From: Microvirga mediterraneensis
GTDB taxonomy: Bacteria; Pseudomonadota; Alphaproteobacteria; Rhizobiales; Beijerinckiaceae
Reading direction: 5' to 3'
DNA length: 64,000 bases
Assembly: GCF_013520865.1 (NCBI RefSeq)
Contig: NZ_JACDXJ010000001.1
Location: 2,347,001 to 2,411,000 of the forward strand
Shown here: in pieces, positions 1 to 64,000 of the stretch
Layout of the letters: each line of letters begins with the position of its first letter
How positions within the stretch are numbered: position 1 is the stretch's first letter
Position numbers and translations under genes: made by a program
The notes under the pieces: model-generated
What the model was told of the DNA's origin: nothing
Seen by the model: only the letters and a program-made list of their open reading frames with translations
Databases searched by the model: none

Positions 1-202
1 GGCCCGTTTGCCGTTGGATCACGGCGCTCAACTGCCTGAACTTGTCGTCGGACCACTCCTCGATCACGACGGCCACGGCTTTTCGGAGAGGAAGGGTCGC
101 GACTTTCACCGGCATGAGCCCGGCATTGCGCATCGGTCTGCCGATGGCAAACAGATCGACGATCTCTTCAAGATCATGGGCGGCGTTCAAGATCCTCTCC
201 AT
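1..202 (-). CDS. hypothetical protein, 3' end outside window
   Basis: Open minus-strand reading frame that runs off the left edge. It begins at ATG 202 with MERILNAAHDLEEIVDLF and has a balanced composition, acidic and basic residues alternating, unlike the Arg/Pro-rich shadow frames opposite. The visible 67 residues have no motif I recognise. There is no in-frame ATG, GTG or TTG for about 70 bases upstream, so ATG 202 is the best start although the Shine-Dalgarno sequence is poor. It is the farthest downstream of several small minus-strand genes here. The function is unknown. Confidence 0.45.
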   Translation of the reverse strand, partial: MERILNAAHDLEEIVDLFAIGRPMRNAGLMPVKVATLPLRKAVAVVIEEWSDDKFRQLSAVIQRQTG

Positions 203-343
203 CCGGGCCGAGTCACGTGGTCGACGGCAGAGGAATGTCGCAGCCGGGGGCACGAGGGTTCAAATGTCCAAAGGAGTTAAGCAACAGCCATCATGGACAA
301 CCCGAATGGGTCGGCACGGGTGCCCCAGGTCCGGCGAACCTCG

Positions 344-481
344 TCATCGCCACAGAGACGGCAGAGGGACCGGAGGGTTGTTGTCGTTGCCCGGTTCGAT
401 TTCCCGGGCCCGGAGCGGGGCGAGCGGCACGAGAGCCCGTGAGAAGAGCCGCGCCGTGCAGTAGGACATGACCTGGTTCAT
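344..481 (-). CDS. small hypothetical protein, 45 aa
   Basis: A 46-codon frame starting MNQVMSYCTARL and ending PSLWR. The start is supported by a good Shine-Dalgarno sequence (TGGAGG, 5 bases before the ATG). The protein has a short hydrophobic centre (ALVPLAPL), then a polar tail containing GNDNN, a kind of motif often seen in short alphaproteobacterial proteins. There are no domains. Length and composition alone would not convince; the ribosome-binding site is the main support. The function is unknown. Confidence 0.4.
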   Translation of the reverse strand: MNQVMSYCTARLFSRALVPLAPLRAREIEPGNDNNPPVPLPSLWR

Positions 482-555
482 CGCAGCCTCCATCAAAGGC
501 AGCCGAACGCTAACTCATGGGTGGTCGGACGGATGTGCTGTGCCGCACTCAATAC

Positions 556-738
556 TTACCTAGCGGCATGTTGCGCGGGGCAAGCCGTGCGTTTCAAATG
601 CAAGCGGATTCTCGGTCTGCTTTGCGAACGGAGACCATTGTCATTGACGGCGAATGCGGAGCCCTCCGTCAGATGCGCCAGCGGCAAGAGACCTTCGGCG
701 AACACCCTGTCGGTGCAGGCGGAAATGTGGATTCTCAT
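556..738 (-). CDS. small hypothetical protein, 60 aa
   Basis: A 60-residue frame beginning MRIHISACTDRVFAEGLLPL. A very strong Shine-Dalgarno sequence (GGGGGAGG, 7 bases before the ATG) decides the start. It has an NDNG motif near residue 33 and a basic C-terminal half, like the preceding small protein. I see no signal peptide or known domain. It may be a short regulatory or stress protein, but that is a guess. Confidence 0.45.
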   Translation of the reverse strand: MRIHISACTDRVFAEGLLPLAHLTEGSAFAVNDNGLRSQSRPRIRLHLKRTACPAQHAAR

Positions 739-951
739 GTGTCAGCCTCCCCCATAAGGCTACGCAAGAATACCTTCCTGCCTCGATTCTGCGTGGGCCC
801 CGAGTAGGTAACGCCGAGCCCACAGGGGAGTAGACACGAGGGGGTACGGGTGCGCGGCAACGCGTTCGCTCCCCTGGTTTGCGCATGCTTTGGCCCGGGG
901 CCGCTCGAGCCATCGTACGGCCATCCGGGGTTGCCCCGGACGATACTCTCG
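739..951. other. intergenic region, nothing recognised
   Basis: About 210 bases between the small 60-residue gene and the secreted Cys protein. It presumably holds the promoter of the small minus-strand genes. I could not identify a promoter, operator or convincing hairpin here. Confidence 0.3.
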
Positions 952-1335
952 TCAGTAGACGTAACGCCGGACAGGGCGGTCGTAACCTTCGTCGTATGGC
1001 CTGAAGTCGCGATCATAGCCACGCGGCGGCATGCGATATCCGTCGCCAACCCAACGGTCGTTTCTGTCGTACCGGCGGGCGACATAGGCGCAGCGCTTGG
1101 GCGTGCCCGGAGCCGGATCGCCGAAGATGCTGTTCGAGCAAGAGATGCCGCCTCCTCTGACGAAGACCTCGGTCCTTCGTCCCGGAACGCCGTAGATGAC
1201 GCGCGTAGGGTAGGGGACGCGGCAATATCCGCCCTCCCGCGAGCAGGGCACCAGCCCTTGCGCCTGCGCGTCCGCAGGCGATCCGATAAATGCGCCGGTG
1301 GCAATCACCGCCGTGGCCAAGACCGCTCGAAGCAT
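952..1335 (-). CDS. small secreted protein with a CxN..FGDP Cys motif
   Basis: 127-residue exported protein. I chose ATG 1335 because a GAGGGAG Shine-Dalgarno sequence sits 9 bases upstream and the protein then opens with a signal peptide (MLRAVLATAVIATGAFIG, cleavage near ADAQAQ). The mature part has Cys residues near 36 and 43, then the pattern C-S-N-S-IFGDP-APG-x3-C around residues 74-90. This Cys-N-x2-FGDP-x-G-x3-C pattern occurs in various small secreted proteobacterial proteins and suggests disulfides. The C-terminus is Arg/Tyr/Asp-rich (YDR repeats). It probably acts in the periplasm or cell surface. The function is not established. Confidence 0.7.
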   Translation of the reverse strand: MLRAVLATAVIATGAFIGSPADAQAQGLVPCSREGGYCRVPYPTRVIYGVPGRRTEVFVRGGGISCSNSIFGDPAPGTPKRCAYVARRYDRNDRWVGDGYRMPPRGYDRDFRPYDEGYDRPVRRYVY

Positions 1336-1458
1336 ATGCCGTTCTCCCTCATGAGAACGTAAGGCTACGGCCCTCATTATGAAATTTGTAATAACGTTCT
1401 AGTTCGCCATTGCGGACCGGAGCCGGCGGCCCTTTTCGCGAATGACGAAGACGATGCG

Positions 1459-3336
1459 CTAAGCTCCCGCTTCCTCGATCTCACCGCTGAGATTCAGCCA
1501 TTCCTCTTCGAGGGTGCTCAAGGTGGCCGCCGCCTCGGCGCGCATCTTCGACAGTTCCGTGGCCTTGCCCGGGTCTTTCTGGAAGGCGGTGCCGTCGGCC
1601 AGGGCCGAATCGACCTTGCCGATGACCTCGGTGAGCTTGGCCATCCGGCCCTCGAGCGCCTCCAGCTTCTTGCGCAGGGGAGCCAGGGCGGCCCTCCGCT
1701 CTGCGGCGGCGCGGCGCTCGTCCGTCTTGGAGGCGATCGGCGCCTGGGGTTTGTCGCTGCGCTTCTGCGGATCGAGATCGCCGGACAGTACCAGCTGGCG
1801 GTAATCGTCCATGTCGCCGTCGAACGGCTTCACGCCGCCGTTGCCGACGATCCAGAGCCGGTCGGCGCAGGCCTCGATCAGGAAGCGGTCGTGGCTCACC
1901 AGGATCACGGCGCCCGTATAGTCGTTGATCGCCTCCATCAGGGCCGTGCGGCTGTCGATGTCGAGGTGGTTCGTCGGCTCGTCGAGGATGAGCAGGTGAG
2001 GGCCGTCGAAGGCGGCGAGCCCCATCAGCAGTCGCGCCTTCTCGCCGCCCGACAGTGCGGAGACCGGCGTGTCGGCCTTGGCGCCCGGGAAGCCGATCTG
2101 CGCCGTGCGGGCGCGGATCTTGGCGATGGGCGTGTCGGGCATGCGCTCGGCCACGTGGTCGTAGGCCGTCGCCTTCGGATTCAGCTCGTCGAGCTGGTGC
2201 TGGGCGAAATAGGCGACGTCCATGCGGGTCGGCGTGCGCATCTCGCCCTTCATGGGAGCCAGCCTGCCGCCGATGAGCTTGCAGAAGGTGGACTTGCCGT
2301 TGCCGTTCGAGCCGAGGAGCGCGATCCGGTCGTCCGGCGCGATCGTCAGGTTGAGGCGGTCGAGCACGATCCGCTCGCCATAGCCCACGGCACCACCCTC
2401 GACCGTGATCAGCGGCGGCGCGGCGGGGCGCTCGGGCCCCGGCAGGTTGAAGGGCAGCACATTGTCTTCCACGATGGTGGTGATGGCCTCCATCTTCTCC
2501 AGACGCTTCACGCGGGATTGCGCCTGGCGGGCCTTCGAAGCCTTGGCCTTGAAGCGGTCCACGAAGGCCTGGAGATGCTTGCGCTCGGCCTCCTGCTTCG
2601 CCGCCATCTTGGCCGTGAGCTCGCGCTTCTCCGCATATTGCTTGGCGAACGAGGTGTAGCCGCCGCGATAGATCGTGAGCTTGCCCCGGTCGAGATGGAG
2701 GATGTGGTTGACGCAGGCGTCGAGAAGCTCCCGGTCGTGGCTGATGACCAGCACCGTGTGCGGGTAGCGCCCGAGGTAATCGTAGAGCCAGAGCGTGCCT
2801 TCCAGGTCGAGATAGTTGGTCGGCTCGTCGAGGAGGAGCAGGTCGGGCTCGGTGAACAGCACAGCAGCCAGGGCCACGCGCATGCGCCAGCCGCCCGAGA
2901 AATCCGCGCAGGGCCGGTTCTGCGCCTCGGCGTCGAAGCCGAGGCCGTGCAGGATCGCGGCTGCTCTTGCAGGGGCGGAATGGGCCCCGATATCGGTGAG
3001 CCGCGTCTCGATCTCGGCCCGGCGGATGCCGTCGGCGTGCTCGGCCTCGGCGATCAGGGCGCTGCGCTCCCTGTCGGCCGCGAGCACCACGTCGATCAGG
3101 GATTCCGGGCCTCCCGGCGCTTCCTGGGCGACGGCGCCGATCTTCATGCCGCGGGGCAGGGTGACGCTGCCGCTCTCGGTGGCGAGCTCTCCCTGGATGA
3201 TCTTGAACAGGGTCGTCTTGCCCACGCCGTTGCGCCCGACGAGCCCCACCTTCGCGCCGTCAGGCAGGTTGAAGGAGGCACGGTCGAGGATCAGCCGGTC
3301 GCCGATGCGGTAGGTCAGGTCGTTGACGTGAAGCAT
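1459..3336 (-). CDS. ABC-F family ATP-binding protein
   Basis: 625-residue soluble protein with two ABC domains in one chain and no membrane segment, the ABC-F layout (Uup/YheS/EttA-like) that acts on ribosomes rather than in transport. First domain: Walker A GRNGVGKTT near residue 35, signature FSGGWRMR, Walker B LLLLDEPTNYLD. A charged linker rich in Lys, Ala and Arg follows. Second domain: GSNGNGKST, LSGGEKAR and LLILDEPTNHLD. The last 80 residues form a predicted coiled coil, as in Uup and YheS. Start ATG 3336 (MLHVNDLTYRIG) matches the family start; a longer frame upstream has no support. It is transcribed alone. The subtype is not certain. Confidence 0.93.
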   Translation of the reverse strand: MLHVNDLTYRIGDRLILDRASFNLPDGAKVGLVGRNGVGKTTLFKIIQGELATESGSVTLPRGMKIGAVAQEAPGGPESLIDVVLAADRERSALIAEAEHADGIRRAEIETRLTDIGAHSAPARAAAILHGLGFDAEAQNRPCADFSGGWRMRVALAAVLFTEPDLLLLDEPTNYLDLEGTLWLYDYLGRYPHTVLVISHDRELLDACVNHILHLDRGKLTIYRGGYTSFAKQYAEKRELTAKMAAKQEAERKHLQAFVDRFKAKASKARQAQSRVKRLEKMEAITTIVEDNVLPFNLPGPERPAAPPLITVEGGAVGYGERIVLDRLNLTIAPDDRIALLGSNGNGKSTFCKLIGGRLAPMKGEMRTPTRMDVAYFAQHQLDELNPKATAYDHVAERMPDTPIAKIRARTAQIGFPGAKADTPVSALSGGEKARLLMGLAAFDGPHLLILDEPTNHLDIDSRTALMEAINDYTGAVILVSHDRFLIEACADRLWIVGNGGVKPFDGDMDDYRQLVLSGDLDPQKRSDKPQAPIASKTDERRAAAERRAALAPLRKKLEALEGRMAKLTEVIGKVDSALADGTAFQKDPGKATELSKMRAEAAATLSTLEEEWLNLSGEIEEAGA

Positions 3337-3510
3337 GCGGTCTTTTGGCGTGGGATACCGGCGCTGGCAAGGTCTTAAGTCGGGAGCCACCTAGCCTGAA
3401 TTGCCCGTGACAACATTGGCGAAGGCTGAAAGAGGGTGAGGGCACAAGGCCGTACTGGCCATGGAAAATATGTGCTATAGCCAAGGATGGCATACAGGGG
3501 GAGTAGACCG

Positions 3511-4197
3511 ATGGCGCGGCTTGCCGGCATCAAGCTGTTCAAGGGGCTGGACATCGACCTCGCACCGATCGAGGCACGGGCCAACTGGCGCCGCTTCGAC
3601 CCGGAGGAGGTTCTGGTCGATTTCGACGAGCCGTCCACGGACGTCTATTTCCTGCTCTCGGGCGAGGTCCGGGTCCTCATGCGCACAGCCTCCGGCAAGG
3701 AGGTCATCCTCCACGAGATGCGGCCGGGCGACTTGTTCGGGGAACTCGCCGCCCTCGACGGCGTCCCCCGCTCCGCCAACGTCACGGCGCTGACTCGTGG
3801 GGAGGCCTGCGTGATGCCGGCGGCCGTCTTCAAGGAGCTTCTCTTCGCGCACCAGCCCGTGGCCGAGCGGCTTTTCTGCCTCATGGCGTCGCGCATCCGC
3901 GAGTTGAACGCCCGCTTCATGGAGCAGACCGTCCTCGATCTCCGGCACCGGCTCTATTCGGAGCTCCTGCGCCTGTCGTCGCCTCGGCAGGACCGGTCGG
4001 GGGAGCGTGTCATCACGCCGCCTCCCTTCCATCACATCGTGGCGGCGCGCATCGGCTGCCGCCGTGAGCAGATCACGCGGGAATTCACCATGCTGACTCA
4101 GGAAGGGCTGATCGAACGGACGCGCGGTGCCCTGATCCTGCGCCAGCCCGACGTGCTCAAAGCGCGCGTAGCCGAGGCGATGCAGACGGATCACTAG
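3511..4197 (+). CDS. Crp/Fnr family transcriptional regulator
   Basis: 228-residue regulator. The N-terminal cyclic-nucleotide-binding-like fold spans about residues 10-120 (PEEVLVDFDEPSTDVYFLLSGEV, later MRPGDLFGELAALDG). It is joined by a long dimer helix to a C-terminal winged helix with ARIGCRREQITREFTML as the recognition region. There is no FNR-type N-terminal Cys cluster, so it is not an iron-sulfur oxygen sensor; whether it binds cAMP cannot be told. Start ATG 3511 is chosen over the ATG at 3487 because GGGGGAG lies 7 bases before it. The last 41 bases overlap the end of the opposing tetR-type gene. Confidence 0.9.
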   Translation: MARLAGIKLFKGLDIDLAPIEARANWRRFDPEEVLVDFDEPSTDVYFLLSGEVRVLMRTASGKEVILHEMRPGDLFGELAALDGVPRSANVTALTRGEACVMPAAVFKELLFAHQPVAERLFCLMASRIRELNARFMEQTVLDLRHRLYSELLRLSSPRQDRSGERVITPPPFHHIVAARIGCRREQITREFTMLTQEGLIERTRGALILRQPDVLKARVAEAMQTDH

Positions 4198-4858
4198 GGG
4201 GATCCTTCGGCCCGTAGGCGGCGAAGAACACCCGGAGCGCGTTCTCCACGTTCCTCTCGATCTCGGTCTCGGTCGGCGGTCCGCCGACCGAGAAGAGCAG
4301 GCGGCGCAGCATGCCGGATACGCACAGATCGAGGAAATGCTGGGCGGCGACGCCGGAATCCTCCATGGAGAGGCGTCCCGCCGCGACCTGGCTGTCAAAA
4401 TAGCCGCTGAGGCGGGCAAGGCCCTGGCACGGACCGGCCTCATAGAAGGCCTGGCCCAGATGGGGGAACTTCTCCGCCGCGCCCATGACCATCCGAATCG
4501 AGGAGATGTGCTCGGGCTTTCCCATCCGCCGCAGGTAGCTGAGACCCAATGCCCTCATGACCCCACGAACGTCCGGATCATCGGGGTCGAGCTTGAACAG
4601 GACCTCGGCCAAGCCGCGCTTCTCTTCCGTGGTCAGAGCTGTGAAGAGACTCTCCTTGCTGTCGAAATAGACATAGAGCGTGCCCTTGGAGACGCCGGCG
4701 ACCTTGGCGATCTCGCCCATGCTCGCGCCATCGAAACCCTGTGCAAGGAAAACCTTGCGGGCCCCGTCCAGGATCTGGCGGCGTTTCGTGTTCTCTGGGC
4801 TCTCGTCGGCAGCCGGGGATATCTCCTGCTCCCGGATGCGGTCATGCGCGGCGCTCAT
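4157..4858 (-). CDS. TetR/AcrR family repressor of the adjacent efflux pump
   Basis: 233-residue TetR-type regulator. The helix-turn-helix lies near residues 25-70 (RRQILDGARKVFLAQGFDGAS then MGEIAKVAGVSKGTLYVYF), followed by a C-terminal ligand domain of the AcrR type. It is divergent from the HlyD/MFS pump genes, and a perfect palindrome sits in the shared 149-base intergenic region, so it very likely represses both itself and the pump until a toxic ligand binds. The inducer is not known. Its 3' end overlaps the Crp-type gene tail to tail. Confidence 0.92.
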   Translation of the reverse strand: MSAAHDRIREQEISPAADESPENTKRRQILDGARKVFLAQGFDGASMGEIAKVAGVSKGTLYVYFDSKESLFTALTTEEKRGLAEVLFKLDPDDPDVRGVMRALGLSYLRRMGKPEHISSIRMVMGAAEKFPHLGQAFYEAGPCQGLARLSGYFDSQVAAGRLSMEDSGVAAQHFLDLCVSGMLRRLLFSVGGPPTETEIERNVENALRVFFAAYGPKDPPSDPSASPRLRAL

Positions 4859-4890
4859 AGCTTCTATTAGTTCCTTTTACGGTTCGCCTA

Positions 4891-4911
4891 TTGACCGAAC
4901 GGTTCGGTCAA
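4891..4911. promoter_or_regulatory. TetR-type operator palindrome
   Basis: Perfect inverted repeat with 10-base arms TTGACCGAAC / GTTCGGTCAA around one central G. It lies 32 bases upstream of the TetR gene start and 96 bases upstream of the HlyD start, in the divergent promoter region. Size and symmetry fit a TetR dimer site. The assignment to this regulator is inferred from position. Confidence 0.75.
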
Positions 4912-5007
4912 CTCATATATGGCGGGCGATCGATAGAGATCAAGACTGCAACGATAAGCCCGAACCTTTTCGGCTCAAGGGCTTTTAGTTGGCTTGCAGA
5001 GGTTCAC

Positions 5008-6204
5008 ATGGCTTACCGGGACGAGTTTGAGCAGGGCGCCAAGGAGCGTTCGGAGACGGCGAGGGAAGGGCAGCCCGTCCAGGCTTCCCAGCCGGAGACG
5101 GCTGCCCCCGTCGCGGAGCCGCCCAAGGCCAAGAAGAAGGGTTTCGGCAAGAAGCCTGTCATCCTGGTCGTTCTGGCGGCTGCCCTGGGCTTCGGCGGCT
5201 ACGAGGGCTACCACTGGTGGACCGACGGACGCTTCATGGTTTCGACCGACGACGCCTATGTCCAGGCGGACATCACCATCCTGTCGGCCAAGATCTCGGG
5301 CTACGTCGCCTCCGTTGCAGTCACGAACAACCAGAACGTCAAGGCGGGCGACCTGATCGCCAAGATCGACGACGGCGATTACCGTCTCGCCCTGCAATCC
5401 GCCAAGGACAAGTTCGCCACCCAGCAGAGCGCCATAGCGCGCATCGGCCGCCAGATCGAGGCCGGCCGCGCCTCCGTGGCGCAGGCCGAAGCCCAGGTGG
5501 TCAGCGCCCAGGCCGAGGCCGAGCGGGCCGAGGGCGACTATGCCCGCCAGCAGCAGCTCGCCCGGTCGGACTTCACCAGCCGCGCCGCGCTTGAGAACGC
5601 CAAGGCCGCGCGCGACCGCGCCAATGCCGACGTGAAGAGCGCCCAGGCCGCGGTGGCGGCCGCCCAGGCGAACGTGGAGGTCCTCGCGGCCCAACGGACG
5701 GAGGGCGAGCGCCTTGCCGCCGAGTACCAGACTGCGGTCGACAAGGCCGAGCGCGACCTGTCCTTCACGGAGATCCGCTCGCCGGTCGATGGCGTCATCG
5801 GCAACAAGGCGGTCGAGGTCGGCACCTTCGTGCAGCCCGGCGCCCGTCTGGCGGCCCTCGTGCCCCTGACCAGCGTCCATGTGGATGCGAACTTCAAGGA
5901 GACGCAGCTCGCATCCCTGAAGCCGGGCCAGACCGTGCATGTGAAGGTGGACGCGTTCCCCGATTCCGACATCGTCGGCAAGGTCGAGAGCGTGTCGCCC
6001 GCATCCGGCTCGGTGTTCAGCCTGCTGCCGCCGGAGAACGCCACGGGCAACTTCACGAAGATCGTTCAGCGCGTCCCCGTCCGCGTCACCGTCAGCCCCG
6101 AGGTCGCCCAGCAGGGCCTGCTGCGCCCTGGCCTGTCGGTGGTGGTCGACGTCGACACGCGCACCTCGGCCGAGCCTTCGAAGACGGCCAGCATCAAAGA
6201 GTAA
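5008..6204 (+). CDS. emrA: HlyD family membrane-fusion protein of an EmrAB-type pump
   Basis: 398-residue periplasmic adaptor of a tripartite multidrug exporter. It has a short cytoplasmic N-terminus rich in Lys, one membrane helix (residues about 53-72, PVILVVLAAALGFGGYEG), then the biotinyl-lipoyl half motif (STDDAYVQADITILSAKISGYV), a long Ala/Gln/Glu-rich coiled-coil hairpin (about 130-240), the second lipoyl half (FTEIRSPVDGVIGNK) and the beta-barrel domain. I take ATG 5008 (MAYRDEFEQ, AGAGG upstream) rather than the ATG at 4891, which lies inside the operator palindrome. The MFS partner starts 6 bases after its stop. It is divergently controlled by the TetR gene. Confidence 0.92.
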   Translation: MAYRDEFEQGAKERSETAREGQPVQASQPETAAPVAEPPKAKKKGFGKKPVILVVLAAALGFGGYEGYHWWTDGRFMVSTDDAYVQADITILSAKISGYVASVAVTNNQNVKAGDLIAKIDDGDYRLALQSAKDKFATQQSAIARIGRQIEAGRASVAQAEAQVVSAQAEAERAEGDYARQQQLARSDFTSRAALENAKAARDRANADVKSAQAAVAAAQANVEVLAAQRTEGERLAAEYQTAVDKAERDLSFTEIRSPVDGVIGNKAVEVGTFVQPGARLAALVPLTSVHVDANFKETQLASLKPGQTVHVKVDAFPDSDIVGKVESVSPASGSVFSLLPPENATGNFTKIVQRVPVRVTVSPEVAQQGLLRPGLSVVVDVDTRTSAEPSKTASIKE

Positions 6205-6210
6205 AGCACC

Positions 6211-7806
6211 ATGGCCGCATCGGCCGCCATCTCGCCCAGGCCTCAAGGCATGCCCGCCGCGACGCCGGCGCCGCTCGACCGGCGCCGGACTTTCGCGTTC
6301 TTCTGCATGGTCTTCGGCATGTTCATGGCGATCCTGGACATCCAGATCGTCTCGGCGTCGCTCGCCGAAATCCAGGCGGGCCTCTCGGCCTCGTCGGAGG
6401 AGATCTCCTGGGTTCAGACGAGCTACCTGATCGCCGAAGTGATCATGATCCCGCTCTCGGGCACGCTCTCGCGCGTGCTCTCGACGCGGTGGATGTTCGT
6501 GATCGCCTCGGGCGGCTTCACGCTCATGAGCTTCATGTGCGCGACGGCGACGAACATCGAGCAGATGATCGTCTATCGGGCGCTCCAGGGCTTCATCGGC
6601 GGCGGCATGATCCCGACCGTTTTCGCCTCCGCCTTCACCATCTTCCCGCCGGAGAAGCGGCCCGTGATCTCGCCGATCATCGGCCTCGTGGCGACGCTCG
6701 CGCCGACCATCGGCCCGACGCTCGGCGGCTACCTGACGGACCTTTTCTCCTGGCACTGGCTGTTCCTCGTCAACATCGTGCCGGGCATCTTCGTCACCGT
6801 GTCCACCTATCTGCTGGTCGATTTCGACGAGCCCGACTTCAGCCTGTTCAAGTCCTTCGACTGGGCCGGCCTCGGCTTCATGGCGGCCTTCCTCGGCAGC
6901 CTGGAATACGTGCTGGAAGAAGGGCCCAACAACGAGTGGTTCCAGGACGAGGCGGTGCTGATCCTCGCCATCGTCTGCGTCGTCGGAGCTTTCGGCTTCT
7001 TCTACCGGGCGTTCACGGCCAAGCAGCCCATCGTGGACCTGCGCGCCTTCGCCGACCGCAACTTCCTGGCGGGCTCGTCCTTCAGCTTCGTCATGGGCAT
7101 CGGACTCTACGGCCTGACCTATCTGTACCCGGTCTATCTGGCGCGGGTGAGGGGCTACTCGTCTCTGCAGATCGGCGAGACCATGTTCGTGTCCGGCGCC
7201 TGCATGTTCCTCATGGCGCCCGTGGCGGGCTTTCTCTCCCGCAAGCTCGATCCCCGCATCATGATGGCCATGGGCTTTGCTGCCTTCGCCTTCGGCACGT
7301 GGCAGATCACGGGCCTGACCAAGGACTGGGATTTCTGGGAGCTGTTCGTGCCGCAGATCTTCCGCGGCGTCGGTCTCATGATCTGCATGGTGCCGATCAA
7401 CAACATTGCCCTCGGTACCTTGCATCCAAGCCGGATCAAGAACGCGTCGGGCCTCTACAACCTCACCCGCAATCTCGGCGGCGCGGTGGGACTGGCGGTG
7501 ATCAACACCCTGCTGAACAATCGGACCGACCTGCACCTCCAGCGCCTGCGCGAGAGCGTCTCGTGGGACAGCTCCCGGGCGATGGAAACTCTCAACGCGC
7601 TGACCATGCGGTTTCAGGGACTCGGCACAGACGCGAATGCCGCCGCCATCAAGACCATGTCGAACATGGTCAGGAAGGAGGCGCTGGTGATGGCGTTCGC
7701 CGACGTGTTCCTGCTCCTGACCGTGCTGTTCTTAGGCCTGATCTGCGCCTTGCCCTTCATCAAGAAGCCTCGTGCCGCTCCGTCGGGCGGCGGGGGAGGA
7801 CACTGA
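6211..7806 (+). CDS. emrB: DHA2-type MFS multidrug transporter (EmrB-like)
   Basis: 531-residue inner-membrane proton antiporter with about 14 predicted membrane helices, the DHA2 layout. Visible marks are LDIQIVSASLAEIQAGL in helix 1, the loop with SGTLSRVLSTRWMF, and helix 5 motif C (PTIGPTLGGYLTD). It exports hydrophobic drugs through the HlyD partner encoded immediately upstream and an outer-membrane channel not found here. It is co-transcribed with the HlyD gene under the TetR operator. Start ATG 6211 is the only good one; the ribosome site is weak, so it may be translationally coupled. Confidence 0.93.
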   Translation: MAASAAISPRPQGMPAATPAPLDRRRTFAFFCMVFGMFMAILDIQIVSASLAEIQAGLSASSEEISWVQTSYLIAEVIMIPLSGTLSRVLSTRWMFVIASGGFTLMSFMCATATNIEQMIVYRALQGFIGGGMIPTVFASAFTIFPPEKRPVISPIIGLVATLAPTIGPTLGGYLTDLFSWHWLFLVNIVPGIFVTVSTYLLVDFDEPDFSLFKSFDWAGLGFMAAFLGSLEYVLEEGPNNEWFQDEAVLILAIVCVVGAFGFFYRAFTAKQPIVDLRAFADRNFLAGSSFSFVMGIGLYGLTYLYPVYLARVRGYSSLQIGETMFVSGACMFLMAPVAGFLSRKLDPRIMMAMGFAAFAFGTWQITGLTKDWDFWELFVPQIFRGVGLMICMVPINNIALGTLHPSRIKNASGLYNLTRNLGGAVGLAVINTLLNNRTDLHLQRLRESVSWDSSRAMETLNALTMRFQGLGTDANAAAIKTMSNMVRKEALVMAFADVFLLLTVLFLGLICALPFIKKPRAAPSGGGGGH

Positions 7807-7969
7807 GCGGCGGCACTTGGATGAGCGTTTGGTGTCCTCGCTGTATGTCTTCACCGACTTCGTGCCGGTGATCTCGATGGCTTGAAATACAGAGCCTTTC
7901 CAATCGGAGCGGCCGGCACAAGGCCGGCCATGACAGGGTGGGTACCATTCCGAGGAGGGTGCTTAGCAG

Positions 7970-8018
7970 AGGGGAAGGGAAACCACCTTACGTCTCGCGT
8001 CTGGTTTTCCTTCCCTCA
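7970..8018. terminator. hairpin between convergent efflux operons
   Basis: Near-perfect inverted repeat: left arm 7970-7986 (GAGGGGAAGGGAAACCA), right arm 8003-8018 (TGGTTTTCCTTCCCTC), with a 16-base loop. It lies between two convergent operons, so a bidirectional terminator is likely. There is no long T tract. Confidence 0.5.
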
Positions 8019-8036
8019 AGCCTCCCACTGTCGGAC

Positions 8037-9152
8037 CTACCGCCGGTCCGCCTCCGACGTCACGTTCGAGCCCTGGGGTTGCGCGCCGGTTCCTGTGGCC
8101 GGGACATTTGATGGGCGGGCGGCGGTGTCCACGCTCACCACCACCGACATGCCGGGCGAGAGACGTTCGGTGAGCGGCTGCCCTGGTGCGATGGCGATGC
8201 GCACCGGCACCCGCTGCGCCACTTTGGTGAAGTTGCCGGTGGCATTGTCGGTCCTGATCACGCTGAATTCGGACCCGGCGGCCGGCGAGAAGCGCTCGAT
8301 GCGACCCTGAAGTGTGGCATGCTCCAGTGCATCGACCGTGAAGGTCACGGGTTGGCCGACCTTCATGCCCGGCAGCTGTGTTTCCTTGAAATTGGCGATG
8401 ACCCAGATCCGCTCGGGGACGATGGTGAGGAGCTGCGTGCCGGCCGCCACGTATTGGCCGAGGCGGGCGCCGACTTCGCCGAGCTGTCCTTCCTCAGGCG
8501 CGACGATCCGGGTGTTCTGCAGGTCGATTTCCGCGAGGCGAACGGCCGCTTCGGCGCCTTGCACCGCCGCTTCGAGAGACTGGCGGTTGACGAGCGTGGA
8601 GGCGAGGTCCTGCTGAGAGACGGTCAGGGCGGCCTCCGCCTGGTGCAGGGAGGCGGTTGCCTGGTCGAGCGCGGCGCGGGCCTGATCGGCTTGGCTTTGC
8701 GTCGCGACGCCGCGTTCCAGAAGCGGCGCGATCCTGTTCCAGCTCGCGTCCGCGGCGCTCAGAACGGCCCTGGCGCTGTCGACCTGCGCCTTGCTCGATT
8801 CGATACGCGCGCGGTCCGAGCGCTCCTTCTGCTCGGAATTGGTCAAAGCCGCCTGCTGGCTTGCCAGGGTGGCCTTCGCCTGTTCGAGCTTCTGGGCGAA
8901 GATGCGGTCGTCGATCTTCACCAGAAGCTGCCCGGCCTTCACATGCTGGAAGTCCTGAACGGCCACTTGGGCCACGTAGCCCGCGAGCTGGGGGGCGATG
9001 ATCGTAATCTGGCCGCGCACATAGGCATTGTCGGTGGTCTGGACCGAGCTGGTGAAGGGCGGAAGCCGCCATGCGTAGAGCACGAGGGCCACGCCGGCGA
9101 TGCCGATCAACGCGGCGAGGATGGTGGAGGAGGAACGGAGGAGCTTGCTCAT
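8037..9152 (-). CDS. HlyD family membrane-fusion protein of a second EmrAB-type pump
   Basis: 371-residue adaptor. It has a single N-terminal membrane helix (SSTILAALIGIAGVALVLYAW), then TTDNAYVRGQITIIAPQLAGYV as the first lipoyl half, an Ala/Gln-rich coiled coil, the second half (NTRIVAPEEGQLGEVG) and a beta-barrel with FKETQLPGMKVGQPV. The C-terminal tail is Pro/Gly-rich. Start ATG 9152 (MSKLLRSS) lies 7 bases after the stop of the MFS gene; a longer upstream frame would overlap that gene. It is the last gene of the MarR-MFS-HlyD unit and a paralogue of the adaptor at 5008. Confidence 0.9.
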   Translation of the reverse strand: MSKLLRSSSTILAALIGIAGVALVLYAWRLPPFTSSVQTTDNAYVRGQITIIAPQLAGYVAQVAVQDFQHVKAGQLLVKIDDRIFAQKLEQAKATLASQQAALTNSEQKERSDRARIESSKAQVDSARAVLSAADASWNRIAPLLERGVATQSQADQARAALDQATASLHQAEAALTVSQQDLASTLVNRQSLEAAVQGAEAAVRLAEIDLQNTRIVAPEEGQLGEVGARLGQYVAAGTQLLTIVPERIWVIANFKETQLPGMKVGQPVTFTVDALEHATLQGRIERFSPAAGSEFSVIRTDNATGNFTKVAQRVPVRIAIAPGQPLTERLSPGMSVVVSVDTAARPSNVPATGTGAQPQGSNVTSEADRR

Positions 9153-9159
9153 GAGAGTG

Positions 9160-10857
9160 CTAACTGACGGCCGGTTGGGGTTCAGGTGAGGTGCTTTTGC
9201 GGATCGCACGGAGCGCGAGGTGCAGGATCATCGCCGCTAGGGCGAAGGCGGCGAGGAGGGCGATGGCCAGGAAGGCGTCGTTGTAGGCGAGCACGGTGGC
9301 CTCGCGGGTAACCTGCTGGCCGAGGAGCGCCACGCCTTCCGCATTGAGCAGGGATCTGTCCGTGAGCACACGGCCGTAGGCCCCCGCGAGCTGCGCAAGG
9401 CGCTGCGTGACGAGCGGGTCGGTCGAGGCGAGGTGATCGGCCATGTCCTGGAGATGGAAGCGCGCGCGCCAGGTGATGAAGGTGCCGACAAGGGCCGAGC
9501 CGATCACGCCGCCGAGGCTCTGAGTCGTCAGGAAGACGACGATGAAGTTGAGGATGAAGGTCGGCCCCCGCTTCAGGGCCAGCGCCAGACCGGTCGCCAT
9601 GGCGGGTGGAAGGAACAGGACACCGGCCATCGCGATCAAGGCTTGGCTGACATACATCTGCTCGGGCCGCGTCAGGTTCGTTGCGTTGCTGTCCATGAGG
9701 GCCCCGACCATGAGCAGGCCCAGGGCGATCATCTGGGCGGCGTTCTCGCGGCCCGGCTTGACGAAGAGGATGTAGGACAGGCCCCCGGCGATCGATGCAC
9801 CGATGACCACGAGGGACAGGATCGTCATCTGGTCGTTCTGCAGGCCTATCGCCTGGAAGAACGCGAAGGCGCCGGCGGTCTGCTCCGACATGAGGAGGCG
9901 GAAGATAAGGAGCGTGCCGGCGAGATGAAGGATCTCCTTGCTGGTGAGCCAGCGAATGTCGAGAAACGGATTCTCCCGGTTGAGCTCGATCACGATCGTG
10001 CAGGTGAGGGAGGCAAGGCCGACGGCGAGCATGATTCCGAGCCACGGCGCCTCGAACCACCAATAGACCCGCCCCAGGGTGAAGACCATGGCGATGAGCC
10101 CGAAGCCGACGGCGATGAAGAGATAGCTCACCACGTCGAGCCAGTGGATGACCTTGGCCCGTGGCGGCGGCGTGAGGGGCAGGAGGTACACGGCCGCGAA
10201 GGCCATCATGGCCAGCGCGATTTCGAAGAGATACAGGCCGTGCCAATCGCCCATCATGAGAAGATCTGGCGAGATCAGGCGGGCCAGGGGAGCGCCGAGC
10301 GCAATATTCGTGAGAACGAGGGGCTGGCCGATGCTCAGCTTCTTCGCCGGTGGAAGCGGCTCCAGCATGTAGAGGAAGGCCAGCGTCGAGATGGGCGCGG
10401 CCGCGATCCCGCTGAAGAAGCGCACGATGAGCGCCGATTGCAGATCCCGCACGAAGATGTGCAGCAGCATCACGAGCACGAACAGGAGAATGCTCAGCTC
10501 CGCGAAATTGCGAAGGCCGTATTGCGCCCTGACCTTCACCAGGATCAGCGAGAGGCTGACATTCGGCGCCATGTAGGCTGCGATCAGCCAGGTCACTTCA
10601 TTGGTGGTGGCGCCGAGCGGCCCCTGAAGCTGGGGCAAATTCGCGGCGGCGAGATTCATTCCCAGGCCCTGCGTGAGGGACAGGAGGAGGGAAGCCAGCA
10701 TGTAGAGGGCCGCCCGGGACCACGGCATGGGAGCAGGCGCCGCCGGAGGGGTGGGCGGCGCCTGCTGCACCAGCGGCTCGGAAGGGGTCTCGACCTCGGA
10801 GCCGATGGCATGGGAACGCTCGTTCTCGGACGGGCGATTGTGAGATTCTGCGGTCAT
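9160..10857 (-). CDS. MFS transporter, DHA2-like, partner of the HlyD protein
   Basis: 565-residue membrane protein with about 14 predicted helices. A hydrophilic, Pro-rich N-terminal tail (residues 1-45) precedes the first helix (YMLASLLLSLTQGLGMNLAAANLPQLQG). Compared with the pump at 6211 it is divergent and lacks a clear helix-5 motif C. It is placed in the same family by its HlyD partner, its helix pattern and features such as EVTWLIAAYMAPN. It starts 14 bases after the marR-type gene, so it is in that operon. The ribosome site is weak, suggesting coupling. Substrates are unknown. Confidence 0.85.
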   Translation of the reverse strand: MTAESHNRPSENERSHAIGSEVETPSEPLVQQAPPTPPAAPAPMPWSRAALYMLASLLLSLTQGLGMNLAAANLPQLQGPLGATTNEVTWLIAAYMAPNVSLSLILVKVRAQYGLRNFAELSILLFVLVMLLHIFVRDLQSALIVRFFSGIAAAPISTLAFLYMLEPLPPAKKLSIGQPLVLTNIALGAPLARLISPDLLMMGDWHGLYLFEIALAMMAFAAVYLLPLTPPPRAKVIHWLDVVSYLFIAVGFGLIAMVFTLGRVYWWFEAPWLGIMLAVGLASLTCTIVIELNRENPFLDIRWLTSKEILHLAGTLLIFRLLMSEQTAGAFAFFQAIGLQNDQMTILSLVVIGASIAGGLSYILFVKPGRENAAQMIALGLLMVGALMDSNATNLTRPEQMYVSQALIAMAGVLFLPPAMATGLALALKRGPTFILNFIVVFLTTQSLGGVIGSALVGTFITWRARFHLQDMADHLASTDPLVTQRLAQLAGAYGRVLTDRSLLNAEGVALLGQQVTREATVLAYNDAFLAIALLAAFALAAMILHLALRAIRKSTSPEPQPAVS

Positions 10858-10871
10858 GGAAGGAACATCAA

Positions 10872-11303
10872 TCAGCTTGAGGCTTCGATGTTCCGGCCCA
10901 TGGCCTCGCAGACGCGAATGGCGATCCTGAGATCATCCTCGCTGATGTCCCTGAGCACGTCGCTGCGGAATTCCCTTACGAGCAGGTCCATATGGGTCGC
11001 CTGCTCCTGTCCTGTTGCGGTCAGGGCGATCTGCTTGGCCCGCCTGTCGCCATCGACCGGCCGGCGCTCGATCAGGCCCTGCTTCTCCAGGCTGTCGAGG
11101 AGCGGAACCAGGGTCGGACCCTCGATTTCCAGAGCGTCCGCCAGCTCGGTTTGGGTCATGCCGGCCTTCTTGCCGAGAAAGATCAAAGCGCGGGCCCTCG
11201 GCAGGGTCAGCCCCTGGGCCCGGACGCGGGCATCGAACAGGGTGCGCATCTTCCGGCTGATTTTCCAGAGTTCCTCGGAGAAAGCCGCCTTGGCAGGAGT
11301 CAT
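10872..11303 (-). CDS. MarR family transcriptional regulator
   Basis: 143-residue winged-helix regulator. Helices TLPRARALIFLGKKAGMTQTELADALEIEGPTLV form the HTH (about residues 35-70), then the wing DGDRRAKQIALT, with dimerisation helices at both ends. It is first in the operon with the MFS and HlyD genes. A perfect palindrome sits 21 bases upstream of its start, typical of MarR autoregulation relieved by a small phenolic or drug ligand. The ligand is unknown. Confidence 0.92.
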   Translation of the reverse strand: MTPAKAAFSEELWKISRKMRTLFDARVRAQGLTLPRARALIFLGKKAGMTQTELADALEIEGPTLVPLLDSLEKQGLIERRPVDGDRRAKQIALTATGQEQATHMDLLVREFRSDVLRDISEDDLRIAIRVCEAMGRNIEASS

Positions 11304-11324
11304 GATCTTGCAACCTAGTGGGCG

Positions 11325-11346
11325 TATTATTAGGGCGCTAATAATA
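11325..11346. promoter_or_regulatory. MarR-type operator palindrome
   Basis: Perfect inverted repeat: 9-base arms TATTATTAG / CTAATAATA with a 4-base GGCG spacer. It is strikingly AT-rich in a GC-rich genome and lies 21 bases upstream of the marR-type start, where a MarR dimer site would cover the promoter. It could also influence the divergent ABC importer gene 190 bases away. Confidence 0.72.
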
Positions 11347-11533
11347 TGAGGGCTTGCTACTCCTTTCCTCGCCGCGACGCAAGGTGCCGGGCCGCCCCGA
11401 TCCGGCAGGGCAGGGTTGCGGGAAATGCGGCCTTCGTTCCGGTGGTCAAAACCGTTTTAAAGTATTGTTCTTGCGAGACGAACATCATAGCTTGCCCGCT
11501 CGTTTCCCCGTTCAAGGTCGAAGTCGCACCATC

Positions 11534-12703
11534 TTGCCTCCTCCGTCTCGCCAACCCACCTCCGTCGGCGCCGTACGCCGTGCCTTTGCACCCTGGTCCA
11601 ATCCCGATGCCAAGCCGCTCATCCGTTTCGACAACGTCACGAAGCGGTTTGGAGACGCGGTGGCGGTGGACCATCTCTCCCTGAACATCTTCGAAGGCGA
11701 GTTCTTCTGCCTGCTCGGCCCGTCCGGTTGCGGCAAGACGACCCTCATGCGCATGCTCGCGGGCTTCGAGACGCCGAGCGAGGGAACGATCACCCTGGGC
11801 GACCAAAGCCTTTCCGGGGTGCCGCCCTATCGCCGGCCCGTGAACATGATGTTCCAGTCCTATGCGCTCTTCCCCCACATGAGCGTGGAGAAGAACATCG
11901 CCTTCGGCCTGAAGCAGGACGGCATGCCGAAGGACCAGATCGCCGAGCGGGTCGGGGAGATGCTGCGCCTCGTGCAGCTTGAAAAGCTCGCCCGGCGCTA
12001 TCCGAGCCAGCTCTCCGGCGGCCAGCGCCAGCGCGTGGCGCTCGCCCGCGCGCTGGCCAAGAAACCCAAGGTGCTGCTCCTCGACGAGCCCCTCGGCGCC
12101 CTCGACAAGAAGCTGCGCGAGGAGACTCAGTTCGAGTTGATGGACATCCAGCACGAACTCGGCATGACCTTCGTGGTGGTCACGCACGACCAGGAAGAGG
12201 CCATGACCATGGCCGACCGGATCGCCGTGATGGATCACGGACGGATCGTCCAGGTGGCGACGCCGGGCGAGATCTACGAGCAGCCCAAGACCCGGTTCAT
12301 CGCCGAGTTCGTCGGCGACGTGAATATCCTGGAAGGCCATGTGCAGGGGCAGGAAAGCGGCCTCTGGCGCGTGCAGACCGCTTCGGCCCAGGTGCCGCTC
12401 ACCATCGATGATCCGGACGAGGTTCTCCATTCCAGCCAGGCGGTGGCGATTGCCGTGCGGCCCGAGAAGATGGTAATCCAGCGCGATCCTCCGCGCTCCG
12501 ATGCGCTCAACGTCCTGACCGGGGAAGTGTGGGATATCGGTTATCTCGGCGACTGGACGGTCTATCGCGTCAAGCTCGCCACCGGCGAGATCCTGCGCGT
12601 CACCCGCGCCAACGCATCCCGCTTCGTCGAGAATCCCATCGACTGGGACGAGCAGGTCTATGTCACCTTCGCGCCGGATGCGGCCGTGATCCTGGCGGAA
12701 TAG
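11534..12703 (+). CDS. polyamine-type ABC transporter ATPase
   Basis: 389-residue ATPase of the PotA/PotG group. Walker A GPSGCGKTTLMRML, signature LSGGQRQRVALARAL, Walker B VLLLDEPLGALD and the H-loop VVTHDQEEAM are present, followed by a C-terminal TOBE domain from about residue 290. The frame is open back to an ATG at 11354, but that N-terminus is Arg/Pro-rich nonsense. I favour TTG 11534, which gives MPPPSRQPTSVGAVRRAF before the conserved KPLIRFDNVTKRFGD and a normal length. The start is uncertain. It forms an operon with the two permeases; putrescine or spermidine are the likely substrates by family. Confidence 0.88.
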   Translation: MPPPSRQPTSVGAVRRAFAPWSNPDAKPLIRFDNVTKRFGDAVAVDHLSLNIFEGEFFCLLGPSGCGKTTLMRMLAGFETPSEGTITLGDQSLSGVPPYRRPVNMMFQSYALFPHMSVEKNIAFGLKQDGMPKDQIAERVGEMLRLVQLEKLARRYPSQLSGGQRQRVALARALAKKPKVLLLDEPLGALDKKLREETQFELMDIQHELGMTFVVVTHDQEEAMTMADRIAVMDHGRIVQVATPGEIYEQPKTRFIAEFVGDVNILEGHVQGQESGLWRVQTASAQVPLTIDDPDEVLHSSQAVAIAVRPEKMVIQRDPPRSDALNVLTGEVWDIGYLGDWTVYRVKLATGEILRVTRANASRFVENPIDWDEQVYVTFAPDAAVILAE

Positions 12704-12707
12704 GGTC

Positions 12708-13613
12708 ATGACGGAGCGCCCCTTCGCACGACGCCTGATGGCCGGTCTCGTGCCGGCCGTGCCGTATCTCTGGCTCGGCATCTTCTTCCTCGTGCCGTTC
12801 CTGATCGTTCTCAAGATCAGCCTGTCGGATCCGGCGGTGGCCCAGCCGCCGTACAAGCCGGTGTTCGACTGGAGCGACATTGCCGGCTTCTTCAGTGGGC
12901 TCGACCTGGAGAATTTCGAGCTCCTGACTCAGGACGACCTCTATTTCCGGGCGACGCTCTCGTCGGTGCGCATCGCGGCGATCTCGACGGTGCTTCTCCT
13001 GCTCGTGGGCTTTCCGATCGCCTATGGCATGGCCCGTGCGCCCGAACGCTACCGTTCGCTGCTGGTGGCGCTCGTCATCCTGCCGTTCTGGACGAGCTTT
13101 CTCATCCGCATTTATGCCTGGGTGGCGATCCTGAAGCCGGAAGGGCTGCTCACCCAGGCGCTGATGGGGCTCGGCCTGATCAGCGAGCCACTCGACATCC
13201 TCAACACGGAGACGGCGGTCTATATCGGCATCGTCTATGCCTATCTGCCCTTCATGGTGCTGCCGCTCTACGCGACGCTTGAGAAGATGGACGACACGCT
13301 GCTCGAGGCGGCCCTCGATCTCGGCTCGCCGCCCTGGCGGTCGTTCTGGACCATCACCGTGCCGCTCGCCATGCCGGGTATCGTCGCAGGTTCGCTCCTG
13401 TGCTTCATTCCGGCGGTCGGCGAGTTCGTCATTCCCGACCTGCTCGGCGGATCGGAAACCCTGATGATCGGCCGGCAGCTCTGGAGCGAGTTCTTCTCCA
13501 ACCGGGACTGGCCGCTGGCTTCGGCGGTTGCGATCCTGCTCCTCATCATTCTCGTGGTGCCTATCGTGATCTACCGCGATGTCGAGGCCCGGCGCGTGGA
13601 GGCACGGCCATGA
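12708..13613 (+). CDS. polyamine-type ABC transporter permease (PotB/PotH-like)
   Basis: 301-residue inner-membrane permease with about six helices. The EAA loop that contacts the ATPase is EAALDLGSPPWRSFWTI at about residues 198-214. The first periplasmic loop (residues 40-80) contains PYKPVFDW, as in PotH proteins. It begins 4 bases after the ATPase gene, and its stop overlaps the start of the second permease (ATGA), so the three genes are co-translated. No substrate-binding protein is encoded next to them. Confidence 0.92.
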   Translation: MTERPFARRLMAGLVPAVPYLWLGIFFLVPFLIVLKISLSDPAVAQPPYKPVFDWSDIAGFFSGLDLENFELLTQDDLYFRATLSSVRIAAISTVLLLLVGFPIAYGMARAPERYRSLLVALVILPFWTSFLIRIYAWVAILKPEGLLTQALMGLGLISEPLDILNTETAVYIGIVYAYLPFMVLPLYATLEKMDDTLLEAALDLGSPPWRSFWTITVPLAMPGIVAGSLLCFIPAVGEFVIPDLLGGSETLMIGRQLWSEFFSNRDWPLASAVAILLLIILVVPIVIYRDVEARRVEARP

Positions 13614-14404
13614 ACCGGCGCCTGAGCGTCTTCAACGTCACCTCCCTCGTGATCGGCTTCGCGTTCCTGTACCTGCCGATCCTGCTTCTGGTGATCTATT
13701 CCTTCAACGCGTCCCGCCTCGTGACCGTATGGGGCGGCTTCTCGACCCAGTGGTACGGCGCGCTCTTCCGCAACCAGGCCCTCATGGAGGCGGCCTGGGT
13801 GACATTGCGGATCGCGCTCCTCTCGGCGACGCTGGCGACGATCCTCGGAACCCTCGCGGCGCTCGCCTTGACCCGCTACGGACGCTTTCCCGGCCGGACG
13901 CTGTTCACAGGCATGGTCTATGCCCCGATGGTCATGCCGGAGGTCATCACCGGCCTGTCGCTGCTCCTGTTCTTCGTCGCCGTCGACCTGGATCGCGGGT
14001 TCTGGACGATTACGCTCGCGCATACCACGCTCACCATGTGCTTCGTCACGGTGGTGGTTCAGTCGCGCCTCATGACCTTCGACCGCTCGCTCGAAGAGGC
14101 GGCCATGGATCTCGGCGCGCCGCCCCTGCGCACGTTCTTTTCAGTGACCCTGCCGCTCATCGCCCCGTCCATCGTGGCGGGCTTCCTGCTCGCCTTCACC
14201 CTGTCCATGGACGATCTGGTGATCGCGAGCTTCAACGCCGGCCCCGGCGCCACGACCCTGCCGATCAAGATCTACAGCCAGGTGAGGCTCGGACTCTCGC
14301 CGGAGGTGAATGCGGCCTCCACGCTCCTGATCGGCATCGTGACGCTAGGGGTGATCTCCGCGACCCTGATCAGCAAGCGCTCAGTGTTGCGCAAAGCTCA
14401 CTGA
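13610..14404 (+). CDS. polyamine-type ABC transporter permease (PotC/PotI-like)
   Basis: 264-residue permease, six predicted helices, starting MNRRLSVFNVTSLVIGFAF. The EAA loop is EEAAMDLGAPPLRTFFSV and the preceding YAPMVMPEVITGLSLLLFF is typical of PotI. The start ATG overlaps the upstream stop by four bases. Its last 7 bases overlap the end of the opposing AsmA gene, and no terminator hairpin is visible between them. Confidence 0.92.
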   Translation: MNRRLSVFNVTSLVIGFAFLYLPILLLVIYSFNASRLVTVWGGFSTQWYGALFRNQALMEAAWVTLRIALLSATLATILGTLAALALTRYGRFPGRTLFTGMVYAPMVMPEVITGLSLLLFFVAVDLDRGFWTITLAHTTLTMCFVTVVVQSRLMTFDRSLEEAAMDLGAPPLRTFFSVTLPLIAPSIVAGFLLAFTLSMDDLVIASFNAGPGATTLPIKIYSQVRLGLSPEVNAASTLLIGIVTLGVISATLISKRSVLRKAH

Positions 14405-16209
14405 GCGACCGCCTGGGGGCGCTGTTCGTTGGCGGGTACGCGGTCCGAGGGGAAGAGGGGCTTGGCTGCGCCCGAGCGCTCGATGAGGGAGCGAACCTGC
14501 GGGGAAACGGCCACGTTGTCCCAGTCGCCCGCCACGTTGAACACGAGCGAAGGCGATTGGCCCGGCGGGGTGCCTGCGGGCGAAACGTTCGCCGTCATGC
14601 TGAGCGTCCGGTCGACCAGGAGCACCTGGCCCTGAAGGTCGGCCTGGACGGTGGGACCCTTCAGATGGGCTTCCGCGATCTCGCCGACGCCGTTCCTGAT
14701 CAGGATCTGCGCCTGCGCCTTGTCGAACGGCGTTCGGCCGCCCTTCCAGTTGAGGGACGCGAGAAGCGGACGCTTGTCCACCCGGCGAAGGGCGTCGTCG
14801 AGAGCGATCCCGACGATTTCTCCGTCTACGACCTCGATGGAGGAGCGGCCTTGAGCCTCACGGATCACGTCGGCGGGGTTCTTGCCCGTTCCCTCGAAAC
14901 CGAATTGTCCGGAGGCCAGGCCGGTGATCCAGCGCGGCTCTCCCATGGCGACCAGGAAGGGGGCGATCTTCACGCCGGCGAAGGTCCCCTGGCTCTTCAA
15001 CTCGACCTGACCATCCTGCCGCGCCAGCGACAGGCGGCCTTTCAGGCTGCCGTCCTGGAACCCGGCCCGGCCGATCGAAGCCTCGATCCGCCCGGGCTGC
15101 ACGAGGACGCTGGCCGCCATGTCGTCGAGGCTGATGCGGCCGAGATTCGCACTCGCTGCCGAGAGGCGCAGGTCGAGATCGGCGCCCGTGGTCCGGGTCA
15201 GGTCGATGGTCTCCTCGCTCCAGGCGCCGGAGGATGTCCGGGCCTGGGAGAAGGGTGCAAACAGGTCCGACAGGTTGAGCGTGTCGGCGGCAAGCGTTCC
15301 GGTGATGACGGGGCGCTCCGTGTCGAACCGCACGCCGATGGTTCCCTCCAGCTTGTCCTCTCCGAGCGTTACGGAAACAGCGGGCCAGGACAGGCGACGA
15401 CGGTCCATCGAGAATTCGCCAGCGAGGGAAACCGCGCGCAGCAGCGGCCCGAAGGGCAGCTCCACGCCGCTCCAGCGGGTGAAATCGCGCACGGACTTGG
15501 CCTTGATGGCGCTTTCACCGGTGATCCGAGGGGACAGGCCGAGCTGCGCCTCGCCCTCGGCCGTGATCTTGGCGGAATGGGTCGAAAGGGTCAGAGCGAA
15601 GGGACTGATCCGGTCCGAGACCAGGAGGTCGGGAAAGACGGAGGCCTGTTCGAGGGCGACGACTTCGTCCCGCCAGAGGGCGGATCCGGACAGCGTCAAG
15701 GGCTCGGCCGCGTCGGCCCAGCGGACCACGAGGTTGATCCGGTCGAGGTTGGCTTCCTTCAGGTCTGTCCAGCGCAGGGTGGACTTGCTCACGATGAGAC
15801 GCCGGGCATAGGTCTCCTTCGTCCGATCCTTGAAGGCCTCCGCCCAATTGACCGATTGGAGCGCCTGGAGCGATGCAGTGATGCGGCTCTCGGTCAGGTC
15901 GAAATCCGAGAGTTCGATCCGCCCGAGGATCAAGGGCAGGAGGCGAAGCTCCCCCCTCAGGGTTCCACCGTCGGCCTTCAGCGCCTGACCCGGGAACTGC
16001 AACGTCACATCCTCGAACTTGACCCTCGGGATGGGAAGGACCGCGAAGGTGCTGCGGCCCCTGACCGTCAGGTCGAGGCCGTATTTCTCCTTCACATGCT
16101 GCGTCAGCTCCGCGGACAGGCCGCCGCCGGGCAATGTCCACGGAGAGGCGGCCGTTCCGAGAACGGCGAGCGAAATCAGCGCAATGAGAAGGACTATGCG
16201 GCGGGACAT
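14398..16209 (-). CDS. AsmA family protein
   Basis: 603-residue envelope protein with one N-terminal membrane helix (RRIVLLIALISLAVLGTAA) and a long periplasmic part. The AsmA N-terminal domain begins around FAVLPIPRVKFEDVTLQFPG, followed by repeating beta-rich segments with L-x-G-x-L patterns, and an AsmA_2-like C-terminal part near VIREAQGRSSIEVVDGEI. AsmA-type proteins are bridge-like lipid-transfer proteins that affect outer-membrane assembly; the specific role here is inferred. It is monocistronic and ends tail to tail with the polyamine permease. Confidence 0.85.
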   Translation of the reverse strand: MSRRIVLLIALISLAVLGTAASPWTLPGGGLSAELTQHVKEKYGLDLTVRGRSTFAVLPIPRVKFEDVTLQFPGQALKADGGTLRGELRLLPLILGRIELSDFDLTESRITASLQALQSVNWAEAFKDRTKETYARRLIVSKSTLRWTDLKEANLDRINLVVRWADAAEPLTLSGSALWRDEVVALEQASVFPDLLVSDRISPFALTLSTHSAKITAEGEAQLGLSPRITGESAIKAKSVRDFTRWSGVELPFGPLLRAVSLAGEFSMDRRRLSWPAVSVTLGEDKLEGTIGVRFDTERPVITGTLAADTLNLSDLFAPFSQARTSSGAWSEETIDLTRTTGADLDLRLSAASANLGRISLDDMAASVLVQPGRIEASIGRAGFQDGSLKGRLSLARQDGQVELKSQGTFAGVKIAPFLVAMGEPRWITGLASGQFGFEGTGKNPADVIREAQGRSSIEVVDGEIVGIALDDALRRVDKRPLLASLNWKGGRTPFDKAQAQILIRNGVGEIAEAHLKGPTVQADLQGQVLLVDRTLSMTANVSPAGTPPGQSPSLVFNVAGDWDNVAVSPQVRSLIERSGAAKPLFPSDRVPANEQRPQAVAQ

Positions 16210-16423
16210 GGGATATGCGTTGTAAACCTTGAGCCCTGCCTAGCAAGCGACCATGAGGAGATGTCCTCAGGCAAGGCTGAAATCTTGGATCGTTTCCATA
16301 TATCCATAGGAAGGGATTGTCTAAATTGAGGCCAAGTTGCAGGGTGCCGCCATTCGTAGCCGAGTGGCCTGCGGCAAAATTGTCGCAAGCTGCTCCCGAG
16401 GTTTATTGTTCGGGCGCTTCTAC

Positions 16424-16472
16424 AGCATCGGACCCACAAGTGGACTTGCACTTTTGGGATTTATCCGGTGCT
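16424..16472. repeat. degenerate intergenic palindromic repeat (copy A)
   Basis: Imperfect inverted repeat: AGCATCGGACCCACAAGTG on the left pairs with CACTTTTGGG...ATCCGGTGCT on the right. It resembles short palindromic elements dispersed between genes in Hyphomicrobiales. It lies upstream of the CoA-transferase genes, just before copy B. Confidence 0.5.
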
Positions 16473-16485
16473 TCGTCTATAGAGG

Positions 16486-16557
16486 AGAGCATCGTTCGGG
16501 CCGGACCCAGAGGGCCGCGGCAGCGAAAACCGGGCCCACTTTTCCGGACGATGCTCT
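16486..16557. repeat. intergenic palindromic repeat (copy B)
   Basis: 72-base element with 14-base ends AGAGCATCGTTCGG and CCGGACGATGCTCT (one mismatch) and a GC-rich interior containing GAAAACCGGGCCCACTTTTC. This sequence style is a common rhizobial intergenic palindrome. It ends 36 bases before the scoA start, so it would be in or near the 5' leader. Confidence 0.65.
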
Positions 16558-16592
16558 AACGAGCATGAACATGCCCATGGGGAGAGGTTTTG

Positions 16593-17327
16593 ATGGATAA
16601 GGTTTACAGCGACGCGCGGGCAGCGCTGGCCGGGGCGGTCAAGGATGGGATGACCATCATGGCCGGCGGATTCGGCCTGTGCGGCATTCCGGAGACGCTG
16701 ATCGAGGCTATCCGTGATTCGGGGGCGAAGGGGCTGACCTTCATCTCCAACAATGCGGGCGTGGACGGCATCGGCCTCGGCCGCCTGCTCGAGACCCGCC
16801 AGATCCGCAAGATGATCTCTTCTTACGTGGGCGAGAACAAGCTGTTCGCCCAGCAGTTCCTCTCCGGCGAGCTGGAGCTGGAGTTCAATCCGCAGGGCAC
16901 GCTGGCCGAGCGCATCCGCGCCGGCGGCGCGGGCATCCCGGCCTTCTACACCAAGACCGGCGTCGGCACCCTCATCGCCGAGGGCAAGGAGGTGCGCGAG
17001 TTCAACGGCGAGAAATACGTCATGGAGACGGGCCTGTTCGCCGACATCTCCATCGTGCACGCCTATAAGGGCGATACGGAAGGCAACCTCGTCTACCGGA
17101 AAACCGCCCGCAACTTCAATCCGATGATGGCGACCGCCTCGCGCCTGACCATCGCTGAGGTCGAGCATCTGGTGCCGGCCGGCGAGATCGATCCGGACTG
17201 CATCCACACGCCGGGCATCTTCGTCAAGCGCATGGTCCATGTGCCGAACCCGGTCAAACACATCGAGCAACGCACGACCCGCAAGCGCGCCGAAGCCGCG
17301 CCTGCCGGAGCAGGGGAGGAAGTCTGA
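16593..17327 (+). CDS. scoA: 3-oxoacid CoA-transferase subunit A
   Basis: 244-residue alpha subunit. The CoA-transferase signature [13 protein letters not shown] is at residues 27-39, and [17 protein letters not shown] and [18 protein letters not shown] are conserved family segments. With subunit B it moves CoA from succinyl-CoA to acetoacetate (or a similar 3-oxoacid), feeding ketone bodies to acetyl-CoA; the exact acid is not proven by sequence. ATG 16593 follows GGGGAGAGG by 5 bases. Its stop overlaps the start of subunit B (TGATG). Confidence 0.92.
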
Positions 17328-18007
17328 TGGCCTGGACCCGTGAACAGATGGCCGCCCGCGCGGCCAAGGAGCTGCGCGACGGCTTCTACGTGAACCTCGG
17401 CATCGGCATCCCGACGCTGGTCTCCAACTTCATCCCCAAGGGCATGCGCGTGCAGCTCCAGTCGGAGAACGGCATGCTCGGCATGGGACCGTTCCCCTAC
17501 GAGGGCGAGGAGGACGCGGATCTCATCAATGCCGGCAAGCAGACGATCACCGAGCTGCCGACGACGAGCTATTTCTCGTCCGCCGATTCGTTCGGCATGA
17601 TCCGCGGCGGCCATATCGACCTGTCGATCCTGGGCGCCATGCAGGTGGCGGAGAACGGCGATCTCGCCAACTGGATGATCCCGGGCAAGATGGTCAAGGG
17701 CATGGGCGGCGCCATGGACCTGGTGGCCGGCGTCAAGCGCGTCGTCGTCGTCATGGAGCACGTGGCCAAGGCCAAGGACGGCTCGGAGGACCCGAAGCTC
17801 CTGACGGCGTGCAACCTTCCCCTGACCGGCACCGGGGTGGTGGATCTGGTGATCACCGATCTCGGCGTGTTCTCCATCGACAAGAAGGGCGGCACCGGCA
17901 TGACCCTCATCGAGCTCGCCGACGGCGTGAGCGTGGACGAGATCAAGGCCAAGACCCAGGCCGAGTTCAAGGTCGCCCTGAACGGTAATCAGTCCAACGC
18001 GGCCTGA
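17327..18007 (+). CDS. scoB: 3-oxoacid CoA-transferase subunit B
   Basis: 226-residue beta subunit. The catalytic glutamate lies in [10 protein letters not shown] near residues 45-54, and [14 protein letters not shown] is the family N-terminal block. [14 protein letters not shown] and [14 protein letters not shown] are further conserved segments. Together with subunit A it makes the SCOT-type heterodimer. It is translationally coupled to scoA by a one-base overlap and followed 25 bases later by a terminator hairpin, so the operon is scoAB only. Confidence 0.93.
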
Positions 18008-18032
18008 TCCTCGCTTTCCAAGAACTTTTCAG

Positions 18033-18068
18033 ACGGGTCCCGGGCATCCTCGGGGCCCGTTCGCTTTT
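18033..18068 (+). terminator. terminator after scoAB
   Basis: Hairpin with arms ACGGGTCCCGGG (18033-18044) and CTCGGGGCCCGT (18049-18060), 4-base loop, followed by TCGCTTTT. G-U pairs and one mismatch are tolerated. Confidence 0.65.
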
Positions 18069-18123
18069 CCAGGGAACCCGGGCGGACTCGGGTCCGTTGG
18101 CCCGGATCGTCCTCTTGCCCGCT

Positions 18124-18720
18124 ATGGATATGACGCCCCTCGGTCCCGCCACGCTCCACCTGTGCATCGACATGCAGCGCCTCTTCTCGGTCGACGGGCC
18201 CTGGCCGACCCCATGGATGGAGCGCGTCCTGCCGACGGTCACGCGGATCGCCGAGCGGGCTCCGGATCGGACGGTCTTCACCCGCTTCATTCCCCCGTTC
18301 CGGCCGGAGGACATGCCCGGGACCTGGCGCGGCTATTACGAGCAATGGCGCGAGGTCACCAGGGAACGCCTCGATCCAAGAATGCTGGACCTGATGCCCT
18401 CGCTCCAGCGGCTCGCTCCGCCGGCCGTGGTCCTCGACAAGCCGGTCTATTCAGCCTTCGCCGGGCACAAGCTGCGCGATCTCGTGAACGAGCGCGGCAT
18501 CGATACCCTTCTGATCACCGGCTCCGAGACCGACATGTGCGTTCTCGCCACCGTGCTTGGCGCGGTCGATCTGGGGCTGCGGGTCGTGATCGTCACCGAC
18601 GGCGTGTGCAGCTCATCGGATGAGGGGCACGATTCACTCCTGACCCTCTATACGAAGCGGTTCAGCTATCAGGTCGAGACGGTCAGCAGCGAGGTCGTGC
18701 TCGATCAGTGGCCGTCATAA
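18124..18720 (+). CDS. isochorismatase-like cysteine hydrolase
   Basis: 198-residue protein of the isochorismatase-like hydrolase fold. The catalytic triad is visible: Asp in CIDMQRLF (about residue 16), Lys in LDKPVYSAF (about 112) and Cys in ETDMCVLAT (about 140). Members cleave amide or similar bonds (nicotinamidase, N-carbamoylsarcosine amidase, biuret hydrolase); the substrate here cannot be assigned. ATG 18124 or 18130 are both possible, and neither has a strong ribosome site. It stands alone, between the scoAB terminator and an opposing gene whose end is 10 bases away. Confidence 0.85.
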   Translation: MDMTPLGPATLHLCIDMQRLFSVDGPWPTPWMERVLPTVTRIAERAPDRTVFTRFIPPFRPEDMPGTWRGYYEQWREVTRERLDPRMLDLMPSLQRLAPPAVVLDKPVYSAFAGHKLRDLVNERGIDTLLITGSETDMCVLATVLGAVDLGLRVVIVTDGVCSSSDEGHDSLLTLYTKRFSYQVETVSSEVVLDQWPS

Positions 18721-18730
18721 CCGGCGATTC

Positions 18731-19867
18731 TTACCGCCTGTATTCGAGCTGCATGGCGACGAGATCGGCCGTGGGATTCCCGTAGCGGGCTGCGATGTCC
18801 TGGAGCGCCTGATCCAGCGCCTGGGCCGGTCGTTGAGTTCCGATCGCAGGAAGCAGGTGCTCTGCCGACCAGCTCAGAGCGACCTTGTCGGGAATGATGC
18901 GGATGCGGCCGCGGGTCTCGAGCGCGTCTTCCGTCCGGGCGAAGGTCACGGCGCGTGATCGGTAGGTCCTCGACCAGGCATCGGCCACCAGGGCCAACGA
19001 CACCTCGTCGGCGCCGGGGCGAAGGTCGATGCCGAGCTGCTCGCGTTTCCAGAAGGTGAGGGCGTTGCCGATGATCGTCAGGACGAAGGGCTGCGTGAAA
19101 GAGAAGGCGTCGCTCCGGTGGCTTGCATCCCACGTGGGAAGGCCGAGGTCCCGGGCAACGGCCTCGGCCCTGCTCCGGCCCGCGATGGCTTCGATCAGGG
19201 TGAGCGCCATCGGCATGGAGGCGCTGATCCCGGTCGTCGTAGCAACGCCTCTATCGACGACCATACGCCGGTCCTCCACATAGCGGATGGCGGGATGATC
19301 CCTGCGCAGTTCATCGACGTAGTACCAGTGCGTCGTGGCCTGCTTGCCGTCGAGCAGCCCCGCCTCGCCCACGATCTTGGCGCCGGCACAGACGCCGACG
19401 ATCATCGCGCCCCTGTCGGCTTGCGTCTTGAGCCACCGCAGGACGGCCGGGTCGTCGTCGCGGCTCATGGCGGGGACGATGACGTAGTCGGCGCCGTCCG
19501 GGTACTTGGCGTCGAAAGCCGCCACCGTCATGTCCGGCACGATCTTGAACGCCGGGTACAGCGTCACCGGCCCTGGCCCCGTCGCCAGCGCCACCACGTC
19601 GGCGACATCGGCGCGCCGGAGGATGCCATAGGGCATGAGATAATCGGTCGTTTCGGTCGCGTCGTTGAGGCCGAGGATCGCGACGAGCGGGCGCTGGCGC
19701 TTCGGCGGCTTCAGGGCCGCCAGCATGGCGTCGGCCTCTTCCTTCGCGATCGGTCGCGCGGCGCCGACATTCGGCGCAGGAGGCAGGGAGAGAATCCAAG
19801 TCGCGGAGATCGTTGCGAGAAGCGCGGCGACGCCCAAGCTACTCCACCACACAAGCCGCTTCTTCAT
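18731..19867 (-). CDS. membrane-anchored DJ-1/PfpI family protein
   Basis: 378-residue protein with an N-terminal membrane or signal helix (LVWWSSLGVAALLATISATWIL) and a class I glutamine amidotransferase-like domain at about residues 55-240. The nucleophile-elbow Cys is in GVCAGAKIVGEAGLLDG, followed by ATTHWYYVDELR, the pattern seen in GlxA-type AraC regulators. The AraC helix-turn-helix is absent, so it is not a transcription factor. Start ATG 19867 is chosen because the signal helix follows at once. The C-terminal 130 residues are of unknown fold. Its role outside the membrane is unknown. Confidence 0.75.
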   Translation of the reverse strand: MKKRLVWWSSLGVAALLATISATWILSLPPAPNVGAARPIAKEEADAMLAALKPPKRQRPLVAILGLNDATETTDYLMPYGILRRADVADVVALATGPGPVTLYPAFKIVPDMTVAAFDAKYPDGADYVIVPAMSRDDDPAVLRWLKTQADRGAMIVGVCAGAKIVGEAGLLDGKQATTHWYYVDELRRDHPAIRYVEDRRMVVDRGVATTTGISASMPMALTLIEAIAGRSRAEAVARDLGLPTWDASHRSDAFSFTQPFVLTIIGNALTFWKREQLGIDLRPGADEVSLALVADAWSRTYRSRAVTFARTEDALETRGRIRIIPDKVALSWSAEHLLPAIGTQRPAQALDQALQDIAARYGNPTADLVAMQLEYRR

Positions 19868-19978
19868 GCTACTCACGCTCCGATGAGCCTGCCGCACGGC
19901 ATCCTAAGTCGCGTTTGCGGGGCGGTCCACCTTATCGAAAGGCGATAGCTCCTTAGAGACAGGCCGAGGAAGCGCCGG

Positions 19979-20002
19979 GCTCTCCTCCCGCAAGGGAGAG
20001 GG
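19979..20002. repeat. short CT-rich/AG-rich hairpin
   Basis: Imperfect hairpin CTCTCCTCCC-GCAA-GGGAGAGGG, similar in style to the CCTCCCC/GGGGAGG hairpins at 32774-32880 and 52411-52433. It lies between the iron permease gene and the DJ-1-type gene, both minus strand, and may act as a weak terminator. Confidence 0.35.
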
Positions 20003-20056
20003 AAATGCGCGTGAGCCCGTCATGAGCCAAGCACCTCGATGGGCGGCATTGATCTT

Positions 20057-21781
20057 TCAGGCCGGCGAATCCGACCCGGAACTGCCCGTGCTCTCAACCG
20101 CGCGCGGCCGCGCCTCGGCGCTGCGCACGAGCTGGATGACCGGAAGTAGGCCGACGAGGACGATGACGAGGGCCGCGAGCGACCCATCCTCGAAGCGGCC
20201 CCGCGAGGCATAGGTGTAGACGAGCGTCGAGAGCGTTTCCGTGTTGAGGGGCCGCAGCAGGAGGGTCGCCGGCAGCTCCTTGATGCAATCGACGAAGATC
20301 AGCAGCGCGGCGCTGGCCAGGGCCGGGCGCATGAGGGGGATCTGGATGGCCCAGACCATTTCCCGCCGCGAGGCGCCCAGCGTCCGCGCGGCATCCTCGA
20401 GGCTCGGCGACACCCGGTCGAGCCCGGCCGAGAGGGAGCCGGTGGCAATGGACAGGAAGCGGATCACATAGGCGATGACGATGCCCCCGGCGGCTCCCAT
20501 CAGGAGGAGGCCGATGCGCTCGCCGGTGAGGCTGCGCCAGAGGGTGCCGATCAGGTTGTCGATCCCGACGAGGGGAGTCATCAGGCCGAGCGCCAGGACC
20601 GTGCCGGGCAGGGCATAGCCCAGGCCTGCAATGAAGAGCGAGCCCTTGGTCAGGGAGTTCTTGGACAGGCGTGCGGCCGAGACGAGCACCACTGCGAGGA
20701 CCAGCACCGTGCCGGTCGCCACGACCGAGAGGCCGATGGTGGTCATGAAGTGCGTGAGGAATTCCGCATCGAACTGATCGAAGAGGCTGCCGCGAAGCGT
20801 TTCGCGCAGCAGGAACGCCGTCGGAATGACGAAGCCCAGGACGACCGGAACGGCACAGAGAAACGTCGCGATCCAGCCTCGCATGCCGAACAGCGGAACG
20901 GGATGCACGGTCCGGTGCCGCTTGGGCGAAGCGGCATAGCGGCGGTCGCGACGGCCGTAGCGTTCGATCAGGATCAGGCCGATCACGAAGGCCAGCATCA
21001 CGCAGGCGATCTGCGCCGCGCCCGGCAGGCTGCCGCGGTTGAGCCAGGTGTTGTAGACGGAGACGGTAAGCGTCCGCACGCCGAGATACTCGCTGGCGCC
21101 GATGTCGTTCAGGGCTTCCAGGAGAGCGAGGGAAACCCCGACCGCGAGGGCCGGACGGGCCAGGGGAAGGGCGATGATGCGGAACAGCTTGATGCGGCTG
21201 GCGCCGAGGGTTCGCGCCACCTCCAGCATGCTGGCGCTCTGCGTCAGGAACATCGCCCGGGCCGCGATGTAGATGTAGGGATAGAGCACGGCGGACATCA
21301 CCAGGATGCAGCCGGGCAGCGAGCGGATCTCGGGAAACCAGTAATCGCTGCGCGATTTCCAGCCCATGAGGCCACGTAGGGCCATCTGGACGAGGCCGGC
21401 GGAATCGAAGACTTCGACGTAGATATAGGCGGTGATGTAGGTCGGCACCGCGAGCGGCAGCGGCAGCAGCCACACAAGGATGCCGCGGCCCGGAAAGCGA
21501 TGGGCCGTGACGAGCCAGGCCGCCGTGATGCCCATCGAGCCCGCCACGATGCCGATTCCGGCGAGGAGCGCCAGGGTGTCGATGGTGCTCGCCGGCAGAA
21601 CATTCGCAATGAGATGCGGCCAGATCTCCGTGTCGCCCTCGGCGGCGATCTCGATCAGCGCGGCGAGCGGCAGAAGGACGACAAGACCGATGGCCGCCAC
21701 GGCGGCCGAAAGCCACCAGGGGAGGCGCTTTGCCTTCTGCCGGAACGAAAGTCGGAATGCGGAGTGGGTTTCTGCAATCAC
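20057..21781 (-). CDS. fbpB: ferric iron ABC transporter permease
   Basis: 574-residue fused permease with two six-helix halves, as in FbpB/SfuB. Each half has its EAA loop: EVARTLGASRIKLFRIIALP (about residue 190) and EDAARTLGASRREMVWAIQIP (about 470). The start is GTG 21781 (MIAETHSAF), with a weak ribosome site. It is downstream of and in the same direction as the iron-binding protein gene, separated by 81 bases that include a hairpin. The ATPase of this importer is not in the window. It imports Fe3+ across the inner membrane. Confidence 0.9.
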   Translation of the reverse strand: MIAETHSAFRLSFRQKAKRLPWWLSAAVAAIGLVVLLPLAALIEIAAEGDTEIWPHLIANVLPASTIDTLALLAGIGIVAGSMGITAAWLVTAHRFPGRGILVWLLPLPLAVPTYITAYIYVEVFDSAGLVQMALRGLMGWKSRSDYWFPEIRSLPGCILVMSAVLYPYIYIAARAMFLTQSASMLEVARTLGASRIKLFRIIALPLARPALAVGVSLALLEALNDIGASEYLGVRTLTVSVYNTWLNRGSLPGAAQIACVMLAFVIGLILIERYGRRDRRYAASPKRHRTVHPVPLFGMRGWIATFLCAVPVVLGFVIPTAFLLRETLRGSLFDQFDAEFLTHFMTTIGLSVVATGTVLVLAVVLVSAARLSKNSLTKGSLFIAGLGYALPGTVLALGLMTPLVGIDNLIGTLWRSLTGERIGLLLMGAAGGIVIAYVIRFLSIATGSLSAGLDRVSPSLEDAARTLGASRREMVWAIQIPLMRPALASAALLIFVDCIKELPATLLLRPLNTETLSTLVYTYASRGRFEDGSLAALVIVLVGLLPVIQLVRSAEARPRAVESTGSSGSDSPA

Positions 21782-21795
21782 GGTCGAATGGAAAT

Positions 21796-21819
21796 GGCGC
21801 CGCCGTCACCGGCAGCGCC
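21796..21819 (-). terminator. hairpin between iron-binding protein and permease genes
   Basis: Strong stem on the minus strand: GGCGCTGCCG, GTGA loop, CGGCGGCGCC, followed by ATTTCC. In binding-protein operons such a hairpin often lets the binding protein be made in excess by partial termination or by protecting the upstream mRNA. That effect is inferred. Confidence 0.5.
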
Positions 21820-21862
21820 TCTTGGGAGCGGGAGAGGGCGGCTGGACATGCTGCCCCGTGTC

Positions 21863-22903
21863 TTATTGGTCGAAGCCGACCTTGTCGACCAGTTCACTGG
21901 CCTTCTTGCGCAGCTTCGCGATCTCGGCGATCGGGATGTTGTCGGCCTTGAGCTCGCCGAAGGACGCGATGGTCGGGTGGATCTTGATGCCGGCCTTGAT
22001 CGGATATTCGGAATTGGCCTCGGCGTGGATCTGCTGGGACGCGTCGGAGACCATGTATTCCATGAACTTCACCGCGTTCGCCTTGTTCGGCGCGTTCTTC
22101 GTCAGGGCCAGACCCGAGACGTTCACATGGGTGCCGCCGCCCTCGAAGGTCGGGAGGATCACGTTGATCGCCTCGCCCCACTTCTTCTGCTCGGGATCGT
22201 TGCCGTTGAGCATGAGCGAGACATAGTAGGTGTTGCCGACGGCGATGTCGCAGACACCGGCGAGGATGTCCTTGGCCTGCTCGCGGTCGCCGCCCGAGGG
22301 CTTCTTCGCGAGGTTGGCCTTCACGCCCTTGAGCCATTCCTCGGCCTTGGCCTCGCCCTTATGGGCGATCATGGCGGCGATCAGGCTGATGTTGTAGAGG
22401 TGCTGGCCCGAGCGGATGCAGACCTTGCCCTTCCACTTGGGATCGGCGAGCTCCTCGTAGGTGATCTTGTCCTGCTTCACGCGCTCCTTGGAGGCGTAGA
22501 CGACGCGGCCGCGCAGGGCGATGCCGAACCAATGGCCTTCCGGATCGCGGTAGGCTGCGGGGATGACCTTCTCGAGCGTCTCGGACTTCACCGGCTGCGT
22601 CACGCCGTAATCCTTGGCGGCCGCGAGGCGCCCGATATCGACCGTGATGATCAGGTCGGCGGGGCTGTTCTGGCCCTCGGCGCGGATGCGCTCCTCGAGG
22701 CCGTTGGCGATGAAGATCGTGTTGACCCGGATGCCGGTCTCCTTGGTGAACTCGTCAAGGACGGGCTTGATGAGTCCGGGCTCGCGGGTGGTGTAGATGT
22801 TCAGCACTTCCTCGGCGGAGGCCGCAAGGCTCGATCCTGCCAGCATGCCGAGAGCCGCAGCACTGAGGAGCAGCCCGCGCGCAAACGAAACCTTCACCTT
22901 CAT
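21863..22903 (-). CDS. fbpA: ferric iron ABC transporter substrate-binding protein
   Basis: 346-residue periplasmic protein of the FbpA/FutA type. The signal peptide is MKVKVSFARGLLLSAAALGM (cleavage near ASA-EE). The mature protein begins EEVLNIYTTREPGLIKPVLDEF, with Tyr residues that usually bind Fe3+ in this family. Later segments GNTYYVSLMLNG and HVNVSGLAL are conserved. ATG 22903 is fixed by GGAGG six bases upstream; a longer frame has no support. The permease follows. An AT-rich region upstream has candidate Irr boxes. Confidence 0.92.
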   Translation of the reverse strand: MKVKVSFARGLLLSAAALGMLAGSSLAASAEEVLNIYTTREPGLIKPVLDEFTKETGIRVNTIFIANGLEERIRAEGQNSPADLIITVDIGRLAAAKDYGVTQPVKSETLEKVIPAAYRDPEGHWFGIALRGRVVYASKERVKQDKITYEELADPKWKGKVCIRSGQHLYNISLIAAMIAHKGEAKAEEWLKGVKANLAKKPSGGDREQAKDILAGVCDIAVGNTYYVSLMLNGNDPEQKKWGEAINVILPTFEGGGTHVNVSGLALTKNAPNKANAVKFMEYMVSDASQQIHAEANSEYPIKAGIKIHPTIASFGELKADNIPIAEIAKLRKKASELVDKVGFDQ

Positions 22904-23012
22904 GAAATTCCTCCAGCAATCATGCCAGGGCCGGCGTCGCAGCCGGCCGCGTTGACGCTGAAGAACCATGATAGAGGTTGTGGGTCAACTAAAAAACAAG
23001 TGATTTCAATAA

Positions 23013-23029
23013 CTTATAAGAATTCTAAA
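23013..23029 (-). promoter_or_regulatory. candidate Irr (iron control) box upstream of fbpA
   Basis: On the minus strand TTTAGAA-TTC-TTATAAG: the left half matches the rhizobial ICE half site TTTAGAA exactly and the right half partly (consensus roughly TTCTAAA). The surrounding 80 bases are unusually AT-rich. Another weaker match (CTTAGAATGCCTTTAAG) overlaps the stop of the neighbouring gene. Position upstream of an iron importer makes Irr or Fur-family control plausible. Confidence 0.3.
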
Positions 23030-23051
23030 CTGCCGCTTCCTTAAAGGCATT

Positions 23052-23714
23052 CTAAGCTGACGCAGCCTTCTGAACCGGCGCGACGTCCGGCAGCTCGGCC
23101 CGCAGACGCGCGATCTCCTCCTCCATCTTCTCCATGTTCGAGAAGAGGCGCTCGCTGGCGAGGCGCAGGAAGTAGAAGCCGAACTCGGGATTCTGGAAGT
23201 AAAGCTGGCGCACCTCGTCATAGGAGATGCTGAGCACCTCGCCGGCCTCCAGGCATTCGAGGGTCTGGGACCGCTTGTTGTGCGGGGACATGAAGCCCAT
23301 CTCGCCGACGACCTGGCCTTGAAGAAGCTCGATGCCGATTTCCTTCAGGCGGTAGCGCCCGGAGATCGTGAAGTACATGCAATTGGCGGTATCGCCCTTC
23401 GCGAAAAGCACTTCGCCGGCCGTGGTCTTGCGGCGGGTCATGAAGGGCTTGAGCCACTCCATGGACAGGTCGCTCTTCGAGGCGTGCTTCACGCGCTTGA
23501 TCAGGCCCAGCATCTGATAAAGCCGGATGCTGTTCAGCGGCAGCAGGATCAGGTTGACGACGAGGCTTGGATAGTTCCCGGTGAACGACGAGAAGATCAG
23601 GGAGCAGATATTGGCGCCGATCCCGATGCAGCGCAGCGGGATGATGGTCTTCATCGCGCTGCCCGTGACAGCGAGAACTGCGCCGAACCAGCCGATTGCC
23701 TCAAACCAAGTCAT
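23052..23714 (-). CDS. membrane protein with C-terminal cyclic-nucleotide-binding domain
   Basis: 220-residue protein. The first 75 residues hold about three short hydrophobic segments (FEAIGWFGAVLAVTGSAM, LRCIGIGANICSLIFSSF, LVVNLILLPLNSIRLYQM), in a YgjV/Popeye-like arrangement. Residues about 95-190 are a cNMP-binding fold (AGEVLFAKGDTANCMYFTISG, GQVVGEMGFMSP). A short coiled-coil tail (MEKMEEEIARLRAEL) follows. There is no helix-turn-helix, so it is not a Crp regulator. The start is backed by GATGAGG 4 bases upstream. A membrane sensor of a nucleotide or lipid is possible; the ligand is unknown. Confidence 0.8.
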   Translation of the reverse strand: MTWFEAIGWFGAVLAVTGSAMKTIIPLRCIGIGANICSLIFSSFTGNYPSLVVNLILLPLNSIRLYQMLGLIKRVKHASKSDLSMEWLKPFMTRRKTTAGEVLFAKGDTANCMYFTISGRYRLKEIGIELLQGQVVGEMGFMSPHNKRSQTLECLEAGEVLSISYDEVRQLYFQNPEFGFYFLRLASERLFSNMEKMEEEIARLRAELPDVAPVQKAASA

Positions 23715-23841
23715 GAATCCTCATCCCGCCTTCTGATTCATCGCAACGGCATATACCATCAGGATAGGAATCGGCGCCAGCTATGCATTGGCGCAGGAAA
23801 CAAGGCTCTTAAGGAGAGGCGGGGCTTCCTTCCTGGGGAGA

Positions 23842-24069
23842 TCAGGGGCGGGGAGCCGGAACCTGGCCCGGCACGCTCAAGCCCCGGCGCGGGGAGGTCG
23901 AGCTGGTCCGCGGAGCGGCGGCAGAGGAGCGCTGGCTGCTCCCGGAGATGGAAGGCGGCGGAGGAACGGGATCGCGCGGCAGGACCCCGACCGGGCCTGT
24001 CGAAGCGATGCAGCCGCTCAAGACGAGACCGGCAAGCAGGATGGCGGAAAGGGATACGGAACGACGCAT
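23842..24069 (-). CDS. small proline-rich lipoprotein
   Basis: 75-residue lipoprotein. The lipobox LVLSGC puts the acylated Cys at residue 20. The mature part is short, Pro/Ser/Arg-rich (PRDPVPPPPSISG) and probably disordered. ATG 24069 has TGGAG 7 bases upstream. No partner is apparent; neighbours on both sides are unrelated. It may be a cell-envelope tether or simply an orphan lipoprotein. Confidence 0.65.
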   Translation of the reverse strand: MRRSVSLSAILLAGLVLSGCIASTGPVGVLPRDPVPPPPSISGSSQRSSAAAPRTSSTSPRRGLSVPGQVPAPRP

Positions 24070-24279
24070 GGCTTTACTCCACTGGGATTGCTGCAGAAGC
24101 TAGACCATACGTAAGGGAAGTCGAGTCTCGACGTGATGCTCTGTCCCCGGCCGAGACCTTGCCGGCCACACAATGCAGAAATTCGCTCGTCATATACCGG
24201 CCTAGGAAAGTTTCTCCCGAAGGGCTCCTCCAAAGGGCTGCAATGCCTAATTAGTAGAAGATAAGCGAGAGAGGATTGC
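24070..24279. other. intergenic region between divergent small genes
   Basis: About 210 bases between the divergent lipoprotein and pentapeptide-repeat genes. It should contain both promoters. I see no clear palindrome or hairpin. Confidence 0.3.
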
Positions 24280-25035
24280 ATGGAGGATTGTTTCCTCGTG
24301 AAGACAGCAGGTGCCGTCATCGCCTTGGTCGTCTGTGCCGGCCCTGCCTTGGCCAAGTGTCAGGACGGTCCCGGTCCGGGGGTCGATTGGTCGGGTTGCT
24401 CGAAGGCCCGGTTGATGCTGACCAACGAAGACCTGACGGGCACCAACTTCCAGCGCTCTCTTCTGACCTTGAGCGATTTCGCCTCCTCTAAAATGGCCGG
24501 GGCGAATTTGAGCGAGACGGAGGTCAGCCGCACCCGCTTCGAGGGGGCGGATCTGTCCAAGGCGAATTTCACCAAGGCGCTGGGCTGGCGCGCCAATTTC
24601 GGCCAAGCCAATCTCACGGGTGCCGATTTCGGTTCCGCCGACATGAACCGCTCGAACTTCGCTCAGGTCAAAGCCGCGGGAGCGGATTTCAGCAAATCCG
24701 AACTGAACCGTTCCGATTTCAGCGGTGCCGATCTCTCGAACGCCAATATCTCGAAGGCCGAACTCGCGCGGGTGCTCTTCCAGAGCGCGAAGATTACCGG
24801 TGTGGACTTCAGCTATTCGAACCTCTCGCGGTCCCGACTGGACGGTCTGGATCTCCAGGGCGTGAACTTCACGGGCTCCTATCTGTACCTGACGCAGATC
24901 GGCGGCGCGGATCTGAGCGGGGCTACGGGTCTCACGCAGGCACAGATCGAGATCGCCTGCGGTACGGCGCAGACGAAGCTTCCGTCCGGCCTCAATCCAC
25001 CGAAAACGTGGCCCTGCAAGGATGAGGAGGAGTGA
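24280..25035 (+). CDS. secreted pentapeptide-repeat protein
   Basis: 251-residue exported protein. The signal peptide (AGAVIALVVCAGPALA) ends near residue 25; GAGAGAGG-like purines precede the ATG. About 33 tandem A(D/N)LXX-type pentapeptides run from residue 46 to 222 (GADLSKANFTKAL, GANLSETEVSRTRF, GADLSNANISKAEL), predicting a right-handed quadrilateral beta helix. The tail has the IACG...WPC Cys pair often seen after such repeats and ends acidic (DEEE). Cytoplasmic relatives such as Qnr and MfpA bind gyrase, but the signal peptide makes that role unlikely. The function is unknown. Confidence 0.85.
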   Translation: MEDCFLVKTAGAVIALVVCAGPALAKCQDGPGPGVDWSGCSKARLMLTNEDLTGTNFQRSLLTLSDFASSKMAGANLSETEVSRTRFEGADLSKANFTKALGWRANFGQANLTGADFGSADMNRSNFAQVKAAGADFSKSELNRSDFSGADLSNANISKAELARVLFQSAKITGVDFSYSNLSRSRLDGLDLQGVNFTGSYLYLTQIGGADLSGATGLTQAQIEIACGTAQTKLPSGLNPPKTWPCKDEEE

Positions 25036-25140
25036 GGCGAGGCCAGTCCGGTGAAACCAAGCGGCAGCGTGGCCGTTGAACCCGGGAGGCTTAAGCTCAA
25101 GACGTTTTCAAGTCCGTTTCTTTGAAGGAGTGCGTTCGCT

Positions 25141-25590
25141 TTGACCACGCTCAAGGAATTCGAGGATGCCCTGCGCGAGCAGGGAATGAACATGGCGCTC
25201 GCCATTCTGGAGAAACTCCGCGAGCGGGATCGCTCCAAGCGCTCGCTGGCGCCCGCGCGCCGCATCACTGGGCGGAAGATGACGCCCGAACTCGCCCGGC
25301 GGATCCTGGAGCTGCATGGAACGACGGAGATGACGCAGCAGGAAATCGCCTTCCAACTCGGCGTCAATCAGGGGCGCGTGAACGAGGTGATCAAGCGCGG
25401 CAAGTGGCTCCAGGACGATCCGAATGCGCCGGAGGCCATCGCGCGGGACAAGGCCAAGGCACGGATGTCTGGCGCCGATGACAGAAAGCGGCCTGAACGC
25501 CGTGCGATGAAGGTCGCATCCTCGTCCCACAAGAAGAGTGAGAAGCCAAAGTCGAGCAACCAGGCTCAGTTGCTTCTGGGTGATCTGTAA
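25141..25590 (+). CDS. small HTH DNA-binding protein, basic tail
   Basis: 149-residue protein, start TTG 25141, with GAAGGAG 10 bases upstream; an internal ATG at 25186 is the alternative. A helix-turn-helix-like segment lies at about residues 45-90 (MTPELARRILELHGTTEMTQQ, then EIAFQLGVNQGRVNEVIKRG). The C-terminal 45 residues are very basic and probably disordered (KKSEKPKSSN). Similar phage- or plasmid-like short HTH proteins are common in Hyphomicrobiales. A transcriptional or nucleoid role is inferred; the target is unknown. A hairpin follows 28 bases after the stop. Confidence 0.65.
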   Translation: MTTLKEFEDALREQGMNMALAILEKLRERDRSKRSLAPARRITGRKMTPELARRILELHGTTEMTQQEIAFQLGVNQGRVNEVIKRGKWLQDDPNAPEAIARDKAKARMSGADDRKRPERRAMKVASSSHKKSEKPKSSNQAQLLLGDL

Positions 25591-25618
25591 CGAGCGCTCG
25601 CGGCACCGTTGTCGCCCA

Positions 25619-25651
25619 GAAAAAACCCCGCCCAAAGGGCAGGGTTGAGTG
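25619..25651. terminator. terminator hairpin after the HTH gene
   Basis: CCCCGCCC-AAA-GGGCAGGG stem preceded by an A tract, so the T tract lies on the minus-strand transcript. It sits 30 bases after the HTH gene stop and may work mainly in reverse orientation; no convincing minus-strand gene feeds it. Confidence 0.4.
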
Positions 25652-25700
25652 ATCTCCTCGCCTTCGGTTGTCAAGCCGAAAACGCGATCATTAGGACATG

Positions 25701-25731
25701 CCTTCAAAGTAAAGTCAAACGACTTTGAAGG
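25701..25731. repeat. perfect inverted repeat, 10-base arms
   Basis: CCTTCAAAGT (25701-25710) and ACTTTGAAGG (25722-25731) with an 11-base spacer AAAGTCAAACG. It may be an operator or an mRNA hairpin. It lies 180 bases upstream of the porin gene and 110 after the HTH gene. Confidence 0.5.
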
Positions 25732-25780
25732 TCGATTCCCCAAGTCCAGTTTCTAAATTTTCGGATAAAATTCTTTCCGC

Positions 25781-25800
25781 CAAAAGTAGTACTACTTTTG
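25781..25800. promoter_or_regulatory. perfect 20-base palindrome upstream of the porin
   Basis: CAAAAGTAGT/ACTACTTTTG, uninterrupted symmetry over 20 bases, 109 bases before the porin start in an AT-rich leader. This is the geometry of a dimeric regulator site; AAAAGTA/TACTTTT half sites would fit a LuxR/NarL-type protein, but the regulator is not identified. Confidence 0.6.
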
Positions 25801-25909
25801 CACCCATTGAATACTGCGCAAATATATAGGTGTTGCACCTTTGCCATAGCTTTCCTGAGGGTAACGAGCGTAAGTTTTCACCGTGAGTCCACATCAAGGG
25901 GTTACGGTT

Positions 25910-26698
25910 ATGAGAAAGTGCGTACTAAGCCTCCTCGCAGGGGTTGCAAGCGTGACGCTTGTTGCAGCCGCTGCCTCCGCTGCCGACCTTCCGCGCCAGG
26001 CTCCGCCGCCTGCCCCGATCATTGCTGCTCCGATCTTTACGTGGACCGGCTTCTATATCGGTGGCAACCTCGGCTGGGGTTGGCGGAACAGCAACAATGA
26101 CCCTGTGATCCTGGGCGGACCTGGCGTTCCGGGCGGCCTGGTCGGCGGCACTCTCATCTTCGACAACAATAACGACGGTGCCTTCACTGGCGGTGGCCAG
26201 ATCGGCTACAACTACCAGATCGGCAACTTCGTGATCGGTGTCGAAACCGACATCCAGGGGATCGACAACGGCAACAACAACGCCGTGTTCATCCCGGGTC
26301 CGGGCTTCGCCGGCACCTTCGTGCCCGGCCGGTTCAACAACTCCGCGGATTGGTGGGGTTCGACCCGCGTACGCGCCGGTTTCGCTGTCGATCGCGTCCT
26401 GATCTACGCCACCGGTGGCGTGGCCTACACGGACAACGACACTGGCTGGGCTGTCGGCGGCGGCATCGAGTGGGCACTGCCGACCAACTGGAACCTGTTC
26501 GGTGGCAACAGCGCCGTCACCCTGGGCCTCGAAGGCCTGTGGGTCAGCATCGACCAGAGCAACGACAACAACGGCATCATCGGAACCTTCACTCCGGTTG
26601 GTGGCGCGCCGGTCGATGTGTTCTGGCCCCAGACCAACAACGATCAGGACTTCTTCGTGGCCCGTGCCAAGCTGAACTTCAAGTTCGGCACGTACTGA
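25910..26698 (+). CDS. outer-membrane beta-barrel porin (Omp25/Omp31-like)
   Basis: 262-residue outer-membrane protein. The signal peptide is MRKCVLSLLAGVASVTLVAAAAS with AADLP at the mature start, then a Pro-rich linker (QAPPPAPIIAAP). FTWTGFYIGGNLGWGWR is the first strand, a hallmark of Omp25/Omp31 and hypothetical porins of Hyphomicrobiales. Alternating strand and polar loop pattern continues, and the last residues NFKFGTY end with an aromatic-rich C-terminus. It starts at ATG 25910, not 25883, since the signal peptide begins there. It probably forms a monomeric eight-stranded barrel for envelope stability. Confidence 0.88.
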   Translation: MRKCVLSLLAGVASVTLVAAAASAADLPRQAPPPAPIIAAPIFTWTGFYIGGNLGWGWRNSNNDPVILGGPGVPGGLVGGTLIFDNNNDGAFTGGGQIGYNYQIGNFVIGVETDIQGIDNGNNNAVFIPGPGFAGTFVPGRFNNSADWWGSTRVRAGFAVDRVLIYATGGVAYTDNDTGWAVGGGIEWALPTNWNLFGGNSAVTLGLEGLWVSIDQSNDNNGIIGTFTPVGGAPVDVFWPQTNNDQDFFVARAKLNFKFGTY

Positions 26699-26720
26699 TC
26701 CAGTCCATACGACGACGAGA

Positions 26721-26747
26721 AGGCCCGGGAACCTCCCGGGCCTTTTT
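26721..26747 (+). terminator. strong terminator after the porin
   Basis: Perfect hairpin AGGCCCGGGA, loop ACC, TCCCGGGCCT, directly followed by TTTT. It is 20 bases after the porin stop. Confidence 0.85.
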
Positions 26748-26881
26748 GCATGTCCGGCTCTTTGTAAGGGATGGATCCGCAATTCATCAAAAGGGCAGCG
26801 CAGCGCCACGATCTCGCCGCGCCTCCGACAAGTTTCCTATGACAATCCTGCGGGGTTATCCTTTTTCCTTGCGGACCGCGC

Positions 26882-28330
26882 ATGAGCGACACGGAAGCTC
26901 CATCGAAGGACAGCATTCATCCCGCCCTGGCGCTGGCCCGCTTCGGCCTCGGCGCCAGGGGGAACGACTTGGCCGAAGCCGGCTCGGATGCGAAAGGTTT
27001 TCTGGGACAGGACATCGAAACCTGGCGATCCGCCCAGAGCCACCTCCAGAGCACGCCGGAGGTTCTCAGCGCGCTTCAGCAGGAAAATCGCCGGGTGGAC
27101 TTGGCGCGGGCCTCGCGGATCAATCCCTACGACCGGCGGGATGGTGTGCTCCTGTCGCGCGCGATGGACCAGGCCGATGCCGCCGCCAAGCCGCTTCCGC
27201 AGGCCGAGGCGCCGAAGAACGTGATCCCGCAGGATACCTATCGCGACGAGGTGCTGGCCCGCGCCACGCTGGCCCTGGAGGCGAGGAGCGGTTTTGCCGA
27301 GCGCATGGTCTGGTTCTGGAGCAACCATTTCGCAATCTCAGCCTCCAAGGGCAACCAGGTTCAAGCCACGGCCGGCGCCTTCGAGCGGGAGGCCATCCGG
27401 CCTCATGTGTTCGGGCGCTTCGCCGACATGCTCTTCGCCGCCGAGACGCACCCGGCGATGATCTATTATCTCGACAACAACCAGTCGATCGGCCCCAACT
27501 CGAATGCCGGTCTCAGGCAGCGCAAGGGGCTGAACGAGAACCTGGCCCGTGAGATCCTGGAGCTGCACACCCTCGGCGCCTCCGGCGGTTACGGCCAGAC
27601 CGACGTGACGAGCCTGGCCCGCGTCATCACCGGCTGGACGGTGGCGGGGCCGGAGGGAAAGCTCGGCCGTCCAGGCTCCTCAATCTTCAATGTGGGCTTG
27701 CACGAGCCGGGCGAGCATCGCGTGCTCGGCACCTATTATCAGGATTACGGTCCCGACCAGACGAGGGACGTCTTCGATGCCCTCTCGCGTCATCCGTCCA
27801 CCGCGCAACACATCGCATTCAAGATGGCGCGTCATTTCGTGGCCGACGATCCGCCGCCCGCTCTCGTGGCCCGGCTCCGGGACGTCTTCATCGAAACCGA
27901 GGGCGACCTCGCGGAGCTCTCCCGCGCCCTGCTCGATTCACCCGAGGCCTGGACATCGCAGGCGCGCAAGATCCGCACTCCGCAGGAATTCGTCTTCGCG
28001 GCGCTCCGCCTCATCGGCGCACCTCCGGAGAACCTGTGGGTGGTGGCCAATCCCCTCAACGCGCTTGGCCAGAAGCTCTGGGATCCGCCCGGTCCCAACG
28101 GTTATCCGGACACGGCCGCCCACTGGGCCACGCCCGAGGGCATGAAGACGCGCCTCTACGCCTCCGCGCGACTGGCGCAGCGCGCCGGGCGGCTCGATCC
28201 CATGGAGCTGCTGGAGGCGAGCCTTGGCGACTATGCGTCGAAGGAAACGCGCCAGACCGTCGCCCGCGCCGAAAGCCGCCAGCAGGGCGTCGCGCTTCTG
28301 CTGATGGCGCCGGAATTCCAGCGGCGCTGA
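26882..28330 (+). CDS. DUF1800 domain protein
   Basis: 482-residue protein with the DUF1800 signature throughout: HPALALARFGLGARG at the N-terminus, MVWFWSNHFAIS near residue 143, LNENLAREILELHTLG near residue 224 and VTSLARVITGW. It has no signal peptide. It is paired with the DUF1501 gene 22 bases downstream, a conserved two-gene arrangement in many bacteria whose proteins are thought to be exported or to act on envelope-related material; the biochemical activity is unknown. The ribosome site is weak. Confidence 0.85.
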   Translation: MSDTEAPSKDSIHPALALARFGLGARGNDLAEAGSDAKGFLGQDIETWRSAQSHLQSTPEVLSALQQENRRVDLARASRINPYDRRDGVLLSRAMDQADAAAKPLPQAEAPKNVIPQDTYRDEVLARATLALEARSGFAERMVWFWSNHFAISASKGNQVQATAGAFEREAIRPHVFGRFADMLFAAETHPAMIYYLDNNQSIGPNSNAGLRQRKGLNENLAREILELHTLGASGGYGQTDVTSLARVITGWTVAGPEGKLGRPGSSIFNVGLHEPGEHRVLGTYYQDYGPDQTRDVFDALSRHPSTAQHIAFKMARHFVADDPPPALVARLRDVFIETEGDLAELSRALLDSPEAWTSQARKIRTPQEFVFAALRLIGAPPENLWVVANPLNALGQKLWDPPGPNGYPDTAAHWATPEGMKTRLYASARLAQRAGRLDPMELLEASLGDYASKETRQTVARAESRQQGVALLLMAPEFQRR

Positions 28331-28352
28331 ACGCCGGAGCAGGAGAGCGACC

Positions 28353-29579
28353 ATGTCCGACCTTTGCGAGAACAACGTCAGCCGCCGCGCCATCCTGGGA
28401 GCCGCCGGGGCTCTCTTCGCCTGGAGTTTCGTGCCGAAATTCGCCTATGCGGCGGCGGGCGCGCGGGACGCGCGCTTCGTATGCATCGTCCTGCGTGGAG
28501 CCATGGATGGCCTGTCCGCCGTCGCGCCCGTGGGCGACCCGGATTATGTGGGCCTGCGCGAGAGCATCGCCCTCTCGACGCAGGGCGGCACCCCGGCCCT
28601 GCCTCTCGACGGGTTCTTCGCGCTGCATCCGGCCATGCCGAACCTGCTGCGGCTCTACAAGGCCGGGCAAGCGACGGTGATCCATGCGACGTCCACGGGC
28701 TATCGCGATCGCTCGCATTTCGACGGTCAGGACGTTCTGGAAAGCGGCCAGCCGGGACCTGGGCGCACGGAATCGGGCTGGATGAACCGCCTGCTCCTGA
28801 TCCTGCCGGAGGGGGAGCGGATCGCGCAGCACGGGGCGCTGGGCGTCGGCCCGGTGCCGCCGCTGATCGTGCGAGGGCGGGCTCCTGTGACCGGCTGGGC
28901 CCCGGCCATCCTGCCCAAGGCCAAGGAGGACCTCGCACAGCGGCTTCTCGATCTCTATGCCGCCCGCGATCCGGAACTGGGCGTGCAGCTGAGGAGCGGT
29001 CTCGACACGGAGCGTCTGGCGGGCCGCATGGGCGGCATGGCGGGCCAGCCCACAGCTGGCGCATCCGCCGCCATGCGTCGCGTGGCCGAAGGGGCGGCGC
29101 GTCTCGTGAATGCGGATGACGGGCCGCGCATCGCGGCGCTCGCCTTCGACGGGTGGGACACCCACGCCAACGAAGGCGGCGCGACGGGGCAGCTCGCTCA
29201 GCTCCTCGGCGGGCTCGACGGAGCCTTCGCGGCCCTCGAGGCCGGGCTTAAGGAGCGCTGGGCGGACACGGTCGTGATGGTGGTCACGGAGTTCGGGCGC
29301 ACCGCGCGGGTCAACGGCACGGTGGGAACGGACCACGGCAACGGCACCGTCGCCTTTCTCGTGGGCGGGGCCGTCAAGGGCGGGCGGGTCATCGCCGACT
29401 GGCCTGGCTTGAGGCCGGAGAACCTCTTCGAGCGCCGGGACCTGCGCCCCACCACCGACATCCGTTCCGTTGCCAAGGGCGTATTGGCCGATCTGTTCGG
29501 GATCTCCACCGCCCGGCTCGCCGAGGACGTTTTTCCCGACACGCCTGACCTGAAACCGATCCAGGGTCTCGTCGGATAG
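28353..29579 (+). CDS. DUF1501 domain protein with Tat signal
   Basis: 408-residue protein. The N-terminus has the twin-arginine motif (VSRRAILGAAGALFAW) and a hydrophobic stretch ending AYAAAG, so it is probably exported folded by Tat. The DUF1501 core, related to alkaline-phosphatase/sulfatase folds, shows ARFVCIVLRGAMDGLSAV, GYRDRSHFDGQDVLESG and FGRTARVNGTVGTDHGNG. Asp and His residues here could bind metal. GAGCAGGAGAG lies 5 bases upstream of the start. It is co-transcribed with the DUF1800 gene. The substrate is unknown. Confidence 0.85.
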   Translation: MSDLCENNVSRRAILGAAGALFAWSFVPKFAYAAAGARDARFVCIVLRGAMDGLSAVAPVGDPDYVGLRESIALSTQGGTPALPLDGFFALHPAMPNLLRLYKAGQATVIHATSTGYRDRSHFDGQDVLESGQPGPGRTESGWMNRLLLILPEGERIAQHGALGVGPVPPLIVRGRAPVTGWAPAILPKAKEDLAQRLLDLYAARDPELGVQLRSGLDTERLAGRMGGMAGQPTAGASAAMRRVAEGAARLVNADDGPRIAALAFDGWDTHANEGGATGQLAQLLGGLDGAFAALEAGLKERWADTVVMVVTEFGRTARVNGTVGTDHGNGTVAFLVGGAVKGGRVIADWPGLRPENLFERRDLRPTTDIRSVAKGVLADLFGISTARLAEDVFPDTPDLKPIQGLVG

Positions 29580-29814
29580 ATCCGTCGCGATGGTGGAAAC
29601 GGGGCTTCGTGCCGATGATGCACCTTTGGGCTCGCGCATCGTTCGACGAGGCTGCGGCGCGCCCGGACGGGGTAGCCGCGACCATGTCCTTTGAAGGGGG
29701 CATTGGTCGCGGCCCCGGCCCGTGTTTGCCCCCACGGGAAGCTAAGCCCTAGACCCTGAAAACGTGACTTCAATGAGGCGCTGGCCGGGCTATAAAAATT
29801 TTAGAAAAAAGTTC
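29580..29814. other. intergenic region after DUF1501
   Basis: About 235 bases without a convincing gene; the weak frames here are Arg-rich shadows. The stretch near 29790-29812 is AT-rich and precedes the EcfG-type promoter. Confidence 0.3.
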
Positions 29815-29839
29815 GGAACCAAATCCAGCCTTGGGCGTT
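29815..29839 (+). promoter_or_regulatory. EcfG (general stress response) promoter
   Basis: GGAAC at 29815-29819 and CGTT at 29836-29839 with 16 bases between, an exact match to the alphaproteobacterial EcfG consensus. It points right, toward a short transcript ending at a terminator 45 bases after the -10 element. Confidence 0.6.
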
Positions 29840-29845
29840 TATTGA

Positions 29846-29910
29846 CATCTCCGGTCATTTTGCCCCTACGGCCGGACACCTTAAGAGCACCCCTGGGTGC
29901 TCTTTCTTTT
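29846..29910 (+). ncRNA. candidate small RNA with its own terminator
   Basis: Between the EcfG-type promoter and a perfect terminator (AAGAGCACCC-CT-GGGTGCTCTT, then TCTTTT, 29883-29910) lie about 37 bases with a first hairpin TCCGGT/GCCGGA. It has no reading frame of any length. It would be a stress-induced RNA of roughly 65 bases. A sigma-70-like TTGACA at 29842 could be an alternative promoter. Confidence 0.45.
29883..29910 (+). terminator. terminator of the candidate small RNA
   Basis: Perfect 10-base stem AAGAGCACCC / GGGTGCTCTT with a 2-base nominal loop (CT), then TCTTTT. Nearby genes on the plus strand end 300 bases upstream. Confidence 0.8.
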
Positions 29911-30038
29911 TGGAACCCTGGTTCTCGCTCGAATCACTGACGAGCTTGAGCTTATGAAGCTCGAATCCCTCGTTCAAGGGCTCCAAGCGTAGCAATGACT
30001 GCAATGCTGCAAAGCCGGTTTGCGGCCGAGGTCGGCGC

Positions 30039-31271
30039 TCAGCCGAACTTGCGGTCGTCCGCGATGGCCTTGCCGTCGTTCGGAAGGCTCTCTGGGCTTA
30101 CGAACGTGACCAGCCCTTTGAGCTTGAGGATGTTCTGCAGCGTTGTCCCGAGCGAGGTCGCGAGAGCATCGTTGGGGCTGTCCGTTTCCGCCATCAGAGT
30201 CATGACGTCCGTCTCTCCCTCGCGGGTGACGACGAGGCGCAGGCGGCCGAGTTCGGGATGGCGCCGGCCGATCTCCGCCACCTGCTCGGGCCGCACGAAC
30301 ATGCCCTTGACCTTGGTGGCCTGGTCGGCGCGACCCATCCATCCCTTGATGCGCATGTTGGTGCGGCCGCAGGGGCTGGAGCCACTCATCGCCGCGGTCA
30401 GGTCGCCGAGGGCGAGGCGGACGAAAGGATGGCGTGGATCGAGGGTCGTCACGACGATCTCGCCCACATCGCCTTCCGGCACCGGATCGCCCGTGCCGGG
30501 CCGCACGATTTCGACGATGATGTCCTCGTTGACGACAAGCCCTTCCCGGGCTGAAGTTTCATAGGCGATGAAACCAAGGTCCGCCGTGGCATAGGCCTGG
30601 TAGGCCTCGATGCCCCTCGCGGAAAACTCCTCCTGCAGCGACTTCGGAAAGGCCGCGCCGGAGACGAGCGCCCGTTTGATGGACGAGACGTCGCGCCCCG
30701 ACGAGGCCGCGCCGTCGAGCAGGATCTTCAGGAAATCCGGTGTGCCGCAATAGGCGACGGGCCGATAGGCTTCGATGAGCTCGAATTGCTGCTCGGTGTT
30801 CCCCGGTCCCGCCGGGATGACGGCGCAGCCGAGGGCGCGCGCGCCGGAATCCATGATGAAGCCGCCCGGCGTCAGGTGGTAGCTGAAGGTGTTGAGCACC
30901 ACGTCGCCCCGCCTGAACCCGGCGGCGAAGAGGCCGCGCGCGGAGCGCCAGGGATCGGGTGTCTCCGGTTCCGGCTCGAAGATCGGACCGGGCGACGTGA
31001 AGAGGCGCCCGAACGAGCCCGGCGTGCCGGACACGAAACCGCCGAAGGGCGGGGCGGCTTTCTGCAGACCCGGCAGCTCGGATTTGCGCAGCACCGGCAG
31101 GGCCGCAAGCGCCTCGCGGCTCGTGATGAGGTCGAGGTCGATGCCCTTGAGCCGCTCCGCATAGGCGGGGGCTTTGACGGCCTGGTTCAGGATCTCCGGC
31201 AGACGTTTGAAGAGCGAGGCTTCACGCTTGGCATGATCATGGGTTTCGAGATCGTCGTAATGATCCGCCAA
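30039..31271 (-). CDS. PaaK-like adenylate-forming protein, divergent
   Basis: 410-residue relative of phenylacetate-CoA ligase (PaaK). PaaK marks include an acidic N-terminus, LPVLRKSELPGLQ, YCGTPDFLKILLD, ALVSGAAFPKSLQEEF and a C-terminal domain with GWMGRADQATKVKGMFVRPEQ. The usual Ser/Thr/Gly-rich P-loop (SSGTTGxPT) is replaced by FTSPGPIFEPEPE, so canonical ATP use is doubtful. Start is TTG 31271, with GGAGG 6 bases upstream. It closes the liv/acyl-CoA ligase cluster, so it may activate or bind an aromatic or other carboxylic acid. Confidence 0.75.
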   Translation of the reverse strand: MADHYDDLETHDHAKREASLFKRLPEILNQAVKAPAYAERLKGIDLDLITSREALAALPVLRKSELPGLQKAAPPFGGFVSGTPGSFGRLFTSPGPIFEPEPETPDPWRSARGLFAAGFRRGDVVLNTFSYHLTPGGFIMDSGARALGCAVIPAGPGNTEQQFELIEAYRPVAYCGTPDFLKILLDGAASSGRDVSSIKRALVSGAAFPKSLQEEFSARGIEAYQAYATADLGFIAYETSAREGLVVNEDIIVEIVRPGTGDPVPEGDVGEIVVTTLDPRHPFVRLALGDLTAAMSGSSPCGRTNMRIKGWMGRADQATKVKGMFVRPEQVAEIGRRHPELGRLRLVVTREGETDVMTLMAETDSPNDALATSLGTTLQNILKLKGLVTFVSPESLPNDGKAIADDRKFG

Positions 31272-31386
31272 GGACTTCCTCCGCTATCCCGCCATCAATG
31301 TCGAGGCACACCGTCAGATCCCCGTGGAGCGGTGGACCGACGGCATGCAGTGATGGTGGATGAGCCGCCGCGGGTTGGCAAGCCGG

Positions 31387-31788
31387 TCAGGCTTGAGCCA
31401 GCGCGCCGTAGGAAGCGGAGGACGGTTCGGGCCCGAACTGGTTCGGCCCAGAGGTTCCCGGCTGGCAGCAGAGATAGATGACATAGAGGCCGCCAACGAT
31501 GGGAATGATGGCGACGAGCAGCCACCAGCCTGGGCGGCCTGTGTCATGCAGGCGGCGCGCACCGGCCGACAGGGTGGGGACGAGGGTTGCGAGCGCAACG
31601 ACCAGGCTGAGCGCAGACGTTCCGAAAAGGATCGAATCGATGAGATTCGCAACAACCAGAAGGGCGATCACCGGGAGCATGAGATACCAGTATTCCGGTC
31701 GGGATGCGCGTCCCGTAAAATCGGCGAACTTGCTGATGCTCGTTCTGACGGCCTGTTCCACGTTTTTCTTCAAGACTTCAAAGTTCAT
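31387..31788 (-). CDS. DUF805 inner-membrane protein
   Basis: 133-residue membrane protein of the DUF805 family. The hallmark is GRASRPEYWYLMLPVIALL, then about four helices, and SAGARRLHDTGRPGWWLL near residue 75. The C-terminal tail is Pro/Gly/Ser-rich. ATG 31788 has GAGGGGG 5 bases upstream. It sits between livF and the PaaK-like gene, with 115-118-base gaps on both sides, so it may be independently expressed. The function is unknown. Confidence 0.85.
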   Translation of the reverse strand: MNFEVLKKNVEQAVRTSISKFADFTGRASRPEYWYLMLPVIALLVVANLIDSILFGTSALSLVVALATLVPTLSAGARRLHDTGRPGWWLLVAIIPIVGGLYVIYLCCQPGTSGPNQFGPEPSSASYGALAQA

Positions 31789-31906
31789 CGTAACCCCCTC
31801 GCTTCAAGAATCGCGTGAGCCTGCATAGGACTCCGCTGATTCCGTGCTATGAATGTTATCATGTAAGGTCAAGCTTGGAGATTGAGCGGGTGCGTTCTCC
31901 GGCGTC

Positions 31907-32755
31907 TTAAGCCAGCCAGCGCTTGCGGCGTTTGTAGCTTTTCACCGCGCGGAAGGATTTGCGGTCTCCCTCGGAAACCCCGAGATAGAATTCCTTCACG
32001 TCCTCGTTCTCGCGCAGCATCCGGGCGGGGCCGTCCATGACGACGCGGCCGGTTTCGAGGATGTAGCCGTAGGTGGCGTATTTGAGCGCCATGTTGGTGT
32101 TCTGCTCGGCGAGCAGGAAGGACACGCCCTCCGACGTGTTGAGGATGCGCACGATCTCGAAGATCTCCTCCACGATCTGCGGCGCGAGGCCCATGGAGGG
32201 CTCGTCGAGCAGGATCATGGAGGGACGCGACATCATCGCCCGCCCGATGGCGCACATCTGCTGCTCGCCCCCGGAGGTATAGCCCGCCATGGAGGAACGC
32301 CTCTGCTTCAGGCGCGGGAAGTATTCATAGATTGCCTCGAGGTCGCGCCGGATGGCGGCGTTGCCGTCCCGGCGCGTGAAGGCGCCGGTGAGTAGGTTCT
32401 CCTCGATGGTCAGATGGCCGAAGCAGTGGCGGCCCTCGAGCACCTGGATGCAGCCGCGCCGCACCAGCTCGTTGGGCGAGAGCTTGTCGACACGCTCGCC
32501 CTTGAACTCGATCGACCCCTTCGTGACCTCGCCGCGCTCGGCGTGCAGCAGGTTGGAGATGGCCTTGAGCGTCGTCGTCTTGCCCGCGCCGTTGGCGCCG
32601 AGCAGCGCCACGATGCCGCCCTTGGGCACGTTGAGCGAGACGCCTTTCAGCACGAGGATCACGTGGTCGTAGACGACCTCGATGTTGTTGACCGTGAGGA
32701 CGGTTTCGGCCGCTTCCGGTTGGGGAGGCGCTTGTGTTTGAACAGCACTCGACAT
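31907..32755 (-). CDS. livF: branched-chain amino acid-type ABC transporter ATPase
   Basis: 282-residue ATPase of the LivF type. Walker A GANGAGKTTTLKAI, signature YTSGGEQQMCAIGRAM, Walker B MILLDEPSMGLAP and LLAEQNTNMAL are present. An Ala/Pro/Gln-rich N-terminal extension of 25 residues precedes the domain. I start at ATG 32755 (MSSAVQTQ), with GAGGAG upstream, since the frame before it is the repeat region. It works with LivG on LivH/LivM. It is separated from livK by 141 bases that hold a large inverted repeat. Confidence 0.92.
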   Translation of the reverse strand: MSSAVQTQAPPQPEAAETVLTVNNIEVVYDHVILVLKGVSLNVPKGGIVALLGANGAGKTTTLKAISNLLHAERGEVTKGSIEFKGERVDKLSPNELVRRGCIQVLEGRHCFGHLTIEENLLTGAFTRRDGNAAIRRDLEAIYEYFPRLKQRRSSMAGYTSGGEQQMCAIGRAMMSRPSMILLDEPSMGLAPQIVEEIFEIVRILNTSEGVSFLLAEQNTNMALKYATYGYILETGRVVMDGPARMLRENEDVKEFYLGVSEGDRKSFRAVKSYKRRKRWLA

Positions 32756-32773
32756 CGATGGGGCTCCTCGATT

Positions 32774-32880
32774 TCCCTCCCCCTTGAGGGGAGGGATTAA
32801 GGGTGGGGGTGACGGCGCCACACCTTCATAGGCTATCGCTCACACCCCCACCTCCAGCTCCTCCCCTCAAGGGGGAGGAG
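32774..32880. repeat. large imperfect inverted repeat between livK and livF
   Basis: Left arm begins TCCCTCCCCCTTGAGGGGAG and continues AAGGGTGGGGGTG. The right arm is its near mirror, CACCCCCACCTC...CTCCCCTCAAGGGGGAGG. Each arm is itself a small hairpin. This style of repeat recurs between genes in Hyphomicrobiales. It probably folds in the livK-livF mRNA. Confidence 0.6.
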
Positions 32881-32896
32881 GGTATGTCGCGCTTGC

Positions 32897-34219
32897 TCAG
32901 CTCGCCTTGTCGCAGGCTTCCGTGCGCTTGGGCCAGCCGGCGTTCTTCTCGGCATAGTCCTTCGCGGCGGCGTCGAGCTGGCCTTTCACCCGGTCGGTCA
33001 TGGGCTCGATCGGGTCGGAGATCTTCACCCATTTCGCGCCGTCCCATTCCTGCATGAAGGCCGGGCGGTGGCCGTTGTGATCGGCGCAGCTCAAGGAGAG
33101 GGTTTCCGTGAAGCCGTCGAGGCCCAGCTCCTTCAACCGGGCCGGATCGAGCTTGATGTTCTCCATGCCGCGGCGCACGTCCTCGCCGGTCACGGCCTTC
33201 TTGCCGGTGATCTTCTGGGCCTGGGCGATGCCTTCCGCGATCAGCAGCGAGTTGTAGACGCCGCGGTTGTAGAGGAGCTCGCCGACCTTGTCCTTCTGGG
33301 CCTTGGACATGCCCTTGTCGACCACGTGCTTCTGGATGTCCTGGATGGCCGGGAAGTTGGTGCCGACCGCGTGCCAGTTGAGCATCTTGAAGCCCTTGGC
33401 GCCGGCGCCGCCTGAGCGGGCGTCATCCTCGCTTGGCCACCAGACCGAGTAGAACTTGTCCATCGGATAGCCCGAGCGCACCGCTTCCTTTACGGCAGCG
33501 CCGTTCATGGAGCCCCAGCCCCACATGATCATGTAGTCGGGCCGGTCGCGACGGGCCGAGAGCCATTGCGAGGACTGGTTCTGCATGTCCTGGGCGGCGA
33601 CCGGATAGAGCGCCACCTCGAAGCCGATGTCCTTGGCGAGTTCCTGGAGCAGCGGGATCGGCTCCTTGCCGAAGGCGGCGTCGAGATGGATGAAGCCGAT
33701 CTTCTTGCCCTTCAGCTTTTCAAGGCCTCCTTCCTTCTGGCCGATATACTTGATGATCATCGACAGGCCGTCCCAATAGGTGGCCGGCGGGTTGAACACC
33801 CAGGGGAAGATGTCGCCGCGCGCCGAGGCCGAGAGGCCGTAGGCCATGGAGAGGATCGGGATCTTGTCCACGGAGGCGCGCGGGATCAGCGGCAGCGTGA
33901 TGCCGGTGGACCACGGGTTGACCACGACCGGGTTCTTGCCCTTCACGGCCTCGTAGCATTCCACGCCCTTCTTGGTGTCATAGCCGGTCTCGCATTCCTC
34001 CAGGACGAGCTTCACCCCGCCGATGCCGCCGTCGCGCTGGTTCAGCATCTGGAGGTAGTCGTGCATGCCGTCGGCGATGAAGGTGCCGGAGCCGGCGAAG
34101 GGGCCGGTGCGATAGGTGAAGAGGGGGACGTAGATCGAATCCTGCGCGAAGGCCGGCAGGGCGGTGCCGGCGAGCATCGTCACGGCGGCGAGTCCAAGGC
34201 TTAACTTGCGAAACGACAT
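32897..34219 (-). CDS. livK: branched-chain amino acid-type ABC transporter binding protein
   Basis: 440-residue periplasmic binding protein. The signal peptide is MSFRKLSLGLAAVTMLAGTALPAFA, cleaved before QDSIYV. The mature protein is a Leu/Ile/Val-binding-like fold (YVPLFTYRTGPFAGSG, then GGIGGVKLVLEECETGYD). It is larger than E. coli LivK, as in aromatic or acyl-substrate relatives. ATG 34219 has GGGAGG 10 bases upstream. It lies in the fadD-liv cluster; the true ligand could be an amino acid, a phenyl acid or a dicarboxylate, which the sequence does not decide. Confidence 0.92.
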   Translation of the reverse strand: MSFRKLSLGLAAVTMLAGTALPAFAQDSIYVPLFTYRTGPFAGSGTFIADGMHDYLQMLNQRDGGIGGVKLVLEECETGYDTKKGVECYEAVKGKNPVVVNPWSTGITLPLIPRASVDKIPILSMAYGLSASARGDIFPWVFNPPATYWDGLSMIIKYIGQKEGGLEKLKGKKIGFIHLDAAFGKEPIPLLQELAKDIGFEVALYPVAAQDMQNQSSQWLSARRDRPDYMIMWGWGSMNGAAVKEAVRSGYPMDKFYSVWWPSEDDARSGGAGAKGFKMLNWHAVGTNFPAIQDIQKHVVDKGMSKAQKDKVGELLYNRGVYNSLLIAEGIAQAQKITGKKAVTGEDVRRGMENIKLDPARLKELGLDGFTETLSLSCADHNGHRPAFMQEWDGAKWVKISDPIEPMTDRVKGQLDAAAKDYAEKNAGWPKRTEACDKAS

Positions 34220-34295
34220 GGTTGCGTTTCCTCCCATTGCATCGGCCGAGAGGCCGAATTCTTGTTTCGTGTCTCGTCCCCTTCGAGCCCGGCCG

Positions 34296-35381
34296 TCAGT
34301 AGGGGAACGGCCAGACCAGGAGCTTCTGCTTGCCGATCTGCCAGAGCCGCGCGAGGCCGTGCGGTTCGACGATCAGGAAAAAGATGATGAGCGCGCCCAC
34401 GATCATGAAGCGCAGATGCTCGATGACGTCGGCGCCGACCGAGAGGCCGAAGGGCGCCAGCATGGCCGGAAGCACGATGCCGAGCACGATGGGCAGGATG
34501 AAGATCAGCGCCGCGCCGAAGAAGGAGCCGATGAGGCTGCCGAGCCCTCCGATGATCACCATGAACAGGATGAAGAAGGACTGGTTGATGTTGAACACGT
34601 CGTATTCCGCGCCGCCGTACCAGAGGAAGACGAGAAGCGCCCCGGCGACGCCGCAGTAATAGGACGAGACCGCGAAGGCGAGGAGCTTCGTCTGGAGTGG
34701 CCGGATGCCCATGAGCTCGGCCGCGAGATCCATGTCGCGGATCGCGATCCACATGCGCCCGATGCGGCCATGGACGAGGTTCGAGGCGAGCCAGGTGAGC
34801 AGGATCACGATGGTCAGCACCAGGAGATAGCGCGTCTGCGGGGTGGCGTTAGGCCCCATGATCGGAATGCCGAAAAGGGTGCGCAAAGGGGCGTCGAGTG
34901 CGCCCGAGACGTTGTAGTTCACGAGCCAGGGGATGCGGATGAAGCACCATTGCAGGAAGAACTGCGCGGCGAGCGTGGCGACCGCCAGGTAAAAGCCCTT
35001 GATGCGCAGCGAGGGCAGGCCGAACAGGGCGCCGATTGCTGCGGAGAAGAAGCCCGACACGAAGATCCAGACGATCACGTTCACGCCCGGAAAGGCCGTC
35101 ATCAGCTTGTAGCAGGCATAGGCGCCCACGCCCATGAAGGCGCCGGTGCCCAGCGACAGGAGGCCCGTATAGCCGGTGAGGATATTGAGGCCGATGGCCG
35201 CCAGCGAGAAGACCAGGAACGGGATCAGCACCGCCTGGAGCAGGAAGCTGCTGCCGAAGAAGGCCAGTGCATAGGCGGCGAGGATGATGAGCGCCAGTCC
35301 GATCCGGTCTTCCCGCAGGGGGAAGATCGCGCTGTCCGCGACGTAGTTGGTCTTGAACTGTCCGGCCTCGCGGTAGAGCAC
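34296..35381 (-). CDS. livM: branched-chain amino acid-type ABC transporter permease
   Basis: 361-residue permease with about ten hydrophobic segments, LivM type: GLNILTGYTGLLSLGTGAFMGVGAY is the family hallmark and IRDMDLAAELMGIRP the ATPase contact loop. Start is GTG 35381, with GGGAG 8 bases upstream. It has a 12-base gap to livH upstream. It pairs with LivH in the inner membrane. Confidence 0.93.
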   Translation of the reverse strand: MLYREAGQFKTNYVADSAIFPLREDRIGLALIILAAYALAFFGSSFLLQAVLIPFLVFSLAAIGLNILTGYTGLLSLGTGAFMGVGAYACYKLMTAFPGVNVIVWIFVSGFFSAAIGALFGLPSLRIKGFYLAVATLAAQFFLQWCFIRIPWLVNYNVSGALDAPLRTLFGIPIMGPNATPQTRYLLVLTIVILLTWLASNLVHGRIGRMWIAIRDMDLAAELMGIRPLQTKLLAFAVSSYYCGVAGALLVFLWYGGAEYDVFNINQSFFILFMVIIGGLGSLIGSFFGAALIFILPIVLGIVLPAMLAPFGLSVGADVIEHLRFMIVGALIIFFLIVEPHGLARLWQIGKQKLLVWPFPY

Positions 35382-35393
35382 TGGGGTGTCTCC

Positions 35394-36350
35394 CTAAATC
35401 CGTTCGATGATCTTTTCGCCGAACAGACCCTGCGGCCTGTAGAGCAGGAAGAGGAGGGCGATGACGTAGGCGAGCCACGTCTCGACGCCGCCGCCGACGA
35501 GTGGCCCCCAGTAGAATTCCCCGAGCTTCTCGCCGACCCCGACGATGAGGCCGCCGATGATGGCGCCCGGGATCGACGTGAAGCCGCCGAGGATCAGGAC
35601 CGGGAGCGCCTTGAGGGCGATGATCTGGAGCGAGAACGACACGCCCGAGCGCGCGCCCCACATGATGCCCGCCACCAGCGCCACGATGCCGGCGGCGAAC
35701 CACACGATGACCCAGATCTGGTTGAGCGAGATGCCCACGGAGAGCGCCGCCTTGTGGCTGTCGGCCACCGCGCGCAGCGCCCGGCCGATGCGCGTCTTGG
35801 AGAAGAACACGGCGAGCAGGCCGATCATGATCGACGCGATGACGGCCGCCGCGATATCGAGATGCTGCAGGCGGATGGAGCCGCCGAAGGCAGCGATCTC
35901 CGTCGTTCCCTGGGGCAGGAAAAGCTGCTCCGTGATCATCTCGCGCGGGTTGCCGCCGAAGATGAGTTCGCCGAAGCCGATGAGGAAATAGGTCAGCCCG
36001 AAGGTCGCCATGAAGAGGATGATGTCGGGCTGGTTGACGAGCGGACGCAGCACCACCCGCTCCACCACCATGGCGAGCACGAGCATGGCGAGGGCGGCCA
36101 GGATGAGCGCCAGGAAGGCCGGGACACCTTTCTCGTACAGGCCGACCAGGATCAGGGCCGCGAACACGACCATGATGCCCTGCGCGAAGTTGAACACCCC
36201 GGAGGCCTTGAAGATGAGCACGAAGCCGAGGGCGATCAGGGCGTAGAGCACCCCAGAGACCAGGCCTTCCCAAAGGGTCTGGATCAAAAGATCCGGCGCC
36301 TCGCCCATGAAGACGAAGGGTTCGATGAAGACCTTGTAGAGCATGTCCAT
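35394..36350 (-). CDS. livH: branched-chain amino acid-type ABC transporter permease
   Basis: 318-residue LivH-type permease, about eight helices. Family segments are GLVSGVLYALIALGFVLIFKAS, GVFNFAQGIMVVFAAL and LRAVADSHKAALSVGIS (contact loop). It lies 13 bases after livG and 12 before livM, all on the minus strand. Confidence 0.93.
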   Translation of the reverse strand: MDMLYKVFIEPFVFMGEAPDLLIQTLWEGLVSGVLYALIALGFVLIFKASGVFNFAQGIMVVFAALILVGLYEKGVPAFLALILAALAMLVLAMVVERVVLRPLVNQPDIILFMATFGLTYFLIGFGELIFGGNPREMITEQLFLPQGTTEIAAFGGSIRLQHLDIAAAVIASIMIGLLAVFFSKTRIGRALRAVADSHKAALSVGISLNQIWVIVWFAAGIVALVAGIMWGARSGVSFSLQIIALKALPVLILGGFTSIPGAIIGGLIVGVGEKLGEFYWGPLVGGGVETWLAYVIALLFLLYRPQGLFGEKIIERI

Positions 36351-36363
36351 GGTCAGGAACCCT

Positions 36364-37164
36364 TCAATGCGCCACGCCGAGATAGGCGTCGATGACGCGC
36401 TGGTCGCTCTTGACCTCGGACGGCGTGCCGTCGGCGATCTTGCGGCCGTATTCCAGCACCACGACCCGGTCGGAGAGATCCATCACCACGCCCATGTCGT
36501 GTTCGATCAGCGCGATGGTGGTGCCGTATTGCTGGTTCACCTCCAGGATGAAGCGCGACATGTCCTCCTTCTCCTCGAGGTTCATGCCTGCCATGGGCTC
36601 GTCGAGAAGCAGCAGTTCCGGCTCCATGGCGAGCGCCCGCCCGAGCTCGACCCGCTTCTGAAGGCCGTAGGGCAGTCGCCCGACAGGGACCTTCCGGATG
36701 TGCTGGATCTCCAGGAAGTCGATGATCTCCTCGACGAAACGCCGGTGCTCGACCTCCTCCTTCATGGCCGGGCCATGGCGGAAGAGCTGCCAGAAGAAGT
36801 TCGAATGCATCTTGATCGAACGGCCGGCCATGATGTTGTCGAGGGTCGACATGCTCTTGAAGAGAGCCACGTTCTGGAAGGTGCGGGCGATGCCGCCGCG
36901 CGCGGCCTCGTGAGGCCGCATCTTCGGGCGCTTGATGCCCTTGAAGGTGATGCGGCCTTCCGTGGGATAATAGAAGCCGTTGATGCAGTTGAGCATCGAG
37001 GTCTTGCCCGCGCCGTTGGGTCCGATGATGGCGCGGATCTCGCTCTTGCGGATGTCGAACGACACGTCGGTGAGCGCCTTCACGCCGCCGAACCCGAGCG
37101 AGACGTTGTCCACGGCGAGCAGCACGTCGCCCTTGCCCAGGACGGGATTGTCGGGTGCTCTCAT
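36364..37164 (-). CDS. livG: branched-chain amino acid-type ABC transporter ATPase
   Basis: 266-residue LivG-type ATPase. Walker A GPNGAGKTSMLNCI, a degenerate signature LPYGLQKRVELGRAL, Walker B LLLLDEPMAGM and ALIEHDMGVVMDLSDRV are visible. The start codon (ATG 37164) overlaps the stop of the acyl-CoA ligase gene by four bases, so ligase and transporter are translated together. It partners with LivF. Confidence 0.93.
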   Translation of the reverse strand: MRAPDNPVLGKGDVLLAVDNVSLGFGGVKALTDVSFDIRKSEIRAIIGPNGAGKTSMLNCINGFYYPTEGRITFKGIKRPKMRPHEAARGGIARTFQNVALFKSMSTLDNIMAGRSIKMHSNFFWQLFRHGPAMKEEVEHRRFVEEIIDFLEIQHIRKVPVGRLPYGLQKRVELGRALAMEPELLLLDEPMAGMNLEEKEDMSRFILEVNQQYGTTIALIEHDMGVVMDLSDRVVVLEYGRKIADGTPSEVKSDQRVIDAYLGVAH

Positions 37165-39140
37165 TCCGCAGCCTCCAGCACGGTGCCGCTCTCGACGGGA
37201 TACACCTTCATGTCCCTGATCTTCACCCGCGCGGAGATCACGCCCTTGCGACCGTCCTCGAACGTGACCTCGGTCGAGATGTCGGCCTCGGAGGAGCCGT
37301 CGTAGAGCGCCGTGATGAGCGGGGCGTAGCGGTCGGCGATGAAGCCGCGGCGCACCTTCTGCGTGCGCGTGAGCTCGCCGTCGTCTGCATCGAGTTCCTT
37401 GTGCAGGATGAGGAAGCGCCTGATCTGGGCGCCGCCCATGCGGGGCTCGGTGGCGAGCGACCGGTTCACCTCGTCCACGTGCTTCCCGATCATGTCGTAG
37501 ACCAGCGGATGGCCGGCGAGTTCCTGGTAGGACGCATAGGTCACGCCGTTCCGCTCGGCCCAGTTGCTCACCGCCACGAGATCGATGTTGATGAAGGCCG
37601 CGCAATAGTCGCGCCCGTCGCCGAAGCAGACCGCTTCCTTGATGTTGGGATAGAATTTCAGCTTGTTCTCGACGTATTTCGGCGGGAACAGCGCGCCACC
37701 GCGCATCTTGCCCACATCCTTGGCCCGGTCGATGATCTTCAAATGGCCGTTCTGGTCGAAGAAGCCGGCATCGCCCGAATGCACGAAGCCGTCCGGCGTC
37801 TTCGTCTCGGCCGTCTTCTCGTCGTCCTTGTAATAGCCGACGAAGATTCCCGGCGAGCGGTAGAGGACCTCGCCGTTGTCGGCGATGCGGATCTCAACCT
37901 GCGGAGCGGGGCGGCCCACCGTGTCGGCGCGGATCTCGCCGTTGGGCTGCATGGTGATGTAGACGGAGGCCTCCGTCTGCCCGTAGAGCTGCTTCAGGTT
38001 CACCCCGATGGAACGGTAGAAGCGGAAGATCTCCGGCCCGATGGCCTCGCCCGCCGTGTAGCCGACCTTCACCCGGGTCATCCCGAAGCGGTTGCGGAGC
38101 GGTGCATAGACCAGCACGTTGCCGACCTGCCAGAGCAGCCGGTCCCAGGCGCCGATTCCCGGCTCCCCGTTCAGGATCCTCTCGCCCACCTTGTTGGCGT
38201 GCCGGATGAAGAAGTGGAACATGCGCCGCTTGAGGGCGCCCGCGTCCTCGATCCGCACCATGGTCAGCGTCAGCATGCTCTCGAAGACGCGCGGCGGCGC
38301 GAACACGTAGGTGGCGCCGATCTCGCGGCGGTCCTCCGCCACAGTCTCGGGGCTTTCCGGGCAGTTGACGCAGAGGCCGGAGAGGATCGCCTGCGCATAG
38401 GAGAAGATGTGGTCGCCGACCCAGGCGATGGGCAGGTAGGCGATGATCTCGTCCGTCTCGTCGAGCTTGTCGAAGTCGCAGCCGATCTCGGCGGCGGCGA
38501 TCACCGCGTCGGAGGCGAGCATCACGCCCTTCGGTCGGCCGGTCGTGCCGGAGGTGTAGAGGATGATGGCGAGGTCGGAGCCCTTGCCGTCCTGCAGCGC
38601 CTGCTCGATGGCCGCCGCCTCCTGCGCATCGGCCAGGCGGGCGCGGCCTTCCGCCACGACGGATTCGATGGAATGAAGCCGGCTGTGGTCATAGTCCCGC
38701 AAGCCCTTCTGCTCGTCGTAGAGCACCCGCTCGAGCTGCGGCAGCTGGTCCGACACGGACAGGATCTTGTCGACCTGCTCCTGGTCCTGCACGGCCGCGT
38801 GGGTCACCTCCGCATGGGCCAGCACATAGGCCATCTCCTCGGCGACGGAATCCGCATAGACTGGGATCGGGATCGCGCCGAGCCATTGGGCGGCGCAGAT
38901 GGTCCAGTAGAGATAGGGGCGGTTGTAGCCGATGATGGCGATCTTGCCGCCGCGCTTCAGGCCCAGCGATTGCAGGCCGCAGGCATAGGCCCGGACGATG
39001 TCGTGCACCTCGCCCCAGGTCCAGGATTGCCAGATGCCGAGATCCTTGTGCCGAAACGCGGTGCGCGTCGGGCGTACGCGCGCATTGCGCGCCAGCAATT
39101 TCGGGAATGTATCCGCGCGCGCATCCGCAGCCGTCGTCAA
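37161..39140 (-). CDS. AMP-dependent long-chain acyl-CoA ligase
   Basis: 659-residue ligase of the long-chain fatty-acid/AMP-forming family. The P-loop is ILYTSGTTGRPKGVML, the adenylation core GYTAGEAIGPEIFRFY and YGQTEASVY, and the hinge region IDRAKDVGKMRGGALFPPKYVE. I choose TTG 39140 (MTTAADARADTF): GGGAGG lies 9 bases upstream, and the longer frame to 39317 is Arg-rich without a ribosome site. It is the first gene of the liv cluster and overlaps livG. It likely activates the imported acid; chain length cannot be read from sequence. Confidence 0.9.
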   Translation of the reverse strand: MTTAADARADTFPKLLARNARVRPTRTAFRHKDLGIWQSWTWGEVHDIVRAYACGLQSLGLKRGGKIAIIGYNRPYLYWTICAAQWLGAIPIPVYADSVAEEMAYVLAHAEVTHAAVQDQEQVDKILSVSDQLPQLERVLYDEQKGLRDYDHSRLHSIESVVAEGRARLADAQEAAAIEQALQDGKGSDLAIILYTSGTTGRPKGVMLASDAVIAAAEIGCDFDKLDETDEIIAYLPIAWVGDHIFSYAQAILSGLCVNCPESPETVAEDRREIGATYVFAPPRVFESMLTLTMVRIEDAGALKRRMFHFFIRHANKVGERILNGEPGIGAWDRLLWQVGNVLVYAPLRNRFGMTRVKVGYTAGEAIGPEIFRFYRSIGVNLKQLYGQTEASVYITMQPNGEIRADTVGRPAPQVEIRIADNGEVLYRSPGIFVGYYKDDEKTAETKTPDGFVHSGDAGFFDQNGHLKIIDRAKDVGKMRGGALFPPKYVENKLKFYPNIKEAVCFGDGRDYCAAFINIDLVAVSNWAERNGVTYASYQELAGHPLVYDMIGKHVDEVNRSLATEPRMGGAQIRRFLILHKELDADDGELTRTQKVRRGFIADRYAPLITALYDGSSEADISTEVTFEDGRKGVISARVKIRDMKVYPVESGTVLEAAE

Positions 39141-39369
39141 CGACGTCAACCTCCCTGACAGCCGCGCGTCGAGACGCGTGGTATGGCTTCGCTTCCTCTG
39201 GCGCACGGGATGTCCCATGCGTTCGCCGATCTGTGCCGGCTTGCCCGTTTCGGGCTTTGTGGGGGGTATTCTGTCGCGCCCGTCTGGGGACGGCAAGGTG
39301 CCTGCCACCGCTACCATGGGCTAATACAGCGACGGATCTCAGCGACCTCCGCGAGGGAGGGCGCGCCCG

Positions 39370-39573
39370 TTACGGCACGGCGGTCAGCGCGGCGGGTTCG
39401 ATCTCCCGGGACGTGACGACGCGCTCGATGCCGACCGTGTTCTTGATGCGGTAGAGCAGCGCCTCATCCTCGTCCGCCACGAGACAGACGATGCAATAGA
39501 CCCGCTGATCCGAGCTGCCTGAGAACGACCTGGAGATCCGGACGAGCTGTCCGATGTGGAATGCCTCTTTCAT
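39370..39573 (-). CDS. small conserved protein, 67 aa
   Basis: A 67-residue protein starting MKEAFHIGQLVRISRSF, with GGAGG 5 bases upstream. Its end, YRIKNTVGIERVVTSREIEPAA, matches a conserved pattern (YRIK...ERVV...EIEP) seen in short Hyphomicrobiales proteins. Two Cys near the middle (YCIVCL) could be structural. It has no known function and lies alone, 200 bases before the acyl-CoA ligase start. Confidence 0.7.
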   Translation of the reverse strand: MKEAFHIGQLVRISRSFSGSSDQRVYCIVCLVADEDEALLYRIKNTVGIERVVTSREIEPAALTAVP

Positions 39574-39768
39574 TCGCGCCTCCAATGCCCTGGGATGCGA
39601 TGAACGGGAGCTTGGCGAATGCCGGGCGACCGGGAATGTCGCCTCGAAACCCATCAAGCCTGCATGTTCTCCCCGACCCCTTCCAGGCTTCGCCCCGGAT
39701 CAAGACGGATGGCTGAGGCGAAACGATGACGATTTGACACTTCCGGCACACGTTGCGTCACGATGCCG

Positions 39769-41091
39769 TTATCCGTGAGCGATCACGTGGAAGAAGCTTC
39801 CAGTCACGTTTCGGATGCGGTGCCCGGCTATGCCCAGATCGTTGCCCTCCGCATCCGCGATCGTCGCGAAGGCGACCTCCCGCGAAGGATCGCTCTGGGT
39901 CACCGAGGCATAATGGAACTCATGGCCGACGAGGCGCTGCCCCGCCCGGCCCATGGCGCCGTCCCCGAGCAGATGCGCCACCCGGTAGCCGAGATGCATC
40001 CGGCGCTTGGCATAGCTCGTCTCGACCGGCAGGAGGCCCGCCATGGGATGCGTGATCCCGTCGCCGTCCTCCAGGGATCCGCCCAGCACCATGTAGCCGC
40101 CGCATTCGCCGTGGACCGGCCGGGTCTCGGCGAAGCGGCGCAGACCGTCGAGGAAGCGGCTCGCCCCGGCGATGCGCCCCGCGTGAAGCTCGGGGTACCC
40201 TCCCGGCAACCAGCAGACGTCGCAATCCTCCGGCGGGGCCTCGTCGGCAAGGGGCGAGAAGGGGACGATCTCCGCTCCGGCGGCGCGCCAGCCCGCGAGC
40301 ACATGCGGATAGACGAAGGAGAAGGCTTGGTCCGAAGCCAGGGCGATGCGCTGTCCCGGAGGCGGCAGCGGCCTGGCGCTCCCGTCTGATCGAAGCCGGG
40401 CCGGACTCGCGAGGGAGATGAGGCGGTCGAGGTTGAGGGATGTTTCAACTGTATCGGCAAGACGTTCCAGTCGTCTGCCAAGCTCGTCGGTCTCACCGGC
40501 CTGGACGAGGCCGAGATGACGCTCGGGGAGAACGATCTCGGCATTGCGGGGCACGGCACCGAGGACCGGCAGTCCGATCCGCGCCATGCCGTCCTCGACC
40601 AGTTTGCGGTGACGGTCGCTCGCCACCTTGTTCAGCACCACCCCGGCGACCTCGAGCCGCGGGTCGAACCGAGCGCAGCCCAGCGCGACGGCGGCGGCCG
40701 ATTGCGCATGGCCCGATACGTCGAGGACGAGGATCACCGGCCAGCCGAACAGGGCCGCGATATCGGCACTGGCGCCGGTCCGGCCGGTCTCCTGTCGGAT
40801 GCCGTCGAAGAGCCCCATTGAGCCTTCCGCAAGGACAATGTCCGCACCGTCCGTCGCCTGGGATGCAAGGGCGTCCAGGAGCGGCGTACTCATGGCGAAG
40901 CTGTCGAGGTTGAAGCTCGGCGCGCCCGTGGCGGCGGCGTGGAAGGCCGGATCGATGTAATCGGGCCCGCACTTTATGCCGCGCACCCGCAGGCCCCGGC
41001 GGGCCAGGGCGCGCTGCAGCCCGAGCACGATGGTCGTCTTGCCGGAACCGGAGCGCGGCGCCGCGATGAGCAGTCCCGGCGCAAGGCTCAT
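39769..41091 (-). CDS. cobB: cobyrinate a,c-diamide synthase
   Basis: 440-residue two-domain enzyme. The N-terminal ATP-binding domain starts APGLLIAAPRSGSGKTTIVLGL, with FGWPVILVLDVSG; the C-terminal glutaminase has the Cys in HGECGGYMVLGG and the later HEFHYA. It amidates hydrogenobyrinate (aerobic route) on the a and c acetate groups with glutamine and ATP. The start ATG overlaps the cobA stop (ATGA), so cobA-cobB are co-translated. Confidence 0.93.
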   Translation of the reverse strand: MSLAPGLLIAAPRSGSGKTTIVLGLQRALARRGLRVRGIKCGPDYIDPAFHAAATGAPSFNLDSFAMSTPLLDALASQATDGADIVLAEGSMGLFDGIRQETGRTGASADIAALFGWPVILVLDVSGHAQSAAAVALGCARFDPRLEVAGVVLNKVASDRHRKLVEDGMARIGLPVLGAVPRNAEIVLPERHLGLVQAGETDELGRRLERLADTVETSLNLDRLISLASPARLRSDGSARPLPPPGQRIALASDQAFSFVYPHVLAGWRAAGAEIVPFSPLADEAPPEDCDVCWLPGGYPELHAGRIAGASRFLDGLRRFAETRPVHGECGGYMVLGGSLEDGDGITHPMAGLLPVETSYAKRRMHLGYRVAHLLGDGAMGRAGQRLVGHEFHYASVTQSDPSREVAFATIADAEGNDLGIAGHRIRNVTGSFFHVIAHG

Positions 41092-41882
41092 TGGGCGGCC
41101 TCGCTGCCGAACTCGAGCAGGTGATTGGCGATGGCCGAGCGGAAGGCCGCGATGGCCCCGATGGCCACGATGGCCGGCGAGCGGATGAGCCCTTTTTCCG
41201 CCAGCTTCGGCAGGGTTTCGAGGGTGCCTTCCACGACGCCCTCCTTGGCGGTCGTCGCCCCGTGCACGGCCAGGGCGGGCGTATCGCCGGCAAGGCCGCC
41301 TTCCATCAGCCGCTCCACGATGGAGGGGAGGCTCGACACCGCCATGTAGAGCACGATGGGTGCGCCGGTGCGGGCGAGCGAGGCCCACTCGATCTCGGAA
41401 TCCGGAGCGGCATGGCCGGTTGCGAGGATGACCGCGTGGTTCGACTTGCGCATGGTCGCCGGAACGCCGTGGATGGCGAGAGAGGCGAGGCCGCTCGACA
41501 CGCCGGGAATGATGCGGAAGGAGATCCCGGCATCCGACAGGGCCAGCGCTTCCTCTCCGCCGCGCCCGAATATGAAGGGATCGCCGCCCTTGAGCCGCAG
41601 CACCCGCTTGCCCTCGCGGGCGAGCTGGACCAGCCGCTCGCAGATATCGCGCTGAACGGCCGAGGGCTTGCCGCCGCGCTTGCCGGCGAATTCGAGGCTG
41701 GCTCCCTCGCGGGCCAGGGCCAGCACGGCCGGATCGACGAGAGCGTCGTACACGATGGCGTCGGCCGCCGCGAGGGCGTTCAGGGCATGGATCGTGAGCA
41801 GGCCGGGATCGCCCGGTCCGGCACCGACGAGCCAGACCGTGCCCGGCGCGAAGGGGGGCGAGAGGCGGGACAGGGAGGTCAT
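41088..41882 (-). CDS. cobA: uroporphyrinogen-III C-methyltransferase
   Basis: 264-residue SAM-dependent methyltransferase. VWLVGAGPGDPGLLTIHALNAL is the N-terminal motif, LKGGDPFIFGRGGEEALAL and PGVSSGLASLAIHGVPAT the active site. It methylates C2 and C7 of uroporphyrinogen III to give precorrin-2, committing it to cobalamin (and siroheme). It is followed by cobB by overlap and divergent from cbiD across 71 bases. Confidence 0.95.
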   Translation of the reverse strand: MTSLSRLSPPFAPGTVWLVGAGPGDPGLLTIHALNALAAADAIVYDALVDPAVLALAREGASLEFAGKRGGKPSAVQRDICERLVQLAREGKRVLRLKGGDPFIFGRGGEEALALSDAGISFRIIPGVSSGLASLAIHGVPATMRKSNHAVILATGHAAPDSEIEWASLARTGAPIVLYMAVSSLPSIVERLMEGGLAGDTPALAVHGATTAKEGVVEGTLETLPKLAEKGLIRSPAIVAIGAIAAFRSAIANHLLEFGSEAAQ

Positions 41883-41953
41883 GCGGGCCTCCGGACGGGG
41901 CCGGGGGCCATGAAGCGGCTGTTGGAATTCATGGGGACGATGTAAGAGGGCGT
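41883..41953. promoter_or_regulatory. divergent cobA / cbiD promoter region
   Basis: Only 71 bases separate the two divergent starts; both promoters must lie here or inside the coding ends. No riboswitch is visible. AAGAGGG precedes the cbiD start by 3 bases. Confidence 0.4.
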
Positions 41954-43057
41954 ATGGACGAGAGTAAACCCGCCGGATCGTTGCGCCGTGGCTGGACCAC
42001 GGGCGCCTGTGCCACGGCGGCGGCCAAGGCGGCGTATCTGGGATGGCGGACGGGCGACTGTCCCGACCCTGTCGAGATCGTGCTTCCGGGCGGAGCGCGG
42101 CCGTCCTTCTCCCTGGCCTTGCACGAATTCCAGGAGGGCGGCGCCCGGGTGGGAATCGTCAAGGATGCGGGCGACGATCCGGACGTGACGCATGGCGCCC
42201 TGGTGGTCGCGACAATCCGGGCCGGCGCGCCGGGCTCCGGCGTCACGTTCCGCGCCGGCGAGGGCGTCGGGACGGTCACCCGCGCGGGGTTGCCCCTGCC
42301 GCCGGGCGAGCCGGCGATCAATCCGGTGCCGCGCCAGATGATCCGCGACAACCTGGAGGAAGCGGCGCGCAGCGTCGGCGGACCCGTGGATATCGAGGTC
42401 GAGGTCTCCATTCCGGGCGGGGAGGCGATCGCGCAAAAGACCCTCAACCCACGCCTGGGTATCCTCGGCGGCCTGTCGATCCTCGGCACGACCGGCGTGG
42501 TGGTGCCCTATTCCTGCGCGGCTTGGATCCACAGCATTTACCGGGGCATCGATGTGGCCCGCGCAGGTGGTATCGATCATGTGGCGGGCGCCACAGGTTC
42601 GACCTCCGAGAAGGCCGTGCAGATCCTGCACGACCTGCCGGACCATGCCCTCATCGACATGGGCGACTTCGCCGGCGGCATGCTGAAATACCTGCGCCGC
42701 AACCCGGTCCCGCGCGTGACCATCGCGGGCGGCATCGCCAAGATGACGAAGCTCGGGCAGGGGCTGCTCGACCTGCACTCCCGTTCCGGCGCGGTCGATC
42801 TCGACTGGCTGGCCGGGCGTCTGGCCGAGGCTGGTGCCGATCCGGACCTGGTGCAGGCGGCCCGGGGCGCCAATACGGCCCTCGAAGTATTGGACATGGC
42901 CAAGCGCCACCGCCTGCCGCTCGGAGACATCGTGGCGCAGCATGCCTGGCGCACGGCTGCCAAGGCCCTGCGCGGGGCCGAGATCGCTCTTGAGATCGCA
43001 GTGTTCGATCGTGAAGGACAGCTTGTCGGTCGAATGCCGTTCCACCCGGTCGCCTGA
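41954..43057 (+). CDS. cbiD: cobalt-precorrin-5B (C1)-methyltransferase (CbiD)
   Basis: 367-residue enzyme, with LRRGWTTGACATAAAKAAYLG as the family start, KTLNPRLGILGGLSILGTTGVV and GGIAKMTKLGQGLLDLHSRSG as signatures. It methylates C1 during ring contraction. In the CobG-type aerobic route CobF normally does the C1 step; many Hyphomicrobiales lack CobF and carry CbiD instead, as here. It stands alone on the plus strand between cobA and cobM, ending 11 bases before the cobM stop on the other strand. Confidence 0.93.
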   Translation: MDESKPAGSLRRGWTTGACATAAAKAAYLGWRTGDCPDPVEIVLPGGARPSFSLALHEFQEGGARVGIVKDAGDDPDVTHGALVVATIRAGAPGSGVTFRAGEGVGTVTRAGLPLPPGEPAINPVPRQMIRDNLEEAARSVGGPVDIEVEVSIPGGEAIAQKTLNPRLGILGGLSILGTTGVVVPYSCAAWIHSIYRGIDVARAGGIDHVAGATGSTSEKAVQILHDLPDHALIDMGDFAGGMLKYLRRNPVPRVTIAGGIAKMTKLGQGLLDLHSRSGAVDLDWLAGRLAEAGADPDLVQAARGANTALEVLDMAKRHRLPLGDIVAQHAWRTAAKALRGAEIALEIAVFDREGQLVGRMPFHPVA

Positions 43058-43068
43058 CCCCACCCGGT

Positions 43069-43842
43069 TCATCGCTTGTCCTCGCGGGCGCTCGGGCGGA
43101 AGCGGCGGTCGTAACCGGTCGAATAGAGGGCGCTCTCGCGGAAATCTCTTGCGCCCAATGTCCGCCCCACCAGGATCAGCGCAGTGCGCTCCAGCTTCTC
43201 GGCGCGGACCATGGCGGCAATGGTGGACAGCGTGCCCTTGATGACCCGCTCGTCCGGCCATGACGCGCGCCAGACCACAGCCGTGGGACAATCGGCCCCG
43301 TAGGACGGCAGCAGATCCGCGACCACCTGCTCGATCACATGGATCGACAGGTGAATGGCAAGGGTCGCCTTCGTTTGCGCAAACGTGGCAAGTCGTTCCG
43401 TCTCCGGCATGGCGGAGGCACGGCCAGAGGTGCGGGTGAGGACGAGCGACTGGCCGACCTCCGGCACCGTGAGCTCCCGTCCCAGGGCGGCGGCTGCGGC
43501 CGCGAAAGCGGGAACGCCGGGCGTGATCGTGTAGGGAATGCCCAGCGCATCGAGGCGGCGCAGCTGCTCCCCCATGGCGCTCCAGATCGACAGATCGCCG
43601 GAATGGAGCCGCGCCACGTCCTCGCCGCTCTCGTGAGCCCTCACGTACTCGGCCGTGATGGCATCGAGATCGAGGGGGGCAGTATCGACGAGCCGCGCGC
43701 CGGGCGGGCACCAGGAGAGGATCTCCGGCGGCACAATGGAGCCGGCGTAGAGGCATACGGGGCAGCGTTCGACGAGCGAGCGTCCGCGCACGGTGATGAG
43801 ATCGGCGGCGCCGGGGCCCGCTCCGATGAAGTGAACGGTCAT
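43069..43842 (-). CDS. cobM: precorrin-4 C11-methyltransferase
   Basis: 257-residue methyltransferase. [18 protein letters not shown] is the N-terminal motif, [16 protein letters not shown] follows, and [14 protein letters not shown] and [14 protein letters not shown] form the SAM site. It methylates C11 after CobJ contracts the ring. The ATG overlaps the cobE stop by four bases. It is the third gene of the cobL-cobE-cobM group. Confidence 0.93.
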
Positions 43843-44225
43843 GGAGCAATCTCCAGGCGCGCGAGGGCGCAGGTGGCGGATGCGGCGGCGATGCGCGCCA
43901 GAACGAGCGCGGCGCAAGGTCCTGCGGCCGCGAGAGCCGCCGCTTCCGCCACGGAGCCGACCCCGTGCGCCGCGATGGACCGGGCCGATTGCGTCTGCAC
44001 GCGCGGCGCCGCAGCGGACAGCTCGCCCTCATCGATCACAACCGCAGGAACCGCAAGCCTGCGGGCGGATTCCGCAAATGCGGGCAGATCGGCCAGGGCC
44101 TTGATCGTCGCGAGTTTCGCCAGGGAAACCCGCGTGAGCGAAGCACGCTCCAGCGCCTGCTCCACGAGCGCTACGATGTCCTCGGCGGCGGCGATGCGCC
44201 TGAATCCGATGCCTGCCACGATCAT
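43839..44225 (-). CDS. cobE: cobalamin biosynthesis protein CobE/CbiG C-terminal
   Basis: 128-residue CobE, equivalent to the C-terminal domain of Cbi[21 protein letters not shown] is the start signature and [19 protein letters not shown] is the later conserved part. Its role in the aerobic route is not fully defined; CobE is reported to bind hydrogenobyrinate and affect flux. Its start ATG overlaps the cobL stop by four bases. Confidence 0.88.
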
Positions 44226-45436
44226 AGCTTCACCACCACCCATTGCGTGACCGGCATCGCGGCCCGCCAGCCATGCATGCCGCCGACGGGTTCGAGGCGC
44301 GAGACCGCCAGGCGCCGCATCGCGCCGCCGTACCGCGCATAGAGCGATCCGAGCAGGGTTTCCGTCTCCAGCGTGACGCCGTTGACGACGAGGCGCCCGC
44401 CGGATTTCAGCGCAGCCCAGGCGGTATCGAACACACCGGCCTCCGAAGCGCCGCCGCCGATGAAGATGGCATCCGGAGCAGGCAGGTCGGCCAAGGCTTC
44501 CGGCGCCCGTCCGATGCGGATGTCCAGTGCCGTCGCGCCGAGTTCCTGCGCATTGCGGCGGGCGCGCTCGGCACGCTCCGGGCGCTCCTCGATCCCGATG
44601 CAGCGGTTGCGGGGATGGCGCAGGCACCATTCGATGCCGACGGAGCCGGCGCCCAGGCCGATATCCCACAAAAGCTCACCGGCTTTCGGCGCGAGCGCCG
44701 CGAGGGTGATGGCGCGGATTTCCGCCTTGGTGAGCTGGCCGTCATTCTCGAACAAGACATCGGGCAGGCCCGGCGCGAGGGTGAGGATGCGCGCATCCCG
44801 GGCCGCCGCCACGTCGATGGCGACGGTGTTGAGCGGATCGATCTCCGCAAGGGTGAAATCGGCAGCATTCGCGCGGCGGATGCGCTCGCGCGGGCCGCCC
44901 AGGGCTTCGCATACGGTGATCGTCGAGGCGCCGAACCCGCGCGCCTTCAGCAATTCCGCGAGCCTTCCAGGCGTCGATCCGTCCCAGGAGAGTGCGAGAA
45001 TGCGGGCGCCCGGCTGCAGATGGGGAATAATCCGTTCCAGTGCCCTGCCGTGCAGGCTTACGCACTCGCATTCCGGCAATGACCAGCCCAGGCGCGACGC
45101 TGCAAGGCTGAAAGCGGACGGTTGCGGAAAGCAGGCGATTTCCTCCGCCGGGATGAGCCGCGCAAGCTCCGCGCCGACACCGTAATGGAACGGGTCGCCG
45201 GTCGCCAGAACGCAGGTCGGTTCGCCGCGACGGGCGAGGATCAGCGCATAGGCCTCTGCGAAGGGGCTGGGCCATGGTTGAGACCGGCCGGCGAGGGGCG
45301 CGGCCAGCTCCAGATGGCGCGTGCCGCCGATGACGAACTCCGCCTGATCGAGAGCAGACAGAGCCGCTGGGGAAAGGCCGACACGACCGTCCTCGCCGAT
45401 GCCGATAATGGTGAGCCAGGGACCGTTCGGCGCCAT
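44222..45436 (-). CDS. cobL: precorrin-6Y C5,15-methyltransferase (decarboxylating)
   Basis: 404-residue fusion of CbiE and CbiT. N-terminal CbiE part: WLTIIGIGEDGRVGLSPAA, ATGDPFHYGVGAELA. C-terminal CbiT part: LLWDIGLGAGSVGIEWCL, a class I SAM fold, then AIFIGGGASEAGVFDTAW. It methylates C5 and C15 and decarboxylates the C12 acetate. ATG 45436 follows CAGGAG by 6 bases. It is head to head with cobK, 37 bases apart. Confidence 0.94.
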   Translation of the reverse strand: MAPNGPWLTIIGIGEDGRVGLSPAALSALDQAEFVIGGTRHLELAAPLAGRSQPWPSPFAEAYALILARRGEPTCVLATGDPFHYGVGAELARLIPAEEIACFPQPSAFSLAASRLGWSLPECECVSLHGRALERIIPHLQPGARILALSWDGSTPGRLAELLKARGFGASTITVCEALGGPRERIRRANAADFTLAEIDPLNTVAIDVAAARDARILTLAPGLPDVLFENDGQLTKAEIRAITLAALAPKAGELLWDIGLGAGSVGIEWCLRHPRNRCIGIEERPERAERARRNAQELGATALDIRIGRAPEALADLPAPDAIFIGGGASEAGVFDTAWAALKSGGRLVVNGVTLETETLLGSLYARYGGAMRRLAVSRLEPVGGMHGWRAAMPVTQWVVVKL

Positions 45437-45473
45437 GCTCGACTCCTGCTCAAAATTCGGAGAAAAGGTGCCC

Positions 45474-46226
45474 ATGCGCATCCTCATTCTGGGCGGCACT
45501 ACGGAGGCCTCCGCGCTCGCGGCGCGGCTCGCGGGCCGATCCGATCTCAGCCCGCTCCTGTCCATGGCCGGGCGAACCAGCGATCCGCGCCCCATGCCGA
45601 TCCCGACCCGCATCGGCGGCTTCGGCGGTGTGGCCGGGCTTGCCGGTTTCCTGCGCGAGGAGCGGATCGAGGCCGTGATCGACGCGACCCATCCCTTCGC
45701 GGCCGTAATGTCCCGCAACGCCGCCGAAGCCTGTGCGCAGGTCCAGGTTACGCTGCTTGCTTTGCACCGCCCGGCCTGGACTCCGCAGGCCGGAGATCAT
45801 TGGATCGAGGTCCCTTCGATGGAGGCAGCCGTCGAGGCGCTCGGCGAAGCCCCACGGCGGGTATTCCTCACGGTAGGACGTCTCGAACTCGCTCCCTTCG
45901 CGGCGGCGGCTCAGCACATCTATCTCGTGCGAACCATCGAGCCCATCGGCGATGCCCTGCCGGTGCCGAACGTCGTCGCCATTCAGGATCGCGCACCGTT
46001 CCACGAAGACGCCGAGCGCATGCTGATGCAGCGCGAGCGGGTCGATGTGGTGGTGACCAAGAATTCCGGCGGCGCGGCGACCTATCCGAAGATCGCGGCG
46101 GCGCGGGCGCTCGGCGTTCCTGTCGTCATGGTGGCGCGGCCCGAGAAGCCTCGCGGCGTCGAGGAGGTCGCGAGTGTCGACGGGGCGCTCGACTGGCTGA
46201 AGAGGCTTCAAGGCCGCACTCCGTAG
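45474..46226 (+). CDS. cobK: precorrin-6A reductase
   Basis: 250-residue NADPH-dependent reductase. RILILGGTTEASALAARLAG is the N-terminal Rossmann motif; EAVIDATHPFAAVMSRNAAEA and VVTKNSGGAATYPKIAAARAL are family hallmarks. It reduces precorrin-6A to 6B. GAGAAAAGG lies 5 bases before the ATG. It is head to head with cobL (37 bases) and its end overlaps the opposing cobJ end by 19 bases. Confidence 0.93.
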   Translation: MRILILGGTTEASALAARLAGRSDLSPLLSMAGRTSDPRPMPIPTRIGGFGGVAGLAGFLREERIEAVIDATHPFAAVMSRNAAEACAQVQVTLLALHRPAWTPQAGDHWIEVPSMEAAVEALGEAPRRVFLTVGRLELAPFAAAAQHIYLVRTIEPIGDALPVPNVVAIQDRAPFHEDAERMLMQRERVDVVVTKNSGGAATYPKIAAARALGVPVVMVARPEKPRGVEEVASVDGALDWLKRLQGRTP

Positions 46227-46972
46227 GAGCGCGGCGTGTAGACGTAAGGCGTCGCACTCTCAGGCCGCTCGATCAGCCGGGTGGTGGACGCGCCGATGAT
46301 CACGATGGTCGACATGTCGGCCATGGAGGCTTCCACCTCGGCGAGCGGCACGATCCGGATCCGCTCGTCGGTCCGTCCGACCGCGCGGGCCAGGATGATC
46401 GGCGTGTCGGGCCCACGCGTTTCGGCGACGATCTCGAATGCCGCGCCGAGCTGCCAGGGCCGGGCAGAGGAGATCGGGTTGTAGAGCGCCACGGTGAAAT
46501 CGGCCGCAACGGCGGCTCGCAAGCGGGCCTCGACGACCTCCCAGGGCTTCAGGTTGTCCGAGAGCGACATGGCACAGAAGTCGCCGCCGAGCGGCGCGCC
46601 GACGCGGGCCGCCGCCGCGAGCATCGCCGTGATGCCGGGCTCCACGCGGATGTCGAGGCCGCGCCAGGACGGATCGCCATTTTCCACCGCCTCGAACACG
46701 GCCGCCGCCATGGCGAAGACGCCGGGATCGCCGCCGGACACCACGGCGACGCTGGCGCCTTTCGCCGCGAGATCGAGCGCGAAGCGGGCCCGGTCGAGTT
46801 CGACGCGATTGTCGGACGCATGCTTTCGTAGATCCGGCCGCTCCGGCACGCGGTCCACATAGGGACCGTAACCGACGATGTCGGTGGCCGAGGCGAGTGC
46901 CTCGGCAGCGGCGGGAGTCAGATAGCGCGGGTCGCCCGGGCCGAGGCCCACGATCGTGAGGACGCCCGTCAT
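46208..46972 (-). CDS. cobJ: precorrin-3B C17-methyltransferase
   Basis: 254-residue methyltransferase, the ring-contraction enzyme. LTIVGLGPGDPRYLTPAAAEAL, VVSGGDPGVFAMAAAVFEAVE and DFCAMSLSDNLKPWEVVE are signatures. It converts precorrin-3B to precorrin-4. It is the last gene of the riboswitch operon; its ATG overlaps the cobI stop and its end overlaps cobK. Confidence 0.95.
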   Translation of the reverse strand: MTGVLTIVGLGPGDPRYLTPAAAEALASATDIVGYGPYVDRVPERPDLRKHASDNRVELDRARFALDLAAKGASVAVVSGGDPGVFAMAAAVFEAVENGDPSWRGLDIRVEPGITAMLAAAARVGAPLGGDFCAMSLSDNLKPWEVVEARLRAAVAADFTVALYNPISSARPWQLGAAFEIVAETRGPDTPIILARAVGRTDERIRIVPLAEVEASMADMSTIVIIGASTTRLIERPESATPYVYTPRSYGVRP

Positions 46973-47712
46973 ACGCGCCTCCCTTGCCCCGGCACGATGA
47001 TGAGGGAGAAATACGGCGCGTCCCAATCCTCGGGCAGATCGGGCAGGGGAACGATCCGTTCCTCCGCCATGGTGGCGCGTTCCACGTAGATGGCTCGTTC
47101 GAACAGGCCAGTCGATTTCAGCGCCGCGCGGACCTTCGGCAGGTGGCTTCCGAGCTTCATCACCACGGCGGCGTCGGTACACGCCAGGCGGCGCATCAGC
47201 TCCGGCTCGGGCAGCGTACCGGGCACGACCGTCAGCACGTCATCGCCCCAGGTAATGGGCGCGCCGGCATGGGTCCAGGCTCCCGACATGGCAGTGACAG
47301 CGGGTACCACTTCAATTGGCATCCGGTCTTTCAAGCGCCACCAGAGATGCATGAACGATCCGTAGAAGAAGGGGTCGCCCTCGCAGAGGACACCGACGGT
47401 GCGGCCCGCCTCGACCTCGGCGAGGAGACGGGCGGCCGCTTCCTCGTAGAAGGGGTTGAGGGCTGCGGCGTAATCCGGATGGTCGGCCGGGATTTCGGTG
47501 GTCACCGGGTAGGCCAGGGCGATCTCGCGCTCCGGGTTCTGCCCGACGACGGCGTCCGCGATGGTCCGCGCATTGCCGCGTCGTCCGCGCTTGCAGAAAT
47601 GGACGAGCCGGTCGGCCGTCTCCAGCAGCTTGCGGGCGCGGACGGTCATATAGTCGGGATCGCCGGGACCGAGGCCGAGGCCGAAGAGGCGGGTGGGTTC
47701 CTGTCGGGTCAT
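46969..47712 (-). CDS. cobI: precorrin-2 C20-methyltransferase
   Basis: 247-residue SAM methyltransferase. LFGLGLGPGDPDYMTVRARKLL, VGVLCEGDPFFYGSFMHLW and EVVPAVTAMSGAW mark the family. It makes precorrin-3A. It lies 4 bases after cobH and overlaps cobJ by four. Confidence 0.95.
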   Translation of the reverse strand: MTRQEPTRLFGLGLGPGDPDYMTVRARKLLETADRLVHFCKRGRRGNARTIADAVVGQNPEREIALAYPVTTEIPADHPDYAAALNPFYEEAAARLLAEVEAGRTVGVLCEGDPFFYGSFMHLWWRLKDRMPIEVVPAVTAMSGAWTHAGAPITWGDDVLTVVPGTLPEPELMRRLACTDAAVVMKLGSHLPKVRAALKSTGLFERAIYVERATMAEERIVPLPDLPEDWDAPYFSLIIVPGQGRRV

Positions 47713-47716
47713 CGGC

Positions 47717-48346
47717 TCACTCGACCGAGTTCGCGAGCGCATTGACGGCCGCTGCGGCCATGGCGCTGCCGCCGCGACGCCCATGGACGACAAGGTACGG
47801 CACGCGGCCGTCGCGGGCGAGGGCTTCCTTCGATTCCGCCGCGCCGATGAAGCCGACCGGAATGCCGATGACCGCCGCGGGCCTCGGCGCGTCGGCATCG
47901 AGCATTTCGAGCAGGTGGAACAGAGCCGTCGGCGCGTTGCCGAAGACCACGAGGGCGCCGTCCATGCGCTCGCGCCACAGCTCCATGGCGGCGGCCGAGC
48001 GGGTGTTGCCGAGTTCGGCCGCGAGGCCTGGGACGCGCGGATCGTCGAGGGTGCAGATCACCTCGTTGTTTGCCGGCAGCCGCGCCCGGGTGACGCCGTT
48101 CGCGACCATCTTGGCGTCGCACAGGACCGGCGCGCCGCGCTTCAGGGCCGTTTCCGCCGCATCGGCGAAGTCCGAAGAGAGTTCGACATCCTTCGGCAGG
48201 TCCGTCATGCCGCAGGCATGGATCATGCGCACCACGACGCGCTCCGCCGTGCCGGAGAAGCGCGACAGATCGGCCTCCGAGCGAATGATCGCGAAGGAGC
48301 GGCGATAGATCTCCGCGCCCTCGCGGATATAGGCGCGGTCGCTCAT
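47717..48346 (-). CDS. cobH: precorrin-8X methylmutase
   Basis: 209-residue mutase. YIREGAEIYRRSFAIIRSEADL is the N-terminus, RMIHACGMTDLPKDVELS contains the active-site His, and IGIPVGFIGAAESKEAL is conserved. It migrates the C11 methyl to C12, giving hydrogenobyrinic acid. It overlaps cobG by four bases. Confidence 0.95.
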   Translation of the reverse strand: MSDRAYIREGAEIYRRSFAIIRSEADLSRFSGTAERVVVRMIHACGMTDLPKDVELSSDFADAAETALKRGAPVLCDAKMVANGVTRARLPANNEVICTLDDPRVPGLAAELGNTRSAAAMELWRERMDGALVVFGNAPTALFHLLEMLDADAPRPAAVIGIPVGFIGAAESKEALARDGRVPYLVVHGRRGGSAMAAAAVNALANSVE

Positions 48347-49638
48347 CGGGAGCGCTCCGGGGCGCGGCCAAGGGCGTCGGACGTCTTCGGCAATAAACGG
48401 GTCATAATCTCGTCGATGGAAAGGTGGAGAGAGGACATATCCCGGGTGGAGCCGTGGGGCACGACGTCATAGCGGCCATCGGCGCGTCCCACCAGGGTCA
48501 GATCGGCCTTTCCGGGATGGGCGCAGCCTTTCGGACAGCCCGAGACATGAACGGACATCCTTTGCGTCAGGACGTCGCCGCAGGTTTCGGCGATCCGCAG
48601 GGCGTCCGTAGGGGCAGGCGTCAGGCCGCTCGCGCAATCGGGCTTGCCGGGGCAGGCGATCAGCGACAGGCGAGGGTCGTCGGCGGCGGTGATGAAGCCG
48701 GCATCGGCGGCTTCCGCCATCAGCGGCGCGACATGCTCGCCTGCAACGCCCGGCAGCAGAAGGCCACGGGTGAAGGACAGGCGGATCTCGCCGCGGCCGA
48801 ATCGTTCGCTCCATGCAGCCGTCTGGTCCAGTTGCGCTGTCTGGCAGCGGCCGAAGGGCAGGGCGAGAAGAACGGCCTGCCCGCTTGTCGTGGGAAGCAA
48901 GCCCGCCGGGATCGCGGCCGGGCGCTGTTGGGGCACTGCGGCGGGGGCGAGCGCCGCCGATGTGGCGAGTTCTTCGGGAAGGCCGGGCTCGAGGTCGCGC
49001 AACCGGCGTGCCCCGGTCCTGCCTGAGAGGCGCATGGCTGCGAAGCCCGCCAGGATGGAGAGCACGGCCTCGGGAGCGCGGCCGCAACCGGCGGTGCCGA
49101 TCCAATGAAGTCCCTCGGCGGTGGCGAGCCCGAAAGCTATGGCATCGCCTTTGCCTGTCGCCACGAGATGGAGATCGGCCCCGATGGCGTCGAGCGGCAT
49201 CGCGCCGCCGCCATCGACCGCGACGAAGAACTTCGCCGGAAGTCCGTCGAGGTGGACGGCCTTATCCTCGATGGCCCGTGCCAGGGCGAGTGGATCGCCA
49301 TGGTCGAACGGGTCGAGACCGGCGAGCGGGGACAATGCGGTGAGGCGGTTCGGACCGTCGCCCTCCGGCTCCACGAGGCCCTCGCGTTCGAGCCGGGCGA
49401 GCAGGGCGGGAAAGGTCCCTTCGCTCACGCCCCGGATCTGCAGGTTGCCGCGGGCGGTGATGTCGAGATGGCCGTTGCCGTACGTGCGTGCCGCTTCGGC
49501 GATGATGCGTGCCTGACCGGCCGTGAGCCTGCCACTGAGCGGATGCAGGCGCACGAGGAGCCCGTCGCCGGTCGCCATGGGGCGGCGCACGCCCGGGCAC
49601 CACCCGCGACGCCTCTCGATGATCGGCTGCGCGCTCAT
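48343..49638 (-). CDS. cobG: precorrin-3B synthase (oxygen-dependent)
   Basis: 431-residue sulfite/nitrite-reductase-like enzyme. RGWCPGVRRPMATGDGLLVRL is the N-terminus. The 4Fe-4S/siroheme-type Cys clusters are in IACPGKPDCASGL and SGCPKGCAHPGKADL. It hydroxylates C20 and forms the lactone using O2, the mark of the aerobic route. The start overlaps the cobN stop by four bases. No insertion or gap is seen. Confidence 0.93.
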   Translation of the reverse strand: MSAQPIIERRRGWCPGVRRPMATGDGLLVRLHPLSGRLTAGQARIIAEAARTYGNGHLDITARGNLQIRGVSEGTFPALLARLEREGLVEPEGDGPNRLTALSPLAGLDPFDHGDPLALARAIEDKAVHLDGLPAKFFVAVDGGGAMPLDAIGADLHLVATGKGDAIAFGLATAEGLHWIGTAGCGRAPEAVLSILAGFAAMRLSGRTGARRLRDLEPGLPEELATSAALAPAAVPQQRPAAIPAGLLPTTSGQAVLLALPFGRCQTAQLDQTAAWSERFGRGEIRLSFTRGLLLPGVAGEHVAPLMAEAADAGFITAADDPRLSLIACPGKPDCASGLTPAPTDALRIAETCGDVLTQRMSVHVSGCPKGCAHPGKADLTLVGRADGRYDVVPHGSTRDMSSLHLSIDEIMTRLLPKTSDALGRAPERSR

Positions 49639-52600
49639 TCGGCCGCCTCCTTGCGCTCATCGTCGAAGAAGGCTGCAACGGAATTGAGGCGGCTCGCCCA
49701 CAAGCCGCGACGGCGCGCATCGGCAAGGCGGTCGCGGATGGCCTGCGCGGCGGCCGGATTGGCGGCTTCGATCCGCGTCCAGGTGGGTTCGTCGGCGATC
49801 AGCGCCGTGAAGACGAGATCGAGGGTGTCTGACGGAACGGCATCCGTGGTCGCCGCGAAGGCGAAGAGCGCATCGACCCCTTGGGCGATTTCGGCCGCGC
49901 CGCGCCAGCCGTGGCGTAGCTGACCGGCGATCCAGCGCGGGTTCGTCAGGCGCCCGCGCACGAGGCGGTCCATATCTTCCCCGAGCGTTCGGGCCTTCGG
50001 TTGCTGCGGACGGCTCGTATCGAGGCTGTAGACAGCCGGCGAAGCGCCGAGCCTCTGTGCCGCTGCCGCGAAGCCGCCGATAGCATCGGCGGCGGAATCG
50101 CCGTCCAAGATGTCGCGCTCGGCCACGTCGCTCACATGCACGAAGGCCTCGGCCCGCTCGACCCGCTGAGGGAAGCTCCCATCGGCCCGGGCCTTGCCGC
50201 CGGGCCCGAAGGCATGGGACGTGCCGTCGAGATAGGTGCGCCCCAGGTCGTGTCGCGCGGCCCATTCGCCGTCGAGCGCCTGGGCGGACACGCCTGCCCC
50301 ATAGGTGCCGGGCGCGGAGCCGAAAACGCGGGACAGCGCCTCGCCGCGCCGTCTCGCGGCGGCGAGTTCGTTCCACTCGTCGTCTTCGTCCAGCGCGGCG
50401 ACCGCGCGGGCGGCCTGATCGAGAAGCGCGATCTGATCCGGGAAGGTATCGCGGAAGGCGCCGGAGACGCGCAGGGTCACGTCGGCGCGGGGCCGGTCCA
50501 TGAGCGGCTGGGGCACGATCTCGAAGCCCGTCACCCGGGTCGAGGCATGGTCCCAGGTCGGGCGCACGCCCATCAGGGCGAGCGCATGCGCGATGTCCTC
50601 GCCGCCGGAGCGCAGCGTCGGAGAGGCCCACAGGTCCATCACGATCCGGCGCGGCCAGTCGCCTTCCTCCTGCAGGTGGCGGCGCACCACTTCCGTCGCC
50701 GCGCGATGCCCGAGTTCCGTTGCGGCACGGGTGGGGATCGCCCGTGGGTCGAGGGTCGCGAGGTTGCGGCCGGTGGGCAGCACGTTGGTCTGCCCGCGCG
50801 AGGGCGAGCCGGACGGGCCGGGCGCGACGAAGCGGCCGTCGAGAGCCTTCAGCAGGCCTTCGCGCTCACCGGTGGAGCAGGGCTCGAAGCCATCGGGCGC
50901 GTGGCCGAACACGTGGAGCCCGTCGCGGATCGTTACTTCCCCGAGGTCGCAGAGATGCGCATCGAGCCGTGTCAGCGCCTCGTCCATCGGCATGCCGTCC
51001 TCGACGCCACAGGCCGATGCGAGGCCGCTCGTCCGGGCGCGGTCCAGAATCTCCTTCGCCACGAGTTCGGCCCGGCCGGGATGGAGCACCTGGGCGGAGG
51101 AGAATTCCTCGACCAGTTCGCGCAGGGCGCCGGCCTCGCCGTGCAGGCCCGCCTCCGCCGTCAGCGGCGTGAGATGGCCGATGGTGACGGCGCCGATGCG
51201 GCGCTTGGCGGGTGCGGCCTCGCCGGGATCGTCGACGATGAACGGATAGATCACCGGGACCGCGCCGATGGCGAGGCGCGGCCAGCAGACATTGGAGAGC
51301 GCCACGGCTTTGCCGGGCAGCCATTCCGTGGTGCCGTGGGTGCCGAGATGAACGAGGACGTGGATGCGCTCAAGGACTCTGAGACCGTGATAGAAGGCAA
51401 GATAGCCGTGGCTCGGCGGACATTCGGGGTCGTGATAGAAGCCCTTGCGGTCGAGGCCGTGACCCCGATCCGGTTGCAGCGCGACGAGAACGTTTCCGGC
51501 GCGAACCGCGCGGAAGTGAAAAGCCTCATCGGCGAATGCGGGATCGTTCTCGGGAGCACCCCAGCGCTCGTCGATGGCGGCGCGGTGTTCCGTCGGCAGC
51601 GCGTCGAGCCAGTCGCGGTAGCAGGAGAGCGGAACCTCGAACGGCGCCTCGCCTTCCGTGAGAAGCGGCATGAGGTCTTCTGCCGAAAAACGTCGCCCGG
51701 CCGCATATCCGGCTTGTTCGAGATGATCGAGGATCGCGCAGGCGCTCGCCGGGGTGTCGAGCCCGACGGCGAAACCGGCGCGTCCGCCGCGCGCGGGATA
51801 ATCGGACAGAACCAGCGCAAGCCGCCGCTCGTGACGCGGCGCGCGGGCAAGGCGCACCCATGCGGCGGCCAGGTCCGCGACGGCATCGATGCCGCCCGCG
51901 TCCGGCGCCTGGATGCGGCGGGAGAACGCGAGCGACGGATCGGCGGGATCGTCGGCCTTGAACGAGATCGGCCCGGCGGCGATGCGGCCGTCGAATTCAG
52001 GGAGCGCGATCTGCATGGCGAGATCGGCGGCGGAGAGCCCGCGCGGCGAGGCCTCCCAGGCCTCCTTGGGGCTGCCGACGGGGATCGCCTGGAGGATCGG
52101 GCAATCGGCTCCGTCGAGCACGAAAGCTTCATCGTCGCGGGACGAGAAGGCGGTTGTCGTGACGATGATGTCGGGGCGGCGCGCCTCGATCGCCCGTCGA
52201 ACGACGGCGACCGCGTCCGGATCCTTCAGGCTCGACACGGCAAGGACGAGCCAGTCGATGCCGCGCTCCTTCAGTGCGGCTGACAGCGCCTCGACGGCCT
52301 GCGTGTCGCCGGAGAGAATGGCGGAACGGTAGACGAGGAGATAGGCGAGGGGACGTTTGTCTGAGAAGCGGGAGAGGATGACTTCCGGCTCGACGATGCT
52401 GCCGTCAGACTCTCCTCCCCACAAGGGGGAGGGAAAGGCGCCACAGCCCTCATCCTGAGGAGCCTGCGCAGCAGGCGTCTCGAAGGAGGGTCCAGTGTGC
52501 GCTGGAAGATCCTTCGAGACGCAGCCTGACGGCTGCTCCTCAGGATGAGGGCTGCGATTGAAATGTCTGTCTGCAGGAGATCCTTCGGGTGCCCATGCAA

Positions 52601-53129
52601 AAGCGCGAGGCACGATGCGCGGCGGTTCTGCAAAGGCATCGACGTTGCCGATCTCGACTTCGACGCGCGCGAGAAGGCGGCGCATGTTGTCGATGCCGCC
52701 GGCCTGGAAATAGGCCTCCAGATCGTCGCATAGCGCCTGGGGGACGGTGGAATAGGCGGTGAGACGGGGATCGGGGCGGTCGTCGCCGGGCAGCACCGCA
52801 AGCTTCACCCCATGAGCCCGACAGGCCCGCGAGAGATGCTCGATGCCGTAGCGCCAATAATCGAGGCCGCCGAGGCAGCGCACGAGGACGAAGCGCGCCT
52901 TCGATGCGGTCTTCTCGCTATAGAGATCGGCGGAGAGAGGATGGCGCAGGCGGCGAAGCGAGGCGAGGCGGAGCGATGCCCCGCCTGCCTTCAGACGTTG
53001 CGCGGCCGCCAGCGCTCCGAGGTCACTGTCCGCGAAGGAGAGGACGACGATGTCCCCCGGCGGCTGCTGGAGGTCCGTGGCCTCCGCGCCTTCGTCGAGG
53101 GAGATCGCTGTGACCGGGAGGAGGTGCAT
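49635..53129 (-). CDS. cobN: cobaltochelatase large subunit, with repeat insertion
   Basis: 1164-residue H-subunit of the ATP-dependent cobaltochelatase (CobNST). It shows HVLVHLGTHGTTEWLPGKA, LPTGRNLATLDPRAIPTRAA and HDLGRTYLDGTSHAFG. Residues about 192-240 are an in-frame insertion derived from an intergenic repeat: a Pro/Glu/Ser-rich stretch with SPHPEEQPSG and SFETPAAQAPQDEG, in the linker before LAYLLVYRSAILSGDTQ. The frame is kept. cobS and cobT are elsewhere. The start is 1 base after the cobW stop; no strong ribosome site is seen. Confidence 0.93.
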   Translation of the reverse strand: MHLLPVTAISLDEGAEATDLQQPPGDIVVLSFADSDLGALAAAQRLKAGGASLRLASLRRLRHPLSADLYSEKTASKARFVLVRCLGGLDYWRYGIEHLSRACRAHGVKLAVLPGDDRPDPRLTAYSTVPQALCDDLEAYFQAGGIDNMRRLLARVEVEIGNVDAFAEPPRIVPRAFAWAPEGSPADRHFNRSPHPEEQPSGCVSKDLPAHTGPSFETPAAQAPQDEGCGAFPSPLWGGESDGSIVEPEVILSRFSDKRPLAYLLVYRSAILSGDTQAVEALSAALKERGIDWLVLAVSSLKDPDAVAVVRRAIEARRPDIIVTTTAFSSRDDEAFVLDGADCPILQAIPVGSPKEAWEASPRGLSAADLAMQIALPEFDGRIAAGPISFKADDPADPSLAFSRRIQAPDAGGIDAVADLAAAWVRLARAPRHERRLALVLSDYPARGGRAGFAVGLDTPASACAILDHLEQAGYAAGRRFSAEDLMPLLTEGEAPFEVPLSCYRDWLDALPTEHRAAIDERWGAPENDPAFADEAFHFRAVRAGNVLVALQPDRGHGLDRKGFYHDPECPPSHGYLAFYHGLRVLERIHVLVHLGTHGTTEWLPGKAVALSNVCWPRLAIGAVPVIYPFIVDDPGEAAPAKRRIGAVTIGHLTPLTAEAGLHGEAGALRELVEEFSSAQVLHPGRAELVAKEILDRARTSGLASACGVEDGMPMDEALTRLDAHLCDLGEVTIRDGLHVFGHAPDGFEPCSTGEREGLLKALDGRFVAPGPSGSPSRGQTNVLPTGRNLATLDPRAIPTRAATELGHRAATEVVRRHLQEEGDWPRRIVMDLWASPTLRSGGEDIAHALALMGVRPTWDHASTRVTGFEIVPQPLMDRPRADVTLRVSGAFRDTFPDQIALLDQAARAVAALDEDDEWNELAAARRRGEALSRVFGSAPGTYGAGVSAQALDGEWAARHDLGRTYLDGTSHAFGPGGKARADGSFPQRVERAEAFVHVSDVAERDILDGDSAADAIGGFAAAAQRLGASPAVYSLDTSRPQQPKARTLGEDMDRLVRGRLTNPRWIAGQLRHGWRGAAEIAQGVDALFAFAATTDAVPSDTLDLVFTALIADEPTWTRIEAANPAAAQAIRDRLADARRRGLWASRLNSVAAFFDDERKEAAE
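52411..52433. repeat. CCTCCCC/GGGGGAGG hairpin inside cobN
   Basis: CTCCTCCCC-ACAA-GGGGGAGGG, the same style as the hairpins at 32774-32880 and 19979. Inside the cobN coding sequence it supplies the codons of a PSPLWGGE-like segment. Confidence 0.55.
52445..52553. repeat. 109-base palindromic repeat inserted in-frame in cobN
   Basis: Perfect 19-base outer arms (AGCCCTCATCCTGAGGAGC at 52445-52463 and its complement at 52535-52553) and perfect 13-base inner arms (GCGTCTCGAAGGA at 52475-52487, complement at 52510-52522). Such long palindromes are usual in intergenic DNA of this order; here it is translated. Confidence 0.8.
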
Positions 53130-53130
53130 G

Positions 53131-54168
53131 TCACCCCTGGCGCAGGGCGGCTTCGACGGCCTTCAGGTCGAAGCCTTTCAGGCCGATCACGACCATGCGG
53201 CCGTCGCGGGCCTCGCCGGCCTTCCACGGCCGGTCGAAGTGATGTGCGACGCGCTGGCCGACACCCTGCACCACGAGGCGCATGGGCTTGCCGTCGACGG
53301 GCGCGAAGCCCTTGATCCGCAGCACGCCGGCCGCTTCCGCCGCGCGCTCGACGCGGGCGACGAGCGCCTCCGCGGTGGCGACGGGCGCGACCGGGATCGC
53401 GACACTGTCGAAATCGTCGTGGTCGTGATCCTCGGCGGTCTCATGGTGCGAGGGGCGGGATTCGAGATCGGCTTCCGCCGCCGCGCCGAGGCCGAGCAGA
53501 ACCCTCGGATCCACCTTGCCGTGCGACGTCTCGACGACCTTCACGGCGCGCGGAAGGTGCCCGTTGATCTCCGCGAGGACCTTGTCCTTGTCGCCCGCCG
53601 CCATCTGGTCCGTTTTGTTGAGGATGATGAGGTCGGCGCAGAGGAGCTGGTCCTCGAACACTTCCTCCAACGGATTCTCGTGATCGACCGAGGTATCGGT
53701 CGCGCGCTGGGCTTCGAGGGCGTCGGGATCCTCCGCGAAGGCGCCCGAGGCGACGGCCGGGCCGTCGACCACCGCGATCACGCCGTCCACGGTCACACGG
53801 GAGCGGATATCCGGCCAGTTGAAGGCGCGCACCAGCGGCTTCGGCAGGGCAAGGCCCGAGGTCTCGATCAGGATGTGCTCGGGCGGGTTCGGCCGGTTGA
53901 GCAGGGTGTTGAGGGCCGGGACGAAATCGTCCGCCACCGTGCAGCACAGGCAGCCGTTGGGGAGTTCGACGATGTCCTCCTGGGTGCAGCCCTCGATGCC
54001 GCAGCCTTCGATGAAGGAGCCGTCGAAGCCGAGATCGCCGAATTCGTTGACGAGGACCGCGAGGCGGCGTCCGCCCGCGTTCTCGAGGAGGTGGCGCACC
54101 AGGGTGGTTTTACCGGCTCCGAGGAATCCGGTGACGATGGTGCAGGGGATCTTTGCAAGATCGCTCAT
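53131..54168 (-). CDS. cobW: CobW-type metal-chaperone GTPase
   Basis: 345-residue G3E GTPase. The P-loop is TIVTGFLGAGKTTLVRHLLE, the metal site GCLCCTV (CxCC) near residue 75, and the guanine motif NKTD near 150. A His/Asp-rich stretch (EDHDHDD) near 245 suggests cobalt binding, and the C-terminal CobW_C domain follows. It likely supplies cobalt to the CobN chelatase encoded one base downstream. Confidence 0.93.
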   Translation of the reverse strand: MSDLAKIPCTIVTGFLGAGKTTLVRHLLENAGGRRLAVLVNEFGDLGFDGSFIEGCGIEGCTQEDIVELPNGCLCCTVADDFVPALNTLLNRPNPPEHILIETSGLALPKPLVRAFNWPDIRSRVTVDGVIAVVDGPAVASGAFAEDPDALEAQRATDTSVDHENPLEEVFEDQLLCADLIILNKTDQMAAGDKDKVLAEINGHLPRAVKVVETSHGKVDPRVLLGLGAAAEADLESRPSHHETAEDHDHDDFDSVAIPVAPVATAEALVARVERAAEAAGVLRIKGFAPVDGKPMRLVVQGVGQRVAHHFDRPWKAGEARDGRMVVIGLKGFDLKAVEAALRQG

Positions 54169-54195
54169 GAGTCGAGCCTTTCGGCGGCTCTCTTT

Positions 54196-54591
54196 TTAAG
54201 CCGCGTTGTTCGTCTTAGATGGGGGAATACGGGCGACGACGCCCTTGCGGAAAGCTTCCGGACGCTCGCGCCAGGGCACGAGGCCGTCGGACGTGGCCGC
54301 ATAGCGGCGCAATCCGTCGAGGATCGTCTCGACCGAAATCTCCGGGTTCAGGTCGCCGTAGATATAGGTCCAGCGTCCTGGACCGGAGACCGCGATGGTG
54401 CAGGGCCGCTTGCACACGGACAGGCACTCGACCGGCTCCACGCGCACCTTCGGTGCGTCGGGATGGGCGAGTGCCTCCATAAGCGCCCGGTGGAGGATCG
54501 CACCGGGCCGCAGCGCCTTGTCGTCCGGGCCACCCGCCTGACGGCAGGTGACGCAGACATGGAGGCAGATCTCCTCAGGAGGTGAGGTCAT
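54196..54591 (-). CDS. DUF1636 metal-binding protein
   Basis: 131-residue protein of the DUF1636 family. CVTCRQAGGPDDKALRPG and VECLSVCKRPCTIAVSGPG give Cys pairs in a thioredoxin-like ferredoxin fold, so a metal or 2Fe-2S cluster is likely. It lies three bases after cbtA and 27 before cobW in the cobalamin operon, where it usually occurs. A role in cobalt delivery or sensing is inferred. Confidence 0.85.
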   Translation of the reverse strand: MTSPPEEICLHVCVTCRQAGGPDDKALRPGAILHRALMEALAHPDAPKVRVEPVECLSVCKRPCTIAVSGPGRWTYIYGDLNPEISVETILDGLRRYAATSDGLVPWRERPEAFRKGVVARIPPSKTNNAA

Positions 54592-54594
54592 GAG

Positions 54595-55371
54595 CTAAGC
54601 GGCCTTGCCGTCGCTGCCGACCGAAGCCACCTGCGAGAGAAAACCTGATCTCGACCGGTCTTCCTGCCGCGTCCAGTACCAGCCGAGGGCAAGTCCGAGG
54701 GTCGCCCAGAAAGCGAACGCAACAGCGAGCGAGCGCGCCGCGAATTGCGCGGCCAGGATTGCCGGTACGTCACTCGCGGCAGCCTCCACATGAGGCGCTC
54801 CGATCAGGTGCGGCAGCACGATGGCGATGAGCCCGATGCCGATCGCCGCATGATGGCGCACATGCGTGATCAGATACAGGCCGAGGCCCGTTCCGAGCGC
54901 GGTGCAGACCCACCAGATCTGCCTCTCGGCGAGCTGCGCCCCGCCCATGCCCGGAAGCTCCGGGGGCAAGCCGACAGCGGGCGCGAGACTGGCGGCGAGA
55001 AAGCCGCCGATGGCCCACCGCAATGACGTCTGCAGGTCGAACCTTCGCCCCGCGGCAAGGATCAAGGCCGCGAGGATCGAGGCATAGCCGACGCCGCTGA
55101 CCAGGGTGGCAAGCGCTGTGAATGCTATCCGGGGAAAGCCCTCGCCAGGTTCCCATGCACTCTCGTCTGCAGCATCCGCTGGGGCGTGAGAGCTATGGGC
55201 GAGGTGCAGAAGGCCACCCCATCCGGCGGCCTGTGCCTCCGGTGCCGAGGCCTTTTCGTACGTCTCGGCCTGGAGAATCAGGGGAGATGTCAGGAATGTT
55301 TGCAGGGTGGCGGCCACGCAGGCAGCCAGAAACCCAGCGACCAAAGCCGCTTTCAGAACCCTCAGGATCAT
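54595..55371 (-). CDS. cbtA: cobalt transporter subunit CbtA
   Basis: 258-residue membrane protein of the CbtA family: about five to six helices, LRVLKAALVAGFLAACVAATLQ at the start, a periplasmic loop with HLAHSSHAPADAAD, and LPPELPGMGGAQLAERQIWW. Together with CbtB it is the predicted cobalt importer of riboswitch-controlled B12 operons. It begins 12 bases after cbtB. Confidence 0.9.
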   Translation of the reverse strand: MILRVLKAALVAGFLAACVAATLQTFLTSPLILQAETYEKASAPEAQAAGWGGLLHLAHSSHAPADAADESAWEPGEGFPRIAFTALATLVSGVGYASILAALILAAGRRFDLQTSLRWAIGGFLAASLAPAVGLPPELPGMGGAQLAERQIWWVCTALGTGLGLYLITHVRHHAAIGIGLIAIVLPHLIGAPHVEAAASDVPAILAAQFAARSLAVAFAFWATLGLALGWYWTRQEDRSRSGFLSQVASVGSDGKAA

Positions 55372-55383
55372 GGAAACCCCCTG

Positions 55384-55560
55384 TCAGTGGCAGGGGAAAT
55401 TGTGCGAGTGACGCCAGTCATGCGCCGCATTGTGGATCGTCTCGGGCGAGGCGAAGCCCGAAATGAACACAAGCGCGAGGCCGAAGGTTGCTGCGGTGAG
55501 AATGGCCACGAGCCGTTGAGACGGAGTGGCGGCGTAAGCTTGATTGGTGAGCGTCGACAT
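55384..55560 (-). CDS. cbtB: cobalt transporter subunit CbtB
   Basis: 58-residue one-helix membrane protein, CbtB. The helix is VAILTAATFGLALVFISGF; the C-terminus ends with a His-rich tail, HNAAHDWRHSHNFPCH, likely to bind cobalt. ATG 55560 follows AGAGG by 5 bases. It is the first gene after the cobalamin riboswitch. Confidence 0.92.
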   Translation of the reverse strand: MSTLTNQAYAATPSQRLVAILTAATFGLALVFISGFASPETIHNAAHDWRHSHNFPCH

Positions 55561-55600
55561 GAATACCTCTTGGCCACCCCTCCGGCGGCATTTGGGTTGC

Positions 55601-55770
55601 ACGATGACGGCAGGTCTCCTGGCTCGCGGGTCGATGCTTTGCGCTACCGCCTTCCCGGGCTTTCAGCCCAGTGGCATTTGGAGCGAAGGCTCGCCGCTTA
55701 CAGTTGCGGGGGCAGCCGCGGTGTCTCACCGCATTCCCTTTTCACCCCGTTGCCGGGGCACCGTCCGTTA
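55601..55770 (-). ncRNA. cobalamin riboswitch
   Basis: Read on the minus strand: GGTGCCCCGGCAACGGGGTG then TGAAAAGGGAATGCGGTG, then the B12 box GCCCCCGCAACTGTAAGCGG, GCCACTGGG, GGGAAGGCGG and finally CGCGAGCCAGGAGACCTGCC. All canonical blocks are in order. It lies 40 bases upstream of cbtB and controls the nine-gene operon; high adenosylcobalamin should turn it off. Confidence 0.95.
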
Positions 55771-55885
55771 CATGCTTACCGGGGCGAGGAGCATCTTTCA
55801 AGCCTTGGCCGTGAAATCGGTTAGTCTTGAAATCGCGTCTGAGCCTGTTCATGGTGCGGCCCACTCATGCGAAGGCAGGTTCGGG
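55771..55885. other. divergent cobalamin promoter region
   Basis: About 115 bases between the riboswitch start and cobO. Promoters for both the minus-strand riboswitch operon and plus-strand cobO-cobQ should lie here. No second riboswitch is visible on the plus strand. Confidence 0.35.
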
Positions 55886-56491
55886 ATGTCCCAGGACGAA
55901 GAGGCGCGCCACCGCGCCAAGATGATCAAGCGCAAGGAAGTCCAGGACCGGGAGGTCGCCTCGAAGACGGTCGAGAAGGGGCTCCTGATCGTCCATACGG
56001 GCCCCGGCAAGGGCAAGTCCACGGCCGCCTTCGGCCTCATGCTGCGGGCGCTCGGGCGGGGCTTCCACGTGGGCGTGGTGCAGTTCATCAAGGGCGCCTG
56101 GGAAACCGGCGAGCGCCTGGCCCTCGACCGATTCTCCGATCAGGTCGAGTGGCACACGATGGGCGAGGGGTTCACCTGGGAGACGCAGGACCGCTCCCGC
56201 GACGTGGCGGCGGCGGAACGCGCCTGGGACAAGGCGAAGGAGCTGATGGCCCGCGAGGACATCCGCCTCCTGGTGCTCGACGAGCTCAACATCGCCCTGC
56301 GCTACGAATATCTGCCCCTGGCGGAGGTGGTCGAAACCTTGCGGCAGCGCAGGCCCGGTCTCCACGTGGTCGTCACCGGCCGCAACGCCAAGCCGGAGCT
56401 GATCGAGGCCGCCGATCTCGTGACCGAGATGACCCTGGTGAAGCATCATTTCTCCGCCGGCGTGAAGGCCCAGGAAGGCGTCGAGTTCTGA
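55886..56491 (+). CDS. cobO: cob(I)yrinate a,c-diamide adenosyltransferase
   Basis: 201-residue BtuR/CobO-type enzyme. A basic N-terminal tail ([17 protein letters not shown]) leads to the P-loop [33 protein letters not shown] and [15 protein letters not shown] are conserved. It adds the 5'-deoxyadenosyl ligand to cobalt. ATG 55886 follows GAAGGCAGG; its stop overlaps the cobQ start by one base. Confidence 0.94.
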
Positions 56492-57948
56492 TGCGCGCGC
56501 TCATGGTGCAGGGCACCGGCTCCAATGTGGGCAAGTCGCTCCTGGTGGCGGGCCTGTGCCGGGTCTTTGCGCGACGAGGCCTGAGAGTCAGGCCCTTCAA
56601 GCCGCAGAACATGTCGAACAACGCCGCGGTCACGGAAGACGGCGGCGAGATCGGTCGTGCCCAGGCCCTGCAGGCGCGCGCCGCCGGCGTGGCGCCCAGC
56701 GTCCACATGAACCCCGTGCTGCTCAAGCCCCAGAGCGAGATCGGCTCGCAGGTGGTGGTGCAGGGCCGCGTGGCCGGCACCGCCAGGGCGCGCGAGTATC
56801 AATCCTGGAAACCGCGCCTCATGGCGGCGGTGCTCGACAGCTTCGGGCGGCTCTCTGCGGAGGCCGATCTCGTGCTCGTCGAAGGCGCGGGCTCGGCCTC
56901 CGAGGTGAATTTGAGGGCGGGCGACATCGCCAACATGGGCTTTTCCCGCGCGGCCGGCGTGCCCGTGGTGCTCGTGGGCGATATCGACCGGGGCGGCGTG
57001 ATCGCCAGCCTCGTCGGCACCAAGGCGGTGCTCGACGAAGAGGACGCGGCCATGGTCCGCGGCTTCATCGTCAACCGCTTCCGGGGCGATCCGGCCCTGT
57101 TCGACAGCGGCATGCGGTTCGTGGCCGATCGCACCGGCTGGCCGGCGCTCGGTCTCGTGCCGCATTTTCGCGACGCCGCGCGCCTTCCGGCCGAGGATGG
57201 CCTTGGATTGAGGCGCGAGGGGCGCAGAGGCGCGGTCGTCATCGCCGTTCCGGTGACCCCCTGGATCTCCAACTTCGACGACCTCGATCCCCTGCGCGAG
57301 GAGCCAGGGGTCGAGGTGGTGCTGGTCGAACCCGACCGTACCCTGCCTGTCGAAGCCGCGCTCGTCCTGCTGCCCGGCTCCAAGACCACCATCGACGATC
57401 TGATGTTCATCCGCGCGCAGGGCTGGGACATCGACCTGAAGGCGCATGTGCGCCGGGGAGGGCGGGTTCTCGGTCTCTGCGGCGGCTACCAGATGCTCGG
57501 AACGCGCATCGACGACCCGTTCGGCATCGAGGGCGAGGCTGGCCGCTCCGTCGAAGGCCTGGGCCTGCTCGACGTCGCGACGGTTCTCACCACGAACAAG
57601 CGGCTCGAGGCCGTCGCCGGGACGACGCTGGCGGACGATGCGCCCTTCTCCGGATACGAGATGCATATCGGCGAGACGTCGGGGCCGGATGCGGCGTCGC
57701 GGGCTTTCGCCCGTCTGGCGAACGGGCAGTTGGACGGCGCCGTCTCGGCCGACGGGCGCGTGACGGGCACCTATGTCCACGGCCTCTTCGCTGACGACCG
57801 GCAGCGGGCGCGGTGGCTCGCCCTGATCGGCGCGCAGACGAGCGACCTCGCCTATGAGGCCCTCGTCGACGACATTCTCGACCGCTTCGCCGATCACCTG
57901 GAGGCGCATCTCGATTGCGACAGGTTGCTTGCCCTCAGCGCACGATGA
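56491..57948 (+). CDS. cobQ: cobyric acid synthase
   Basis: 485-residue glutamine-dependent amidase. N-terminal ATP domain: [32 protein letters not shown] and [14 protein letters not shown]-terminal glutaminase with Cys in [10 protein letters not shown] and a late THV-like YVHGLF. It amidates b, d, e and g. It is coupled to cobO by a one-base overlap. Its last 14 bases overlap the opposing cobD end. Confidence 0.95.
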
Positions 57949-58921
57949 TCCAGGTCAGGAGAGCCGATCCGGTCGCCAGAGCAAAGAGCAGCAGACACGC
58001 GGTTCGGTAAAGGGCGAGCGCCCGGTCGATGTCGTCCGCATTCGCCTCGGCGCGCCCGTCGCCCATCCAGCGGTCCTCGACGCGCACGTCGCCGTAGACG
58101 CGCGGCCCGGCGAGCCGCAGGCCCAGGGCGCCGGCCATGGCGGCTTCGGGCCAGCCCGCATTGGGCGAGCGGTGATGGGAGGCGTCGCGCCATACCGCGC
58201 GCCACGCGCCTCGCGGGGATGCTCCCCGGTGAAGGGCCGCCGCCGCGACGACAAGGAGCGCCGTGAGCCGCGAGGCGGGCAGGTTCACGAGATCGTCGAA
58301 CCGCGCGGCCGCCCAGCCGAAGGCTTCGTGCCGCGACGTGCGATGGCCGATCATGCTGTCGGCCGTGTTCGTCGCCTTGTAGAGGGCGGCTCCGGTGAGG
58401 CCGCCGAGCCCGAGCCAGAAGGCGGGCGCCACGATCCCGTCGGAAAAGTTCTCCGCCAGGCTCTCGATGGCCGCGCGGGACACGCCCGCCTCGTCCAGGC
58501 TCCGCGGGTTGCGCCCGACGATCATCGCGACGGCCGAACGCCCTCCGTCGAGCCCGCCCTCGCGCAGGCCTTTCGCCACCGCCGCCACGTGCTCGTGCAG
58601 GCTGCGTTGGGCGATGAGGGTGCCGGAGAACAGGGCGAGCAGGACGAGGCCGAGGATACCGAGCGGCAGCAGCAGGAGCTCCAGGGCCCATGCGACAAGT
58701 CCCGTCGCCGCCAGAAGGATCAGCAGGGCCAGGATGCCCGCCGCGCGGCGTTCGCCAAAGGACCGGGCTTCCCTGTTCAGGATCCGGTCGAGCCCTTTGA
58801 TCAGCCGCCCGATCCAGGTGACGGGGTGGCCGATCCCCGTGTAAAGGCGATGCGGATAGCCGAATGCGGCCTCGGCCGCGAGGGCGAGGCTCAGGATCGT
58901 GAGGCTATCGGAGAGGGCCAT
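57935..58921 (-). CDS. cobD: adenosylcobinamide-phosphate synthase
   Basis: 328-residue membrane enzyme (CbiB/CobD). [21 protein letters not shown] at the start, [32 protein letters not shown] and [17 protein letters not shown] are signatures, with about five helices. It attaches aminopropanol (phosphate) to cobyric acid. The start ATG (58921) is in the CCATGG shared with the opposite strand of cobC, and its upstream region is inside cobC, so its promoter must lie there. Confidence 0.92.
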
Positions 58922-58931
58922 GGGGAATCGG

Positions 58932-59936
58932 ATGAGTGGGGCGCGAATCTGGCATGGGGGCGATCTGGAAGAAGCCCGACGGCTCTTTCCGGACGCGCCG
59001 GAGCCGTGGATCGACCTGTCGACGGGGATCAATCCCATAGCCTATCCCATGCCTCCCTTGCCAGCCCGGTTGTTCGAGCGCCTGCCGTCGCCCGCCGACC
59101 ACCACGATCTCGAGGCCGCCGCCGCCGAGGCCTATGGCGCGGCGGATCCCGCCATGGTGGTGGGCGCACCGGGAACGCAGGTTCTCATCAGCCTCCTGCC
59201 GGCCCTGCGGCCCCGGTCGCGCATCGCCATCCTCGGGCCGACCTATGCCGAGCATGCCCACGCCTGGCGAGGGGCAGGGCACGAAGTCGCGGAGGTCGCC
59301 TCCGTCGGTGGGGCAGGCGAGGCGGACGTCGTCGTGGTGGTGAACCCCAACAATCCCGATGGCCGCATGCTCCGACGTGGCGCATTGCTTGAACAGGCGG
59401 AACATCTTCGGCGCCGGGGCGGCTGGCTTCTGGTCGACGAAGCTTTCGCGGATTTCGACGGCGACGAGACGCTCGTTCCCGTCCTGCCGGACAATGCCAT
59501 CGCCCTGCGCTCCTTCGGCAAGACATACGGGCTCGCGGGCGTGAGGCTCGGTTTTGCGGTCGCGGCGACCGATGTTGCCGCGATGTTGAGAACGGCGCTA
59601 GGCCCCTGGTCGGTCTCGGGGCCCGCCCTGGAGGTCGGGCGGCTGGCCTTGCGCGATCGGGCATGGCGAAAGGCCAACCATGAGGCGAGGGCCGAGGATG
59701 CAAGCCGCCTCGATGCGCTGCTTTCTCCGCTGGCTGATCGGGCTCCCGCCGGCACGATCCTTTATCGTCTCATGGAGAGCAGCCGCGCACCGGACCTGTT
59801 CTCCCATCTGGGACGCCATGGCATCTGGGTCCGCCGCTTCCAGCACGATCACCGCCTCCTGCGCTTCGGACTGCCGGGCTCGGCTGAGTCCTGGCGGCGT
59901 CTTGCAACTGCCCTTGAGGGCTTTTCAAGCCATTGA
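58932..59936 (+). CDS. cobC: L-threonine-O-3-phosphate decarboxylase
   Basis: 334-residue PLP enzyme of the aminotransferase I fold. HGGDLEEARRLFPDAPEPWIDL and STGINPIAYPMPPLP mark CobC; the PLP Lys is in SFGKTYGLAGVRLGF. It makes (R)-1-aminopropan-2-ol phosphate for CobD. I take ATG 58932, with GGGGA upstream, rather than ATG 58920, which overlaps the cobD start codon; either is possible. A hairpin terminator follows 24 bases after the stop. Confidence 0.93.
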   Translation: MSGARIWHGGDLEEARRLFPDAPEPWIDLSTGINPIAYPMPPLPARLFERLPSPADHHDLEAAAAEAYGAADPAMVVGAPGTQVLISLLPALRPRSRIAILGPTYAEHAHAWRGAGHEVAEVASVGGAGEADVVVVVNPNNPDGRMLRRGALLEQAEHLRRRGGWLLVDEAFADFDGDETLVPVLPDNAIALRSFGKTYGLAGVRLGFAVAATDVAAMLRTALGPWSVSGPALEVGRLALRDRAWRKANHEARAEDASRLDALLSPLADRAPAGTILYRLMESSRAPDLFSHLGRHGIWVRRFQHDHRLLRFGLPGSAESWRRLATALEGFSSH

Positions 59937-59951
59937 GCGGTGGTTGAGAAA

Positions 59952-59991
59952 AGAAAAAACCGCCGTTCCGACCAAATGATCGGAACGGCGG
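59952..59991. terminator. terminator between cobC and the small basic protein gene
   Basis: Perfect 12-base stem CCGCCGTTCCGA / TCGGAACGGCGG with an 8-base loop. An A tract precedes it, so the T tract lies on the minus strand. It probably ends transcription from both sides, including cobC. Confidence 0.75.
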
Positions 59992-60162
59992 CTTAAATCC
60001 GTGCTCTGGCCCCCTCAGGCACAGCAGGTTTGAAATATATCTTTGGTGATTGTTGTCTTTGAATGGCCCGTAACAATGGAAGCAGTCTATAGATGAGTGC
60101 TGCCGGGTCGGAAATAGTGGGATATACGTATCGTCTACAGTCAAGCTCGATCGGTGGAGCTC

Positions 60163-60417
60163 TTACCGCTTCAGGCGCTTCGCATTGGCGCGCACCTTCC
60201 GGCGATATCCCCTGACGACCTTATGGGGAGATCCGCCCGTCGCGAGTGTCGCTGCCGCCTCCGCGAAGGCGGTGACCTTCTCCGTCACCATCAGCAGGTT
60301 CTCGGCATGCGAGCCTCGCCCCATGGCGGCTTGGGACAGGCGGGTCCAGATCACGAGCTGGGATTCGACGGCCAGCATGGTGGTGTCGGTCGCCAGTTTC
60401 ATCCAGGGCAAAAGCAT
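60163..60417 (-). CDS. small hypothetical protein, 84 aa, basic C-terminus
   Basis: 84-residue protein starting MLLPWMKLATDTTMLAVESQ; CAGGAG lies 5 bases before the ATG. It is helical, with a run from residue 10 to 60 that resembles short phasin-like proteins (LAVESQLVIWTRLSQAAMG, EKVTAFAEAAATLA), then a basic tail (RGYRRKVRANAKRLKR). Phasin or nucleoid-like function is possible; no certain family. Terminated by the hairpin at 59952. Confidence 0.65.
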   Translation of the reverse strand: MLLPWMKLATDTTMLAVESQLVIWTRLSQAAMGRGSHAENLLMVTEKVTAFAEAAATLATGGSPHKVVRGYRRKVRANAKRLKR

Positions 60418-60589
60418 CGAAACTCCTGAAGGGTATGATGGATCGGCAGGTCTATACAATCAGAGTGGCGACATAAAGTTTCGCACGACGGGACCTGCCC
60501 GGAATAGTGGGCGGGGATTCCGAGGCATTTCGAGGCCCGGCTTCATGGATTAACATAGGTCAATGTCAGCGTTGCCGAGGGTATGCGTC

Positions 60590-60820
60590 GTGCCCCGCTA
60601 TTACATTGATGTCAAAAGCCATTTCTGCACGGACGAGGATCCGAGCGGAATCGAGTTGCCGGACCTTCAGGCCGCCAGGGTCGAGGCCACGAAGGTCGCC
60701 GAGAGGCTCCTGAAGAGTTGGGCGGGCATGCTGCCGCATTACAGCAGCGAGGTCATGATCGAGATCGTCGGCGAGGATCTGCGTCCGGTCCTGATCATTC
60801 CGTGCTCGGAGATCGAGTGA
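60590..60820 (+). CDS. DUF6894 family small protein
   Basis: 76-residue protein. Starting at GTG 60590 gives MPRYYIDVKSHF, the usual N-terminus of the family, with GAGGG 8 bases upstream; an ATG at 60563 is the alternative. The acidic core GIELPDLQAARVEATKVAERLL fits the DUF6894 pattern, and the C-terminus returns to beta strands (MIEIVGEDLRPVLIIPC). The function is unknown. Confidence 0.7.
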   Translation: MPRYYIDVKSHFCTDEDPSGIELPDLQAARVEATKVAERLLKSWAGMLPHYSSEVMIEIVGEDLRPVLIIPCSEIE

Positions 60821-60878
60821 CGTTCCATGTACTCCCGAAGCCTCGCCAAGGACAGGGCCTAGGCCGCTATCCGGCGCA

Positions 60879-61010
60879 TCATGGAAGCTGACAGCACAGG
60901 AAAAAGGCCGCCAGGGCGGCGGTGACGGCCGTGGCGATCAGCCCCTTGTCGATGACATGGTCGGGCAGGGCGGTGCGATTGGGCATGCGCTTGATCAACT
61001 CACGGCTCAC
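60879..61010 (-). CDS. tiny single-helix membrane protein
   Basis: 43 codons from GTG 61010 (MSRELIKRMPNRTALPDHV), or 35 from ATG 60986. One hydrophobic helix ends the protein: GLIATAVTAALAAFFLCC. There is no clear ribosome site, so this is tentative. Proteins of this shape are often stress membrane peptides, but nothing here shows that. Confidence 0.4.
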   Translation of the reverse strand: MSRELIKRMPNRTALPDHVIDKGLIATAVTAALAAFFLCCQLP

Positions 61011-61079
61011 TCGGGCACGATCCAGGCTGACTCACCTGTAGCACCCGGTCGGCAAGTCAACTGCCCTCTTTCAATGATG

Positions 61080-61805
61080 CTATGGAATCGATGGCGGCAG
61101 GAGCTGAGAAAATTTTTGGCGAATGACCTCGTAGCATTCGCAGGCCATTTTCTCGATGCCGGTTCTATCGACGATGGTGATGACGCCTCTGCTCTGATTG
61201 ATGAGGCCGGCTTCGTGGAGACTGCGCGTGATGGCGCTGACGGTGGAGCGTTGAACGCCCAGCATTTCCGAGAGGAACTCGTGCGTCAGGGGCAGCTCGT
61301 CTGATGCCCAACGGTCGCGCGTGCTGAGAATCCACCGGCAGCAGCGCGCCTCGACGCTGTGCGTGGCATTGCACGCGACGCTCTGCAGGGTCTGCGCCAG
61401 CAGCGCCTCGGTGAAGCGCAGGATGAGCTGCTGGATCTTGGGCCTCGTCCTGAAGGCGTCGTGCATCCGATCGAGATCAATGCGGGACGCCGTTCCGGGG
61501 ATCTGCACGATATAGCGACCGAACGAGTTGCGGGAGATGAAGGCGCTGACGAGGCCGACCATGGATTCGCACCCGAACGTCGCCATCTCGGCAGACTTCC
61601 CGTCGAGCATGACGGTGATGAGAGAGATGACGACATTGTGCGGAAAATAAGTGTAGTCGAGCGCCTGCCCGGCCTCGTACACCACCAGACCTCTCGGTAG
61701 ATCGACCACGGTCAGATGGGGCTCCAGAAAGGCGAAATCCTCGTCATCCAGAGCAGCCAGGAGCCGATTGCCGCGATGCGGGTTGTTCACCTGAACCTGA
61801 GCCAT
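61080..61805 (-). CDS. Crp/Fnr family transcriptional regulator
   Basis: 241-residue regulator. The cNMP-like domain spans residues about 20-135 (LPRGLVVYEAGQALDYTYFP), then a dimer helix and a winged HTH with LTHEFLSEMLGVQRSTVSAI. There is no FNR Cys cluster at the N-terminus; Cys residues are scattered. This style resembles the aerobic-stress or CooA/Crp-like regulators common in Hyphomicrobiales. It is transcribed alone. Confidence 0.88.
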   Translation of the reverse strand: MAQVQVNNPHRGNRLLAALDDEDFAFLEPHLTVVDLPRGLVVYEAGQALDYTYFPHNVVISLITVMLDGKSAEMATFGCESMVGLVSAFISRNSFGRYIVQIPGTASRIDLDRMHDAFRTRPKIQQLILRFTEALLAQTLQSVACNATHSVEARCCRWILSTRDRWASDELPLTHEFLSEMLGVQRSTVSAITRSLHEAGLINQSRGVITIVDRTGIEKMACECYEVIRQKFSQLLPPSIP

Positions 61806-61907
61806 TGCGAAGGTCCTGTCCTGAACGGAGACATTCTACCACAACAGGCATCCGGCGACGTGTCTCCGACGATCGAGAGACGCCGGATTGACGATCCCAG
61901 TCCGTCG

Positions 61908-62903
61908 TCAGCGCTTCTCGGGAGGGAATACGGTTTTCCAGTCCCTCTTCATGTCGACCACGATCCACCGGTCCAGAGCTGCGGCCTCGAGCGCCTTGTC
62001 GAGCCCGCCGAAGATCGGTCCCCGGTCATAGGCATATTCGCGGTCCCCGTCCGTGTGATGCACGATGACGCCGAGCCTCCGGTTGCCCGTCTCTGTCGTC
62101 CATTGCAGCATCTCGAGATCGCCGTCGGAGTTGCCGAAGGCCGCAACGGGGCGGCGGCCGATCTGCTGTTCGATTCCGACCGGCTTCCCCGGACCGTCAT
62201 CGACGAAGTCGACCCGGGGCAGACGAAACAGGCTCGGCTGTCCGTTGCGGCGCTCGAACTTCGTGACGATGCGTGAGCCCACGATTTGTTCGGGCGGAAT
62301 GCCGTAGCGCTCCTCGGCGAAGGCGCGCATGAACTCCGCTCCGCCACCGGAGACGATGAAGGTCTTGAATCCGTTGGCGCGCATAAAGGCCAGTACCTCC
62401 AGCATGGGCTGGTACACGAGCTCGTCGTAGCGACGATCGAACCGCGGGTGCTTGGCGGCCGCGAGCCATTCCTTGACGATCTTTCGGAATTCCTCATTCG
62501 TCATGCCGGCATGCGTCGCCGCAAGAATTGCGACGGCCCCGTGCTCCCCGGAGGCTGCGAGGGCCGCCATGTCGCCTTCGAGCACGGCCTTGAACGGCTG
62601 CTCGTCCTTCCATTCCGGATGCTGCGGCGCCAGCGCCTTGATGCGGTCCAGAGCAAAGGCGAGTTGGACATAGGCAGGCTGCTCGATCCAGAGCGTGCCG
62701 TCATTGTCGAAAGTTGCGATCCGCTCCGGCTCCGGAATGAAATCGGGCGATCCCGCGCGGGTCGTGTCCGTCACGAAGGCGATGATCGCCTGTTTCGCGG
62801 GGCCGTCGTTCCAGGACGGCAAGGGATCGGTCTGTGCAACGGCGGCCGAGATCCAGGCCACGAACAGGGTGAGAAGTCCGAACCGGTACAGTCGACGCGA
62901 CAT
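61908..62903 (-). CDS. exported HAD family phosphatase
   Basis: 331-residue haloacid-dehalogenase fold. The signal peptide is MSRRLYRFGLLTLFVAWISAAVA. HAD motif I is FDNDGTLW (D66-N-D68), motif II FIVSGGGAEFMRAF, and motif IV GNSDGDLEM. Such exported HAD proteins are annotated as phosphoserine-type or acid phosphatases. ATG 62903 has AAGGAGG 5 bases upstream, so it beats the longer frame. It likely acts in the periplasm on a phosphate ester; the substrate is unknown. Confidence 0.85.
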   Translation of the reverse strand: MSRRLYRFGLLTLFVAWISAAVAQTDPLPSWNDGPAKQAIIAFVTDTTRAGSPDFIPEPERIATFDNDGTLWIEQPAYVQLAFALDRIKALAPQHPEWKDEQPFKAVLEGDMAALAASGEHGAVAILAATHAGMTNEEFRKIVKEWLAAAKHPRFDRRYDELVYQPMLEVLAFMRANGFKTFIVSGGGAEFMRAFAEERYGIPPEQIVGSRIVTKFERRNGQPSLFRLPRVDFVDDGPGKPVGIEQQIGRRPVAAFGNSDGDLEMLQWTTETGNRRLGVIVHHTDGDREYAYDRGPIFGGLDKALEAAALDRWIVVDMKRDWKTVFPPEKR

Positions 62904-62997
62904 CGCTGCCTCCTTGGCCATGACCTGAAGGAATCCGTGTTCATCTGCATACCCATGAGATGGGAGTTCCGCCTCATGGCGAAGCGTCGATGGTCTC

Positions 62998-63261
62998 TCA
63001 CCGACAACCCGTGCAGATGCCTTTCTCAAGCAGCTTGTCGATGCGCTGGTTCTGACGATTCATCTGCTCGGTTGCCGTCGCGTCGTTCGTCGAAAAGTCG
63101 TTTCGCGGTTGTGTCGCCGAGTCCCGCTCAAGGGCTTTTTGGGACGGGATCACCACCTCGCCGTTGCGGACCGGCGGCTGGCGGGAATTCTGTCCCTGAG
63201 CCGAAACCGACGTCGCCGCTGCCAATCCGGCGAGCGCGATGGGTAAAACGAGACGCCGCAT
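62998..63261 (-). CDS. small periplasmic protein, 87 aa
   Basis: 87-residue exported protein. The signal peptide is RRLVLPIALAGLAAATSVSA. The mature part is polar (SRQPPVRNGEVVIPSQKAL, ATEQMNRQNQRIDKLLEKG) and ends with two Cys in CTGC. ATG 63261 has AGGAGAG 4 bases upstream. It is in the same orientation as the HAD gene, 94 bases away. Function unknown. Confidence 0.72.
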   Translation of the reverse strand: MRRLVLPIALAGLAAATSVSAQGQNSRQPPVRNGEVVIPSQKALERDSATQPRNDFSTNDATATEQMNRQNQRIDKLLEKGICTGCR

Positions 63262-63350
63262 GGTTCTCTCCTGGTTCCAGAGGATTCCAGTCAAGATTGC
63301 CACCGGCCGGACGGCGCTGCTTGACAATAGGGGACAGGCTTCGAACGTGA

Positions 63351-64000
63351 TCAGAAACGCGCGCTGATGCCGAGAACCGGTCCGTGCTGGAGCATGTCGA
63401 ACTGATAGCGCTGCCGGCCCTCGCCCTGGGCGTAATCCACGTAGAGCGCGCGATATCCGATGACGCCGGAGAACGTGATGCTCTGGTAGGTGCCGAGTTC
63501 GAAGCCGTAGGCCCCGATGGCCTGCCAGGAGAGATCGCTCCCGAGGCCGAACCCGCCGATATCGCCGCGCAGCAGGAGTTCATGCCCGGGCGCCACGGTG
63601 TAGCGGATGCGTCCGCCGATCATGGGATCGAGCCAGTCGACCGACCCCGAATGGGCAATCGCGCGGGCGCCCACCACGTCGAGATCGGCCGTCGAGACGG
63701 TGCCCGCGACAGCCAGCGAAAGATCAGCCGACTGGTGCCAGTATCTCGCCCCGGCGAGCAGGTCGAAGGCCAGCGGTCCCGTGCGGTAGACCTCGTAGGC
63801 CGCGCCGGCTTCGACGATGGCCATTTCGATGTCGAGGCTCAGGGAGGTGGCGAGCGTTCCCGTCACGCCGGGCGCCAATGTGCGGCTTCTGATGTTGCCG
63901 CCGTCGAGGCCGATCTTGCTCCAGACGACGTCGGTAAAAAGAGACAGCGGACCGTTGCGGGCCTCGAAGTCGCCCATCAGGGCGACGAGCGTGTCCGACT
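63351..64000 (-). CDS. outer-membrane beta-barrel protein, 5' end outside window
   Basis: 216 residues of the C-terminal part; the reading frame stays open to the window edge (SDTLVALMGDFEARNG precedes), so the start lies beyond. Alternating strands (LSLFTDVVWSKIGLDGGN, AFDLLAGARYWHQSADLSL, RGDIGGFGLGSDLSWQAIGAY) and the C-terminal HGPVLGISARF with a final Phe indicate an outer-membrane barrel. The pattern resembles Hyphomicrobiales porin-like or MipA/OmpV-type proteins. Its exact family is not clear. Confidence 0.7.
   Translation of the reverse strand, partial: SDTLVALMGDFEARNGPLSLFTDVVWSKIGLDGGNIRSRTLAPGVTGTLATSLSLDIEMAIVEAGAAYEVYRTGPLAFDLLAGARYWHQSADLSLAVAGTVSTADLDVVGARAIAHSGSVDWLDPMIGGRIRYTVAPGHELLLRGDIGGFGLGSDLSWQAIGAYGFELGTYQSITFSGVIGYRALYVDYAQGEGRQRYQFDMLQHGPVLGISARF

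Follow-up and report, generated by a model that had tools for sequence, protein, structure and literature searches.

Introduction

In Coxiella, MITEs are reportedly fused in frame to genes, and the Rickettsia palindromic elements RPE-1 to RPE-3 are said to go back to Ogata et al. 2000. According to the sections of the literature drawn on here, palindromes lying in frame within genes are already known in Rickettsia, Wolbachia and others. RPE-1 to RPE-3 are described as palindromes of ~100–150 bp that lie either between genes or, in frame, within conserved ones, where they occupy solvent-exposed parts (PMC3767692, PMC2229807); at similar sites, orthologues reportedly carry one and the same group (PMC3767692). 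For RPE-4, RPE-6 and RPE-7, different groups lie near one place in orthologues, and the relevant section leaves open whether this reflects a hotspot or one insert that has diverged (PMC3767692). Wolbachia palindromic elements are likewise described as small elements fused in frame to genes (PMC3767692), and in-frame MITEs have been reviewed (PMC2229807). Among REPs, the GTAG and CGTC types have been located within conserved genes, including those of DnaE2, Uvr proteins and tRNA synthetases; in two Xanthomonas species, recB holds different REPs at about one site; and CGTC repeats are presented, in the portion of the study consulted, as not linked to transposases (PMC3733652).

Here, we describe a palindromic element, F1, that lies in frame in cobN of Microvirga mediterraneensis, within a stretch of 64,000 nucleotides that was analysed as a whole and is called the window below; the family names F1 to F5 were coined in this analysis. 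F1 resembles RPE-1 to RPE-3 in its size class (copies of 92–121 nt, near the ~100–150 nt of those palindromes) and in its in-frame position in conserved genes. It differs from them, in a comparison made by description and not by sequence, in belonging to free-living soil bacteria and in forming a cloverleaf with variable side hairpins, and also in that only one of 39 full copies in its own genome was found in a recognised gene. Whereas RPE-1 to RPE-3 are described as the same group at similar sites in the sections consulted (PMC3767692), the CobN and XdhA sites treated here hold unrelated families at one site. Compared with RPE-4, RPE-6 and RPE-7, the elements F1, F2, F3 and F5 are separate dispersed repeats, and therefore the hotspot reading is favoured for the CobN and XdhA cases.

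F1 is not a GTAG-tagged REP of 20–40 nt, none of its 39 copies ending in GTAG by eye, nor a CGTC REP with a stem of 8–9 bp, a loop of 4–5 nt and a terminal CGTC, the CGTC of its consensus lying inside the cloverleaf and not at either end. Set against the REPs as characterised in the available part of PMC3733652, F1 and F3 are longer and without the 8–9 bp stem form, while F2 and F5 resemble the CGTC type (F5 starts CGTCATTGCGAG and F2 ends CCATGAC). The sharing of one site, seen in recB for Xanthomonas REPs (PMC3733652, in part), here concerns linkers of CobN and XdhA, across two genera and with as many as four families. The outer arms of F1 are terminal inverted repeats, as in MITEs, and F1 is like the MITEs and the Wolbachia elements, as far as the consulted descriptions go, in being a small in-frame gene fusion; it differs in that no target duplication or TA ends were recognised by eye in the flanks of the 39 copies. 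No earlier description of F1 was found in the literature searched, most subscription papers being outside its scope. In-frame palindromes as such are known already; what is newer is that unrelated families recur at a single site.

The Insert in cobN

The cobN frame is open from end to end, and both the F1 palindrome and a second hairpin beside it are stop-free within CobN (Table 1). Between the same anchor codons there are 210 nt in the window cobN and 30 nt in empty orthologues, and in the alignment to the solved CobN 9uk9 a run of 71 query residues (166–236) stands opposite 13 chain residues. The in-frame palindrome within cobN is confirmed. A preliminary description of this DNA had read it as a palindrome passing through cobN without a frameshift, and the open frame and PF02514 match bear this out; its perfect 13-nt inner run stands, while the outer arms measure 20 nt and not 19. 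The adjoining CTCCTCCCCACAAGGGGGAGG hairpin is present as described. The extra segment is real but comprises ~60 codons instead of about 50. The gap that had been expected in related CobN proteins exists in 9 of 30 Microvirga loci, but these are more distant, and the two closest relatives (91% and 89% identical) also hold the insert. The proposed landing in a variable linker fits the 9uk9 alignment, and the mobility that it implies is suggested by presence, absence and turnover of inserts among relatives. A pseudogene or frameshifted cobN is ruled out by the open frame, the stop-free matches, the PF02514 score and the 9uk9 alignment, as is a conserved CobN domain by the empty sites among aligned Microvirga loci. 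The segment is presumably translated, and the added peptide presumably disordered.

Table 1. Features of the cobN locus, in positions of the window
Feature	Position	Strand	Basis
cobN, cobaltochelatase subunit CobN, host gene	49635..53129	-	open frame, 1164 aa; PF02514 901 bits; aligns to 9uk9 CobN
Extra segment of ~60 codons relative to empty orthologues	52416..52598 (boundaries approximate)	-	empty sites in L045, L050–L057
F1 palindromic element, cloverleaf	52444..52554	.	arm pairing, fold, at least 88 matches (40 of 74 candidates scored), 39 full-length copies
F1 outer arm, left on + strand	52444..52463	.	arm complementarity
F1 outer arm, right on + strand	52535..52554	.	arm complementarity
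Small side hairpin GCCTGC-GCA-GCAGGC	52462..52476	.	sequence and fold; family stems vary with compensation
Central hairpin GCGTCTCGAAGGA ... TCCTTCGAGACGC	52475..52522	.	arm complementarity
Small side hairpin GCAGCC-TGAC-GGCTGC	52521..52536	.	sequence and fold
F3 short form, CTCCTCCCCACAAGGGGGAGG, read as FPSPLWGGE	52412..52432	.	18 F3 arm matches in own genome, reversed control 0

Structure and Dispersal of F1

F1 is more than a simple palindrome. Its outer arms are 100% complementary over 20 nt, its inner pair (52475–52495 with 52502–52522) is 86% complementary around the perfect 13-nt run, and the RNA fold is a cloverleaf of outer stem, two small side hairpins and central hairpin, with an energy of −91.3 kcal/mol; shuffled sequences average −46.0 (sd 4.1; z = −11), and none of the 200 folds as well. 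Stems of 4 bp or longer arise in 59 of 77 side-hairpin segments from the ends of the full-length copies, in 22 sequence variants, compared with 18 on average and 27 at most in 500 re-pairings of the halves, and one side hairpin has compensatory changes in the RNAalifold table. Therefore, the fold belongs to the family. At gathering thresholds, Rfam gives no match on F1; the sole match in the whole window lies elsewhere and is a cobalamin riboswitch (RF00174, 136.5 bits, 55592–55778, minus strand) near cobalamin genes.

In its own genome, the F1 arm CCTCATCCTGAGGAGC has 76 matches with at most one mismatch, and the reversed pattern has none. Full-length copies, taken as arms paired 60–130 nt apart in loci fetched from this genome, number 39 and measure 92–121 nt from arm to arm, the element being ~105 nt long; these answer the earlier suggestion to look for other copies. 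Of 199 genomes from the order, 48 contain one or more matches to the arm pattern and 29 of those contain six or more, while the reversed arm never has more than one match in any genome; these are counts of arm matches, many of them to a variant arm, and not of full F1 elements. In the own genome, 33 ORFs in 21 loci extend 20 codons or more beyond an F1 copy in both directions. Outside the cobN locus, 20 of 21 spanning ORFs of at least 118 aa were scanned against Pfam and none passed the cut-off, the one weak match below it being to Opi1 (15.6 against 29.7 bits). F1 is a dispersed repeat, and the cobN copy is the only one found inside a recognised gene among the intact ORFs of at least 118 aa that were scanned.

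The CobN Linker in Microvirga

A search of 48 Microvirga genomes detected cobN in 35, and 30 loci were aligned. The site is empty in nine of the 30 (Table 1) and filled in 21, among them L046, which is cut at a contig end. Among named relatives, M. flocculans, M. vignae and M. roseola have an empty site, and Microvirga sp. Mcv34, VF16, M. calopogonii and M. tunisiensis a filled one. Several further CobN loci, L097, L101, L102 and L104 among them, were left out because the longest-ORF rule had picked a wrong, longer frame.

The contents of the filled sites are of several kinds. F1 occurs as two alleles that differ in their side hairpins and left-arm frames (A, PHPEE; B, LILRS), and L040 and L049 have half-length forms. 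F2 (GGCCGGGACAAGCCCGGCC, read GMAGTSPAMT) occupies the linker of L039, L041 and L042, and a related one is present in L043 together with a fourth hairpin, F4. F3 (CTCCCC...GGGGAG, degenerate in places) is alone in L044 and L048 and stands together with F1 in L028, L029, L031, L040 and L047. F2 and F3 are themselves repeated in the M. mediterraneensis genome, with 93 and 18 arm matches, respectively, and none for either reversed control. The window also holds a full-length F3 element at 32776–32878 (arms of 36 nt, 83% complementary), of the family of the short cobN hairpin. In a record named Chelatococcus composti, a CobN (L087) that is 83% identical to that of the window has an F3-like insert at the same site, which may reflect a transfer or a mislabelled record.

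XdhA and CobN in the Bosea Group

A second case is found in XdhA, which is present in 61 of 67 Bosea-group genomes. Matches run through the insert region in 16 of the 61 and end before it in 45, and all 17 of these 45 that were read directly have an empty site. The insert is F1 in full in six loci (L161, L162, L237–L240) and in short form in L245; in L163, L241–L244, L246, L247 and L249 it is F5, which is unrelated to F1 and is read RHCEERSDEAIQ, and the insert of L248 was assigned to F5 by peptide likeness only. F5 is dispersed in Bosea (e.g., 74 matches in G190 against 3 in the control) and absent from the M. mediterraneensis genome (2 matches, control 3). In the solved XDH 2w3r, the stretch corresponding to XdhA residues 330–370 falls between residues 309 and 310 as a clean gap.

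CobN of Bosea has a second site of this kind, which in 14 aligned loci holds F1 in one, a VIPG-type palindrome in five, F5 in two and another hairpin in one, is empty in three and is unclear in two. Ten further CobN proteins with F1 at this second site were picked for having F1. At the Microvirga CobN linker, F1 was found in none of the 14 Bosea-type loci and ten proteins aligned, and another palindrome lies just upstream of or close to that site in at least five of the 14 loci. At the second site of L110, F5 is followed by TTCGAGACGCAGGATGAG, which resembles a remnant of the F1 right half.

F1 Peptide in Other Proteins

Two peptide searches, with E-values ranging from 1e-20 to 2, place the F1 peptide in some 11 families of unrelated proteins: CobN, PBP1C, IleRS, XdhA, CobG, DnaE2, a dipeptide-type ABC ATPase, a glycosyltransferase, an E2 acyltransferase, UvrC and a transglutaminase-like protein. 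Of the hosts counted, UvrC (best E 0.06) and the transglutaminase protein (E 2.2, backed by L222) have the weakest matches, and P0063 was dropped at E = 8.5. In an NCBIfam scan of ten F1-bearing proteins, seven pass a named-function cut-off (IleRS, PBP1C, XdhA, CobG, DnaE2, CobN and UvrC), the ABC ATPase passes those for individual ABC components, and no cut-off is passed by the glycosyltransferase or the E2 protein. Aligned to the solved IleRS 8c9e, the IleRS stretch 480–540 sits between chain residues 415 and 419, again a clean gap. A query with the other left-arm frame gave 3 CobN proteins only and the first frame at least 59 proteins; as the two queries had different length limits, this is no more than a suggestion of a frame preference.

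Several candidates from the Bosea-group genome G204 were set aside: L223 and L235 matched no family, the repeat of L221 precedes the IolB domain, and in PhnJ (L202), an Opp-type ATPase (L226) and L224 the repeat is near the N-terminus or between parts and so not internal. In L202 and L226 the F1 peptide is ahead of the domain and the start codons are uncertain, and in L224 the F1 copy lies in an open frame of 1602 codons, behind a molybdenum hydroxylase-like part.

Conservation of the Arms

The arms of the cobN inserts differ less between loci than the codons around them. For allele A, 15 of 450 pairwise arm comparisons differ (3.3%), against 1966 of 10575 in flanking cobN codons (18.6%; third positions 36%), and for allele B, 12 of 300 (4.0%) against 1207 of 7050 (17.1%; third positions 33%). 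In the close trio L028–L030, which also has an extra upstream flank in common, the arms show 0 differences in 90 and the flanks 319 in 2115. Compared with flank third positions, variable sites are far fewer in the arms of the trio (0/30 vs 95/235, Fisher 8e-7), of allele A (3/30 vs 166/235, 1e-10) and of allele B (3/30 vs 140/235, 2e-7); compared with all flank sites, the Fisher values are 0.002, 0.0009 and 0.008, respectively. These tests ignore shared ancestry. Although 10 of the 30 arm sites of allele A are third codon positions, all three of its variable arm sites lie elsewhere, which constraint at the protein level does not explain.

Such data hint at an upkeep of the element itself and do not prove it. 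The element may be kept at the level of nucleic acid, by selection on folded DNA or RNA or by short-tract conversion, so that the element, and not the protein, would determine that stretch of the protein; we regard this as possible, with the odds leaning clearly against it. The XdhA loci agree with it in having slow arms, with 0 of 225 differences on the left and 5 of 225 on the right for F1 (flanks 22%) and 14 of 476 and 14 of 336 for F5 (flanks 20%), but separate recent insertions of one subfamily may also give near-identical arms. Against it, the contrast with second codon positions is not significant (p = 0.09, 0.32 and 0.44 for trio, A and B), and the left arm of B, which is in the other frame, differs by 8.0% pairwise with 3 of 15 sites variable (p = 0.41) and two of three changes at third positions, not clearly slower than the flanks. 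The left arm of A alone gives p = 0.06, and with single arms this weak a frame-independent conservation is not established. A wider proposal is slightly less probable again, namely that enzyme loops are lasting parking places in which unrelated palindromes alternate and evolve as nucleic-acid elements, their folded arms near-constant and slower to change than the gene around them, so that a selfish DNA structure would dictate the protein stretch.

Proposed Origin and Turnover of the Inserts

We consider the cobN segment to be an in-frame insertion of F1, and the linker to be a sink for unrelated palindrome families, as are the XdhA loop and CobN linkers of Bosea, with a probability of roughly 0.85. 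Unrelated families do occupy one site, empty sites exist beside them, and the filled loci examined have open frames. In the proposed course of events, palindromes of several families would insert occasionally at many places, and genic insertions would persist where a linker tolerates an added peptide, the frame is kept and no stop arises. A structured, dispersed element of ~105 nt such as F1 would thus have entered the CobN linker in frame, after the N-terminal region. Tolerant linkers would collect insert upon insert, and over the history of Microvirga F1 in its two alleles, F2, F3 and F4 would have been gained, stacked, shortened and lost at the CobN linker. This linker would tolerate a peptide of almost any sequence, and insertions that keep the frame and bring no stop would therefore survive there. 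Filled and empty flanks are not alignable base by base, and therefore no target-site duplication or exact insertion point can be read. Mobilisation by a RAYT is not supported, the own genome giving no match to PF01797 (Y1/RAYT transposase) and controls being positive in 5 of 14.

The states of the site are partly inherited. On protein and DNA trees of cobN with the insert removed, some nodes of which are poorly supported, the five states (empty, A, B, F2, F3) need 10 changes, compared with 4 if each had arisen once; 500 label shuffles average 17 changes, with minima of 11 and 13 on the two trees, and never come down to 10, so that the states are not randomly scattered. This agrees with a single ancestral insert per site that diverged or shortened and by its loss left empty sites, with no repeated landing, as do the sharing of alleles A and B by several species each, the likeness of the half-length forms in L040 and L049 to internal deletions of B and A, and the apparent F1 piece that L043 retains beside F2. 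We nevertheless hold such a history to be improbable. F1, F2 and F3 have different arms and are each a dispersed family of their own, L033, with F1, and L039, with F2, are sisters (support 0.995 and 1.00), and XdhA likewise holds F1 or F5. Within the insertion reading, some of the proposed insertions may instead be cobN alleles exchanged between species by recombination, given that A and B each retain side hairpins of their own and that the residues flanking F2 are common to L039, L041 and L042.

The added peptide might also have been selected as such, a longer flexible linker aiding CobN or its partners. The open frames and the identical right-arm frame in the 11 full F1 copies measured are in line with this, but very different peptides occupy the site, nine of the 30 loci do without one and the same peptide is found in unrelated proteins, which makes an adaptive linker a shade less credible still than a single ancient insert. 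An artefact, whether a misassembly or a cobN decayed to a pseudogene in this genome, has a negligible chance and nothing found in its favour, as similar filled loci recur across several separate assemblies with no internal stops in the matches listed, and the protein scores as full CobN.

Significance

The findings suggest that certain protein loops may be repeated landing sites for palindromic DNA, relatives having different, unrelated palindromes or none at the same spot. The choice between a hotspot and a diverged insert, as posed in the section of the Rickettsia study consulted (PMC3767692), can now be put to a genetic test, since a single genus of free-living bacteria offers both unrelated families and empty sites. 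The findings are also a warning that annotated proteins of Microvirga and Bosea contain stretches predicted to be translated repeats. Insertions of this kind may be a route by which enzymes gain new linkers.
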